Shown here in pieces: positions 1 to 50,562 of a stretch of 50,562 bases of DNA. How positions within the stretch are numbered: position 1 is the first letter of the stretch; each line of letters opens with the position of its first letter. The stretch is from NCBI GenBank assembly GCA_013152655.1, contig JAADFW010000006.1, positions 1 to 50,562 on the forward strand, read 5' to 3'. Both the position numbers and the translations under genes were made by a program. The notes under the pieces were generated by a model. That model was not told the DNA's origin. It searched no databases and saw only the letters and a program-made list of their open reading frames with translations. This DNA is from Chlorobiota bacterium (lineage in GTDB: Bacteria; Bacteroidota; Bacteroidia; Bacteroidales; B39-G9).

Positions 1-1805
1 TGCCATTCGCAAATTATGATTTCTCTATTTTTTGTAATATTTTTATTCTTACTTTTATTGCTTACTTTCAGTAAAATTAATTCATCCCAAACTTTATATA
101 CGAAGTTTTTATATTCTTCGGGAACAATAAAAGAAGCATGCTTCCCGATAGCTTCATTTAATTGAAAACCAAATATTTTTTCGGCTGCTTTATTCCATGA
201 CTGGACATTGAAATTTAAGTCCCATTCTATAATTCCAAAAGGTGTTTGCTCAACATGCATTGCAAGTTTTTTGCTAACTTCTTGTAATTTGTTTGCACTT
301 TTAACTTTTTCAGTAATATCATTTAAAATAACCTGAACATAGTTTTCATTATTTATACTAAAAGGGACTCCATGAACTTTAGCGGTTTTTTCATTTCCTT
401 TAAGAGTTATAAATTTAGCTTCAATAACTTCTGCTTTTTCTTTTTCATCTAAAACATAGGCTATTCTCTTTTTAGCAAGTTCGGAAAAATCGGGATGCAT
501 TATATCTTTATTAGTTTTTCCTATTAAATTTTCAGAATTACCGGCTTCAAAAAACTTTACGGCAGCATTATTAGCCATTATTATTTTTTCTTTTGAGCGA
601 ATAATAATTGGAATTGAACCTAATTCAAAGATGTTTCTGTATTTTTCATTGCTTTCTTCTACCAGTAAGTTTTTTTTATTTAATTCTTCATTTATTGTTT
701 TATACTCTTCATATAGAGAATAGTATTCATTTTTTCGCTTTTCTAAATCAAGGCTTTTATCAGCTAATTTTTTCAAAAGTATTTTTTCATTTTCTAAATT
801 ATTTCTTTTACGGTATGAAACAACTAAAATAATGAGTATCCATAAAAAAATAAGAATTATAGTGACTATGATAGTCCATACTTTTCTTGAATATTTATTA
901 GCATCAATAAGTAAAGCTTTATAATTATAGGCAAGAGCTAATGAAAATATTTGATTTCCTATTTTCAATGGGACAAAAGCTAATGCAACCAGCTCAGGGT
1001 TTACAGAATTAGTAAGATAGTGTAAAATAACATTGCCTGTATCAGCACTTATTTGTCTGTCAAAGGTTTTTATAAGTAGTTGTTTATTAATATTCTTATA
1101 TTTATTAGCGAACTTAAGATATTGGCTAATTGAGGAGTAATTTTGTGTTTTATTTGGCACATAAATAAAATTGCCATTTTCACTTATTAAACTAACAGAT
1201 TGGTATTTAGTTTTATTTAAAGGGTCAAGTATTCTTCTTAGAATATCTGCAATATTTAGAGTAAAACCAATTTCTCCTTGGATGTTACTCACAGGAAAAA
1301 AAAATACCATTTCTTGTTTATTACTTTTATTAAATTTCGGAGTTGAAAAAAATGGTTTATTGTATTTATTTACATACTTATATCCTTTTGGATTTTGTGT
1401 TTTTAATTTATTACGGTCAATAAAAATGCTATTGTTAATTAAAGAATATTTTTTGAATATTGTTCCTTGTGAATCAATAAGCATAATATTATTTATTTCA
1501 TTTTTATGACTAATTAATGTAGTTGACAGAAATGAATCGGAAATATCATTAATTGATTTGCCGACATTATATGCACTTTTTGTACATTTATCTTTTGAGA
1601 CATTTATAAATACCTGAAGGTGTTCATTAATCATCATATTTATTGAAAGGGATGCATTTTTTGCCTCAGCTTTTAAAACATTTAATTTATTATTAATAAT
1701 TTCATTTTTGTAGGTATTGATATTATGTGTTCCCCATAAAAGCATCATCACAACTAAAATTGCTGAAATACCTACTGATGAGATTAAGCCTTTTGATTTA
1801 AACAT
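1..1805 (-). CDS. Membrane-bound PAS-domain sensor protein (3' end beyond window)
   Basis: This frame is open from an ATG at 1805 to the left edge, about 601 codons, so the C-terminus is missing. Seen: an N-terminal membrane segment (residues about 9-26), an extracytoplasmic region of about 280 residues that resembles a Cache-type ligand-binding sensor, a second membrane segment (about 308-330), a coiled coil, a PAS domain (about 385-490) and a second PAS domain that reaches the edge, ending in IICEW, a usual PAS beta-strand pattern. The start lies 11 bases after the stop of the upstream histidine kinase on the same strand, so the two are probably cotranscribed. Its first PAS (ANNAAVKFFEAG) closely resembles a PAS in that kinase (ANNATVRFFETT), suggesting duplication. 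The output domain is not visible; a histidine kinase is the likeliest, but this is inference. Confidence 0.8.
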   Translation of the reverse strand, partial: MFKSKGLISSVGISAILVVMMLLWGTHNINTYKNEIINNKLNVLKAEAKNASLSINMMINEHLQVFINVSKDKCTKSAYNVGKSINDISDSFLSTTLISHKNEINNIMLIDSQGTIFKKYSLINNSIFIDRNKLKTQNPKGYKYVNKYNKPFFSTPKFNKSNKQEMVFFFPVSNIQGEIGFTLNIADILRRILDPLNKTKYQSVSLISENGNFIYVPNKTQNYSSISQYLKFANKYKNINKQLLIKTFDRQISADTGNVILHYLTNSVNPELVALAFVPLKIGNQIFSLALAYNYKALLIDANKYSRKVWTIIVTIILIFLWILIILVVSYRKRNNLENEKILLKKLADKSLDLEKRKNEYYSLYEEYKTINEELNKKNLLVEESNEKYRNIFELGSIPIIIRSKEKIIMANNAAVKFFEAGNSENLIGKTNKDIMHPDFSELAKKRIAYVLDEKEKAEVIEAKFITLKGNEKTAKVHGVPFSINNENYVQVILNDITEKVKSANKLQEVSKKLAMHVEQTPFGIIEWDLNFNVQSWNKAAEKIFGFQLNEAIGKHASFIVPEEYKNFVYKVWDELILLKVSNKSKNKNITKNREIIICEW

Positions 1806-1816
1806 AATTCTAATCT

Positions 1817-3841
1817 TTATTGATGTTTGTTTAATGTAATAATAAAGCTACTTCCTTTATCTATACTGCTTTCAACCCATATTTTCCCTTTGTGTTTTTC
1901 AATAAATTCTTTGCACAGTATTAAGCCCAAGCCTGTTCCTTTTTCATTTTCAGTTCCTTCAGTTGTGAAATTATCTGAAATACTAAAAAGTTTAGGAAGA
2001 TTTTCTTTTGTAATTCCGATACCAGTATCTTCAACAGAAATTTTAATCATTTCTTCGGGTTGGTTAATTAATTCAGATTTTACGGTAATTTTTCCTTTTT
2101 GCGAAGTAAATTTTATCGCATTTGAGAGTAAATTTCTTAATACTGTGTCTATCATATTGTAATCAGCAAAAGCTTCAATATCTTTTTTAACAAAATTTAA
2201 TAATTTAATATTTTTTTCATTAGCTGCCGGTGTAAAAAGCCGGAAATTTTCCTGTATTAAGTTATATAAATTTATTTGTTTTGGTTTGTAGTTAATTCTA
2301 TTCCTTTGATTACGAGACCATAATAAAAGGTTTTCAAGCAAGTTATGAATATTTTTTGCATTATCGTATATCAGGCTGATAAATTTGTGTCTTTTTTCAG
2401 CATTATATTTATTATGATTTAAATGTAAAAGTTCGGTAAAGCCTAAAAGGGTATTAAATGGATTTTTCAGGTCGTGGGCAAGAATAGAAAAAAACTTATC
2501 TTTTTGAGAATTTGTTTTTATTAGTTCTGCTTCTGAATTTTTTAGTTCTTCTTCAGCTTTTAATCTTTCTGTAATATCAATAAAAGTTACATGCCTTAGT
2601 TTCTCATTATTTAAAATAATATTAGAAGCCCGTATTTTTAAATTTCTAATTTGTCCGTCTTTCCTTATAATTTTGAATACAGTTGTAGATTCAACAGGAA
2701 GCCCGTTTTTATTATTATCTATTCTTTTTTGCAATAATAATCTACTTTCATTGGTTAAATAATTGCTAATCGGGTTTTTAATAAAACTGTCATAATTATT
2801 AAAGCCAAACATTTTTTGTAAAGCCGTGTTGGCAAAATATATTTTTGTGTCTTTAAAAATTCCAATTCCAATAGAAGAATCGTTTATAAGTTTTTTGTAT
2901 TTTTCTTCACTTTCTTTAAGTGCTTGTTCCGTTTGTTGTTTTTCAGTTACATCGTTTAAAACTATATGTATTGCAGGACAATTTTCATAACTTGTTAAAA
3001 ATCCGGTTACCTCTGCAAATTTAATATTTGACTTAACGGTTATTAATTTATGAATAATTGTGCCATATTGCCATCCTTTTGAATAAACCTTATTTAAGTT
3101 TTGTTTCACTTTTTCAACCTGTTCGGGGTGTATAAAATCTATTACAGGCCTGCCTACTATTTTTGTAATATCTGTTGTTTCAAAAAAGCGAACGGTTGCA
3201 TTATTAGCTATAACAATCTTGCCATTACTGTGAATAAGCATAGGCAATGGCGAAAAATCAAATAAATCGCGAAATTGCATTTCACTTGTAATTAATTTTT
3301 TTTCCGACTTTTTAAGTGAAGTTATGTCATGGTGAATAGAAAGATTGTTTCCGTTTTCTAACAAACTGTTTTTTATTTGATAGTATTTATCTTTTTCAGA
3401 ATTATAATGTTCATAAATAATATCTTCATTCTTTTTAAGCTTATCGAAAATACACCATTCGCATTTTTTATTTTTTTTATATATAGCTTCGTAACATGAA
3501 CTGCCTGTTGCATCATATCCAATTTCCTGAATCATAGAATTATTTAAATATTCAATTTTATATTCCGGAGTGCTTATGTATATTCCGCTAATAAATGAAT
3601 CAAGTATTTTTTTATACTTATTTTCTTTATCTAAAATTTCTTTTTCTTTAGCTACTATATCATATTCAAAATCTTGCAGTTTATGTTTAAAGAAATTATA
3701 TAAATCTTGTTGCTCTTTAATTTCAATAGGTTTTGTAGTATCTGTTCCTGTTTTTTTTGAATTAAGATTTTTTTTAATAATTAAATAGCTTAATGCCAAT
3801 ATTAAAATGATTAAAAAAAATAGAGGTAAAATATAATTCAT
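1817..3841 (-). CDS. PAS-domain sensor histidine kinase, membrane anchored
   Basis: 674 residues. One N-terminal membrane segment (about 3-22) is followed by a coiled coil and three PAS domains (about 75-175, 185-300, 310-425). Then come a HisKA domain with the phospho-accepting His456 in FFSILAHDLKNPF and a HATPase domain with N box NLLSNAIKFT (570-579), G1 DTGIG (605-609) and G2 GTGLGL (635-640). All catalytic motifs are present, so it should autophosphorylate and pass phosphate to a response regulator; none is encoded nearby. There is almost no periplasmic part, so sensing is probably cytoplasmic. The first PAS carries Cys116, Cys127 and Cys130 (CYE...CEWC), a cluster seen in some PAS domains that could bind metal or respond to redox state; that role is inferred. 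Probably the first gene of an operon with the PAS protein at 1-1805. Confidence 0.93.
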   Translation of the reverse strand: MNYILPLFFLIILILALSYLIIKKNLNSKKTGTDTTKPIEIKEQQDLYNFFKHKLQDFEYDIVAKEKEILDKENKYKKILDSFISGIYISTPEYKIEYLNNSMIQEIGYDATGSSCYEAIYKKNKKCEWCIFDKLKKNEDIIYEHYNSEKDKYYQIKNSLLENGNNLSIHHDITSLKKSEKKLITSEMQFRDLFDFSPLPMLIHSNGKIVIANNATVRFFETTDITKIVGRPVIDFIHPEQVEKVKQNLNKVYSKGWQYGTIIHKLITVKSNIKFAEVTGFLTSYENCPAIHIVLNDVTEKQQTEQALKESEEKYKKLINDSSIGIGIFKDTKIYFANTALQKMFGFNNYDSFIKNPISNYLTNESRLLLQKRIDNNKNGLPVESTTVFKIIRKDGQIRNLKIRASNIILNNEKLRHVTFIDITERLKAEEELKNSEAELIKTNSQKDKFFSILAHDLKNPFNTLLGFTELLHLNHNKYNAEKRHKFISLIYDNAKNIHNLLENLLLWSRNQRNRINYKPKQINLYNLIQENFRLFTPAANEKNIKLLNFVKKDIEAFADYNMIDTVLRNLLSNAIKFTSQKGKITVKSELINQPEEMIKISVEDTGIGITKENLPKLFSISDNFTTEGTENEKGTGLGLILCKEFIEKHKGKIWVESSIDKGSSFIITLNKHQ

Positions 3842-4131
3842 GTTAAGCGGTTGATAATTGATTTGAAAACGAAACTCTAAATTATAACCATTAAAAATAT
3901 TTAAATAAATAATGAAGCGACAGGGGTAAATTCACTTATGTTATAGGGGAAATGCCTTATTAATTATTAGTATTTAGCGTTAAGTTTTCTTAATTAGGAA
4001 GATATAGTTTTGGCAGATTATAATCCAATACCAATTTTTCAAACTTTTATTCCATTAAAGAGACAAAAATTAATATATTTGATATTTATTGAAGCAAAAT
4101 AAATCAATATAAACAATACTTCATATCATCC
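3842..4131. other. Divergent intergenic region
   Basis: 290 bases lie between the divergently transcribed histidine kinase and the HAMP/GAF/PAS protein. The stretch is very AT-rich, must hold promoters for both directions, and encodes no convincing protein or RNA. I see no strong TAnnTTTG match close to either start, so no promoter is placed here. Confidence 0.4.
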
Positions 4132-6414
4132 ATGAAAAAGAAAAAATTAAATAAACTTCATATACAGTTTACCATTGGCGGTACGGTCATTGGAATTATT
4201 TATCTACTCATTGCTCTTTTCTTTGAATTATCTAATGAAGATCTTTCGTTTACTTTTAGCAATATAGCTTTAGTGCATCAACATAATAATTTATTATACA
4301 TAGCTGATTCATTACCTTTAGTATTATTTGGAATAAGTTATTTTATCGGATTAATTGTTTCAAGTAATTTTAGCTATGCCCTTAAAACCGCTGAAAAAGA
4401 AAGGAGAAAAACTGTTAAATTAATAGATTTTGCCGGTAAGCTGAGTGAAGGCAATACTGATGTTGAATATCAATTTGACGATGAAGATGATATTTTAGGG
4501 AAAGCACTTGTGAATTTAAAAGATAATTTAAAGCAAAGTAAAGAAGAGGAGATAAAACGCAAAAAAATTGAAGATCAGGAGAATTGGGTAACCGAAGGCC
4601 TTGCTAAATTCGGTGAGATATTAAGACAAAATAATGATGATATGGAAAAATTGTCATTTGAAGTTATTAGTAACCTCGGCAAATATATTGACGCAATTCA
4701 AGGTGGGTTTTTTGTGTTAAACGAAATAGAAAGTGAAAAATATTTTGAACTAAGTTCACATTTTGCTTATAACAGGAAAAAATATAGCGAAAAACGGATT
4801 GAATGGGGTGAAGGATTAGTTGGCAGGGTAGCATTGGAGAAAAAAATCATTTATATGAATGAAGTTCCTGATGATTATGTTGATGTTACTTCTGGTTTGG
4901 GCGAAGGAAATCCTCGATATTTATTAATAGTTCCCTTAATTTTTAATGAAGAAGTACATGGAGTTATAGAATTTGCATCTTTTAACGACTTTAAAGAATA
5001 TGTAATTGATTTTGTTGAAAAAATTGGAGAAAGTATAGCATCTACCATTGCCAATATGAAAATCAATTTGCGAACAGCTAAGCTTTTGCAAGATTCGCAG
5101 GAACAAGCTGAAAAGCTTGCTATCCAAGAAGAAGAGATGCGTCAGAATATGGAAGAGTTACAAGCTACTCAAGAAGAAGCTGCTAAGCAAAGCGAAAAGT
5201 TTGTGAGTTTTACAAATTCGGTAAATCATACCCTGATTAGAGCTGAGTATAACGTGCAGGGAATTTTGTTGTATGCCAATACCAAATTTTTGCATAAGTT
5301 AGAATATACACAGAATAACGAAGTTGAAGGACAGCATATTTCAACTTTTATTCATACAAAAGATATTGATTGGTTTAACGATATGTGGGGCGAGTTATCA
5401 AGGGGTGGAAAGCATTTTGAAGGCTATATGAAGCATGTAACTAAATCGGGTAAAGATTTATGGACTATGTCAACATATACCTGTGTGCGAACAGCAGAAG
5501 GCGGAGTGGAAAAAATATTGTTTCTCGCAATTGACAATACGGAACAGAAAAAAATCAGCCTTGACCATGAAGGACAATTAAACGCAATTGATTTGTCAAG
5601 CATGAAAGCCGAGTATGATCCAAATGGAATATTAATTAATAGTAATAAAAAATTTCAAGAGTGCCTGGAGTATGGAAAAATGGACTTGCGAAATATAAGT
5701 ATTTTTGATTTAATGCCTGATACAGACAGGGAAGACTTTAAAATAATTTGGGAAAGTATTGCAAACGGAAAACCATATCAAGGCCAGGCGAAAAGATTAA
5801 CAAAAAGCAATAAAGAAGTCTGGTTGCAGGTTACCTATACAGCAGTTTATGATATTTATGGAGAATTAGATAAGATTGTTTCTATTGCTAATGATATTAC
5901 TGCACAGAAAATGATGGAAATAAAAAACAAAGAGCAAACGGAAATATTAATACAGCAGGAAGAAAGATTAAAGCAAAACGAAATAGAATTAAATATTAAG
6001 TTAGAAGAAACACGAAAAGAGATTGAACAACAATTTAAAGAAATTGAAAAAGTAAAGGTTTTAAATGAGAAAACCTTGGAAGGTGCGCTTGATGCAATTG
6101 TAACTATTGATAATTCGGGTAAAATTTTATTTTTTAATAAAGCTGCTGAAGAATTGTGGGATTTGCAAAAGGAAAATGTTTTATCACGTAACGTGAGGGT
6201 ACTTTTTTCTAAGGATAAATCAAAACACGACGATTTTATTACATCCTTTATTGATTCATCAAAACCAAAAATTGTTGGCATAAGGAAAGAGGTGAAAATT
6301 GCTACAAGAGGTGGAGAAGAAAAATCTGTATTAGTGTTATTGTCTGAGGCTAAAGCCGAGGGAGAACATACATTTACAGCATTTATACAAAATATTGAAG
6401 TTGAACTTTTTTAA
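4132..6414 (+). CDS. HAMP-GAF-PAS-PAS-PAS membrane signalling protein without output domain
   Basis: 760 residues. Two membrane segments (about 12-31 and 58-77) enclose a short extracytoplasmic loop. They are followed by a HAMP-like helical linker (about 78-140; pattern AGKLSEG...DDEDDILGKAL), a GAF domain (about 155-310), a Gln/Glu-rich coiled coil (about 315-355), two PAS domains (about 358-480 and 485-605), another coiled coil (605-650) and a final PAS (about 650-755). No histidine kinase, GGDEF, EAL or methyl-accepting domain is visible and the protein ends right after the last PAS. Such kinase-less HAMP/GAF/PAS chains occur in Bacteroidota and may act through protein contacts with a separate kinase. 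The neighbouring divergent kinase is one possible partner, which is inference. Confidence 0.88.
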   Translation: MKKKKLNKLHIQFTIGGTVIGIIYLLIALFFELSNEDLSFTFSNIALVHQHNNLLYIADSLPLVLFGISYFIGLIVSSNFSYALKTAEKERRKTVKLIDFAGKLSEGNTDVEYQFDDEDDILGKALVNLKDNLKQSKEEEIKRKKIEDQENWVTEGLAKFGEILRQNNDDMEKLSFEVISNLGKYIDAIQGGFFVLNEIESEKYFELSSHFAYNRKKYSEKRIEWGEGLVGRVALEKKIIYMNEVPDDYVDVTSGLGEGNPRYLLIVPLIFNEEVHGVIEFASFNDFKEYVIDFVEKIGESIASTIANMKINLRTAKLLQDSQEQAEKLAIQEEEMRQNMEELQATQEEAAKQSEKFVSFTNSVNHTLIRAEYNVQGILLYANTKFLHKLEYTQNNEVEGQHISTFIHTKDIDWFNDMWGELSRGGKHFEGYMKHVTKSGKDLWTMSTYTCVRTAEGGVEKILFLAIDNTEQKKISLDHEGQLNAIDLSSMKAEYDPNGILINSNKKFQECLEYGKMDLRNISIFDLMPDTDREDFKIIWESIANGKPYQGQAKRLTKSNKEVWLQVTYTAVYDIYGELDKIVSIANDITAQKMMEIKNKEQTEILIQQEERLKQNEIELNIKLEETRKEIEQQFKEIEKVKVLNEKTLEGALDAIVTIDNSGKILFFNKAAEELWDLQKENVLSRNVRVLFSKDKSKHDDFITSFIDSSKPKIVGIRKEVKIATRGGEEKSVLVLLSEAKAEGEHTFTAFIQNIEVELF

Positions 6415-6537
6415 TAAGTGAGAATTAATAATTAATTTGTAGTTTAGCAAAACTGAAAAACGCTTTTTATATAAGCAATAGTGCATCTTTAGAAAGGTAT
6501 ATCTTAATTTTAATAACTTACTTCTTAATTATTGTAA

Positions 6538-7632
6538 ATGATTTTAAAGAAAATTACTTCATATCTTGAAAAAATTGCAGACTTACACTATCAGGAATCA
6601 TATGATAATTCAGGGTTAATTGTTGGAAACCCTGAACAAGAAATAAAAAGTGCATTAATTTGTATTGATGTTACTGAAGCTGTTATTGAGGAAGCTCTAC
6701 AAAATAATATTAACTTAATAATTTCACATCATCCTGTATTATTTGGTTCCTTAAAAAAAATTACAGGGAAGAACTACGTTGAGCGCATACTAATTAAAGC
6801 CATAAAAAACGATATTGCTGTTTATGCTTTGCACACCAATTTAGATAATGTATTTAATGGCGTTAACGGTGAAATTTGTAAGAGGCTGGCTTTATCCAAT
6901 TGTCGAATACTTAAGCCGGTAAATGAGTTATTGTACAAATTAGTTACATTTATTCCTGTAAAGAGTCTTGATAAGGTTAGTAAAGCGTTATTTAGTTCGG
7001 GCGCCGGAAATATTGGTAATTACGATAGTTGCAGCTTTAATACTGAAGGATTTGGAACTTTCAGGGCAAATGAAGCAGCAAATCCATTTGTTGGAGAAAA
7101 AGGGAAATTGCATAAAGAGAATGAAGTTAGATTTGAGACCATTTTTCCAAAGCATTTAACCGCTAATATTATTCAAGCATTGGTTCAATCTCATCCATAC
7201 GAGGAAGTTGCTTATGATATTTATCCTTTAATGAATACTTATAATAAAATAGGAGCTGGTATGATTGGCGAATTGGAACATGAAATAAGTGAAGCAGATT
7301 TTTTAAGAAAAATAAAAAATATTTTTAATTCCGGTGTTATCAGACATACGGAATTGTTGAACAGAAAAATTACTAAAGTGGCATTTTGCGGTGGAAGCGG
7401 TTCTTTCTTGTTACAAGAAGCTATGCGTAAAAATGCAGACATTTTTATTACAGCAGATTTTAAATATCACCAGTTTTTTGATGCTGAAGGGAAAATTTTA
7501 ATTGCCGATATTGGCCATTATGAGAGCGAACAATTTACAAAGTACTTAATTTATAATCTACTTATTAAAAAATTCCCTAAATTTGCACTTCATTTATCAA
7601 AAATAAACACAAACCCAATAAAATATTTGTAA
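6538..7632 (+). CDS. Nif3-like dinuclear metal centre protein
   Basis: 364 residues, the long form of the NIF3/DUF34 family. Seen: metal ligands His64-His65 (SHHPVLFG), His99 and Asp104 (HTNLDNVFNG), and C-terminal His327 and Glu331 (GHYESEQF). An inserted PII-like domain lies between the two halves (about 125-235), as in YqfO-type members. The family forms ring-shaped hexamers with a two-metal site; annotation as a type 2 GTP cyclohydrolase I is widespread, but the cellular role is unsettled. The gene is 10 bases from the zinc-ribbon gene downstream, a pairing that recurs in Bacteroidota, so the two are probably one transcript. Confidence 0.95.
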   Translation: MILKKITSYLEKIADLHYQESYDNSGLIVGNPEQEIKSALICIDVTEAVIEEALQNNINLIISHHPVLFGSLKKITGKNYVERILIKAIKNDIAVYALHTNLDNVFNGVNGEICKRLALSNCRILKPVNELLYKLVTFIPVKSLDKVSKALFSSGAGNIGNYDSCSFNTEGFGTFRANEAANPFVGEKGKLHKENEVRFETIFPKHLTANIIQALVQSHPYEEVAYDIYPLMNTYNKIGAGMIGELEHEISEADFLRKIKNIFNSGVIRHTELLNRKITKVAFCGGSGSFLLQEAMRKNADIFITADFKYHQFFDAEGKILIADIGHYESEQFTKYLIYNLLIKKFPKFALHLSKINTNPIKYL

Positions 7633-7642
7633 TTAAACGATT

Positions 7643-8404
7643 ATGGCAGGTACAAAAGTTCAGAAAAAAAAGGAATTAACCATTGAAGACAAGCTTAAAG
7701 CTTTGTATGAACTACAAAAAGTTGATATAGAAATAAATAAGATAAAAACTTTAAGAGGTGAACTTCCGTTGGAAATTGGCGATTTAGAAGATGAGTTAGC
7801 CGGACTTCAAACAAGAATTGAGAAAATGGAAGATGAAATAAATAATTTTCAGACTGCATTAACAAATAGGAAAACTGAAATAGCCAATGCTGAGGCTTTA
7901 ATAAAAAAATATGAAAGTCAGCAAATGAATGTTAGAAATAACAGGGAGTTTGATTCTCTATCGAAAGAAATAGAATTTCAAACTTTGGAAATAGAATTGT
8001 GTGAAAAAAGAATTAAAGAGTATTCGGGAGAGATAGAAAATAAAACAGAGGTAATAAAAAAGTCGAAAGAATTGTTTGAAGAGCGTAACAGCGATTTGCA
8101 ACAAAAAAAAGGAGAGCTTAATGAAATAATTACTGAAACCGAAAAAGAAGAATCAGTCTTAGAAAAAAGAGCAGAAGAGATTGAAAAAATGATTGAAGAA
8201 AGATTGGTTATTGCTTACAACCGTATTCGTAAAAATGCCAGAAACGGATTGGCAGTTGTACCGGTTGAGCGTGATGCATGTGGCGGATGTTTCAATAAAA
8301 TTCCTCCACAACGCCAGGTAGATATCAGAACAAGAAAGAAAATTATTGTTTGCGAATATTGCGGAAGAATATTAGTTGACACTGAAATAGCCGGTATAGA
8401 ATAA
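7643..8404 (+). CDS. C4-type zinc-ribbon coiled-coil protein
   Basis: 253 residues. A long charged helical coiled coil (about 15-195) is followed by a C-terminal zinc ribbon with Cys213-x2-Cys216 and Cys237-x2-Cys240. This matches the family that includes Helicobacter HP0958 (FlgZ) and chlamydial CT398, coiled-coil hairpins that contact RNA or secretion and sigma-54 proteins in those organisms; the role in Bacteroidota is not established. The ribbon retains all four cysteines. It is the second gene of the Nif3 pair, directly followed by a rho-independent terminator. Confidence 0.93.
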   Translation: MAGTKVQKKKELTIEDKLKALYELQKVDIEINKIKTLRGELPLEIGDLEDELAGLQTRIEKMEDEINNFQTALTNRKTEIANAEALIKKYESQQMNVRNNREFDSLSKEIEFQTLEIELCEKRIKEYSGEIENKTEVIKKSKELFEERNSDLQQKKGELNEIITETEKEESVLEKRAEEIEKMIEERLVIAYNRIRKNARNGLAVVPVERDACGGCFNKIPPQRQVDIRTRKKIIVCEYCGRILVDTEIAGIE

Positions 8405-8421
8405 AATTGTATTTATATTTT

Positions 8422-8456
8422 AAAAAACGGTTAAAGTTATTTAACCGTTTTTTTTT
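8422..8456 (+). terminator. Rho-independent terminator after the zinc-ribbon gene
   Basis: An 11-bp stem (8424-8434 AAAACGGTTAA with 8441-8451 TTAACCGTTTT), a six-base loop and a run of T. It begins about 20 bases after the stop codon of the zinc-ribbon gene and separates the Nif3 pair from the TPR gene. Confidence 0.88.
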
Positions 8457-8519
8457 GCTTATTTTCAGGATTAAAATAATTTTTCCAATCATTATTCATT
8501 TGTACGTTAAATTGTAGAT

Positions 8520-10052
8520 ATGCCAATTAAAAAAACTATTTTTTTTACTGTTATCTTGTATATTATATTTAGGCTACAAGTAAATGCAAATGTTGAATTT
8601 TCTCCAAATGTTAAAATGGCATATTTATATTCAATGAATCTTGAGTTTAAAAAAGCTGTTAAGTTTATTGAATTAGAAAAGAGCAATTATGCTTCAAATA
8701 ATTTAATTTATTATAATCAGAATTTACTCGATTTTTTAAGAGTATTAATTGATGATAATAATCTTGAATATGAGTTATTTTTATCGAATACTGAGATTCA
8801 AATAGAGAAATTATTAGATGATGAAGAAAAATCAGCCTGGAAATTTTATTCAATATCTGAAATATATTTGCACAGAGCCATTTTACGATTTTTACATAAC
8901 CAATATTTATATACGGGTTACGATATTTATCAATCATTTCAATACATAAAAAAAAACATAGAGCTATACCCTGCATTTCAGATGAATAATAAGCTTTTAG
9001 GCATATATAATGTTATGTTCGGTTTAATACCCTCTGATTTTAAATGGATTGCAAATTTAATTGGAATAAAAGGAGACTTACAAAATGGGTTAAAACAATT
9101 GGAAAGATTTGCTAATTATGCAAATAAAAACCATACGTTTAATATTGAAGGTTTTATGATTCAGTTTTTCACTAATATTTTTTTAAACGAGGATATTTTA
9201 AACAATACTGAGTTTGTAAATGAGATTATAGAAAATTCTGAAAAAAGCTCTATAATCCGTTATTCTGTATCGTCAGCATTGTTAAAAAGAGGTAAGCTCA
9301 AATTGGCTGAAAAAATATTATTTGAAAATAATCAATCCGGTGATGAAATTCCTATTCAGCATTTTAATTATGTAAAAGGTATTTGTAAACTATACGATAA
9401 TAAAAATGAAACAGAAAGATTTTTTACAACTTTTTTAAGTCATTATTCCGGAAGGTTTTATAAGAATAATGCCCGTTTAAAATTAGCCTGGTATTATTTG
9501 CTTCATAACGATTCTATTAATTATAATAGTGAAATAAATAAAATTATAGCTTCGGATGATAATGTTTTAGAGTCTGATAAACATGCTTATAGTGAAGCTG
9601 TGAATAAGAAAATAATAAATATAAATTTATTAAAGTCAAGAATACTATTTGATGGCGGAAAATATAAAGAAACATTGCAAATTTTAAAAAAATCAAATAA
9701 CCTTAATGACTATAACAAGAAGGAAAAAGTTGAATATTTTTACAGAATGGCCAGGGCAGAGCAGAAGTTGAAAAAATTTGAGAAGGCAATCAATAATTTT
9801 AATTATGTTATTGAAAACGGAGAAGGAATACATGATTATTATCGTTCTTTCTCGTTACTTCAAACTGCCAAAATATACCAGAAAATAAATAATATAGTTA
9901 AAGCAAAAGAGTATTACAAAAGATGTTTAAGCGAGTCAGGCCGCATGTATTATTACAGTTTTGAATTTAAAGTTAAAATTGGTTTGTACTTATTAACTAA
10001 TGCAAATAGCAATTATTCTATAAGTTGTTTAAAATCAGTAAATAATGGTTAA
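8520..10052 (+). CDS. Exported TPR-repeat protein
   Basis: 510 residues. A hydrophobic N-terminus (residues 5-23) ending VNANVEF looks like a signal peptide, so the protein is probably periplasmic or envelope-bound. The rest is helical, with TPR-like units clearest between about 365 and 480 (for example FDGGKYKETLQIL, KFEKAINNFNYVIENG, NNIVKAKEYYKRCL). The middle part (MNNKLLGIYNVMFGLIPSDF) is like a Bacteroidota TPR family I recognise only by pattern. It overlaps the YfcC-family carrier gene by 8 bases, so the two are translationally coupled; a role next to the transporter is inferred. No enzyme motif was seen. Confidence 0.8.
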   Translation: MPIKKTIFFTVILYIIFRLQVNANVEFSPNVKMAYLYSMNLEFKKAVKFIELEKSNYASNNLIYYNQNLLDFLRVLIDDNNLEYELFLSNTEIQIEKLLDDEEKSAWKFYSISEIYLHRAILRFLHNQYLYTGYDIYQSFQYIKKNIELYPAFQMNNKLLGIYNVMFGLIPSDFKWIANLIGIKGDLQNGLKQLERFANYANKNHTFNIEGFMIQFFTNIFLNEDILNNTEFVNEIIENSEKSSIIRYSVSSALLKRGKLKLAEKILFENNQSGDEIPIQHFNYVKGICKLYDNKNETERFFTTFLSHYSGRFYKNNARLKLAWYYLLHNDSINYNSEINKIIASDDNVLESDKHAYSEAVNKKIININLLKSRILFDGGKYKETLQILKKSNNLNDYNKKEKVEYFYRMARAEQKLKKFEKAINNFNYVIENGEGIHDYYRSFSLLQTAKIYQKINNIVKAKEYYKRCLSESGRMYYYSFEFKVKIGLYLLTNANSNYSISCLKSVNNG

Positions 10053-11640
10053 AAAAAGACAAATTCCGCATACCTATGTAATTGTTTTTTATATTATAAT
10101 ATTAGCCGCCATATTAACCTGGGTGTTTCCGGGTGGCGAATATTTTAAAAAAGATATTACGCAAAATGGTATTCAAAAATCCGAAATGACTTTTCGTTAT
10201 GTTAACAGCCAACCTCAGACCTGGCAGGTTTTTTCCGCTATATTTAAAGGATTTGAACGACAATCGGGGATTATAGTTTTTATTTTAATGATTGGTGGAG
10301 CTTTTTGGATTATGAACGAGAGCAAAGCAATGGATGTTGGAATAGATGCTTTTTTAAGATTTACCAAACGTGTAGATAAGTACAAATTCTTTCAATATAT
10401 TGGAGTAGAATATATTATAATGGTAATGATAATGGTGCTGTTTAGTATTTTTGGAGCTGTCTTCGGAATGAGTGAAGAAACCATTGCTTTTATCATTATT
10501 TTGGTTCCGTTGGCTATTTCAATGGGGTTTGATTCAATAACCGGTGTGGGATTGGTATTTGTTGCCGCAGGATTAGGATTTGCAGGTGCTGTTTTAAATC
10601 CGTTTACTATTGGCATTGCACAAGGATTATCCAATCTACCATTGTTCTCAGGGTTTGAATATCGTTTGTTTTGTTGGTTAGTTATTAATGTTGTTGGAAT
10701 CACTTATGTAATTCGTTATGCGCGTAAGGTGCGGAAAAATCCTTCTAAATCTCCTGTTTATCAGGAAGATGAATATTGGCGAAACAGGGGAGAAGTACAT
10801 GATTTAAGTAAAATTGATTATTATACACCTGTATCGGCTTGGATTTCTTATGCAATTATTTCAATTGCTATTATTGTTTTTGCTTTTATTTATCCGGAAA
10901 CAAACATGAAAATAGGAAATTCTTCAAAGAATCTGCCTATGCTTCCTTTTAGTGCGGGATTATTTATTATTGTTGGTTTTCTGTCTTTGCGAAAATCGGT
11001 TCATTTTTTTATCCTTACGCTTCTTGGCAGCACAATTCTATTCTTAATTATTGGTGTTATGGGGTACCAGTGGTATATCATGCGAATTGCAACTTTATTT
11101 TTTACTATGGGAATATTTTCAGGCATTGCCATGAATTATTCGCCCAATAAAATCACCTTTTCCTTTCTTAACGGGGTTAAAGATATTCTTTCAGCCGCCT
11201 TAATTGTTGGCCTTGCCGGTGGGATAATTGTTATTTTAGAAGACGGGAAAGTGATTGATACGATTCTTTACAAACTTTCCGGTTCAATGGAAGGTTTTGG
11301 TAAAGTTACTACAGTAAGCATCATGTATTTTATTCAAACAGTAATAAACATTGTTATTCCTTCCGGATCAGCAAAAGCAGCTTTAACTATGCCTATAATG
11401 GCACCATTTTCCGATTTAATTGGCTTATCGCGACAAGCAACTGTTATGGCTTTTCAATTTGGCGACGGTTTTACCAATATGATAACGCCTACTTCAGGTG
11501 TTTTAATCGGGGTATTGGGTGTTGCCCGAATTCCTTATGAAAAATGGGTGAAATGGGTTTTCCCTTTTATGGTTATTTTAATGATTTTGGGTTTACTCTT
11601 ATTAATACCTACTGTAACTATGCAGTTAAATGGATTCTAA
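10045..11640 (+). CDS. yfcC: YfcC/DcuC-family carrier (amino-acid or C4-dicarboxylate)
   Basis: 531 residues with about 12-13 membrane segments. The N-terminus (IPHTYVIVFYIIILAAILTWVFPGGEY) is characteristic of the YfcC family, and the conserved segments FGMSEETIAF, GFAGAVLNPFTIGIAQG and the C-terminal IPSGSAKAALTMPIMAPFSD and FGDGFTNMITPTSGVL are present. Members are annotated as basic amino acid antiporters or anaerobic C4-dicarboxylate carriers, and the substrate cannot be read from the sequence. The start codon overlaps the end of the TPR gene. The stop is only six bases from the end of the convergent transporter gene, leaving no room for a separate terminator. Confidence 0.9.
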   Translation: MVKKRQIPHTYVIVFYIIILAAILTWVFPGGEYFKKDITQNGIQKSEMTFRYVNSQPQTWQVFSAIFKGFERQSGIIVFILMIGGAFWIMNESKAMDVGIDAFLRFTKRVDKYKFFQYIGVEYIIMVMIMVLFSIFGAVFGMSEETIAFIIILVPLAISMGFDSITGVGLVFVAAGLGFAGAVLNPFTIGIAQGLSNLPLFSGFEYRLFCWLVINVVGITYVIRYARKVRKNPSKSPVYQEDEYWRNRGEVHDLSKIDYYTPVSAWISYAIISIAIIVFAFIYPETNMKIGNSSKNLPMLPFSAGLFIIVGFLSLRKSVHFFILTLLGSTILFLIIGVMGYQWYIMRIATLFFTMGIFSGIAMNYSPNKITFSFLNGVKDILSAALIVGLAGGIIVILEDGKVIDTILYKLSGSMEGFGKVTTVSIMYFIQTVINIVIPSGSAKAALTMPIMAPFSDLIGLSRQATVMAFQFGDGFTNMITPTSGVLIGVLGVARIPYEKWVKWVFPFMVILMILGLLLLIPTVTMQLNGF

Positions 11641-11646
11641 CCCGGG

Positions 11647-13083
11647 TTATGCTATTTTTTTAATAATAATCCGGTCATATAAAAATAATATTATAGCAGT
11701 TGTTATTCCAATTCCGGTTAGCAAATACATGATATGCTCAGGATGATATTTATTCCATAAAAATTCAGTAAGTGTTTTTTGATTCATATGTAATAATTCG
11801 TAAGCTTTTGTATAATAATCGTTTTGCGAAAAAGTATTCGATACTTCAGGAATATTAAGTCCGCGTTGCAGAATCTCTTTTTTTAGTAAAACGGTTTTAT
11901 CAGACATTGCACCATACACATTACCTGAAATAATTCCGGCTAAAAAACTACCGAGGGCAAAGGGTAAATAAGAGCAACCCATGTATAGTGCTGTTTTTCC
12001 TTTTGGGGCAATCATTCCAATGTATTCCTGAATACGTGGCGAACTGGACATTTCTCCAATAGCAAAAATAAAAATAGAAAGTAGCAAGAAAAGAGGATTT
12101 TGAGTCATTACCGACAATCCTAAGCCAATTGACGATATTAAAAACCCAACCGACATGGTGCTCAATGGTTTCCACTTGGTAATTAAACTTGAGATAAGAA
12201 CCTGAAAAATAACAATATACAGGGCATCAATATTCAGGAGCATTTCGGGCAAAATAGTTCCTTCTGCTGTTCCAACTTTTGATGCAAACCATGGTGATAT
12301 ATTTGCAATAATTCTGTATAAAATAGTTGTGTCAACCCACTGATCTACAAAAACGGGAAGCAAGTAAAACAACTGATTGTACATAGTCCAGAAACCTACA
12401 ATAATTAAAAGGAGTATAACAAACTTAGTGTCTTTTAAGGCAATTCCAATGTTTTTAAATATTGTTACAATTGATTTTCCCAGAGGCTCTTTATTTATTT
12501 CCCGTTCAGGTTCTTTGTAAAAAAGCAGAACCAGTACAAAATTTAAGGCAATAATTGCAGAAGACATGTAAAAGACATAACTCCAAGATGTTTCTCTAAG
12601 TTTTGATGCAAAAATTGGCCCTATAAAAGCTCCCACATTTACAATCATATAATAAATTCCGAATCCAATAGATGAGGTTTTTTTTGTAGTGGTTTTAGAA
12701 ATTGTTGCAATAACAACCGGTTTAAAAAGAGCGGCACCAACAGCAAGATACAAAAATGCAAAAAATACGGAATAGTAATTTCTGAATAATCCCATCATGT
12801 AATAACCTGAAGACAGAATGGCAAAAGCAGCTAAAAGTGTTTTTTTATAACCGAATTTATCAGCCAGGGCTCCTGTAATAACCGGCAGGAAATATAGAAT
12901 TCCCACTACACTTCCCATTAAATATCCTTTTTGCGATTGAGTAAATCCGAGTGCCCCCGTATCGGTTGAGCCTGTAAGATAAACTGCCAGTACCATAAAT
13001 AGCCCGTACCAGGCCCAACGTTCAAATAGTTCTAATGTATTTGCTACCCAAAAAGTTTTTGGAAATTTCTTTGATGACATCAT
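11647..13083 (-). CDS. POT-like MFS peptide transporter
   Basis: 478 residues, about 12 or more membrane segments, with the POT (PTR2) signature E18-x-x-E21-R22 in LELFERWAWYG. An MFS loop 2-3 motif (GALADKFGYKKTLL) and a second POT signature region (NVGAFIGPIFAS) are also present. POT proteins import di- and tripeptides with protons; this is a divergent member, so the substrate is uncertain. Two ATG codons stand in tandem (13083 and 13080) and either may start translation. It is convergent with the YfcC gene and lies just downstream of the hemerythrin/PAS gene on the same strand with a 55-base gap, so cotranscription is possible. Confidence 0.85.
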   Translation of the reverse strand: MMSSKKFPKTFWVANTLELFERWAWYGLFMVLAVYLTGSTDTGALGFTQSQKGYLMGSVVGILYFLPVITGALADKFGYKKTLLAAFAILSSGYYMMGLFRNYYSVFFAFLYLAVGAALFKPVVIATISKTTTKKTSSIGFGIYYMIVNVGAFIGPIFASKLRETSWSYVFYMSSAIIALNFVLVLLFYKEPEREINKEPLGKSIVTIFKNIGIALKDTKFVILLLIIVGFWTMYNQLFYLLPVFVDQWVDTTILYRIIANISPWFASKVGTAEGTILPEMLLNIDALYIVIFQVLISSLITKWKPLSTMSVGFLISSIGLGLSVMTQNPLFLLLSIFIFAIGEMSSSPRIQEYIGMIAPKGKTALYMGCSYLPFALGSFLAGIISGNVYGAMSDKTVLLKKEILQRGLNIPEVSNTFSQNDYYTKAYELLHMNQKTLTEFLWNKYHPEHIMYLLTGIGITTAIILFLYDRIIIKKIA

Positions 13084-13138
13084 ATATTGTTAAGTTATGT
13101 GAATAAAACCAGGATTATTTTTTTCTGTTAAATTAGTA

Positions 13139-14326
13139 CTACCAATCCAATAATCTACGTTCACCTTCTATTTTTTGTATTTCAGATATTTCCTGCGAAA
13201 CTTCTAAAACACCTTTATAATTATTGTTTTTATCGCGTACGGCAAAATATTGTATTAATACAAAATTATCTTTCATTTTTATCCAAAAAGAAGCAACATC
13301 TTTTTCTCCGGTTTTAAATGAGTTTATTATTTTATTTACTATTTCCACACTTTCGTGAGGATGGCAATTCTGTACTGTTCTGCCAATAATTCCTGTTGTT
13401 CTTGGAAAAATACGATGCCTTGGTGTTGAGAAAAATTTCACTTTCTCATTTTCATCAACAAAAGTAATATCTACAGGCAAATGGTTAAAAACCAACTCAA
13501 TTTGTTCCAGGCTCATCTCCCCGGTGCTTAGCTTAATTAACTTTTCTTTAGTAGAAGAATGTTCAGGCTTTTTGTCCACAGGCTTTATATTAACATACTG
13601 CAAATTAAGCTCGTCAATTTGAGAAAGCATTTGTTGAAAAGTATCTTTCTCGAACGTTTCATACATTACAGGGAACAAAACACTCTCTTCCCTGAAAGCA
13701 ATGGTGTTAATATTAAAATATACTTTGCTGCTGAATTTATTAAATAATTGTAAGTCAAATGGTTCTGTTTTAAGTATTTCTACAGATTTTTTTATGTTTT
13801 TTCTAATATCATCATGAAAAGACCACATTAATTTAAGGCATTGATAATTACCCCATTTTTTTTCAATTGCCGGGAATATAATATTCTCTATTATAGTATA
13901 ATGGCTTGTAAAACCCTCAAGCTCAACAAAATTCTTTATTAAAATACTTAAAACATCATTGCTTTGTTTTTGGTTAATCAGTTTTATGTTTTTGCCTGTA
14001 TGGGCAAGATGTTTTTTTACCCCTGTATTATCTTCAATTAAATAATTTATCAGTGAACTTTTAGGGTAATTATACTTTTTTAGTTTTGATAAATTTTTAT
14101 ACAGAATATTAAATAGCTTATTTGAAGCTGTTTTAATTTTTTCTATATCTTTTACTTTTTCAAAAATATTATCGAAAGCCTGAATAATATCTTGTGGTAA
14201 AAAGGATGTTTCCAATATTTGAAATTCCTTAAGTAATGCTAATCCATTTTTTCCTTCAATAAGGCCAATAGTATAATTGGTTAGTTTTTCAACCCGCTGT
14301 TTGTAATTTTGCGTAAATTCAGACAT
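13139..14326 (-). CDS. DUF438/hemerythrin-like/PAS protein
   Basis: 395 residues, predicted cytoplasmic. The N-terminal part (about 1-105) resembles DUF438. The centre (about 106-235) resembles a hemerythrin HHE domain with candidate di-iron ligands His142, Glu147, His171 and Glu213/Glu214 (HYTIIENIIFP, SFHDDIRK, FREESVLFP). The C-terminal PAS (about 272-395) shows the usual DUF438-protein features ITFVDENEKVKFFS, CHPHESVEIVNKII and the end EGERRLLDW. Proteins of this architecture are common in anaerobes and are thought to sense oxygen, nitric oxide or redox state; no output domain is present here, so it may signal by contact. The family call is firm; the ligand is not known. Confidence 0.87.
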   Translation of the reverse strand: MSEFTQNYKQRVEKLTNYTIGLIEGKNGLALLKEFQILETSFLPQDIIQAFDNIFEKVKDIEKIKTASNKLFNILYKNLSKLKKYNYPKSSLINYLIEDNTGVKKHLAHTGKNIKLINQKQSNDVLSILIKNFVELEGFTSHYTIIENIIFPAIEKKWGNYQCLKLMWSFHDDIRKNIKKSVEILKTEPFDLQLFNKFSSKVYFNINTIAFREESVLFPVMYETFEKDTFQQMLSQIDELNLQYVNIKPVDKKPEHSSTKEKLIKLSTGEMSLEQIELVFNHLPVDITFVDENEKVKFFSTPRHRIFPRTTGIIGRTVQNCHPHESVEIVNKIINSFKTGEKDVASFWIKMKDNFVLIQYFAVRDKNNNYKGVLEVSQEISEIQKIEGERRLLDW

Positions 14327-14449
14327 AATAATTTATGTTAAATAAGCAGATTATTCCCAGTTGTTCATGAGAAAAGTTTCTCAGTCATGTTTTCTTCAGG
14401 AATGAGAGTCTTGATTTGCTTTCTTAGCCATACTAACTAAGATATTTTA

Positions 14450-15241
14450 TTACCAACTGCCACCGGCACCGCCACCGCCAAAACTTCCCCCGCCAAATCC
14501 GCCAAAACCACCGCCTCCCGATGAAAAATTGCCAAAGCTTCCACTGGAACCACGGCTACCGGAGCCCATCATACCCATTGCAATCCAAAAGGGTAAACTG
14601 CCCCCAACAGTATGGTGTCTTCCACGCCTGCCTCCACCTATTGATGAAATAATAATAATGAAAAGAATAAAAAAGATAGGGAATAAGCTTCTTCCCGATT
14701 GCCTTTTGGTTTTTTTCCTGTATTCATCAGCCGTAAATTCACCTTTTGTAAGCGACATTAATGTATTAACTGCTGCCTGCAATCCCTGATAATTTCTGCC
14801 TTGCTTAAAATTAGGGAGTATTTCATTTTCAACAATCCTTTTAGCAATAGCATCAGGAACAACGCCTTCCAAACCATAACCCGTGGCTATAAAAACTTCT
14901 CCTTTTTCGTTATTATAATTAGGCTTTACTAAAATAAGCAATCCATTATCTTTCCCTTTTTGCCCAATTCCCCATTTTTCTGCCAGTTCAGTAGCATACA
15001 TTGCTTTATCGGCACCGTCTAAGCTTTTAACAATGACAATTACAATTTGTGTTGATGTTTCATTATTAAATTGCCTTAATTGTTGTTCCAGGCTGGCTGT
15101 TTCATTTGAGGATAAAAAGCCTGCAAAATCATTTACCAGTCGGGGAGGAGACATAGGATTAGGTATTTCTTGTGCGCCGACAATTATTGAACTTAGTAAG
15201 AATATTACTATTGTTAATACTTTTATTTTTAATTTTTTCAT
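14450..15241 (-). CDS. TPM-domain protein with glycine-rich tail (YgcG-like)
   Basis: 263 residues. A signal peptide (about 1-23, ending VGAQE) is followed by a TPM domain (about 35-165; VNDFAGFLS, TSTQIVIVIVKSLDG, WGIGQKGKDNGLLILV, IATGYGLEG), a membrane segment (about 187-203) and a glycine/serine-rich tail from about residue 230 (repeated GGFGG/GSFGG units ending GGSW). This is the usual layout of YgcG-type proteins that accompany LemA. The domain faces the periplasm. It is one of two TPM genes downstream of lemA, so a shared envelope function is likely; the biochemical role is not settled. Confidence 0.92.
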   Translation of the reverse strand: MKKLKIKVLTIVIFLLSSIIVGAQEIPNPMSPPRLVNDFAGFLSSNETASLEQQLRQFNNETSTQIVIVIVKSLDGADKAMYATELAEKWGIGQKGKDNGLLILVKPNYNNEKGEVFIATGYGLEGVVPDAIAKRIVENEILPNFKQGRNYQGLQAAVNTLMSLTKGEFTADEYRKKTKRQSGRSLFPIFFILFIIIISSIGGGRRGRHHTVGGSLPFWIAMGMMGSGSRGSSGSFGNFSSGGGGFGGFGGGSFGGGGAGGSW

Positions 15242-15325
15242 AATTAATTAAAATTTGACAATGTGTTAATTTAATAATTTGAAAGTTATTCTTTTTTTGA
15301 GGAACAAAGTTATTTTCAAATTAGT

Positions 15326-15763
15326 TTACTCTCCAAAAGAAATATCATCAGGTAATTCGTTAACATCATCTTTTTGATGTGGAAAATGTGTTTTTAGTTG
15401 TTCGCCTGCCATTAATATACCTTCTGAAAGGCCTTCTGTAAATTTGTTTTCTTTAAAATTTTCTACCATTTTTGCTTTTATGGCATCCCAGAAATTTTCC
15501 GGTACTTTTGCATTTATTCCACCATCGCCTAAAATGGCAAATTCTTTATTCTTTATGGCAAGATAAAATAAAACGCCATTTCTAAGTTCCGTTTTATGCA
15601 TTTTCAACATTTTAAATATATCAGTTGCTCTATCTAATACGTTTCCTTTAAAAGAGTTTTCAATATGCACACGAATTTCACCTGAAGTATTTAATTCAGC
15701 TTTTTTAATGGCATTTGTTATTTGCTCTTTTTGTTCTTTTGTAAAAAAGTTTTTTGCTTTCAT
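15326..15763 (-). CDS. Short TPM-domain protein
   Basis: 145 residues that are essentially one TPM domain without signal peptide (FFTKEQKEQITNAIKKAE, SGEIRVHIENS, NGVLFYLAIKNKEFAILGDGGIN). It lies between lemA and the longer TPM gene on the same strand, the order lemA-TPM-TPM that is frequent in Bacteroidota. It probably works with the neighbouring membrane proteins from the cytoplasmic side or through an unrecognised anchor. The 85-base gap to the next gene shows no terminator. Confidence 0.9.
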   Translation of the reverse strand: MKAKNFFTKEQKEQITNAIKKAELNTSGEIRVHIENSFKGNVLDRATDIFKMLKMHKTELRNGVLFYLAIKNKEFAILGDGGINAKVPENFWDAIKAKMVENFKENKFTEGLSEGILMAGEQLKTHFPHQKDDVNELPDDISFGE

Positions 15764-16077
15764 GTTATTTAATATAATTTGAAAATATATGAATTAAATA
15801 AATTTTAGCTAATTTGTATAATTCTATCCTATATAATGTTTCATCAATTTCTCTATCGGAAATTTGCATTTTGTGAATGAAATAATCTTTGCTTTCAGCA
15901 TTTTTTAGTTTTTCTGCCTTTGCCCCAAAAGTTATTATTATAATAATTGTTTTAGCTATTATATACTTCTTTTTTCTTCAGGCAATTCGGTAAAACCAAT
16001 TATATTTAATGCAAAGTTCAATGTTTAATAACAATAATACTTTCTTTATCGTTTCTCATTATTGTTAATTCTAAAAT
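15764..16077. other. 314-base gap between lemA and the TPM genes, with a short open frame
   Basis: The gap is unusual for a lemA-TPM operon. On the minus strand a frame is open from 15977 to a stop at 15765 (70 codons). It has a Lys-rich then hydrophobic start (RKKKYIIAKTIIIITF) and a helical end (SDREIDETLYRIELYKLAKI). The only ATG is at 15869, giving 34 residues. Just upstream a different frame reads IIGFTELPEEKRSI before stopping. It could be a decayed small gene or chance; no family was recognised. Confidence 0.3.
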
Positions 16078-16668
16078 TTAAAATTCAACTTTAGGGACTT
16101 TTTCAGCACCTTTTTCAGCTTCAAAATAGGCTTTCTTTTCAAACCCGAACATATTGGCAAACATATTTTTAGGGAAAAACCGAATGTAAGTATTATAGCC
16201 TTGTGCCGATTGGTTAAACTTTTTTCGTTCAACAGCAATTCTGTTTTCAGTTCCTTCTAACTGGGCTTGCAGCTCAAGAAAGTTCTGATTTGCCTTTAAC
16301 TCGGGATAACGTTCAACAACAACCATTAATTTTGATAAAGCGGAAGATAAGCCTGCTTGTGCTTGTTGAAATTGTTGTATTGAAGCTGCATTAAGATTTG
16401 CAGGAGTTATGTTAACGCTGGTTGCTTTAGCCCTGGCTTCAATTACCTGGGTTAAGGTTTCTTTTTCATGCGATGCATAACCTTTCACCGTGGCAACAAG
16501 GTTAGGAATTAAGTCGGCTCTTCTTTGATAAACATTTTCTACCTGAGCCCAACTTGCACTAACATTTTCATCTAATAAAACCATTTTGTTGTAAACTCCT
16601 TTAACATACGAGTAGCTTATTATAACAACAACAGCTATTACAATAAGTACAATCCACGATTTTTTCAT
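16078..16668 (-). CDS. lemA: LemA family protein
   Basis: 196 residues. An N-terminal membrane anchor (about 5-22) is followed by the helical LemA domain with its typical segments YNKMVLLDENVSASWAQVEN, QRRADLIPNLVATVKGYA, EARAKA, LMVVVERYPELKANQNF and GTENRIAVERKKFN. The C-terminus FPKNMFANMFGFEKKAYFEA is also classic. LemA proteins are envelope proteins of unsettled function that are regularly encoded with TPM-domain proteins, as here. Length and motifs are normal for the family, and the start is the ATG directly before the basic/hydrophobic anchor. Confidence 0.95.
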   Translation of the reverse strand: MKKSWIVLIVIAVVVIISYSYVKGVYNKMVLLDENVSASWAQVENVYQRRADLIPNLVATVKGYASHEKETLTQVIEARAKATSVNITPANLNAASIQQFQQAQAGLSSALSKLMVVVERYPELKANQNFLELQAQLEGTENRIAVERKKFNQSAQGYNTYIRFFPKNMFANMFGFEKKAYFEAEKGAEKVPKVEF

Positions 16669-16806
16669 AATTTCTAATTTTTAAGTTAATCAATTATTTT
16701 AGAAAGTTAAAATTAAGATAAATCAGTTGAATTTTATGTTAATTTAACTTAAATCTGTTTAAATTGAATTTTATTATTCGTTTTAATAATTTAAAATTAA
16801 TAAATT

Positions 16807-17043
16807 ATGGGAAAAGCTAAAATAGTTCAAAAACAACCTTATGTATTAAACCTGGAACCGGGAAATTATTGGTGGTGTGCATGTGGCGAGTCTGCCAACC
16901 AGCCGTTTTGTGACGGTTCGCATAAAACAACTTCTTTTAAACCTGTAAAAGTTGAAATAAGCGAAGCCAAAAAAGTTGCTTTGTGCGGTTGTAAACAAAC
17001 AGGAAATAAACCATTTTGCGATGGCAGCCACAATAATTTATAA
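16807..17043 (+). CDS. CDGSH iron-sulfur domain protein (double motif)
   Basis: 78 residues with two CDGSH-type [2Fe-2S] motifs: CACGESANQPFCDGSH (about 28-43) and CGCKQTGNKPFCDGSH (about 60-75). Each supplies three Cys and one His, so two clusters are expected, as in bacterial mitoNEET-related proteins of this size. A role in electron transfer or Fe-S handling is known only in general for the family. No membrane segment, so it is probably cytoplasmic. It stands alone, divergent from lemA and closed by a strong terminator shared with the convergent POT gene. Confidence 0.95.
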   Translation: MGKAKIVQKQPYVLNLEPGNYWWCACGESANQPFCDGSHKTTSFKPVKVEISEAKKVALCGCKQTGNKPFCDGSHNNL

Positions 17044-17070
17044 AAAGAAAAACACTAAATTTTAGATAAT

Positions 17071-17100
17071 AAAAAAGCCGCTCAACTTGAGCGGCTTTTC
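17071..17100. terminator. Bidirectional terminator between the CDGSH and POT genes
   Basis: A GC-rich stem (GCCGCTC at 17077-17083 with GAGCGGC at 17089-17095) is flanked by A-run and T-run, so it can terminate in both directions between the two convergent genes. Confidence 0.9.
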
Positions 17101-17126
17101 AGGTTAATTAATAGTTGTTAATTAAA

Positions 17127-18785
17127 TTAAGCTGAAGTAGCTTTTTCTAATCTTTTTAGTATTGAGAATATAAAAATAGCTGAAAGTAAACAGAGTCCTA
17201 CTAATAATAAAAAGAATTGCCATAATTCCCATTTGTCCCAAAACGGGCCAATTAAGCCGGCAGCCAGATTTCCTAAAGCAGTAGCACCAAGCCACCCGCC
17301 TTGTGCTAATCCTTTATATTGAGGCGGAGCAACTTTAGAAACGAATGAAATGCCTATTGGACTTAAAAATAACTCGGCAACTGTAAGTGTAAAATAAGTT
17401 CCTATAAGCCAATAAGGTGAACGAAGCGATTCGGAAACACCACCCTCTAAATCAGAAGGGCTTAATAAATTTTTAGAAGCAATTATCATTACAGTAAATC
17501 CTAACGCTGTTAATAACATTCCAATTCCAATTTTTTTAGGAGAAGAAGGTTCTTTTCCATTTTTACGCATCCATGCAAAAAATCCAACAATAACCGGTGT
17601 TAGAAATACAATAAAAATTGGGTTAAATTGTTGGAAAATTTCAGGTGAAATAGGATTTCCTTCAGGTTGATATTGTTTTATTACAAAGTAAGCAACAAGC
17701 AAACTTAGTATTGTTACTACTGCTCCGGTAAGTTTAATTTTACCTGAATTGTTTTTGCCTAACAATAATACAACACCTATTATTGCAAACAAAACAGGCA
17801 ATAATGACGAAAGATTAAATATTATAGCTGTTCCTTTACTTACGGCAGCTACTGTATAATCACGCGCAAAAATTGTAAGTGTAAATCCATTTTGGTGAAA
17901 AGCCATCCAGAAAAACATAACTACAAAAAATACTAACCCTAAGGCAACAAGTCTTTCTCTAACTTGTTTTTTTGTCATTTCAACTACAGTTTCATTTTGA
18001 GCTTTTTGTTCCTTAAAAGTAACATCAGCTTTTTTATAATATTTTCTAAAACCCAAAAATATGGCTAATGAAATTATCATGCTTAGTGCTGCAATGGCAA
18101 ATCCTCCATTGTACGAACTACTTAAACTATCAATATATTTTTGACTAAAGTCTGCCAAATTTGTAAAAGCATCACCCATTTGAGCCCTTGCTAATTGTTC
18201 TAAATGTGCAGTACTTTCTAATGTTCCATGAAGAAATTTATGGGCAAGGTCAGGAATTGCTTTATTATAAGTAAAGCCTTCTTTTCCTAAATACCAATTG
18301 CTTACAGCTCGTGCTGCATTTGGGGCGAAAAATGCTCCGATATTAATTCCCATATAGAAAATATTAAAAGCTGAATCTCTATACTTACTATATTTAGGAT
18401 CATCGTATAAATTTCCGACTAATGCCTGCAAATTACCTTTAAACAAACCTGTTCCGAGAGAAATAACTGCTAATGCACCATATATAAACCATTCTCCCGT
18501 ACCTGGCATGGCTAATAATATATAGCCAATAAACATAATTATTGTACCAAGAGCAATGGTTTTTCCATAACCTAATAAATTATCGGCAATTATTCCACCT
18601 AATAACGGGAGGAAATAAATACCAAATAAAAATCCACCATATACTCTACCTGCTTCAGTGGCTGTCCATCCGAATTTTGCCTGTAAATAAAGTGTAAATA
18701 TGGCTAACATTGTATAATAGCCAAATCGTTCGCCCATGTTAGCAAAAAATGCAACATATAATCCTTTGGGGTGTCCTTTAAACAT
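17127..18785 (-). CDS. POT family peptide MFS transporter
   Basis: 552 residues with about 14 membrane segments. The N-terminal signature is NMGERFGYYTML (residues 16-27) and the second POT signature is FYMGINIGAFFAPNAARAVS. Such proteins import di- and tripeptides using the proton gradient. Odd point: the first acidic residue of the ExxER motif is Asn (N16-x-x-E19-R20), while the other POT-like protein of this window keeps both Glu. A large internal loop follows the first half (LEQLARAQMGDAFTNLADF), as in other Bacteroidota members. Convergent with the CDGSH gene; a TATATTTG box lies 37-44 bases upstream of the start. Confidence 0.93.
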   Translation of the reverse strand: MFKGHPKGLYVAFFANMGERFGYYTMLAIFTLYLQAKFGWTATEAGRVYGGFLFGIYFLPLLGGIIADNLLGYGKTIALGTIIMFIGYILLAMPGTGEWFIYGALAVISLGTGLFKGNLQALVGNLYDDPKYSKYRDSAFNIFYMGINIGAFFAPNAARAVSNWYLGKEGFTYNKAIPDLAHKFLHGTLESTAHLEQLARAQMGDAFTNLADFSQKYIDSLSSSYNGGFAIAALSMIISLAIFLGFRKYYKKADVTFKEQKAQNETVVEMTKKQVRERLVALGLVFFVVMFFWMAFHQNGFTLTIFARDYTVAAVSKGTAIIFNLSSLLPVLFAIIGVVLLLGKNNSGKIKLTGAVVTILSLLVAYFVIKQYQPEGNPISPEIFQQFNPIFIVFLTPVIVGFFAWMRKNGKEPSSPKKIGIGMLLTALGFTVMIIASKNLLSPSDLEGGVSESLRSPYWLIGTYFTLTVAELFLSPIGISFVSKVAPPQYKGLAQGGWLGATALGNLAAGLIGPFWDKWELWQFFLLLVGLCLLSAIFIFSILKRLEKATSA

Positions 18786-18821
18786 ATCTTTTAGTTTTAA
18801 TTAATATTTGTTTGTGATTGA

Positions 18822-18829
18822 CAAATATA
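18822..18829 (-). promoter_or_regulatory. Bacteroidota -7 box (TATATTTG) for the POT gene
   Basis: Reads TATATTTG on the minus strand, a full match to TAnnTTTG, 37-44 bases before the POT start codon. A convincing -33 TTTG is not visible at the right distance, which lowers confidence. Confidence 0.45.
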
Positions 18830-19010
18830 AAAATCTTTTTGAAATACTATTGTTGCCCTTAAATTATTTATGGGTTATGTTTAATTAAGTAATTTACTAA
18901 TATACTAATTATTAGACTTGTATTGATTAAATAAGGCGAAATGTAATTATAGTTTTTTTTTAAAGTTGTAAAGTTTGAATATTATTTTTCATTACTACTT
19001 AGTTTATATT

Positions 19011-19018
19011 TATTTTTG
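19011..19018 (+). promoter_or_regulatory. Candidate promoter of the NAD(P)HX repair gene
   Basis: TATTTTTG matches TAnnTTTG, with TTTC 20 bases upstream (18987-18990) as an imperfect -33 element. The start codon is 39 bases downstream. Confidence 0.45.
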
Positions 19019-19056
19019 ATGTAAAGAATAGATAATTTACTATAAAAATTATTGAG

Positions 19057-20565
19057 ATGAAAATTCTTAATTCAGGACAAATTCGTGAAGCAGACGCATA
19101 TACTATTAAAAATGAACCTATTGCTTCAATAGATTTAATGGAAAGAGCTGCTGTAGGATTGTCGCAATGGATTATTTCAAAATACAGTAAGGAAAATAGG
19201 TTTAAAATATTTGCCGGAACCGGTAATAACGGAGGAGATGGATTAGCTGTTGCTCGTTTATTAAGCGAAAAGAATTATGATGTGATGGTTCATTATTTAA
19301 ATTTAAATAATAAATTTTCAGATGATTTTCTTATCAATAAACTAAGGCTTGAAAAGCAAAACAGGGTTTCGCTTGTTGAAATTTCTGAACCTGTTCAAAT
19401 GCCAAACCTTTCTAACAAATGTGTGTGTATTGATGCCTTATTTGGTTCAGGCTTAAAACGTACATTAAAAGGACTTCCAGGAAAGCTTGTTGAGCTTTTA
19501 AATAATTCCGGTAACGAAATAATTGCCATTGATGTTCCTTCCGGATTATTTGGCGAAGATAATTTTAATTCAGACGATAAACAGAGTATTATTCATGCTG
19601 ATTATACCTTAACTATTCAGTTTCCAAAGCTTTCTTTCTTTTTTGCTGAAAATGAAAAATTTGTGGGTGAATGGATTTGTATTCCTATTGGATTACACCC
19701 CGAATTTATTGCTAACGTAAAATTGCAATATTCATTACTTGAAGAGAGTGACATAAAGCCATATATTCAAAAACGCAGGAAATTTGCACATAAAGGAAAT
19801 TTTGGACATGCACTACTTATTTCAGGCAGTTATGGTAAAATGGGTGCAGCTATTTTAGCTTCAAGGGCTTGTTTACGGACGGGTGTGGGTTTATTAACCA
19901 CCCATATTCCACGTATTGGTTACCAAATTATTCAATCCTCAATTCCTGAAACAATGGTAAGCATTGATTCTGAGGAAGAATATTTTTCAGGTATTAGCAT
20001 TGATGAAAAATATAATGCTGTGGGAATTGGGCCGGGAATTGGATTAAATGATAAAACAAAAATTGCTTTTTCCGGTTTAATCTCTGTTTGTAATAAGCCA
20101 ATGGTATTTGATGCCGATGCATTAAATATTATTGCTGAAAATATAGATTTACTTTCCAGGATTCCTGCAAATAGTATTTTAACTCCTCATCCAAAAGAGT
20201 TTGAAAGACTATTTGGAAAAACAGGAAATAGTTATACGCGGTTACAATTGCAAATTGAAATGGCTAAAAAATATAATATAATTATTGTTTTGAAAGGTGC
20301 TTATACGTCAATTGTTTGGACAAATGGAATGTGTTTTTTTAATTCTACCGGTAATCCGGGAATGGCTACTGCCGGAAGCGGTGATGTATTAACCGGTATT
20401 ATTTTATCTTTACTGGCACAAGGTTATCAACCTGAACATGCAGCTAATATTGGAGTTTTTATACATGGCTTGGCTGGCGACAAAGCTTTAAAACAGCAAT
20501 CACAAGAATCGCTTATTGCAAACGATATTATTGAAAACATTTCAAAAGCTTTTAAAAGTAATTAA
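19057..20565 (+). CDS. nnrD: Bifunctional NAD(P)HX epimerase / ADP-dependent NAD(P)HX dehydratase
   Basis: 502 residues, fusing the two enzymes that repair hydrated NADH and NADPH. The N-terminal YjeF_N epimerase domain (about 1-215) has the loop GTGNNGGDGLAVARLL (54-69) and IDALFGSGLKR. The C-terminal ribokinase-like dehydratase (about 225-500) has KGNFGHALLISGSYGKMGAA, GIGPGIG, DADALN, LTPHPKEFERLFG and the catalytic GSGD (440-443) of ATAGSGDVLTGII. All hallmark motifs are present and the length is normal for the fused form. Cytoplasmic. A large hairpin follows the stop codon. Confidence 0.96.
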   Translation: MKILNSGQIREADAYTIKNEPIASIDLMERAAVGLSQWIISKYSKENRFKIFAGTGNNGGDGLAVARLLSEKNYDVMVHYLNLNNKFSDDFLINKLRLEKQNRVSLVEISEPVQMPNLSNKCVCIDALFGSGLKRTLKGLPGKLVELLNNSGNEIIAIDVPSGLFGEDNFNSDDKQSIIHADYTLTIQFPKLSFFFAENEKFVGEWICIPIGLHPEFIANVKLQYSLLEESDIKPYIQKRRKFAHKGNFGHALLISGSYGKMGAAILASRACLRTGVGLLTTHIPRIGYQIIQSSIPETMVSIDSEEEYFSGISIDEKYNAVGIGPGIGLNDKTKIAFSGLISVCNKPMVFDADALNIIAENIDLLSRIPANSILTPHPKEFERLFGKTGNSYTRLQLQIEMAKKYNIIIVLKGAYTSIVWTNGMCFFNSTGNPGMATAGSGDVLTGIILSLLAQGYQPEHAANIGVFIHGLAGDKALKQQSQESLIANDIIENISKAFKSN

Positions 20566-20587
20566 TGCAAATAAGAAAACCATGAAA

Positions 20588-20641
20588 AATTAGCAACAGC
20601 AAGAAAACTCCCTATTTGCCGTTTTCTTGCAATGACTAATT
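20588..20641. repeat. Long hairpin between nnrD and the DUF4831 gene
   Basis: A perfect 10-bp inverted repeat, GCAAGAAAAC (20599-20608) and GTTTTCTTGC (20621-20630), around a 12-base loop. It is enclosed by an outer 6-bp pair, AATTAG (20588-20593) and CTAATT (20636-20641). There is no T-run after the stem, so it is not a standard terminator; it may be a repeat-type palindrome or an mRNA structure. Confidence 0.65.
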
Positions 20642-20677
20642 AGTAAATTCAAATATTACAATAAAAAAATAACTAAA

Positions 20678-21898
20678 ATGATTAAAAAAGTATTCGTATT
20701 TATTATAGTAATTATTATTACATCTTGCAAAACGGAAGAAATTGTTTCCACATATCAAACGGTAAATTTAAAGAAAACACAATCGTATATAAATTATAAG
20801 AATCCGTTAGTTTATTATCTGCCTCGTAATATTATAAGGGTTGATTTTGAATTGCAAAAAACAATATTTACTGCCGGGCCTTATGCGCAATTTGCTCAAA
20901 AATACCTTGGAATTGAAAATGCAATAACTAAAGATTTTGATAAATGGGAAATTACAAATATTACAATTAATGTATTAGCCATACCTGATACAAATCAGAT
21001 TTATATTATTGAAAATGAAAATTTTAGGAATAATATTAATTTGTTGTCATTAAGTGAAAGTGGTATTATACAAGGAATAAATTGCAAAGTTCAAGGAATA
21101 AATAAATTCGAAAATTTACAATTGAATAGTTCTAATCTTTTTGCTGACGATAATAATTTTCAGTTTACAAATTTATCGGTTAAGCCAAATATTGTTGAAA
21201 AAACAGAAAGGACTTATAACCGTGTAAAAACAGATTCATCTTATATTAAAGTTCCTGTCACTAAAAAAGTAAAAATTTCCAAATCGTTGGAAGAAAAAGC
21301 AGAGGAAGCAGCAGCATTTATTTTAAAATTAAGAAAACGCAGATTTAAATTAGTTGCCGGTATGAATGAAACACAACCTGATGGCTTGGCAGTTAAGAAT
21401 ATGGTTGAAGTACTTAATAAAATGGAAGAAGATTATATTCACTTATTTGTTGGGAAAGAAGAACAAAAAGTTAATACATATTCCTGCTATTTTAATCCTG
21501 AACCTGATAGTGCCTTTAGCAGGAAATTGTTATTTAAGTTTTCACCGGTGTATGGAATAATTGGCTCAGATAAAATTACAAGAGTGAATATACAGAAGTC
21601 GGAATATGCCGGAGAGCCTGTAATAATTAATATAGAGCCTGTTACATCGAGTGTGCGGCAAAGAGATTTTGAGAGAATACAAAATAATAAGTTTAAAGAA
21701 AAGACCGGATTTTATTATAGAATTCCTGCCTTGGTTAAAGTTGAAATAATACAAAATATGGAAATTGTTTTTTCTAAAGAAATACTAATGGCACAATATG
21801 GACAAAGTTTAGCTTTGCCGGTTGACTTGCTAAATGATGAAAATGTAAAAGTTGAATATTATGAGAAATATGGTTCAATAAAAAGTATTTCAAAGTAG
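20678..21898 (+). CDS. DUF4831 family lipoprotein
   Basis: 406 residues. The N-terminus (IKKVFVFIIVIIITSCK) is a lipoprotein signal with the cysteine in a lipobox at residue 17, so it is probably membrane-anchored in the envelope. The body matches DUF4831 of Bacteroidota by its pattern: LVYYLPRNIIRVDFELQKT, GPYAQFAQKYLGI, then EEKAEEAAAFILKLRKRRFKLVAG, FVGKEEQ and FKFSPVYGI. The function of this family is unknown; no catalytic residues can be named. It is a single gene, 112 bases after nnrD and separated from it by a large hairpin. Confidence 0.85.
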   Translation: MIKKVFVFIIVIIITSCKTEEIVSTYQTVNLKKTQSYINYKNPLVYYLPRNIIRVDFELQKTIFTAGPYAQFAQKYLGIENAITKDFDKWEITNITINVLAIPDTNQIYIIENENFRNNINLLSLSESGIIQGINCKVQGINKFENLQLNSSNLFADDNNFQFTNLSVKPNIVEKTERTYNRVKTDSSYIKVPVTKKVKISKSLEEKAEEAAAFILKLRKRRFKLVAGMNETQPDGLAVKNMVEVLNKMEEDYIHLFVGKEEQKVNTYSCYFNPEPDSAFSRKLLFKFSPVYGIIGSDKITRVNIQKSEYAGEPVIINIEPVTSSVRQRDFERIQNNKFKEKTGFYYRIPALVKVEIIQNMEIVFSKEILMAQYGQSLALPVDLLNDENVKVEYYEKYGSIKSISK

Positions 21899-22107
21899 TT
21901 AATGTATTTAGATTTATTGTATTGATATTTATTTTCTTATAATTTAGCTTTTTGAAGCAATAATTGCAGCAGATTTTTGAAATAGAATTATTGCCTTTTA
22001 AATACAATAATGTTAATTTTTCGATAAAGAAACAACTGTATCTTAAATAAGAGCAAGGAAGTTAGTAAATTCGAATAATACTAAATGTATAATAAAAATT
22101 TACTATT

Positions 22108-22662
22108 ATGTCATTAACACCTACCATACAAATTCCTTTAGGATTTAAAGCACCTGAATTTAGCTTGCCTGACCCTGTTAATGGTGGCTTTAAAAGTTTA
22201 AGTGAGCTTAAATCGGACAAAGCAACTGTTATTATGTTTATTTGTAATCATTGTCCGTATGTTAAGCATGTAAATAAAGGTTTGGTTGAATTAGCAAATG
22301 ATTACATTGTGAAAGGAGTTTCTTTTATAGCAATAAATTCAAACGATGCGGATAATTATCCTGAAGACTCACCCGAAAATATGAAAAAAGCAGCCGGTGA
22401 ATTAAAATATCCTTTTCCTTATTTATTTGATGAAACACAGGAAGTTGCAAAAGCGTATGATGCTGCTTGCACACCCGATTTTAATATTTTTAATGGTGAC
22501 ATGCAATGCGTTTACCGCGGACAGTTAGATAGTTCAAGGCCGGGAAATAATATACCTGTTACAGGAAAAGATATTCGTAAAGCTTTGGATTTAATTTTGG
22601 AAGGCAAAACTGTTCCTGAAGAACAAATTCCAAGTGTTGGATGTAATATTAAGTGGAAATAA
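22108..22662 (+). CDS. Thioredoxin-like (AhpC/TSA-fold) protein
   Basis: 184 residues. A redoxin fold with the active-site sequence FICNHCPYVKH (Cys46-x2-Cys49), followed by FIAINSND, PFPYLFDETQEVAKAY and the cis-Pro loop CTPDFNIF. This is the thioredoxin family whose members carry CNHCPYVK and are common in marine bacteria and Bacteroidota. It has no signal peptide, so it is probably a cytoplasmic thiol oxidoreductase; the substrate is unknown. The gene is followed by a strong terminator shared with the convergent FadL-type gene. Confidence 0.92.
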   Translation: MSLTPTIQIPLGFKAPEFSLPDPVNGGFKSLSELKSDKATVIMFICNHCPYVKHVNKGLVELANDYIVKGVSFIAINSNDADNYPEDSPENMKKAAGELKYPFPYLFDETQEVAKAYDAACTPDFNIFNGDMQCVYRGQLDSSRPGNNIPVTGKDIRKALDLILEGKTVPEEQIPSVGCNIKWK

Positions 22663-22677
22663 AAAAAAGTATATAAA

Positions 22678-22716
22678 AAAAAGGATACTATCTTTTCAAA
22701 AGATAGTATCCTTTAC
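22678..22716. terminator. Bidirectional terminator between the redoxin and FadL-type genes
   Basis: A perfect stem of about 17 bp (AAAGGATACTATCTTTT around 22679-22696, and its complement to 22714) flanked by A- and T-rich ends. It sits 16 bases past the redoxin stop and about 20 bases past the end of the convergent gene. Confidence 0.9.
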
Positions 22717-22735
22717 TTATAAAATATATTAATAT

Positions 22736-24400
22736 TTAAAATTTAAAATCAACGCCAATGCCTAAAAACTTAACATCCTTATCATAAGTTTCCTTAACTG
22801 ATATCATGTCAGTTGTAGCACCGGTAGGGTCTTCTCTTTCCAGAGTCTTTTCACCATCAACATAAGATGTGATAGCTGCACCAATATTAACATCAATTTT
22901 ATCGGTTACTGAATAGCCAACACCAAATCCAACAGTATTAGTACTTAAACTATAACTTAAGTCTGATTGAAAATCTTCATTAACACCGGTATTAGTACTT
23001 AAATAACCTGCTGAAACTCTGAATTTGTCATTAAGTGCATACTCTAAGCCAAGTGCATATTCCAATAAGCCTTTGTCAATTACTTTATCGTTGGCAACTA
23101 AAACATCATCTATTTTTTTGCCATAATCAGCACCTTTGTCAAAATAATAATGTGTTCCTACAGTAACTGTTAACTTATCCATTGCTTTGTACGAAACACC
23201 AAGAGAGAACATTCCCGGCATATCGGCACGGTTTTTTTCTCCGTCAGGAAACATAGTAATAAAGTTTCCGGTTGCAGGGTCAATATCTGTATTAATATCT
23301 TTTGTTGTTTCATTAGTTAATTCAATTTTTGTATTGAATTCATATTTTATAGCAATGTTTAATTTATCATTTGGAGCTATGTTTACACCAATAATTGGAG
23401 TAAAACCACTTCCGGTTTGAACAACATCAGCTTCCTGGTCGGCAAGCAAAAGTGCAGTAGCTTCTAATTGGTCTGCCTGAGCTGCATATTGTGTAGCACC
23501 GCCACTAAAAACTCCTTGAATTTGATCAATAGTTAATGCTGTAGGATCTTGTCCTAATGAAGTTACGCCACCAGCTATTGTAGCTGAAGTTGTAGCATCA
23601 ATAAGTCCTAAGCCTTCTGCTTGTACAAGTGTTAATCCTCCTGCACCACCATCAATTAATGGTTGTAATCCTGCAGCTGACCCTGTTAATTGAGCAGAAA
23701 CACCATCAAGTGTTGGAGCTGCTATTGTAGTCATAAAATCATCTGCACGCATCTCTGTTCCATTATCAGTTACCATTATATCTTTTAAATAACCGTTATA
23801 GGTATTTTTTGCAATAACATACCTTCCACCAAGGAAAACAGAAATCATATCGTTTATTTGATAAGTAGCACCTAATTGCATTCCCCAGTAAATAGAAGTT
23901 CCTTCAAAATAAGCACTTGCACTATATGCTGTAATGTTATGGCCTAAAGCAGAAAAACTTGCCAACCCGGGAACTAATTCCGACGGGCCATATTCAAACG
24001 AAGGCAGTCCTTTGTCAAAAGTAGCACCGCCACCGCCACCTATGGCGTTAAATCCAAATGAGAAAGAGAAATTTCCGGTATTATACGCTGCATAAATACT
24101 TGGAAATAAAGGTGCGTTAACTACTCCTGTGTACTCTTTGCTATTTAAATAAGAGTAATTGCTGGTAATTGTCCTGTTTTGAACAAGCGATTGGTTGTTT
24201 ACAGAGAAAAATATTCCTTCTCCCATTTTAGTTAATCCTGCCGGATTATAATATACTCCGTCAATGCCAATTACGGCATCGCGAACCATCATTCTTACCC
24301 AGGCAGCACTTTGGTTTGTATTAGTCATTATGCCTCCTGCATAACTTGAATTAATAGAAAAAATGGCAATAGCCATTAACAAAAGTTTGATTTTTTTCAT
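22736..24400 (-). CDS. OmpP1/FadL-type outer membrane transport protein
   Basis: 554 residues from the ATG at 24400. The frame stays open to 24439, but the promoter at 24425-24454 and a standard signal peptide (MKKIKLLLMAIAIFSINSSYAGG) support the 24400 start. FadL-family features: AVIGIDGVYYNPAGLTKMGEGIFFSVNNQ near the N-terminus, alternating beta strands, ELTNET...MPGMFSLGVSYKAMDKLTVTVGTHYYFDKGADYGKK, and a terminal beta strand ending in F. FadL homologues move hydrophobic compounds across the outer membrane. Odd: an insert of about 125 residues (roughly 204-330), rich in Ala, Gly, Leu and Thr, interrupts the barrel and is probably an exposed loop domain. Confidence 0.92.
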   Translation of the reverse strand: MKKIKLLLMAIAIFSINSSYAGGIMTNTNQSAAWVRMMVRDAVIGIDGVYYNPAGLTKMGEGIFFSVNNQSLVQNRTITSNYSYLNSKEYTGVVNAPLFPSIYAAYNTGNFSFSFGFNAIGGGGGATFDKGLPSFEYGPSELVPGLASFSALGHNITAYSASAYFEGTSIYWGMQLGATYQINDMISVFLGGRYVIAKNTYNGYLKDIMVTDNGTEMRADDFMTTIAAPTLDGVSAQLTGSAAGLQPLIDGGAGGLTLVQAEGLGLIDATTSATIAGGVTSLGQDPTALTIDQIQGVFSGGATQYAAQADQLEATALLLADQEADVVQTGSGFTPIIGVNIAPNDKLNIAIKYEFNTKIELTNETTKDINTDIDPATGNFITMFPDGEKNRADMPGMFSLGVSYKAMDKLTVTVGTHYYFDKGADYGKKIDDVLVANDKVIDKGLLEYALGLEYALNDKFRVSAGYLSTNTGVNEDFQSDLSYSLSTNTVGFGVGYSVTDKIDVNIGAAITSYVDGEKTLEREDPTGATTDMISVKETYDKDVKFLGIGVDFKF

Positions 24401-24424
24401 AACATAAATTTTTTTGGTTATAGT

Positions 24425-24454
24425 CAAATATATAAACATTTATAGAAAAAACAA
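24425..24454 (-). promoter_or_regulatory. Bacteroidota-type promoter of the FadL-type gene
   Basis: On the minus strand: TTG (24454-24452), a 19-base spacer, then TATATTTG (24432-24425), a full match to the phylum consensus. It predicts a leader of about 18 bases before the ATG at 24400 and rules out the upstream ATG at 24439. Confidence 0.75.
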
Positions 24455-24570
24455 TATATAGATATATAAATAACTTTACGCTTATTAATGCAACTGTGAT
24501 TAATGATGCTGAAAATCAGTTGGTAAACGGCAATAAATCATACTCTTTTTAAGCTATAGATTTATGCTAT

Positions 24571-24604
24571 GTACGGTTTTGTACAACTATATACTTTAGC
24601 GTAC
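24571..24604. promoter_or_regulatory. Phased GTAC motifs upstream of the small secreted protein gene
   Basis: GTAC at 24571, GTAC at 24581, ATAC at 24591 and GTAC at 24601 stand exactly 10 bases apart, one helical turn, and two looser GTAT copies follow at 24616 and 24626. They lie about 70-115 bases before a sigma-54-like promoter, where enhancer-binding activators usually sit. Function is inferred. Confidence 0.4.
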
Positions 24605-24672
24605 ACTTTTTGCCTGTATAAATGTGTATATTTTATTGTGTAAATATTACATTATTAATTAGTTATAATAAA

Positions 24673-24688
24673 TGGCATAAGTATTGAT
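24673..24688 (+). promoter_or_regulatory. Sigma-54-like promoter
   Basis: TGGCATAAGTATTGAT fits the -24/-12 consensus TGGCAYrnnnnTTGCW except for one base (TTGA instead of TTGC). It ends 23 bases before the ATG at 24712, leaving a short leader. No TAnnTTTG box is apparent at the proper place for this gene. Confidence 0.5.
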
Positions 24689-24711
24689 AGATGTGACGTA
24701 AACAAAATATC

Positions 24712-25092
24712 ATGAAAAAAATAATAACATATCTGATTTCTTTTTTACTCATTTCAGGAATGAGTATTCAAATAACAAATGCCAGGCATTTATCAGATAA
24801 TAATCCAAAGTGTAGATTAAGTAAATCTATAAAAATTAATAAAATTAAAAATGTATCTACTCTGAATAGTACAAATGAGTTTGCAATGTGGAATTTTGAT
24901 GAATTTGAAAGCGAGCTTCCTGTAACAGACTTAGCTGCAATAAATTTCTTGCCAGAAATAAGCTGGATGTTTCCGGCTGTTGAGGCAGAATTAGAAGTTA
25001 CTGATTTAATGCCGATTAGCAAAACTATTACCAATTGGAAGAATGTTGAAGAAGAACCGGAACTTAAGGTGTTAGATTTGGTAATAAAGTAA
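24712..25092 (+). CDS. Small secreted protein with three W...ELxVxDL repeats
   Basis: 126 residues, no family recognised. A signal peptide (about 1-24, ending ITNA-RH) suggests export. After a basic stretch (33-50) come three repeats of 24-25 residues, each starting with Trp (60, 85, 109) and holding an acidic ELxVxDL core: ESELPVTDL (66-74), EAELEVTDL (91-99), EPELKVLDL (115-123). No T9SS domain or lipobox is visible. The gene stands alone with its own terminator and a sigma-54-like promoter, so it is probably made under specific conditions. Expression as a real protein is supported by the signal peptide, the repeat periodicity and the flanking signals. Confidence 0.7.
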   Translation: MKKIITYLISFLLISGMSIQITNARHLSDNNPKCRLSKSIKINKIKNVSTLNSTNEFAMWNFDEFESELPVTDLAAINFLPEISWMFPAVEAELEVTDLMPISKTITNWKNVEEEPELKVLDLVIK

Positions 25093-25142
25093 TAATAGAA
25101 AAATTAAAATAGTTAGTAAATTTTCATATAATTTAGGTTAAT

Positions 25143-25179
25143 AAAAAAAGGGATTTCCATTGTGAAATCCCTTTTTTTA
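25143..25179. terminator. Terminator after the small secreted protein gene
   Basis: A stem of about 15 bp (AAAAAAAGGGATTTC and its complement) with a short CATTGT loop and T-run. Symmetric A/T flanks let it serve both convergent genes (24712-25092 and 25194-25709). Confidence 0.88.
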
Positions 25180-25193
25180 TCAATTAAAACTTG

Positions 25194-25709
25194 TTATTGT
25201 TTAATATTCAAATATTTTCCGGTATGTTTTATTAAATTATTAAAGAAAAGAATGTTTAATTCTAACATTTTATTTTGTTCATAATAAATACTAATAAAAC
25301 TAATTCCCTTTTCAATAGTCCATTTTCTAATTAAACTACCTTTTATTGATGTCTTATGATCTTCATTATCCATCACGGTTTTTTCATAGTCATCCATTCC
25401 GTAAATACCAAAAACCTGATCAACAACATAACTTGCTTTTTTTCTGTTAATTTCAGTTCCTTTTGCAAATAACTTTACATTAACCGGGTTACTTCCCGTA
25501 ATGTTATCTTTATCAAAAAAAACTCTGAACTGCACTGTATCAAAAACATTTAATTCAAGTTTAGGAAGTTTCTTTTCATAATCAATCATAAACATTCCCG
25601 GAGTGTCCTGACTATCTACTTCCTCATAGTCATCTTCCTGAAAAAAAGTAGTAAGGTCGTAATTTAAAAGATCAAGAATTGACCTATTGTTGTTATCTAT
25701 ATTATTCAA
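25194..25709 (-). CDS. Hypothetical protein, possible TTG start
   Basis: 171 residues, no family recognised. No signal peptide, membrane segment or catalytic motif is seen. Features: an acidic N-terminal third (FFQEDDYEEVDSQD), then alternating hydrophobic strands (KLELNVFDTVQFRVFFDK, VNVKLFAKGTE, RKWTIEKGISFISIYYEQ) suggesting a mixed alpha/beta or beta fold. The frame has no ATG near its beginning; TTG at 25709 gives the longest product and the first internal ATG would remove about 38 residues. It lies between a shared terminator and the symporter gene on the same strand, 100 bases from it, and may be part of that transcript. Confidence 0.65.
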   Translation of the reverse strand: MNNIDNNNRSILDLLNYDLTTFFQEDDYEEVDSQDTPGMFMIDYEKKLPKLELNVFDTVQFRVFFDKDNITGSNPVNVKLFAKGTEINRKKASYVVDQVFGIYGMDDYEKTVMDNEDHKTSIKGSLIRKWTIEKGISFISIYYEQNKMLELNILFFNNLIKHTGKYLNIKQ

Positions 25710-25809
25710 AGTAATTCTATTAAAATTTATAAACTACTATTGTTTGTTTGCTAAATTAACAAATTTTAAAATTTAAAGCACAAAAAATTCATGAATTAGG
25801 CAATAATGT

Positions 25810-27471
25810 TTATAAATGTCCAAATTCTTTATAAAAATCAACCCAATATTTTTTTAATGTATTTTTCATGTCTTTACGCAGCAATAATATTCCTATCAGG
25901 TTTGGCAATGTCATAAATGCAATAGTAATTCCTGATAAAGTCCAAATTATGGTTGTGTCAGTAAATGATGCAAGGAAAAAGCCAATAACATATATTATTC
26001 TGTAATATATTAACGATTTTGTTCCAAATAAGTAGGTCATAGCGCGCCCCCCGTAATACGACCATGATATAGCTGTTGAAAATGCAAATAAAAGCAGTCC
26101 GATTGAAACAATATATTGCCCCCAATTGCCTAAAAAACTGCGTTTAAAAGCTTCTGTAGTTAATGGTGCACTATGGAGCAATGATTTACCTTTTATTTGT
26201 ATGTTATTGTTGGTTATTACACCATTATCAACATTTAAATCCCCATTATAAAAATTGTCGTTTTGAAAAACATGGACATTTTCAGCAACCGACCTTGCAT
26301 TTATTATCACAGGTGCGTTTTCTATTATGCCTTTATTTACTGAAAGAGTACCTGTATAGTATGGAATATTTTCTTTTCCTAATATGTAGTTCTTTAACCT
26401 GGTTTTATTTAATTGTCCATTGTTATCATGTTTTAAATCAATTATTCGCATATCGGTAAATTGAAAAGTATTTTCATATTTTTCTTTCCATACACCTGAA
26501 GATAATAATACTAATCCGGTTAGCATACAAATAATTATAGTGTCAATAAATGGTTCCAGTAATGCAACCAAGCCTTCTGAAACAGGTTCGTGTGCTCGTG
26601 CAGCGGCATGTGCAATAGGAGCAGAACCCTGCCCGGCTTCATTTGAAAATAAACCACGATTAACACCTCTGTTGAAAGCAAAAGCAAAACTGGCTCCCAA
26701 AAAACCACCTGTTGCTGCTGTTCCGGTAAAAACATCTTTAATAACAGCAAATAACGAAGGAATAATGTTTTCGTAATTATAGAAAATAACAGCAAAAGCA
26801 CCAATAAAGTAAATAATAGCCATGGTAGGAACTAATTTTTCAGTAACTTTTGCAATTCGTTTTATTCCGCCAATAATAACAAAACCAAGTATTACAGCCA
26901 GAACGCCACCGGTAATTATCTGTTTTATTCCAAAAGTTGCAAAAACCGAATTAGAAATACTATTTACCTGCGGCAGGTTCCCGGTTCCAAAAGACGATAA
27001 AACGGTTGCGATTGCAAAAATGGCAGCGAGCCAGCGCATGTTTAATTTATTTTTCATATAATACATAGGCCCTCCTGAAATAGTTCCGTCTTCGGCAACT
27101 TCACGATATTTATGCGAAAGTGTAACTTCAACAAATTTGGTTGTCATGCCCAAAAGGGCAGTTACCAACATCCAGAATAAAGCCGCAGGGCCACCAAGAT
27201 GAATAGCCAGTGCAACTCCGGCAATATTGCCTGTGCCAACAGTACCTGATAAAGCTGTTGCTAAAGCCTGAAAATGCGATGTATCACCTTTGTCATCTTT
27301 TTTATCGTATTTTCCTTTTACAATTCTTATAGAATGTGCCAGATACCTGAATTGAGGAAATTTTAAATAAATAGTAAAAAACAATCCGGTACCCAATAGG
27401 AGAAGAACAAACCATTCACTACTACCTATGTATGAATCAATTACTTGTAGAAAATTATTTATTGTATGCAT
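25810..27471 (-). CDS. Alanine/glycine:cation symporter (AGCS family)
   Basis: 553 residues. AGCS hallmarks: [21 protein letters not shown] (67-87), [67 protein letters not shown] (267-291) and [15 protein letters not shown]. The family imports alanine or glycine with sodium across the inner membrane. About 100 residues (330-433) are inserted between two membrane segments, probably an extracytoplasmic domain; family members without it are about 450 residues long. It lies downstream of tex on the same strand, separated by a tandem-repeat tract. Confidence 0.94.
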
Positions 27472-27543
27472 GGTGAATTATTCAGATTAAACATTGTGAA
27501 AATAATATTAAAAATTCTTTAATAAAAATTGTAATTTTTAAAT

Positions 27544-27623
27544 ATGGTGAAAGAGTGAAATGGTGAAAGAGTGAAATGGTGAAAGAGTGAAAAGGTGAGA
27601 TAGTGAAAAGGTGAAAAAAGTGA
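27544..27623 (+). repeat. 16-bp tandem repeat tract (GGTGAAAG-type)
   Basis: Three identical copies of ATGGTGAAAGAGTGAA (27544-27559, 27560-27575, 27576-27591) followed by two degenerate copies (27592-27607, 27608-27623). The unit is itself two variants of an 8-base GGTGAAAN motif. The tract lies between tex and the symporter gene and contains no ORF of interest; copy number is likely to vary by slippage. Confidence 0.92.
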
Positions 27624-27665
27624 GTTGTGAATTGCGTGATCTGTTCTCTGATTACTAATCACATC

Positions 27666-29825
27666 TTACAAATTCTGCACATACTTTGGTTGTTCTATTC
27701 CTATCATTGAAAGTTGAATTCTTTTCCTGATAATATCAACTTCTAATATTTTTACTTCAACATGCTGGTTTAACGACAATATATCGGCCGGGTCTTTTAC
27801 AAAGGCTTCTTTTATTTGAGAAATATGAACTAACCCGTCTTGCTTTACTCCAATATCAACAAAAGCTCCAAATTTGGTTAAATTGGTTACTATGCCCGGC
27901 ACTGTCATGCCAATTCGTAAATCTTGTATTGAATGAATACTTTGGTCAAATTCAAAGGCACTTATTTTTGTTCTGGGGTCTCTTCCCGGTTTGGCTAATT
28001 CTGCCATAATATCCTTCAGTGTTGGAATACCAACATTTTCGTTCGTATAATTTTCTATTGAAATGGCACTTCGTTTTGTTTCGTTAGTTAAAAGGTCTGT
28101 TATCGAACATTTTTGGTCTTTAGCCATTTTTTTAACAATATAGTAGCTTTCAGGGTGTACGGCACTATTGTCTAACGGATTTTCAGCATTAGGAATTCTT
28201 AAAAAACCTGCACATTGTTCAAAAGCTTTTTCTCCCATCCTGGGAATATTTTTTAACTGTTTTCGGGAAGTAAACGGGCCATTTTCATTTCTAAACCGAA
28301 TAATATTTTCAGCAATAGTACTTCCCAACCCTGAAACAAAGGTTAATAAATATTTGCTGGCAGTATTTAAATTTACACCTACCAGGTTTACACAATTTTC
28401 AACTACTTGTTGAAGGCTTTCTTTTAGTTTTTTTTGGTTCACGTCATGTTGGTACTGGCCTACGCCAATTGATTTCGGGTCAATTTTAACTAATTCGGCC
28501 AAGGGGTCAATCAACCGCCTGCCAATTGAAACAGCACCACGCACGGTCACATCATATTCAGGGAATTCTTCTCTTGCTATGGCTGAGGCCGAATAAATGG
28601 ATGCACCACTTTCATTTACAATAAATACTTTAACTTCATTTTTAAATAGTACTTTGTTTCTGATAAATGATTCTGTTTCTCGTCCGGCAGTTCCGTTTCC
28701 AATTGCAATTGCTTCAATTTGGTAAGCATTAGCTAATGAAGAAATTTTATGCGAGGCTGTTTTTATATCTAACTTAGGAGGATGTGGAAAAATAGTTTCG
28801 TTATGTAATAAATCACCCTGTTCATTTAGGCAAACCACCTTACATCCTGTTCTAAACCCCGGGTCAATAGCTAAAACCCTTTTTTGCCCTAAAGGTGAAG
28901 CCAGTAATAATTGCCTCAAATTTTTAGCAAACACTTCAATAGCCTCTTCATCTGCTTTTTCTTTTGCCGATTTCTTAATCTCATTCTCTAAAGCACTCTT
29001 TAAAAGCCTGTTATACGAATCTTTAATGGCTATTTCAACTTGTTCTGATGCTTCGTTGTTGCCTTTTATAAAAATTTTATTTAAAATAATAATGGCTTTT
29101 TCCTCACCCGGTTCAATGTTAACACGTAAAAAACTTTCTTTTTCGCCTCTTAAAATAGCCAGCAATCTATGTGATGAGCATTGCCTTAACAATTCTGAAC
29201 TGTTAAAATAATCGCGGTATTTAATTCCTTCTTCTTCTTTTCCTTTTATTATTTTAGTACTTATAATGGCTTCTTTTTCAAAGAGTATTCTTACTCTCGA
29301 CCGCGCAAGTTTATTTTCACTTATCCATTCGGCAATTATATCTCTTGCTCCTTGAAGAGCATCTTTGGTTGTTCTAACATTTTCGTTTAAAAACTCTTCT
29401 GCTTTTGTTTCAATATCAATGGAATTCTGTGCGAAAATAATTTTTGCAAGTGGTTCTAATCCTATTTTTTTTGCAACAGTAGCTTTTGTTTTTTTCTTAG
29501 GCTTAAATGGCAGGTAAATATCTTCAAGTTCATTAATATCAGTTAATATTTCAATTTGTTTTTCCAGTTCAGGTGTAAGTTTTTCAAGCCCTTTAATAGT
29601 ATTAATTACCGTTTCTTTTCTTTTTTCAAGTTCAATAAATTTTTGGTATTCTTCCTTAATATTTTGTACTTGAATTTCATCCAGACTTCCTGTCATTTCT
29701 TTTCGGTAGCGGCTGATAAACGGTATGCTTGATCCTTCGGCTAATAATTTAACAGTATTTTCAATTTGCCGGTTATTTAAATTTAACTTTGCTGATAATA
29801 GGAAAATGTATTTTTTAGGTATCAT
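27666..29825 (-). CDS. tex: Tex family RNA-binding transcription accessory protein
   Basis: 719 residues, normal for the family. Order: N-terminal Tex domain (NTVKLLAEGSSIPFISRYRKEMTGSLDE), central helical region with LEDIYLPFKPKKKTKATVAKKIGLEPLA, YqgF/RNase H-like domain (about 325-450; VLAIDPGFRTGCKVVCLN, AIGNGTAGRETE), helix-hairpin-helix region (YLLTFVSGLGSTIAENIIRFRNENGPF, IPRMGEKAFEQCAGFLRI) and a C-terminal S1 RNA-binding domain (about 640-712; GMTVPGIVTNLTKFGAFVDIG, DGLVHISQI). A cytoplasmic nucleic-acid-binding protein linked to transcription and RNA metabolism. No nearby gene suggests a special role. Confidence 0.97.
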   Translation of the reverse strand: MIPKKYIFLLSAKLNLNNRQIENTVKLLAEGSSIPFISRYRKEMTGSLDEIQVQNIKEEYQKFIELEKRKETVINTIKGLEKLTPELEKQIEILTDINELEDIYLPFKPKKKTKATVAKKIGLEPLAKIIFAQNSIDIETKAEEFLNENVRTTKDALQGARDIIAEWISENKLARSRVRILFEKEAIISTKIIKGKEEEGIKYRDYFNSSELLRQCSSHRLLAILRGEKESFLRVNIEPGEEKAIIILNKIFIKGNNEASEQVEIAIKDSYNRLLKSALENEIKKSAKEKADEEAIEVFAKNLRQLLLASPLGQKRVLAIDPGFRTGCKVVCLNEQGDLLHNETIFPHPPKLDIKTASHKISSLANAYQIEAIAIGNGTAGRETESFIRNKVLFKNEVKVFIVNESGASIYSASAIAREEFPEYDVTVRGAVSIGRRLIDPLAELVKIDPKSIGVGQYQHDVNQKKLKESLQQVVENCVNLVGVNLNTASKYLLTFVSGLGSTIAENIIRFRNENGPFTSRKQLKNIPRMGEKAFEQCAGFLRIPNAENPLDNSAVHPESYYIVKKMAKDQKCSITDLLTNETKRSAISIENYTNENVGIPTLKDIMAELAKPGRDPRTKISAFEFDQSIHSIQDLRIGMTVPGIVTNLTKFGAFVDIGVKQDGLVHISQIKEAFVKDPADILSLNQHVEVKILEVDIIRKRIQLSMIGIEQPKYVQNL

Positions 29826-30021
29826 ATAATATATTTTTAGGTTGTAAAAATAGAAAAACAGATTTTAAGAAAATTACCATTTTCAATTATTTCTTATTAT
29901 TTTACTTAATATCCGCAAGTGATTTTATAATATGTTCTGTTTTAGGCAATCAGGCCTAACAGTACTCACTAAAATAAGTGAATGTAAATTTGCCTAATCA
30001 ATTGTTAATCAACAAAAAAAC

Positions 30022-30075
30022 TGTTAGTCCTTACGGATTTATTGTTTTATAGCAACCTACGAGGTTAAACTAACA
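30022..30075. repeat. Three-hairpin palindromic element
   Basis: The outer pair TGTTAG (30022-30027) / CTAACA (30070-30075) encloses two further hairpins: TCCTTACGGA (30028-30037, 3-bp stem) and AACCTACGAGGTT (30054-30066, perfect 5-bp stem with 3-base loop). The element can fold as a small multi-branch structure on either strand. This compact form suggests a dispersed non-coding repeat or a structured RNA; only one copy is seen in the window. Confidence 0.5.
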
Positions 30076-30294
30076 AAATGAATTTGTAATCATAAATATA
30101 AATTCTTTGTGAAAAGAGTGATTCTTACAGGTTTAGATTAATAATACTCTAATAATGCGCAAACGATTAAAAATCAGAAAGTTATATAATAAATTGAAAA
30201 AATGAGCAACATTATGTCTGAATGTTTTTTTTCCTGTTTTGCTTATTTAGCAGGCTTTATATGATTTTTTTAATAAATTTTTAAACTATTTGCA

Positions 30295-30326
30295 TTGGTA
30301 AAAAGTAAAAGATTTTACTACATTTG
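30295..30326 (+). promoter_or_regulatory. Candidate promoter of the T9SS cargo gene
   Basis: TACATTTG (30319-30326) is a full match to TAnnTTTG, with TTG at 30295-30297, 21 bases upstream. The start codon at 30378 follows after a leader of roughly 45 bases. Confidence 0.6.
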
Positions 30327-30377
30327 TCATTCACAATTAATCGAATTGAAAATATTATTAACTAAAAAAGAAAAATT

Positions 30378-32372
30378 ATGAGAAAATTTACTTTGATTTT
30401 TACGCTTTTAGCGTTCTCTAGTTTTGTATTTGCACAAAATGCAGCTATACAAAATGCATTAACCAAGTCTGGAAAGACTACTGTTATTAATCAAAACAGT
30501 GTTAAAGCCGGAGGTGATGTTTTATGGTCGGAAGACTTTGATGGTGGTTTAGATTCTACATGGTCAAACGTTGACTTATCAGATGAAAATATGCCTTGGA
30601 TATGGACAACTGATTCCGTTTTTGGTGCATATACTGCAGGTTATATTAATTCAGAAACTGCTGCAAATGGCTTTATGGCTATGGATGCAGACGGGTATAA
30701 TACAGTGCCTCAGTTTGATCCTGACGGAGCTCTTGCAGACCCAACTATTAGTGTTGATGCTTATTTTGAAACACCACCGTTAACTGTTTGTGCAGATCAA
30801 TCAGGTGTTATTATTGAATTTCATACACAATATCGTTATTTTACAGGAATGCGTTATGATGTTGAAGTTAGTAACGATTATGTTCACTGGGATACTTATA
30901 TGGTAAATACTACTGATATTAGTGAGATAAACGACCCTTCAATAGATATGAGAAAAGAGCTTAATATTTCTGCTACAGCAGCAGGCCAGGATACTGTATA
31001 TATTCGTTTTCATGCTTCAGCCAGCTCACATTATTATTGGTGTGTTGACGATATAAAATTAACAGTACCTTTTGATAACAATATGCGATTAAGTAATACA
31101 TGGGCGTTTTACTCATGGGAAGAAACTGCACCGGATGTAAGTGCTCATTCGTCTGGTTATTTGCAGCATGGCGGTTCATATTACATGATTCCAAAAGATC
31201 ATGTTGACGCTTATGTTGGATTTGAAGGTGCTGTACAAAATTTTGGTATGATTGATCAAACAGGAGTAAAAATGACAACTGAAATAAAATATTCTGCAGA
31301 AGATGACAGTATTAAACCAGTTGTATATACTGCTGAAACCGAAGCAAAAGATATTAGTGCCGCAGCTATTGACACGTTGTACGGTGCGGCTGATTATACT
31401 CCTGCTGAATGGGGTTATTATGAAATAGATATGAATGTTTCTACTGATGCGGTTGAAGGAACACCTGATGACAATACTGACCATTTGGAATTTATTGTAA
31501 ATGATTCAGTTTATTCACGTACAACAAATGTATTAACCAGTACTGCTGCAACCCGTAACTGGGTTGGTGGAGGTGTTGATGGTGACGGCCTTGGCGTAAT
31601 GTACACGCTTACTCAAAATACAGAAGTTGAGGGAATTAATTGGTATTTTTCACAAAGAAATACAAATAATTATGCCGATTTAATTGAAGCCGGTGGATTT
31701 ACTTATATAGCACGTTTATTTGCTTATGATTTTGAAGCTGATGACTGGCAAACTTCTCCAATTATTTCTGCTCCTTTAGGAATTAATACTATGGCAGATA
31801 CCGGAGTATGGATTTCAAGTTTATTTGAAAAAGACGGTAGCTCAGAATTTTTACAAGCAGGTGATTACATGGCTTTTATTGAATGTAATACAAGTGTAGG
31901 CACAGGAACAAGTGGTGATGAAGGAATTGGTTATTATCTTGGAGAGGATATCAGTATTCCTCAACCTGATGCAATAGCTTTCTTGTGGAATGCCGGCTCG
32001 TGGGGATGGGTAACTGCAAATCCAATGATTCGTTTAGTTGTTGATGCAACAGAAAACTGGACGGGAAATGATCCTCTAATAAGTGTTCAAGAAACAAAGG
32101 TTGATCCTTTTATGAATTCAGTAGGACAAAACTTTCCTAACCCTGCTTCTACAACAACAACTATTAAATATCGTATTGACAGAACTTCTGATGTTACTTT
32201 AAGTGTATATGATGTAACCGGAAAACGTGTTGTAATGGTAGATGAAGGAAATGTATCTTCAGGAAGGCATGAAGTAACAATTGATGTTTCTGAATTAAAT
32301 GCAGGAATATATTACTACACATTAAATGCTGACCATTTTGAATCAACTAAGAAAATGGTAGTAATTGAATAA
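30378..32372 (+). CDS. Secreted protein with T9SS type A sorting domain
   Basis: 664 residues. Signal peptide 1-19 (MRKFTLIFTLLAFSSFVFA-Q). The first part (about 50-230) looks like a jelly-roll, choice-of-anchor or MAM-like fold (LWSEDFDGGLDSTWSNVD ... YIRFHASASSHYYWCVDDIKL). The middle part is beta-rich with no named domain and no catalytic motif. The C-terminal 80 residues are a typical T9SS sorting domain: VGQNFPNPASTTTTIKYRI, LSVYDVTGKRV, GRHEVTIDVSELNAGIYYYTL and KKMVVIE. It should cross the outer membrane by the type IX system and be released or attached to the cell surface. It has its own promoter and terminator, so it is a single-gene unit. The role may be adhesive or structural, which is inferred. 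Confidence 0.93.
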   Translation: MRKFTLIFTLLAFSSFVFAQNAAIQNALTKSGKTTVINQNSVKAGGDVLWSEDFDGGLDSTWSNVDLSDENMPWIWTTDSVFGAYTAGYINSETAANGFMAMDADGYNTVPQFDPDGALADPTISVDAYFETPPLTVCADQSGVIIEFHTQYRYFTGMRYDVEVSNDYVHWDTYMVNTTDISEINDPSIDMRKELNISATAAGQDTVYIRFHASASSHYYWCVDDIKLTVPFDNNMRLSNTWAFYSWEETAPDVSAHSSGYLQHGGSYYMIPKDHVDAYVGFEGAVQNFGMIDQTGVKMTTEIKYSAEDDSIKPVVYTAETEAKDISAAAIDTLYGAADYTPAEWGYYEIDMNVSTDAVEGTPDDNTDHLEFIVNDSVYSRTTNVLTSTAATRNWVGGGVDGDGLGVMYTLTQNTEVEGINWYFSQRNTNNYADLIEAGGFTYIARLFAYDFEADDWQTSPIISAPLGINTMADTGVWISSLFEKDGSSEFLQAGDYMAFIECNTSVGTGTSGDEGIGYYLGEDISIPQPDAIAFLWNAGSWGWVTANPMIRLVVDATENWTGNDPLISVQETKVDPFMNSVGQNFPNPASTTTTIKYRIDRTSDVTLSVYDVTGKRVVMVDEGNVSSGRHEVTIDVSELNAGIYYYTLNADHFESTKKMVVIE

Positions 32373-32394
32373 TATAAATATTCACTAAGATTTT

Positions 32395-32428
32395 AAAAGG
32401 ATGCTATTTTTAGCATCCTTTTTTTTTG
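32395..32428 (+). terminator. Terminator after the T9SS cargo gene
   Basis: A 12-bp perfect stem (AAAAGGATGCTA at 32395-32406 with TAGCATCCTTTT at 32411-32422), a TTTT loop and a T-run of eight or more. Confidence 0.92.
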
Positions 32429-32681
32429 TTTAATACTAAATGAGGTATATTTTAATTCACACTAAATTGTATAATGCTGATGCAATTGCTATTATATGCC
32501 AAGCAATAGACTAATAAAATATACAACCGGGATAACCTAAAAACTAACTTTGTTGAGTTTGTATGATTGGTTTATATAGATTATATAGTCTTTATGGTGA
32601 TTTTTTTTCATAATTATGTTTTCATTTTTCCTTATCAATTATTATTCAAGGGGAAATAGTATTAGGAAACTTAAAATATTC

Positions 32682-32723
32682 TATTGTAATAGAATTATAT
32701 TATAATATATTTGTATTACAATA
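32682..32723 (+). promoter_or_regulatory. Promoter of the AAA/DUF4143 gene bracketed by a palindrome
   Basis: TTG (32684-32686), a 19-base spacer and TATATTTG (32706-32713) make a full Bacteroidota promoter 27 bases before the ATG. The perfect 10-bp inverted repeat TATTGTAATA (32682-32691) / TATTACAATA (32714-32723) covers the -33 element and the start-site region, a layout expected of a repressor operator or a cruciform. Confidence 0.6.
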
Positions 32724-32739
32724 TATAAAATAGTATAAA

Positions 32740-33867
32740 ATGATACAAAGAATTCTTTTAAATAAATTAAAGGACAAATTCTTTTCAGGTAAAGTTATCA
32801 TTTTACTTGGAGCAAGACAAACAGGGAAAAGTACTTTGATGAGATATTTGCAAAAACAATCTGAGAATAAGAAATCAATATTTTTGGATTGTGATGACCC
32901 TCAAACCAGAAGTATTCTTCAAAACCAATCTACACCTAATTTATTACAACTAATAAACGATAATAAAATTGTTTTTATTGATGAGGCTCAAAGGGTTGAA
33001 AATATTGGACTTACATTGAAACAAATACACGACAATAAACCCCAATGCCAGATTGTTGTTTCAGGTTCTTCGGCTTTTGAATTAGCAAATAAAATAAACG
33101 AACCGCTTACCGGTAGAAAGTGGGAATATCATCTTTTTCCTCTATCTTTTACAGAAATGGAGAATCATACATCTTGGTTTGATGAGAAAAGATTGCTTGA
33201 AACCAGACTTATCTTTGGTAGCTACCCTGATGTGATTAATAATCAAGGAAATGAAATACAAATTCTAAGAAGCTTGTCAAATAGTTATTTATATAAGGAC
33301 ATATTTGTGTTTCAAGATGTAAGAAAACCTCAGATTATCGAAAAATTATTACAATTGCTTGCATTTCAAATTGCCTCTGAAGTAAGTTATAATGAACTGG
33401 CAAAATCATTACAAATAAATATTGCCACAGTTGAAAAATATATTGATTTACTGGAAAAAACTTTTGTTATTTTTCGTTTACCTTCGTTTAGCCGTAACTT
33501 GCGCAATGAATTGAAAAAAAGTCGTAAAATATATTTTTATGATAATGGTATTCGTAATAGTATTATTTCAAATTTTATTAGCTTAGATTTAAGAGCCGAT
33601 GTTGGTCAGTTATGGGAAAATTATTTAGTTTCTGAAAGATTTAAAAAAATATCATATCAAAATATGTTTTGTAACCGGTATTTCTGGAGAACCACTCAAC
33701 AACAAGAGATTGATTATATTGAAGAACATTCGGGGAAGCTCTTTGCTTATGAGTTTAAGTGGAACGAAAATAAAAAAGCACGTATATCAAAAACATTTAA
33801 AGTTGCATATCCTGAAAATGAATTTCAAATAATCAATAAGGAAAACTATACTGATTTTATAAGATAG
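32740..33867 (+). CDS. AAA ATPase with DUF4143 domain (orphan)
   Basis: 375 residues. An AAA_14-type ATPase domain (about 1-165) has Walker A GARQTGKS (24-31), Walker B VFIDEAQ (78-84) and a sensor region VVSGSSAFEL. A winged-helix-like middle region follows (YNELAKSLQINIATVEKYIDLLEKTFVIFRLP), then a C-terminal DUF4143 part (FWRTTQQQEIDYIEE, LFAYEFKW) whose D...ExK pattern resembles the nuclease-like fold often assigned to it. The family is abundant, spread by horizontal transfer and of unclear function. It has no partner gene here, sits between a terminator and a transposase fragment, and has its own palindrome-covered promoter, all consistent with an acquired single-gene module. Confidence 0.92.
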   Translation: MIQRILLNKLKDKFFSGKVIILLGARQTGKSTLMRYLQKQSENKKSIFLDCDDPQTRSILQNQSTPNLLQLINDNKIVFIDEAQRVENIGLTLKQIHDNKPQCQIVVSGSSAFELANKINEPLTGRKWEYHLFPLSFTEMENHTSWFDEKRLLETRLIFGSYPDVINNQGNEIQILRSLSNSYLYKDIFVFQDVRKPQIIEKLLQLLAFQIASEVSYNELAKSLQINIATVEKYIDLLEKTFVIFRLPSFSRNLRNELKKSRKIYFYDNGIRNSIISNFISLDLRADVGQLWENYLVSERFKKISYQNMFCNRYFWRTTQQQEIDYIEEHSGKLFAYEFKWNENKKARISKTFKVAYPENEFQIINKENYTDFIR

Positions 33868-34310
33868 TATAACTACTTAGTGCCTGCCCCGAAAACTATA
33901 ATACGATTGATTATCAACAAATTACTGTTGAAAACTTATTTGAATTTTTGATTAAATAAATGGCCATTTATAATTTGTTTTTAAGCTTCTATATGCACTT
34001 CTTAGTCTTTTATGAGTATAATAGCTTTTTTCTGTATTTTTATCAATTATCCTTTTGTTTAAGAAGCTTTCCCATTTGTTAAACCATTCACTTAAAGCTC
34101 CTTCAAATGATTCTTTGTTTGTTTTAGTCATTAATCTTACAATTTGATTGAGTTCAATTGATGCTTGTAACCTACTTTTTGTCTATTAAGTCACATTTAA
34201 TAATCAATAGCTTATGACTAATAAAATGCTTTTTACTAATTTAGTCGGATAATAGTGAAATATTATATGATTAGCTTTAGAATAACCGGAGGTGAAAGGG
34301 TATGAAAAAA
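33868..34310. other. Intergenic region carrying IS debris
   Basis: 443 bases between the ATPase gene and nadE. Most of it is accounted for by the transposase fragment at 33952-34182. The phrase TAGTGCCTGCCCCGAAAAC near 33879-33897 could be the end of an insertion sequence, but no matching inverted copy was found on the other side. The remainder is AT-rich without recognisable features. Confidence 0.45.
33952..34182 (-). pseudogene. Transposase fragment (IS256-like, Zn-binding-variant type)
   Basis: The minus-strand frame between a stop at 34183-34185 and a stop at 33952-33954 encodes 76 residues with no start codon at its upstream end. It reads SRLQASIELNQIVRL ... LSEWFNKWESFLNKR ... YYTHKRLRSAYRSLK. 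The motif THKRLRSAYRSLK and the preceding W..KW..FLN pattern are those I associate with the C-terminal catalytic part of IS256-variant (IS1249-like) transposases. Both ends are missing, including the later DDE/E region, so this is a relic. It marks an old transposition event beside the orphan ATPase gene. Confidence 0.7.
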
Positions 34311-35969
34311 CTAATGATAGCGGGCAACTAATGGAATTCGCCTGCCAATGCCAAATGCTTTTGATGAAATACGTAAAATTGGGGGAGACTGGAACCGTTT
34401 ATATTCGCTGTTATTAACCATTTTTAGAATTTTTTCAATTAGTGAAGCTTCATATCCTTTTTCAATAATTTCTTTTACCGATAATTTCTGTTCAATAAAA
34501 TGAAATAATACTTTATCCAGAATTTCGTAAGGGGGTAACGAATCCTGGTCAGTCTGCCCCGGCTTAAGTTCAGCTGATGGAGGTTTTATAATAGTATTTT
34601 CAGGTATTATTTCTACCTCAGAATTAATAAAACGGGCTAATTTAAAAACATCTGTTTTATAAACATCTCCTATAACAGATAACCCGCCGTTCATGTCTCC
34701 ATAAAGTGTTCCATAACCAACAGCAGCTTCACTTTTGTTTGATGTATTTAATAAAATATGTCCAAATTTATTAGAAACAGCCATTAAAAAAACACCTCTT
34801 ATACGTGCTTGAATATTTTCTTCCGTAATATCCTCTTTTAAATTATTAAACAAAGGCTTTAATTCATTATTTAGTACTTCAACTGCATTTTTAACAGGTA
34901 CAATATCATACTTTATATTTAGGTTTTCAGCAAGTTTTTTTGCATCGGTTATAGAATGAGCTGATGAATACTTTGAAGGTAAAAGTAAAACTCTGATATT
35001 TTTATTTCCTAAAGCACGTTCAGCCAAAACCAAAGTTACAGCTGAATCTATTCCTCCTGACAATCCAAGCGTAGCTTTTGAAAAATTCATTTTTGTAAAA
35101 TAATCTTTTATGCCAAGTATAAGAGCATCATGAATTTTGGCAATATGATTATTATATTTATTATGATAATCAATAGATTGTGAATTGTTTACATCTTCAA
35201 TACTGGTATAATATATATCTTCTTTGAAAATATCTAATTGATGTACAATTTTACCTGCTGAATTAATAACCATTGAACCACCATCAAAAATAAGTTCTGT
35301 TTGGGCACCTGTCTGATTCACATATACAACTGGCAAGCTATATTTTTTTGCATTTTGGCATAAAACCTTTTCTCTGGCTCCTTCACGATTGTAAGAATAT
35401 GGCGAAGCTGCAATATTGACAATAAAATCAGGTTTTTGCTCAATAATCTCTTGCATTGGCGAAATGGTGTACAGTTTTGCTTTGTCGAAAGAATTTTCTA
35501 CAGGCTGGTCATCCCATAAATCTTCACAAATAGTAATGGCAAATTTTTTATTGTTTAAACAGGCTAATTCAAAATCCGTATTAGGTTCAAAATAGCGATA
35601 CTCATTGAATATATCGTATGTGGGCAATAAAGTTTTTTTATGAACTGATACCAGTTTTTCATTATTAAAAAAGAAAGCTGCATTGTAAAGTTTTTTCCCT
35701 AATGGATTACTGTTTACCAATGGTGCACCAACAATTATTGCAATACCTTTACTAAGGGTTTTTATCCTGTCAAGTGTATTTTCAACAGTAGTTATAAAAT
35801 CTTTTTGCTCTAACAAATCCAGCGGTGGATATCCACATACTGACAACTCAGAAAAAACTATTAAGTCAGCATTGTTATTTTTTGCCTCGGAGACAGCTTT
35901 GTCAATTTTATGATAATTACTCTCAAAATTTCCAACATGATAATTTAATTGGGCTAAAGCTATTTTCAT
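34311..35969 (-). CDS. nadE: Glutamine-dependent NAD+ synthetase
   Basis: 552 residues. An N-terminal nitrilase-type glutaminase domain (about 1-255) has the triad Glu41 (FSELSVCGYPP), Lys112 (KKTLLPTYDIFNE) and Cys148 (TICEDLWDD). It releases ammonia for the C-terminal synthetase domain (about 270-545) with the PP-loop LGLSGGIDSAVTL, NTSNKSEAAVGYGTLYGDMNGG and PPSAELKPGQTDQDSLPPYEILD. Together they convert deamido-NAD to NAD with ATP and glutamine, the last step of NAD synthesis. All key residues are present. It lies 26 bases downstream of the beta-barrel gene on the same strand, so the two may be cotranscribed. Confidence 0.97.
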   Translation of the reverse strand: MKIALAQLNYHVGNFESNYHKIDKAVSEAKNNNADLIVFSELSVCGYPPLDLLEQKDFITTVENTLDRIKTLSKGIAIIVGAPLVNSNPLGKKLYNAAFFFNNEKLVSVHKKTLLPTYDIFNEYRYFEPNTDFELACLNNKKFAITICEDLWDDQPVENSFDKAKLYTISPMQEIIEQKPDFIVNIAASPYSYNREGAREKVLCQNAKKYSLPVVYVNQTGAQTELIFDGGSMVINSAGKIVHQLDIFKEDIYYTSIEDVNNSQSIDYHNKYNNHIAKIHDALILGIKDYFTKMNFSKATLGLSGGIDSAVTLVLAERALGNKNIRVLLLPSKYSSAHSITDAKKLAENLNIKYDIVPVKNAVEVLNNELKPLFNNLKEDITEENIQARIRGVFLMAVSNKFGHILLNTSNKSEAAVGYGTLYGDMNGGLSVIGDVYKTDVFKLARFINSEVEIIPENTIIKPPSAELKPGQTDQDSLPPYEILDKVLFHFIEQKLSVKEIIEKGYEASLIEKILKMVNNSEYKRFQSPPILRISSKAFGIGRRIPLVARYH

Positions 35970-35995
35970 TAATAATAAACTGAGTTATATTGATT

Positions 35996-36712
35996 TTAAA
36001 AAATAATGCCAATTTTTACAGCAAGGCTATTCATAATAATCCTGTCCTCAAGCCGTACTGGCTTACCCGGGTCATTCTCGTCACCTTTTTGGGTTGGTGT
36101 TATATCAATAAATCCGTTGGTAAATGTTAAAGCTGCAATTAACGATGCATTACCACCTAAAGAATATTGAATACCACCGCCAATATGATAACCTGCATTA
36201 AACAAGCTTACTTCGTCATTAATTTTAGCTTTTTGGTAATTGCTATTTAGAATATTGCCGGTAGCTTTAATTTTTATTTGTCCGTTTAAGCCTATTTGAG
36301 CAAAATATTTAATATATCCAATTTGATTAGTAGTAAATTTAAGAGCTAAAGGAATTTCAATATATTGAATATTGTATTTTACTTCATCGCCACTAAAAAG
36401 GGTGTCAATTGTATTTGAAATCTGGAAAAAAATAGTGTCATTATAGCGTAATGCCCCTCCTGTATTATTAATTAATAAACCGGTTGAAAAGGCATAATTT
36501 TCCTGAAAATACTTTTCCATATTCAATCCATATTTAATCCCTGCTTTAATTCCACTATTTTCAACATTTATTATGTCAGAACTTAACCATGTTAGTTGTG
36601 GCTCAGCAACAATGCCAAATTTTAATTTTTGATAATTGTTATTTTGTGCAAATAAACTATTTACAGTACTTAAAAATACTGTTGAAATGAATATTATAAA
36701 TGCTTGTTTCAT
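35996..36712 (-). CDS. Outer membrane beta-barrel protein (PorT-like)
   Basis: 238 residues. The signal peptide (about 1-22, ending NSLFAQ) is followed by amphipathic strands typical of the Bacteroidota outer-membrane beta-barrel family often annotated PorT-like: LKFGIVAEPQLTWLS, GIKYGLNMEKYFQENYAFSTGLLINNTGGAL, IEIPLALKFTTNQIGYIKYFAQIGLNG, YHIGGGIQYSLGGNASL and a final strand ending in IIF. It should sit in the outer membrane. The sequence does not tell whether it is the T9SS component PorT itself; many paralogues share this fold, so only the broad family is claimed. Confidence 0.85.
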   Translation of the reverse strand: MKQAFIIFISTVFLSTVNSLFAQNNNYQKLKFGIVAEPQLTWLSSDIINVENSGIKAGIKYGLNMEKYFQENYAFSTGLLINNTGGALRYNDTIFFQISNTIDTLFSGDEVKYNIQYIEIPLALKFTTNQIGYIKYFAQIGLNGQIKIKATGNILNSNYQKAKINDEVSLFNAGYHIGGGIQYSLGGNASLIAALTFTNGFIDITPTQKGDENDPGKPVRLEDRIIMNSLAVKIGIIF

Positions 36713-37151
36713 TCTTATTAAAATTTAATTATAGTAAAAAACTATTAAAAGTCAGGCTATTTTTATGCTTTTAAAATATCAAAAATAAAATATCTATTCC
36801 ATACTTACTACAAATAATTAATAAAAAGCTAAAAAGAAAAAAGAATGGCAGTATATGTACCTATAAATAAACGCTGTGTTTTGAAAATCAATTTGTTTGC
36901 CCTAAGCACTAAATGAAGAAAATCAATCCTTAAAATAGTTAAATATACGGATAATAATAAAAAGAAATTTATTAAATATGTCTCTTTAATTGTGATATGT
37001 TGTTTGTAAGTGTATTAATTGTATCTTTTCTAACGTTCTGAATTACTATCTTTGTTAGTTAATTTTGGTAAGAAAATAGGGAGTTTTATTCCTGACACAA
37101 GTTAAAAGTTAAGATTCAATAATTATTAAGTTAACTGTAAATATAATTCAA
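36713..37151. other. 439-base divergent intergenic region upstream of gldB
   Basis: Lies between the beta-barrel gene and gldB, which diverge. Apart from the candidate gldB promoter near 37037-37067, no coding frame, RNA or repeat was found in this AT-rich stretch. Confidence 0.45.
37037..37067 (+). promoter_or_regulatory. Candidate gldB promoter
   Basis: TCTG (37037-37040), a 19-base spacer and TAATTTTG (37060-37067) fit the Bacteroidota consensus apart from one base in the -33 element. A second TAnnTTTG match (TATCTTTG, 37047-37054) overlaps this region. The leader would be about 75 bases. Confidence 0.5.
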
Positions 37152-37919
37152 ATGAAAAAAATCAATATTTTATTTGTTTTAAGTGCTTTTATTCTCTTAA
37201 ATTCTTGTAAACGTAATAAATTGGATATTGATGTTTCTTCTGTAAAAGTTGAAACTAAAATTATGCGTTTTGATAAAGATATTTATCGTGTAAATATTGA
37301 CAGTATTGAACAATCAATTCTTTATTTGCAAGATAAATATGGTAGATTTTTCGATTTATATAATTATAAAATTATTAAAATAGGAGGAGCAAGCGAAAAG
37401 AATTATTCTGAATATTTTATTGATTTTTTGACTGATTATACTGTAAATGAGATTATGGAAGAAGTTGAAAAAGAATATACGAATGATAAAGATATTAACC
37501 TTGCACTTAACAGTGCTTTTAAGCATTATAAATATTATTTTCCTGATAAACTCATACCTGATATTTATACTTTTGTTGCCGGATTTAATCAATCGATAGT
37601 TATTGATGAAAATATTTTGGCAATAGGATTAGATAAATACCTTGGCAAAAATGCTGAAATATATACATTCATGCAAATTCCCAAATATAAAAAAAGAAAT
37701 ATGCATAGGGAGAAAATTGCTTCCGACTGTATGCGTGCCATAGCAATTACTGAATATGAATTCAACGATTCAGTAGATAATTTATTAAATCATATGATTT
37801 ACGAAGGGAAAATAATGTATTTTGTTGATGCCATGATTCCTGATGAGCCTGATGCGCTAAAAATTGGCTATACACAAGAGCAAATAGAATGGTGTAAGAA
37901 ATATGAAGAAGAAATATGA
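37152..37919 (+). CDS. gldB: GldB gliding motility lipoprotein, frameshifted (first three quarters)
   Basis: 255 residues. A lipoprotein signal (FVLSAFILLNSCK, Cys19) and the GldB pattern are seen: VKVETKIMRFDKDIYR, LQDKYGRFFDLYNYKII, FKHYKYYFPDKLIPDIYTFVAGFNQSIVIDENILAIGLDKYLG, YKKRNMHREKIASDCMRAIA and LLNHMIYEGKIMYFVDAMIPDEPD. GldB is an inner-membrane-facing or periplasmic lipoprotein needed for gliding in flavobacteria and is widespread in T9SS-bearing Bacteroidota. The frame ends too early, at a TGA at 37917-37919, because a 13-bp sequence is duplicated at 37896-37921. Removing one copy joins it without a gap to the downstream ORF, giving about 336 residues, close to the family length. 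Confidence 0.88.
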   Translation: MKKINILFVLSAFILLNSCKRNKLDIDVSSVKVETKIMRFDKDIYRVNIDSIEQSILYLQDKYGRFFDLYNYKIIKIGGASEKNYSEYFIDFLTDYTVNEIMEEVEKEYTNDKDINLALNSAFKHYKYYFPDKLIPDIYTFVAGFNQSIVIDENILAIGLDKYLGKNAEIYTFMQIPKYKKRNMHREKIASDCMRAIAITEYEFNDSVDNLLNHMIYEGKIMYFVDAMIPDEPDALKIGYTQEQIEWCKKYEEEI

Positions 37920-37921
37920 AG
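37896..37921 (+). repeat. 13-bp perfect tandem duplication inside gldB
   Basis: AAGAAATATGAAG occurs at 37896-37908 and again at 37909-37921. Thirteen is not a multiple of three, so the second copy shifts the reading frame and creates the TGA stop at 37917. With a single copy the sequence reads WCKKYEEDIWTYLIEKK across the junction. Confidence 0.97.
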
Positions 37922-38172
37922 AAGATATTTGGACATATTTAATTGAAAAAAAAGTATTGTATTCAACAGAATATATGCAAATTAAAAGATACATTGATGA
38001 TGCACCGTTTACTCCGAGTTTCTCAAAAAAATCACCCGGAAGAATTGGAATTTGGGTAGGTTGGCAAATTGTAAGAAGTTATATGAAAAACAGGACAGAT
38101 GTTGATTTAATAAAATTAATGAACAATAATAATTATCAAAAAATATTAAATCGTTCAAAGTATAAACCTTAG
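37903..38172 (+). CDS. gldB: C-terminal quarter of GldB in the shifted frame
   Basis: 89 residues counting from the ATG at 37903 inside the first repeat copy. From about residue 5 on it is the missing GldB C-terminus: EDIWTYLIEKKVLYSTEYMQIKRYIDDAPFTPSFSKKSPGRIGIWVGWQIVRSYMKN, then LIKLMNN...KILNRSKYKP, all family-typical. The ATG overlaps the stop of the first part by 17 bases, so reinitiation could make this piece, but without signal peptide it would stay in the cytoplasm. More likely the two parts form one gene when one repeat copy is lost, or the duplication is a sequencing or assembly error. Confidence 0.85.
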   Translation: MKKKYEEDIWTYLIEKKVLYSTEYMQIKRYIDDAPFTPSFSKKSPGRIGIWVGWQIVRSYMKNRTDVDLIKLMNNNNYQKILNRSKYKP

Positions 38173-38259
38173 GCGATTGAATTTTATGAAAGGAATTCAA
38201 ATTGATAACTATTTGGAAATGAAAACCGTATAATAGAAATACATTCATTAAACAACAAT

Positions 38260-39195
38260 GTGAAAATTGCATTTATTATATCATTAATTATTATTTCTGT
38301 AATTGGAATAGCACAGCAAGTAAACTATTCTGAGTTGGAAGACAGGAACGGAATATTTTATTTGAAAAAAAGTGGGAGACTATTTACCGGCGAAGCAGTA
38401 GATTACTATAAATCCGGAGCTTTAAAGAAAAAGGGAGTCGTAGCAAACGGATTAAGAGTAGGAAAATGGAATTCTTTTCACGAAAATGGAAACATTTCAG
38501 GTGAATGGAATTATATAAATGGAATATTAGACGGCAAATATTTGTTTTGGTACATAAATAAGCAAAAATATTATGACGGAAATTATGTAAAAGGGAAAAT
38601 GGATGGTGTCTGGACTTTCTGGTATTCAAACGGACAAGTTGAAAAGGTTGAACATTATAACTATGGAATTGAAGATGGAATTTTTATAAACTATTATAAA
38701 AACGGACAGAAGGAAGTAGAACGTTCTTACAAATTGGGAAAAGAAAATGGGCCATGGACATTTTGGATGGAAAACGGACAAAAAATTGCTGAGGGAAACT
38801 ATAAGCTTGGCGTGGAAGAAGGAAGTGTGATAAACTATTATCCAAATGGGCAAAAGGAATCAGAAATGATTTATAAATCAGGTAAAGCAGATGGTGTCTG
38901 GACATGGTGGTCAGAAGATGGCTTAGTGAAAAAAGAAGAATCTTATTTTGAAGATAAGAAAGATGGGAGTTGGTATGAATATTATGACAATGGGCAAATA
39001 TACAAAGAAGCACAGTATTTTGATAATAAAAAAGATGGCAAATGGACTTATTGGTATTTGAATGGAATGAAAAAATACGAGGTTACTTTTGTAAATGGAA
39101 AAGCAAATGGAAAAGCTACTTTGTGGAACGAAAAAGGGAAAGTGGAAAAAGTAACTATCTGGAAAGATGGGAAAGAGGTAAAAGAGAAAAAGTAA
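38260..39195 (+). CDS. Secreted MORN-repeat (YwqK-like) protein, GTG start
   Basis: 311 residues. Start is GTG at 38260; no in-frame ATG exists between the preceding stop and the signal peptide (KIAFIISLIIISVIGIAQQ). The rest is about eleven MORN_2-type repeats of 20-24 residues with the pattern YYxNGQKExExxYKxGKxDGxWxxW (for example FYSNGQ, YYKNGQKEVERSYKLGKENGPW, YYPNGQKESEMIYKSGKADGVW), ending in a basic tail. The repeats are close to those of YwqK-type antitoxins, but the name does not imply a toxin pair here: there is none beside it. Probably an exported repeat protein of the envelope. It is 19 bases from the nucleotidase gene and likely cotranscribed with it. Confidence 0.9.
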   Translation: MKIAFIISLIIISVIGIAQQVNYSELEDRNGIFYLKKSGRLFTGEAVDYYKSGALKKKGVVANGLRVGKWNSFHENGNISGEWNYINGILDGKYLFWYINKQKYYDGNYVKGKMDGVWTFWYSNGQVEKVEHYNYGIEDGIFINYYKNGQKEVERSYKLGKENGPWTFWMENGQKIAEGNYKLGVEEGSVINYYPNGQKESEMIYKSGKADGVWTWWSEDGLVKKEESYFEDKKDGSWYEYYDNGQIYKEAQYFDNKKDGKWTYWYLNGMKKYEVTFVNGKANGKATLWNEKGKVEKVTIWKDGKEVKEKK

Positions 39196-39214
39196 ACAAT
39201 TAAAAAATAAACGG

Positions 39215-40951
39215 ATGAAATACAGAATTTTCAGTGTACTTATACAGCTATTAATAGCCGGTTCGCTCTTTTCACAACAAGTGAATATTATAATGTTAGA
39301 AACAACAGACGTACATGGTTCTGTTTTTCCGTACGATTTTATAAAACAAACTAAAATATCTAACTCTTTAGCTCAAGTTTCAACTTATGTAAAAGCACAA
39401 AGGCAGGATAGTGCAAAGCGTGTATTTTTATTTGATAACGGTGATATTTTGCAAGGACAGCCGGTTGCTTATTACTATAATTTTGAAGATACCAATTCCA
39501 TACATATTTTTCCTAAAGTAATGAATTATATGAAGTACGATGCGGCAACAATTGGTAATCATGATATTGAAACCGGGCATGCTGTTTACGACAGGGTAAG
39601 AAAAGAGTTTAATTTTGAATGGCTGGCAGCCAATGGAATTAATACAGAAACAAACCTTCCATATTGGACACCCTATAAAATATTTATTTATAAAGAAATT
39701 AAAATTGCTGTTTTAGGACTTACAACACCGGGAATCCCAATGTGGCTACCACAAAATTTATGGAGTGGAATTGAGTTTGAAGATATGATTAAATCGGCGA
39801 AGAAATGGGTGAGTATTATTAAAGAAAATGAAAAACCTGATTTAATTATTGGTTTGTTTCATTCAGGAATAGATTTTACTTACGGAGGCCAAACAGCAGA
39901 GACACCAAAAAATGAAAATGCTACAATGTTAATTGCCAAACAAGTACCGGGTTTTGATGTCATTTTTTGCGGTCACGATCATGTAAAATACAATAGTATT
40001 GTAACTAATGTTAATGGAAACAAGGTACTTATTCTAAATGCAGGTTCGCATGCAAAATATATTGCTGAAGCTGATATTCAATTAGTAAAAGACCCAAAAA
40101 ACAGCACCTGGAATAAAAAACTTAACGGTAAATTAATTGATGTGGCAAAAATTGAAATTGATAATGCATTTATGTTAAAATTTCAAAAAGAATATACCGA
40201 AGTTAAAAATTATGTTTCAGAGCCAATTGTAAATTTCAAAAATTCTATTGATTTGAAAGATGCTTATTTTGGAAGCTCTGCATTTATTGATCTTATTCAC
40301 CGGGTTCAATTGTATTACACAAAAGCAGATATTTCTTTTGCAGCTCCTTTAAGTTATAGTGCAAAAATTGATTCAGGCGAAGTATTGGTTAGCGATATGT
40401 TTAAATTGTATAAATATGAGAATATGTTATATACGATGAAATTAACCGGACAGGAAATAAAAAATTACCTTGAATATTCATATTCACATTGGTTAAATAC
40501 AATGACAGATGAAAATGATTATTTGCTAAATTATAAATACGATTCAAGTGGTAATCCGGTAAAATTAAAATTTCCGTATTATGATTTTGATTCTGCCAAT
40601 GGAATAAAATATACTGTAAATGCTTCAAAACCGGACGGTAATAAAATCAATATTATTTCAATGCAAAATGGCGAGAAGTTCGATACATCAAAAATGTATA
40701 ATGTTGCACTTAACTCATACAGAGGTAATGGAGGAGGAGGCCATTTAACAAAAGGAGCAGGACTTACTTCGCAGCAATTAACAAGCAGGCTAATAAATTC
40801 AACAGATATCGATATGCGGTTTTTAATGATGCATTGGCTGAAAGAGCAGAAAGAGATTGCACCCAAAGCAACTAATAACTGGAAAATAATTCCTGAAAAA
40901 TGGGTGGCAAACAGAAGAATAATTGAAACAGAAATGTTTTTTGATGAATAG
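39215..40951 (+). CDS. Periplasmic 5'-nucleotidase / 2',3'-cyclic phosphodiesterase family protein
   Basis: 578 residues. Signal peptide (about 1-20, ending SLFSQQ). The metallophosphatase domain has the di-metal ligands in TTDVHGSVFP (Asp32, His34), DNGDILQGQ (Asp74, Asp77), IGNHDIE (Asn115, His116), LFHSG and FCGHDHVKYN. A C-terminal 5'-nucleotidase domain follows (about 335-555; SYSAKIDSGEVLVSDMFKLYKYENMLYTMKLTGQEIKNYLEYS, YRGNGGGGHLTKGAG). It should hydrolyse extracellular nucleotides in the periplasm, giving nucleosides and phosphate; the exact substrate is not determined. Downstream of the MORN-repeat gene by 19 bases. Confidence 0.94.
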   Translation: MKYRIFSVLIQLLIAGSLFSQQVNIIMLETTDVHGSVFPYDFIKQTKISNSLAQVSTYVKAQRQDSAKRVFLFDNGDILQGQPVAYYYNFEDTNSIHIFPKVMNYMKYDAATIGNHDIETGHAVYDRVRKEFNFEWLAANGINTETNLPYWTPYKIFIYKEIKIAVLGLTTPGIPMWLPQNLWSGIEFEDMIKSAKKWVSIIKENEKPDLIIGLFHSGIDFTYGGQTAETPKNENATMLIAKQVPGFDVIFCGHDHVKYNSIVTNVNGNKVLILNAGSHAKYIAEADIQLVKDPKNSTWNKKLNGKLIDVAKIEIDNAFMLKFQKEYTEVKNYVSEPIVNFKNSIDLKDAYFGSSAFIDLIHRVQLYYTKADISFAAPLSYSAKIDSGEVLVSDMFKLYKYENMLYTMKLTGQEIKNYLEYSYSHWLNTMTDENDYLLNYKYDSSGNPVKLKFPYYDFDSANGIKYTVNASKPDGNKINIISMQNGEKFDTSKMYNVALNSYRGNGGGGHLTKGAGLTSQQLTSRLINSTDIDMRFLMMHWLKEQKEIAPKATNNWKIIPEKWVANRRIIETEMFFDE

Positions 40952-41042
40952 TAAAAAGTGTACAGTTGACAAAATACAGCTTACTGTTTACTGGTTACTT
41001 ATTAGCTTTCCGTTAAAAAAGTGTTCAAATTACAGCTTTAAT

Positions 41043-41072
41043 TTTGTTTTAAACAAATTAGATTTAATTTCG
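41043..41072 (+). promoter_or_regulatory. Candidate promoter of the dihydrolipoyl dehydrogenase gene
   Basis: TTTG (41043-41046), 18-base spacer, TAATTTCG (41065-41072), one base off the consensus TAnnTTTG. The ATG is 33 bases downstream. Confidence 0.5.
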
Positions 41073-41105
41073 CAAGAATATTAATAATTTGTAAAAATAA
41101 GCCAT

Positions 41106-42497
41106 ATGAATTATGATTTAATGATAATAGGAAGCGGCCCGGGCGGATATGTTGCAGCTATCCGTGCTTCACAGTTAGGTATGAAAGTGGGTGTAGTTGA
41201 GCGAGCTGAATTGGGTGGTATTTGTCTAAACTGGGGTTGTATTCCAACTAAATCGCTTTTAAAAAGTGCACAAGTGTTTGATTATCTGAAACATGCCGGC
41301 GATTATGGAATTACTATTGATGGAGAAGTAAAAGCTGACTTTAAAGCTATGATAGAACGTAGTCGTGGTGTTGCCAATAGCATGAGCAAAGGAATTCAAT
41401 ATCTGTTTAAAAAGAATAAAATTGATCATATTGCCGGTACCGGCAAACTTATTGGCAACAATGAAATTGAAGTTGCCGATACTGAGGGAAACAAAGTAAA
41501 GTATCAATCAAAAGCTATAATTATAGCAACCGGTGCAAGGTCAAAAGAGTTACCCGGTTTAAAGCAAGATGGAAAAAAGATTATTGGATATCGTGAAGCT
41601 TTAACTTTGCCAGAACAACCAAAATCATTGATTATTGTTGGTTCCGGAGCTATTGGTTCTGAATTTGCCTATTTCTATAATTCAATTGGAACTAAAGTTA
41701 CAATTGTTGAATTCTTACCAACAATTGTTCCTTTAGAAGATGAAGAAGTAGCAAAACAACTGGCAAGGTCATTTAAAAAAGCAAAAATAAACGTAATGGT
41801 TAATTCAGCAGTAGAATCTGCCATTGTTGAAGGAGGTATTTGCAAGGTAAAAGTTAAAACAAAAAAGGGAATTGAAGAACTAAAAGCAGATATTGTTTTG
41901 TCAGCTGTAGGTGTAACACCAAATATTGAAAACCTTGGATTGGAAGAGCTGGGTATTGAGTTGGAAAAAGGAAAAATTAAAGTTGATGTTTTTTACAGAA
42001 CCAATATTGATGGAATTTATGCAATTGGCGATATAGTTCATGGGCCGGCCTTAGCACATGTAGCTTCAGCAGAAGGAATAACTTGTGTTGAAAAAATTGC
42101 TGGCTTGGAGCCTGAACCTGTTAATTATAATAATATACCGGGTTGCACTTATACCAATCCGGAAGTTGCTTCAGTTGGTTTTACTGAAAAGCAAGCTATT
42201 GAAGCAGGTTACGAAATTAAAGTAGGTAAATTCCCGTTTACTGCATCGGGTAAAGCAAGTGCTGCCGGAGCAAAAGAAGGTTTTGTAAAACTAATATTTG
42301 ATGCTAAATATGGTGAACTTCTCGGAGGCCATTTAATAGGAGCCAACGTAACTGAGATGATTGCAGAACTAATTGTTGCACGAAAACTGGAAACTACCGG
42401 CCATGAAATGATTAAATCGGTTCATCCGCATCCAACTATGTCAGAAGCAATAATGGAAGCTGCCGCAGCAGCTTACGGCGAAGTTATTCACATATAA
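41106..42497 (+). CDS. lpdA: Dihydrolipoyl dehydrogenase
   Basis: 463 residues. FAD-binding GxGxxG near residues 9-14 (GSGPGGYVAA), redox-active disulfide Cys40/Cys45 in GGICLNWGCIPTKSLL, NAD-binding GSGAIGSEFA, YAIGDIVHGPALAHVASAEG, and the C-terminal dimer-interface active site HPHPTMSE (His442, Glu447). It is the E3 component of 2-oxoacid dehydrogenase complexes or of the glycine cleavage system, reoxidising dihydrolipoamide with NAD+. No E1, E2 or glycine-cleavage genes lie next to it, so which complex it serves cannot be told. It is followed 27 bases later by the C1 peptidase gene. Confidence 0.97.
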   Translation: MNYDLMIIGSGPGGYVAAIRASQLGMKVGVVERAELGGICLNWGCIPTKSLLKSAQVFDYLKHAGDYGITIDGEVKADFKAMIERSRGVANSMSKGIQYLFKKNKIDHIAGTGKLIGNNEIEVADTEGNKVKYQSKAIIIATGARSKELPGLKQDGKKIIGYREALTLPEQPKSLIIVGSGAIGSEFAYFYNSIGTKVTIVEFLPTIVPLEDEEVAKQLARSFKKAKINVMVNSAVESAIVEGGICKVKVKTKKGIEELKADIVLSAVGVTPNIENLGLEELGIELEKGKIKVDVFYRTNIDGIYAIGDIVHGPALAHVASAEGITCVEKIAGLEPEPVNYNNIPGCTYTNPEVASVGFTEKQAIEAGYEIKVGKFPFTASGKASAAGAKEGFVKLIFDAKYGELLGGHLIGANVTEMIAELIVARKLETTGHEMIKSVHPHPTMSEAIMEAAAAAYGEVIHI

Positions 42498-42524
42498 TAT
42501 TTATACTAATAATACTTTTAAATT

Positions 42525-43919
42525 ATGATAAGAAAACAATTAGTTCTACTAACTATAATGTTGATTACTATTTCACTTTTTGCTCAAAATATTGGTGAAG
42601 TCAGTTTAAAAACAATAGGACAGATCAGGTCATCTGTTAAACACGATGCTTATTATAAAGCTGTAAGTAATGCCGTTTCAAACGGAGAGATAAAAAAGCT
42701 TGCACTTAACCGTGAAAATATGGGCAAGACAGACCATTATTTTAAATACGAAGTAAAAGTTAACGGCATTACAGACCAAAAACAGTCAGGCAGATGCTGG
42801 ATGTTTACCGGTTTAAATGTTATGCGCCCTAAGGTAATGAATGCTTTTAATTTGGGTAATTATGAGTTTTCGACTAATTATCTCTATTTCTGGGATCAGT
42901 TTGAAAAAGCAAATTTATTCCTGCAAAGTGTTATAAACACTAGTGATAAGCCAATGGATAACCGCAGGGTAGAATGGTTATTTAAATATCCTATTGGCGA
43001 TGGAGGTGTTTGGAATTCTTTAACTAATTTAATTGATAAATATGGTGCCGTTCCAAAAGATGTGATGCCGGAAACAAAACATAGCGAAAGTACTGCTTTT
43101 ATTCGCCGTTTGATAAAACGAAAATTAAGAGAAGATGGCTTAACTTTGCGCGAAATGGCTACAAAGGGAGCAAAAGCAAAAGAATTAGAAAATAAGAAAA
43201 TAGAAATGTTGACCGATATTTATAAGATGTTATCTATTTCGCTGGGTGAGCCACCAACAGAGTTTGAATGGAGATATAAAGATAAAGACAAGAATTTAAG
43301 TGAACTAAAAAAATATACTCCAAAATCATTTTATAAGGAAGCTATCGGAATTAATTTTTCCGATTATGTATTGTTTATGGATGACCCGACAAGGCCCTAT
43401 TATAAATTATACGAAATTGATTTGGATAGAAACGTAATGGAAGGAAAAAACTGGATTTATATTAATTTGCCTGCCGATAAAATTAAAGCGTTTGCAGTAA
43501 ATTCAATTAAAGATAATGAAGCAATGTATTTTTCTTGCGACGTAGGAAAACAATTAAATAATGACATAGGAATTTTATCTGTTGATAATTACGACTTTAA
43601 CGATTTGTTTGGTGTAGATTTTAGTATGAACAAAAAACAACGAATTATGACTTTTGAGAGTGGCTCAACACATGGCATGGCCTTAATAGGAGTTGACTTG
43701 GATAAAGAAGGGAAGCCTGTTAAATGGAAGTTAGAAAATTCATGGGGCTCAAAAAGCGGCCATAACGGTTATCTCACCATGACTGATAAATGGTTCGATG
43801 AATATATGTTCAGGGTTGTAGTAAATAAGAAATTTGTTGATGCCGAAATATTAAAAATATTAGACCAAAAACCTACTTTATTACCACCATGGGATCCTAT
43901 GTTTAAGTATGATGAGTAG
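42525..43919 (+). CDS. Secreted C1 family aminopeptidase (bleomycin hydrolase / PepC type)
   Basis: 464 residues. A signal peptide (about 1-21, ending LFAQN) directs it to the envelope, unlike the classic cytoplasmic PepC. The catalytic set is complete: Gln85 or Gln87 and Cys91 in TDQKQSGRCWMFTG, His383 in GSTHGMALIGVD and Asn405 in LENSWGSKSGHNGYL. The length fits the bleomycin hydrolase family, which trims amino acids from peptide N-termini. Peptide products would suit the POT and amino-acid carriers in the window, which is inference. Twenty-seven bases after the dehydrogenase gene; cotranscription is possible. Confidence 0.93.
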   Translation: MIRKQLVLLTIMLITISLFAQNIGEVSLKTIGQIRSSVKHDAYYKAVSNAVSNGEIKKLALNRENMGKTDHYFKYEVKVNGITDQKQSGRCWMFTGLNVMRPKVMNAFNLGNYEFSTNYLYFWDQFEKANLFLQSVINTSDKPMDNRRVEWLFKYPIGDGGVWNSLTNLIDKYGAVPKDVMPETKHSESTAFIRRLIKRKLREDGLTLREMATKGAKAKELENKKIEMLTDIYKMLSISLGEPPTEFEWRYKDKDKNLSELKKYTPKSFYKEAIGINFSDYVLFMDDPTRPYYKLYEIDLDRNVMEGKNWIYINLPADKIKAFAVNSIKDNEAMYFSCDVGKQLNNDIGILSVDNYDFNDLFGVDFSMNKKQRIMTFESGSTHGMALIGVDLDKEGKPVKWKLENSWGSKSGHNGYLTMTDKWFDEYMFRVVVNKKFVDAEILKILDQKPTLLPPWDPMFKYDE

Positions 43920-43974
43920 TTTTATTTTTTTATTAGAAATCATCTTCTGTTTGAAATAAAGGATTATTGAAAAT

Positions 43975-45861
43975 ATGTGTGGTATTACCGGAGTATATTA
44001 TTTTAATTCAGGGGAAAAGCCTCTTGAAGATGAGGTTAAAAAATCGATAAAAACCTTACATAAAAGAGGGCCGGACAGAAATGATTTTTTTATTCATAAA
44101 AATGTTGCTTTAGGCCACAGCAGGTTATCAATAATAGATTTATCAGAAGCTGCAAACCAACCATTTACTGATAATTCAGGACAATATATTCTGGTTTTTA
44201 ATGGTGAGTTCTATAATTTTAAGGAATACAGAAAAGTACTCATAGAAAAAGGCTATACTTTCAGGTCGAATAGTGATACTGAAGTACTGTTAAACCTTTA
44301 TATAGACGAAGGACCTGTTTTTTTAAACAAAATTAACGGGTTTTTTGCACTGGCAATTTATAACAAAAAAGATGGAAGCCTCTTTATTGCCCGCGACAGA
44401 ATGGGGATAAAGCCGCTTTTAATATATAAAGATGATAAAAAGTTGATTTTTGCTTCAGAAATGAAAGCATTATTTGAATATAACATTCCAAAGAAAATCG
44501 ACCAAACCTCTTTATTCCAATATTTTCAGTTTAATTATATTCCGCCTGATGCATCTATTTTAGAAAATGTTAAAAAATTACAACCGGGAAATTTTATAAT
44601 CGTTAACGGGAATACTGTAACCGAGAAAAAATATTATGAAATTCCTGTTGAAGAGAAAAACACTTATACTTCTAATTATGCTGAAGCTAAGACAAAATTA
44701 GTTGAACTATTATATAATGCAGTAAAAAAAAGAATGATTTCGGATGTTCCGTTAGGTGCTTTTTTAAGCGGAGGAATTGATTCATCGGTTATTGTTGCAA
44801 TAGCTTCGCAATTTACCGATAAGTTGAACACATTTTCAATTGGTTTTAAAGATCAGCCTTATTTTGACGAAACACATTATGCTAACCTCGTTGCAAAAAA
44901 ATATAAAACAAATCATACTGTTTTTTCATTAACAAATAATGATTTATTTGATAGTTTGAATGAAGTTTTAAATTACCTTGATGAACCCTTTGCTGATTCT
45001 TCGGCAATTGCGGTAAACTTGTTAAGTAAGCATACGCGTAAAAAAGTTACTGTTGCATTATCGGGCGATGGAGCCGATGAGTTATTTGCCGGATATAATA
45101 AGCACAGAGCGCATTTTATTGCTGATAATAAGCAATTTGGACAAAATTTAATAAAAGGTATAAATCCGCTGATAAATATAATTCCGCAATCCAGAGGTGG
45201 TAAAATTCCTAATTTAATCAGACAATTAAATAAATTGGGAAAAGGCTTAAAGCTTTCGCCAAAAGAAAGATATGTTTTGTGGTGTTCTATTTTGGATGAA
45301 CACGCTGTAAAAGAGTTATTACTTTCTTCTTATGACAGTAATTTATATAAACAAAGAAATAGCCGGTTAACACAATTTATTGACGAAAACAGGGGGATAA
45401 ATTCTGTTTTGCATAGCGATTTAATAACTGTTTTACAAGGTGATATGCTCAGAAAAGTTGATGCAATGTCAATGGCAAACAGTTTAGAAGTAAGAACTCC
45501 TTTTTTAGACCATGAGCTTGTTAACTTTGTAACTTCATTGCCCTCAGAATTTAAAATTGACAAGAAAACACAAAAGAAGATATTGAGAGAATCATTCAAA
45601 AGCTTTTTACCACCGGATTTACATAACAGGCCAAAGCAAGGATTTGAGGTTCCATTGTTGCAATGGTTCAGGACTGAACTCAATTCGTCCATAAATAAAG
45701 AATGGCTAAACGATGATTTTATTAAAGAGCAAAATATATTTAATATTAAGAAAATCAAGCAGATAAAGAAAAGAATTATTTCAAGTAATCCTGGTGATAT
45801 ACAAGCAACCGTTTGGGCATTAATAGTATTTCAACATTGGTGGAAAAAAAACTTTGTTTAA
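43975..45861 (+). CDS. asnB: Asparagine synthase (glutamine-hydrolysing)
   Basis: 628 residues. The glutaminase domain begins at Cys2 (MCGITGVY), with RGPDRNDF, LGHSRLSIIDL and NGEFYNF. The C-terminal synthetase has the PP-loop SGGIDSS (265-271), DEPFADSSAIAV, LSGDGADELFAGY and SMANSLEVRTPFLDHELV. Cys2 and the ATP-binding residues are intact. AsnB forms asparagine from aspartate, but enzymes of this size inside polysaccharide loci often amidate sugars; this gene directly precedes a glycosyltransferase and Wza/Wzc, so that alternative is plausible. The start is fixed by the requirement for an N-terminal Cys. Confidence 0.95.
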   Translation: MCGITGVYYFNSGEKPLEDEVKKSIKTLHKRGPDRNDFFIHKNVALGHSRLSIIDLSEAANQPFTDNSGQYILVFNGEFYNFKEYRKVLIEKGYTFRSNSDTEVLLNLYIDEGPVFLNKINGFFALAIYNKKDGSLFIARDRMGIKPLLIYKDDKKLIFASEMKALFEYNIPKKIDQTSLFQYFQFNYIPPDASILENVKKLQPGNFIIVNGNTVTEKKYYEIPVEEKNTYTSNYAEAKTKLVELLYNAVKKRMISDVPLGAFLSGGIDSSVIVAIASQFTDKLNTFSIGFKDQPYFDETHYANLVAKKYKTNHTVFSLTNNDLFDSLNEVLNYLDEPFADSSAIAVNLLSKHTRKKVTVALSGDGADELFAGYNKHRAHFIADNKQFGQNLIKGINPLINIIPQSRGGKIPNLIRQLNKLGKGLKLSPKERYVLWCSILDEHAVKELLLSSYDSNLYKQRNSRLTQFIDENRGINSVLHSDLITVLQGDMLRKVDAMSMANSLEVRTPFLDHELVNFVTSLPSEFKIDKKTQKKILRESFKSFLPPDLHNRPKQGFEVPLLQWFRTELNSSINKEWLNDDFIKEQNIFNIKKIKQIKKRIISSNPGDIQATVWALIVFQHWWKKNFV

Positions 45862-45986
45862 TCAAACCATAACCCAAGCTGGTAATAATTTTGCAACTAT
45901 ATTAATTTAACATAGTAAACTTTAGTACATTAGCTCCAAAATACGACAAGAGTATATTTAAATTTATAATAGAAAACTACAATTAA

Positions 45987-47174
45987 ATGCCAAAAGTTCT
46001 TAGAATATTAAATAGGTTCAATTTAGGAGGCCCTACATATAATGCAGCTTACCTGACAAAATATTTACCTTCTGAATTTGAAACTATGTTAGTTGGCGGA
46101 GTAAAAGACAAACACGAAGACAGTTCAGAATACATTTTAGAGAATTTGGGAATTAAGCCTGTTATTATTCCTGAAATGCGTAGAAGCATAAACCCAATAA
46201 ATGATATTATTGCTTATCGTAAAATTGTTAAGATTATAAAAGACTTTAAACCTGAAATTGTACACACACATGCTTCAAAAGCTGGTACTATTGGCCGTTT
46301 GGCAGCACTTAGGTGTAAAGTTCCGGTAATTATTCATACTTTTCACGGGCATGTTTTTCATTCTTATTTTAGTAATTATAAAACTGAAATAATTAAATCG
46401 GTAGAGCATAGTTTAGCCAAGCGTAGTACAAAAATTATTGCAATTAGTGATGCGCAGAAGTATGAATTATCAGAAAAATACCATATTACGAGCGAAGACA
46501 AAATTAAGGTTATTCCGTTGGGTTTTGATTTGAGTAGGTTTAGAGAAAAAACAGAAGAAAAAAGAAAAAACTTCAGGAATAAATATCACATAAAAGATGA
46601 TGAAATTGCAATTGGTATTATTGGCCGGCTGGTACCAATTAAAAACCATGAGCTTTTTTTAAATGCGGTAAAATATGTTAAAGAAAAATCGAATAAAAAA
46701 GTTAGGGCTTTTATCATAGGAGATGGTGAAAGTATGAATGATTTACAACAAAAAACACGTGAACTAAATATTGATTTTATTGATTTTACAAAAGAAGACG
46801 GAATTGCTACCGTTACATTTACTTCATGGATTAAAAATATTGATACTGCTTATGCAGGGCTTGATGTTGTTGCGCTAACATCAAGAAATGAAGGGACACC
46901 TGTTAGTTTAATTGAAGCACAAGCCGCTAATAAGCCAATTGTAAGTACTAATGTTGGAGGAATATCTAATATAGTATTGCCTAATCAAACTGCCTTGCTT
47001 ACCAGAAATGGGGGTGCAGAAGATTATGCATTTAAACTTTTGAATATGGTTGAAAATGATGCCCTTCGTTTAAAAATGACCCATGCAGGATGGAATTACG
47101 TGAAAAATAAGTTTCATTACTCCCGATTAATTGAAGATATGAACGATTTGTATTTTAGTTTACTAAAAAATTAA
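45987..47174 (+). CDS. Glycosyltransferase family 4
   Basis: 395 residues, GT-B fold. N-terminal acceptor domain (VLRILNRFNLGGPTYNAAYLTKYL, IVHTHASKAGTIGRLAALRCKVPVIIHTFHGHVF) and C-terminal donor domain (IGIIGRLVPIKNHELFLNAV, TSRNEGTPVSLIEAQAANKPIVSTNVGGISNIV) with the EX7E-type acidic residues. No membrane segments are strong; it should act at the inner face of the cytoplasmic membrane, adding a sugar to a lipid-linked glycan. The donor and acceptor are unknown. It stands between asnB and the wza-type gene, so it belongs to the polysaccharide locus. Confidence 0.93.
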   Translation: MPKVLRILNRFNLGGPTYNAAYLTKYLPSEFETMLVGGVKDKHEDSSEYILENLGIKPVIIPEMRRSINPINDIIAYRKIVKIIKDFKPEIVHTHASKAGTIGRLAALRCKVPVIIHTFHGHVFHSYFSNYKTEIIKSVEHSLAKRSTKIIAISDAQKYELSEKYHITSEDKIKVIPLGFDLSRFREKTEEKRKNFRNKYHIKDDEIAIGIIGRLVPIKNHELFLNAVKYVKEKSNKKVRAFIIGDGESMNDLQQKTRELNIDFIDFTKEDGIATVTFTSWIKNIDTAYAGLDVVALTSRNEGTPVSLIEAQAANKPIVSTNVGGISNIVLPNQTALLTRNGGAEDYAFKLLNMVENDALRLKMTHAGWNYVKNKFHYSRLIEDMNDLYFSLLKN

Positions 47175-47242
47175 TCACTTTCTTTTTAATGTTTTCTTTT
47201 TCTAATATACATGATTATTCCAATTCTAATGGATTAATTTTT

Positions 47243-47250
47243 TACCTTTG
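47243..47250 (+). promoter_or_regulatory. -7 box of the polysaccharide export operon
   Basis: TACCTTTG matches TAnnTTTG fully and lies 21-28 bases before the start of the Wza-type gene; the -33 region is less clear. Confidence 0.5.
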
Positions 47251-47270
47251 AACTAAATAAAAACAGATTA

Positions 47271-47969
47271 ATGCAAAGGTTTATTGTAATAAGTATTATA
47301 ACTATATTTCTGGCATCTTGTAAAGTTATACAACCCAATAAAATGTTCCAGGTACCTAAAGGGTATGAATATTCTAAGTTTCAACCTACAGTAAAAGAAT
47401 ACATAATTCAACCCTTTGATAAATTAAGTTTACAGATTTTTACCAACGACGGTATTCAACTTATTAATATTGAATCGAGTATGAATAACATGCAACGAAA
47501 TACTGCAATTGAATATTTAGTTGAGCAAGACGGAATGATAAATGTGCCGGTATTAGGAAGAATAATTATAGCAGGAATGACACTGAAAGAAGCAGAGAAA
47601 ATGTTAGAATTAAAATATTCTGAATTTTATAAAAAACCTTTTATTGTTATTAAAATATTAAACAGGCGTGTAATTGTTTTTTCAGAAGGTAGTGAAAAAG
47701 GGCAAGTAATTCCTTTAACTGAAGAAAACTTTACACTAATTGAAGCACTGGCTCAGGCAGGTGGAATATCAGATTTCAGTAAGGCTTATAAAATAAAATT
47801 GATAAGAGGTAATTTAACAAATAATCCGGATGTTTTTTTATTTAACCTGTCATCAATATCAGATTTAGAAAAAGTAAATTTATTGCTTGAAGAGCAAATG
47901 ATATTATTTATGTTGAGACGCGGCCTAAATATGCCTCAAGGCTTATTAGTGAATTATCGCCTTACATGA
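47271..47969 (+). CDS. wza: Wza-type polysaccharide export lipoprotein
   Basis: 232 residues, shorter than enterobacterial Wza, as is usual in Bacteroidota. A lipobox (TIFLASCK, Cys17) is followed by the Poly_export domain (YIIQPFDKLSLQIFTND, EYLVEQDGMINVPVLGRIIIAGMTLKEAEKML) and an SLBB-like domain (VIVFSEGSEKGQVIPLTEENFTLIEALAQAGGISDFSKAYKIKLIRG). It should form the outer-membrane channel through which capsular or exopolysaccharide leaves. It is transcribed with the Wzc-type gene 68 bases downstream. Confidence 0.92.
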   Translation: MQRFIVISIITIFLASCKVIQPNKMFQVPKGYEYSKFQPTVKEYIIQPFDKLSLQIFTNDGIQLINIESSMNNMQRNTAIEYLVEQDGMINVPVLGRIIIAGMTLKEAEKMLELKYSEFYKKPFIVIKILNRRVIVFSEGSEKGQVIPLTEENFTLIEALAQAGGISDFSKAYKIKLIRGNLTNNPDVFLFNLSSISDLEKVNLLLEEQMILFMLRRGLNMPQGLLVNYRLT

Positions 47970-48037
47970 GCTTAATAACAACAATTCTGGTAATTACTCA
48001 ATTAATAAAGCCTTAGTAAATTTAATGGTTTAAAAAA

Positions 48038-50428
48038 ATGCAAGAGAAAAAAATACCATTTTTGAATGAAGAATTTGATATTAGTGTATTTCTTTTTATC
48101 ATAAAAAAGAGCATACTTATAATTCTGGCTATTTTTTTATTGGCTTTTATTACAGCTTTTCTGTACTTACGATATACACAACCACTTTATCGTTCAAGTT
48201 CAATTATTCAAATAAATGAACAAAATACTGCAAACAAAATATTAGAGATTGATAACGTTTATGAAAAAAATATATCGAATGAATTGGAATTACTTCGATC
48301 TAAAGAATTTCTTAAAAGAACTTTCAATAAATTGCCATTAAATATTAGCTATTTTGTTCAAGGTACATTTTTATCGAATGAATTGTACAGAAGTTCTCCT
48401 TTTACAGTTATTTCTGAAATAAGTAACGGGAATATGTATGGAGTTCCTTTTTATATTGAATTTGTTGACAGGTATAATTATCAGCTTACTTATAATATTG
48501 ATAGCAAAGATTATAGTGCCAAAGGAGTTATTGGTAAAAAACTACAATTGCAGGGAGCTACATTTACAATGCATATAAAGCAATTTCAGACAATTCAGAA
48601 TCAGCAGGCTGTAATAAAGCAGAATATCTATTTTTTTGTAGTAAATAATCCAACTTTAATTGTATCAGAGAATATAAAGAATTTAAGTATTAATTTATTG
48701 AACCGTGCAGCTAATACTATTGAAATTTCCTATACATCAAATAATTCGGCTAAAGCAATGGAAATTGTCAATACTGTTGCCGAAGAGTTTATAAAATATG
48801 ATGTTGAGAAAAAGAAAGAAGGGGCGCAAAATATACTCAAGTTTATTGATGAACAATTAAATGCTGTTTATGCTACAATGGACGAAACAGAAAAAAAGAT
48901 AAATGAATTTAGAAAGGAGAATAAAATAGAAACGAGTAGTGAAATTTCTGTATCATCGCCATTCCCTTTATTTACAACTAAAATTAAGGAATTTGAAAAT
49001 GAAATATTAAGTATTGATTTCGAATTGCTTACTTTAAATCGTTTAAAAGACCAAATAGTATCGGGTGAAAAACTAAATATTTACGGTTTAATTGCTTCAT
49101 TATCAGGTACGCAATCAGAAACAATTGTTTCAGGCATATTGCAAAATTTACAAAGTTTAATGTTAGAAAAAGAAAGACTCTTAAATGATGTTACATCTAA
49201 TAATTTAAAAATTAAAACATTAGAAAAACAAATTGTAAATCAAATTGATCTTTTAAAAGATTTTATTGATAATACAATAGATCGTTTAGATTCGCGAAAA
49301 GAGGATTTAAAACAAAAGGTAAAAGAGTATGAAAATAAAGTATTCAGCGAGTCAGGGTACGATGAAATTGAGTATGCAAAACTTCAGAGGCTATATTCTA
49401 CAAACGAAAGATTTTTTCATCAATTTATTGAGAAAAAAGCAGAGTATCTGATATCGCAAGCCGGTTATATTTCGCAAAATGTAATTTTGGAAAAAGCTAT
49501 TGTTTCAAAAACACCTATTTCACCGGTTAAATCATTGATAATGACTATTTCAATTTTACTGGCATTTATTTTAAGTTTTGGAATAATTGTAATTAAATAT
49601 TTAATTTATGACGAAATTACTTCTGTAAACAACATTAAATCATATACTGATGCACCTGTTCTTGGAGTAATTCCAAATCTGAAAGAGAAAATTCCGGTTT
49701 CTCAATTGATAGTTGATGAGAATACTACTTCAATGATAGCAGAAGCTTTTAGGACCATTCGCACAAACTTACAATTTATTTCGCATGGAGCAGGGTCAAA
49801 AGTAATAACCATTTCATCTACAATATCAGGAGAAGGAAAAACTTTTGTAGCTATTAACCTCGCTGGTATTATTTCTTCAACAGGCAAAAAAGTAGTACTA
49901 TTAGATTTAGATTTACGAAAACCTCGAATTCATAAAGGGTTTAAAGTGACAAATGAAATTGGGATGAGTACAATACTTATTAACAAAAATACAATTGAGG
50001 AATGCATTCAAAAAACACGTATGCCAAATTTTGATTTTATTACAGCAGGCCCCATTCCTCCTAATCCTTCTGAACTGCCAATTGGTTCAGAAATGGATGA
50101 TATTATTGAAAAGTTAGAGGAAATGTATGATTTAATAATAATTGATACACCTCCTATTGGTATTGTAGTTGATGCAATGCATAATTTTCAAAAATCGAAC
50201 TACCCGATTTATATTATGAAAGCTAATCTTTCGAAAAGGAGATTTATTCAGAATGTAAATCATTTAAAAAATGAAAAGAACCTTTCAAATATATCTATTG
50301 TTTTAAATGGAGTTGAAGTAACTTCAAAACGTGGCTATGGCTATGGTTATGGCTATGGCTATGGTTATTATAAAGAAGATAAGAAAATAGACAAGAATTA
50401 TAAAAGGTTTAAAATTAGAAAAGGCTAA
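48038..50428 (+). CDS. wzc: Wzc-type polysaccharide copolymerase / tyrosine autokinase
   Basis: 796 residues. Membrane segment 1 (about 27-47), Wzz domain, long coiled-coil periplasmic region (about 265-470), GNVR-like segment before membrane segment 2 (about 505-525). Then a cytoplasmic BY-kinase domain with Walker A SGEGKT (597-602), Walker A' VVLLDLDLRKPR and Walker B LIIIDTPP. The C-terminus has a tyrosine cluster GYGYGYGYGYGYY, the usual autophosphorylation site. It controls polymer length and export together with Wza. The tail is encoded by an exact 18-bp tandem duplication, so tyrosine number could change by slippage. Confidence 0.95.
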   Translation: MQEKKIPFLNEEFDISVFLFIIKKSILIILAIFLLAFITAFLYLRYTQPLYRSSSIIQINEQNTANKILEIDNVYEKNISNELELLRSKEFLKRTFNKLPLNISYFVQGTFLSNELYRSSPFTVISEISNGNMYGVPFYIEFVDRYNYQLTYNIDSKDYSAKGVIGKKLQLQGATFTMHIKQFQTIQNQQAVIKQNIYFFVVNNPTLIVSENIKNLSINLLNRAANTIEISYTSNNSAKAMEIVNTVAEEFIKYDVEKKKEGAQNILKFIDEQLNAVYATMDETEKKINEFRKENKIETSSEISVSSPFPLFTTKIKEFENEILSIDFELLTLNRLKDQIVSGEKLNIYGLIASLSGTQSETIVSGILQNLQSLMLEKERLLNDVTSNNLKIKTLEKQIVNQIDLLKDFIDNTIDRLDSRKEDLKQKVKEYENKVFSESGYDEIEYAKLQRLYSTNERFFHQFIEKKAEYLISQAGYISQNVILEKAIVSKTPISPVKSLIMTISILLAFILSFGIIVIKYLIYDEITSVNNIKSYTDAPVLGVIPNLKEKIPVSQLIVDENTTSMIAEAFRTIRTNLQFISHGAGSKVITISSTISGEGKTFVAINLAGIISSTGKKVVLLDLDLRKPRIHKGFKVTNEIGMSTILINKNTIEECIQKTRMPNFDFITAGPIPPNPSELPIGSEMDDIIEKLEEMYDLIIIDTPPIGIVVDAMHNFQKSNYPIYIMKANLSKRRFIQNVNHLKNEKNLSNISIVLNGVEVTSKRGYGYGYGYGYGYYKEDKKIDKNYKRFKIRKG
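50333..50368 (+). repeat. GGYTAT hexanucleotide repeat coding the Wzc tyrosine tail
   Basis: Six GGY-TAT units in a row, arranged as two identical 18-base blocks (GGCTATGGCTATGGTTAT). All changes of whole units keep the reading frame. Confidence 0.9.
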
Positions 50429-50457
50429 TTTCTATCATGTAGTCACTTTTAATATTC

Positions 50458-50562
50458 ATGGAAAAATTTTATTACATATTATTAAGTATTTTATTATTCT
50501 CGTTTGCTTTTGGCTATTTTATTAACAGGTTTGTTTTAAAAAGATCGCTAAAGTATAATTTG
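50458..50562 (+). CDS. Start of a membrane protein, possibly WecA/MraY-type glycosyl-phosphate transferase (cut)
   Basis: An ATG at 50458 opens a frame that continues to the window edge (35 codons): MEKFYYILLSILLFSFAFG, then INRFVLKRSLKYNL. A membrane segment followed by a basic segment ending SLKYNL is what one expects at the start of WecA-like undecaprenyl-phosphate sugar-1-phosphate transferases, whose next residues are commonly a D-x-P-N-x-R motif. Its place, 30 bases after the Wzc-type gene, fits a locus that also initiates glycan synthesis. With so few residues the family call is tentative. Confidence 0.5.
   Translation, partial: MEKFYYILLSILLFSFAFGYFINRFVLKRSLKYNL

What the first reader, a model, noticed from the sequence alone, without database searches (positions are those of the whole stretch)
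24571..25092. Tiny secreted repeat protein behind a sigma-54-like promoter with helically phased GTAC sites
The 126-residue protein shows three W-x(5)-x-E-x-EL-x-V-x-DL repeats of 24-25 residues after a signal peptide. A sequence with one mismatch to the -24/-12 consensus ends 23 bases before its ATG, while the usual TAnnTTTG box is absent. GTAC/ATAC motifs stand exactly 10 bases apart (24571, 24581, 24591, 24601) where an enhancer-binding regulator would bind. A dedicated, inducible, exported repeat peptide with no recognised family is a good candidate for an undescribed small-protein system.
Basis: partly seen in the sequence, partly recalled or inferred. Interest (0 to 1): 0.6.

Follow-up and report, generated by a model that had tools for sequence, protein, structure and literature searches.

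The report
Sigma-54-switched secreted repeat protein family
A small exported protein made of short acidic tryptophan-containing repeats is switched on through a precisely spaced DNA control site that relatives across a bacterial order also carry, and the same site controls an export pump, pointing to an undescribed envelope-response or peptide-secretion system.

Summary
ORF 24712-25092 encodes a 126-aa, Sec-type secreted protein with three W-x5-E-x-EL-x-V-x-DL repeats and no Pfam or NCBIfam family. The one-mismatch -24/-12 site (24673-24687) and the 10-bp-phased GTAC sites (24571-24604) are conserved: an own-genome paralogue has a perfect TGGCATACACATTGC and a GTAC triplet, and all four genus genes keep exactly 68 nt between the last half-site and TGG. 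rpoN is present. Across the order, genes for small secreted proteins with tandem E-x2-L-x-[VIL]-E-x-W-M repeats carry the same layout: TGTWCG-N4-CGWACA, 100-104 nt, TTTGGCAY-N5-WTG. It also finds the divergent promoter of one NtrC-type response regulator (EBP)/kinase pair in this genome and six relatives, facing a HlyD/MacB-type ABC exporter. In one family the repeat gene directly follows the ABC genes. Best model: an intramembrane-type kinase plus EBP senses envelope stress and, with sigma-54, co-induces a MacAB/TolC-like exporter and the repeat protein. The protein's own role (pump cargo or peptide decoy) is inferred.

The parts
24569..24588 (+). Upstream activator site 1: ATGTACGGTTTTGTACAACT, palindrome GTAC-N6-GTAC, matching TGTWCG-N4-CGWACA of the order-wide set
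   Evidence: UAS part scores 16.3 bits with a matrix trained on other families
24591..24604 (+). Further half-sites at 10-bp steps: ATAC 24591-24594 and CGTACA (GTAC 24601-24604); second palindrome ATAC-N6-GTAC
   Evidence: last half-site to TGG is 68 nt in all four genus genes
24673..24687 (+). -24/-12 (sigma-54) promoter TGGCATAAGTATTGA, 102 nt downstream of the first half-site
   Evidence: conserved as TGGCATACACATTGC (L002), TGGTACATGTATTGA (L042), TGGCATTTGTATTGT (L043)
24712..25092 (+). CDS, 126-aa secreted repeat protein
   Evidence: 50% identical orthologue with the same downstream gene in the sister genome, paralogues L002 and L043
24712..24786 (+). N-terminal Sec-type signal peptide (approximate end at TNA/R)
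   Evidence: hydrophobic N-terminus; only confidently modelled helix
24889..24933 (+). Repeat 1, residues 60-74: WNFDEFESELPVTDL
24964..25008 (+). Repeat 2, residues 85-99: WMFPAVEAELEVTDL
25036..25080 (+). Repeat 3, residues 109-123: WKNVEEEPELKVLDL
25141..25180 (+). Terminator-like hairpin, 17-bp stem with A/T flanks
   Evidence: -19.8 kcal/mol, z -7.4; a similar hairpin is seen after the orthologue in L042

Best explanation
The gene is a target of a dedicated sigma-54 switch. A two-component pair (a histidine kinase with two membrane helices and almost no external loop, and an NtrC-type REC-AAA+-Fis regulator; G000:C49:8247-10977) binds palindromic sites TGTWCG-N4-CGWACA about 100 nt upstream of a TTTGGCAY-N5-WTG promoter and activates RpoN polymerase. 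The regulon has two arms: a HlyD/MacB-type ABC exporter (with a TolC-type channel in some relatives) divergent from the regulator, and small Sec-exported acidic proteins made of W- and E-rich repeats, including this one. Shown by sequence: the protein, its repeats, the promoter and site layout, their conservation, and the regulator/exporter link. Inferred: that this regulator binds the sites, that the signal is envelope perturbation such as membrane-active peptides, and that the repeat protein works with the exporter in the periplasm or at the surface, either ejected by the pump or mopping up cationic amphipathic peptides by multivalent acidic/Trp contacts. The confidence given is for the regulatory part; for the functional part it is about 0.4 for each reading (see rivals).
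For: Own paralogue with perfect -24/-12 and GTAC triplet. Sister-genome orthologue and paralogue with the same layout. A constant 68 nt from the last half-site to TGG in four genes. 14 repeat genes of other genomes with UAS-to-TGG of 101-104 nt although 70-140 was allowed in the first scan; two more, L187 and L177, at 100 and 103 nt. A matrix trained on those 14 only scores the four genus genes 17.5-28.8 and the divergent promoters at L148-L153 and L158 28.6-47.5 bits, against at most 12.0 at the 15 other loci of this genome found with the EBP model and at most 14.2 in control loci. rpoN. Domain content of regulator, kinase and exporter, gene order in L077, L078 and L207-L211, kinase with two TM helices. 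Repeat gene directly downstream of ABC ATPase/FtsX genes in three genomes (L204-L206). PMC12316311 independently predicts the antimicrobial-peptide ABC permease COG0577 as sigma-54-regulated in Bacteroidia.
Against: No expression, binding or mutant data. Repeat genes of two families (f56, f73) mostly lack the site, so the link is not universal. The repeat core of the wider family does not score the window protein; kinship between the two rests on a modest profile match. This MAG shows no HlyD or TolC gene next to its ABC genes (the sister has HlyD). AlphaFold2 gives no confident fold, so the biochemical role is open. Phyletic co-occurrence of regulator and repeat genes could be checked only in part.
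Confidence: 0.8

Rival explanations
1. The repeat protein is cargo: a Sec-exported periplasmic peptide that the co-regulated MacAB/TolC-type pump ejects to the outside as a signal, toxin or surface factor.
For: Common control site with the exporter; repeat gene directly behind the ABC genes in L204-L206; HlyD and TolC-type genes in relatives; MacB-type pumps eject Sec-exported periplasmic peptides (PMC5985334); the mature protein is predicted without a stable fold.
Against: The review describes MacB peptide substrates as commonly small and disulfide-bonded, whereas most of these proteins have none or one cysteine; repeat genes are mostly unlinked to the pump; no direct evidence.
Confidence: 0.35
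2. The repeat protein is a periplasmic or surface protective factor (decoy, chaperone or signal buffer) that works like ZraP/Spy-type induced periplasmic proteins and sequesters cationic or hydrophobic stressors such as antimicrobial peptides.
For: All mature proteins are acidic (pI 4.1-4.8) with about one W per repeat; the two-TM kinase without sensor domain and the MacB-type pump resemble peptide-antibiotic sensing modules (PMC5985334); multiple paralogues and variable repeat number.
Against: No Pfam family of ZraP, Spy or CpxP matches; no binding data.
Confidence: 0.4
3. The upstream motifs are chance in an AT-rich intergenic region and the gene is read from an ordinary housekeeping promoter.
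For: The one-mismatch -24/-12 alone is expected by chance; the GTAC triplet with two mismatches allowed is common in the genome.
Against: Conservation of sequence and exact spacing across genes and families, and the held-out matrix test; no TAnnTTTG box.
Confidence: 0.03
4. The site is used by another of the dozen EBPs in the genome, and its presence at the C49 regulator is only cross-regulation.
For: A dozen full EBP matches in the genome.
Against: Of the EBP loci of this genome only this one carries the site, and six relatives of this EBP carry it too, on the divergent side.
Confidence: 0.1

Closest known systems
MacAB-TolC tripartite exporters (MacB_PCD/FtsX ABC permease, HlyD-type adaptor, OEP channel)
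   Same: The co-regulated locus encodes these parts by Pfam
   Different: ATPase and permease are separate genes, control is by a sigma-54 two-component pair, and the small repeat proteins are new partners
BceRS-BceAB type peptide-antibiotic sensing modules
   Same: Two-TM kinase with a very short loop next to a MacB-like ABC transporter
   Different: NtrC-type EBP with RpoN instead of an OmpR-type regulator (the latter from own knowledge); adaptor and outer-membrane parts; Gram-negative
ZraSR-ZraP (sigma-54 two-component control of a small periplasmic protein; from own knowledge)
   Same: Kinase plus EBP switching a small exported protein through -24/-12
   Different: No sequence relation found; protein predicted without stable fold, with W/E repeats; regulon includes an ABC exporter
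Predicted sigma-54 regulation of antimicrobial-peptide ABC permeases (COG0577) in Bacteroidia, PMC12316311
   Same: Same class of exporter, same sigma factor, overlapping taxa
   Different: The passages of that paper read here mention no repeat protein, no enhancer site and no cognate regulator

Membership tests
sigma-54-dependent promoter | TGGCAY-N5-TTGC-like -24/-12 with GG/TG spacing, conserved in homologues | tested here: met
   24673-24687 and homologues, -12 relaxed to WTG
sigma-54-dependent promoter | rpoN in the genome | tested here: met
   PF04552 186 bits at G000:C230
sigma-54-dependent promoter | Upstream activator site for an AAA+ EBP | tested here: met
   Conserved palindrome about 100 nt upstream; same site at the promoter divergent from an EBP gene. 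Binding itself not tested
sigma-54-dependent promoter | Transcription start and RpoN dependence | not testable with these tools
   Needs 5'-end mapping and mutants
Order-wide E-x2-L-x-[VIL]-E-x-W-M repeat proteins | Tandem E-x2-L-x-[VIL]-E-x-W-M core | tested here: not met
   Window protein has EL-x-V-x-DL with W placed earlier; repeat-core HMM does not hit it
Order-wide E-x2-L-x-[VIL]-E-x-W-M repeat proteins | Profile similarity beyond composition | tested here: inconclusive
   hhalign probability 79%; mature part scores 24.4 against a column-shuffle maximum of 19.6, 0 of 150 reach it, but its probability is only 24%
Order-wide E-x2-L-x-[VIL]-E-x-W-M repeat proteins | Signal peptide, small acidic repeat protein, same UAS/promoter geometry | tested here: met
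MacAB-TolC exporter (C49 locus) | ABC ATPase, MacB_PCD/FtsX permease, HlyD adaptor, OEP | tested here: inconclusive
   ATPase and permease in this genome; HlyD in the sister genome; HlyD plus OEP in L208
Bce-type sensing module | Kinase lacking a periplasmic sensor domain, linked to a MacB-like transporter | tested here: met
   Two TM segments with only a short loop between them
Bce-type sensing module | Response to peptide antibiotics | not testable with these tools
   Needs induction assays

The most novel reading that the evidence does not exclude
An undescribed sigma-54-controlled peptide system spread through an order of Bacteroidota: one EBP/kinase pair co-induces a MacAB-type exporter and families of lineage-specific, unstructured, tandem W/E-repeat proteins that the pump secretes as signals, toxins or decoys. 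The repeat sequence turns over fast while the control region stays fixed.
Probability: 0.35. Interest if true: 0.78.

Novelty: new variant of a known kind. Interest (0 to 1): 0.66.

Why it matters
It links an unnamed, widely spread family of small secreted repeat proteins to a specific regulator, DNA site and export machine, using regulation that is far better conserved than the proteins. That makes a testable system out of 'hypothetical proteins', gives a predicted binding site for an uncharacterised Bacteroidota EBP, and bears on two open questions: what sigma-54 controls in this phylum and what Bacteroidota MacB-type pumps carry.

Tried and rejected
The first -24/-12 scan used a spacer of 4 instead of 5; it was discarded and redone. 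Five of the eight perfect -24/-12 sites of this genome lie inside ORFs; the other three precede the paralogue, a small gene next to a hydrogenase-like gene, and a lipoprotein-like gene. The GTAC array plus promoter pattern across the class is at chance level outside this genome; other lineages use GTTC/GAAC/GTCC half-sites. Profile A1 finds only the two genus members in 393 genomes; the five other weak hits are read as spurious (three inspected). Structure prediction gave low confidence for both proteins, so no fold search was run. No Rfam family in the window. Papers describing the repeat family were not found.

Full report
Observation. The ORF, signal peptide, three repeats, -24/-12-like sequence and 10-bp GTAC/ATAC ladder are all at the stated places. 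The -24/-12 alone is not beyond chance, so the case had to be made by conservation.

Conservation inside the genus. The genome has one clear paralogue, G000:C132 (L002), 126 aa with the same three-repeat architecture. Its promoter is a perfect TGGCATACACATTGC, and three GTAC sites stand at 10-bp steps. The only other genus member searched (G001) has an orthologue (50% identity, same downstream gene; L042) and a paralogue (L043) with four GTAC sites at 10-bp steps and TGGCATTTGTATTGT. In all four genes the last half-site lies exactly 68 nt before TGG. rpoN is present, with a dozen full EBP matches.

The wider family. No Pfam or NCBIfam model matches. A degenerate DNA pattern for E-x2-L-x-[VIL]-E-x-W-M found tandem-repeat small secreted proteins in many families of the order; ten of them scanned also lack a family. 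Read with their upstream DNA, 14 carry TGTWCG-N4-CGWACA, mostly with a further half-site, and TTTGGCAY-N5-WTG, with 101-104 nt from the site to TGG, although 70-140 was allowed in the first scan. Two more fit at 100 and 103 nt, and two further repeat genes outside the training set score 24.1 and 40.2 bits. Repeat genes of families f56 and f73, and one of f57, do not carry the site; two f56 genes (L215, L217) keep a TTTGGCAC-type promoter next to a different upstream sequence. Protein-level kinship of the genus proteins to this family is likely but unproven: hhalign probability 79%, mature-part score above all 150 column shuffles, but no match to the strict repeat core.

The regulator. GTAC arrays also occur between an EBP/kinase pair and a divergent ABC operon in both genus members. 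A two-part matrix trained only on the 14 repeat genes of other genomes was applied to held-out DNA. The four genus genes score 17.5-28.8. The divergent promoters of this EBP and six relatives (L148-L153, L158) score 28.6-47.5; among the other relatives most do not score. The 15 other loci of this genome found with the EBP model score at most 12.0. Control loci score at most 14.2, apart from two copies of the window itself. The EBP is REC-AAA+-Fis and the kinase has two TM helices joined by a very short loop. The divergent genes are HlyD, ABC ATPase, MacB_PCD/FtsX permease, a conserved protein of about 97 aa and, in some genomes, an OEP channel. In this MAG no HlyD or OEP gene was seen beside the ABC genes. 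In three genomes of family f63 the repeat gene directly follows the ABC ATPase and permease genes, with its own site (L204-L206). A published computational survey predicts sigma-54 control of this class of ABC permease in Bacteroidia (PMC12316311).

Mechanism. Shown by sequence: gene, repeats, promoter, site, fixed geometry, regulator/exporter link. Inferred: binding, phosphorelay, signal, export. MacB-type pumps take Sec-exported peptides from the periplasm and eject them (PMC5985334), and MacB-like transporters coupled to two-component systems sense peptide antibiotics (same review). The repeat proteins are acidic (pI 4.1-4.8), Trp-bearing and predicted without a stable fold. A pump cargo or a multivalent decoy for cationic peptides are the two readings; the data do not decide.

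Novelty. Sigma-54 two-component switches and MacB-type pumps are known kinds. The repeat family, the enhancer site and their combination were not found described in the held literature.

Noticed in passing
window 25194-25709 (-); L042:1584-2105 (-): 171-aa protein without Pfam family, conserved directly downstream (convergent) of the repeat gene in both genus members.
   Followed up: no
L077:6558-6851, L208:5779-6078, L204:10384-10680, L206:3090-3374: A conserved protein of about 97 aa (MKDLxIPxPxxxxD...) without Pfam family in the ABC operons of this regulon.
   Followed up: partly
window 25810-27471; L194, L195: A Na/Ala symporter gene lies near the repeat gene in the window and next to the repeat gene in two genomes of another family (f39), in a different arrangement.
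   Followed up: no
L215:7330-7432, L217 (family f56): Repeat genes with a TTTGGCAC-type promoter but a different upstream sequence (TTTAC-N6-GTAAA-like in L215), suggesting a changed regulator specificity.
   Followed up: no
G000:C7:3764 (L034): Perfect -24/-12 upstream of a small gene and a hydrogenase-like small-subunit gene: another likely sigma-54 target.
   Followed up: no
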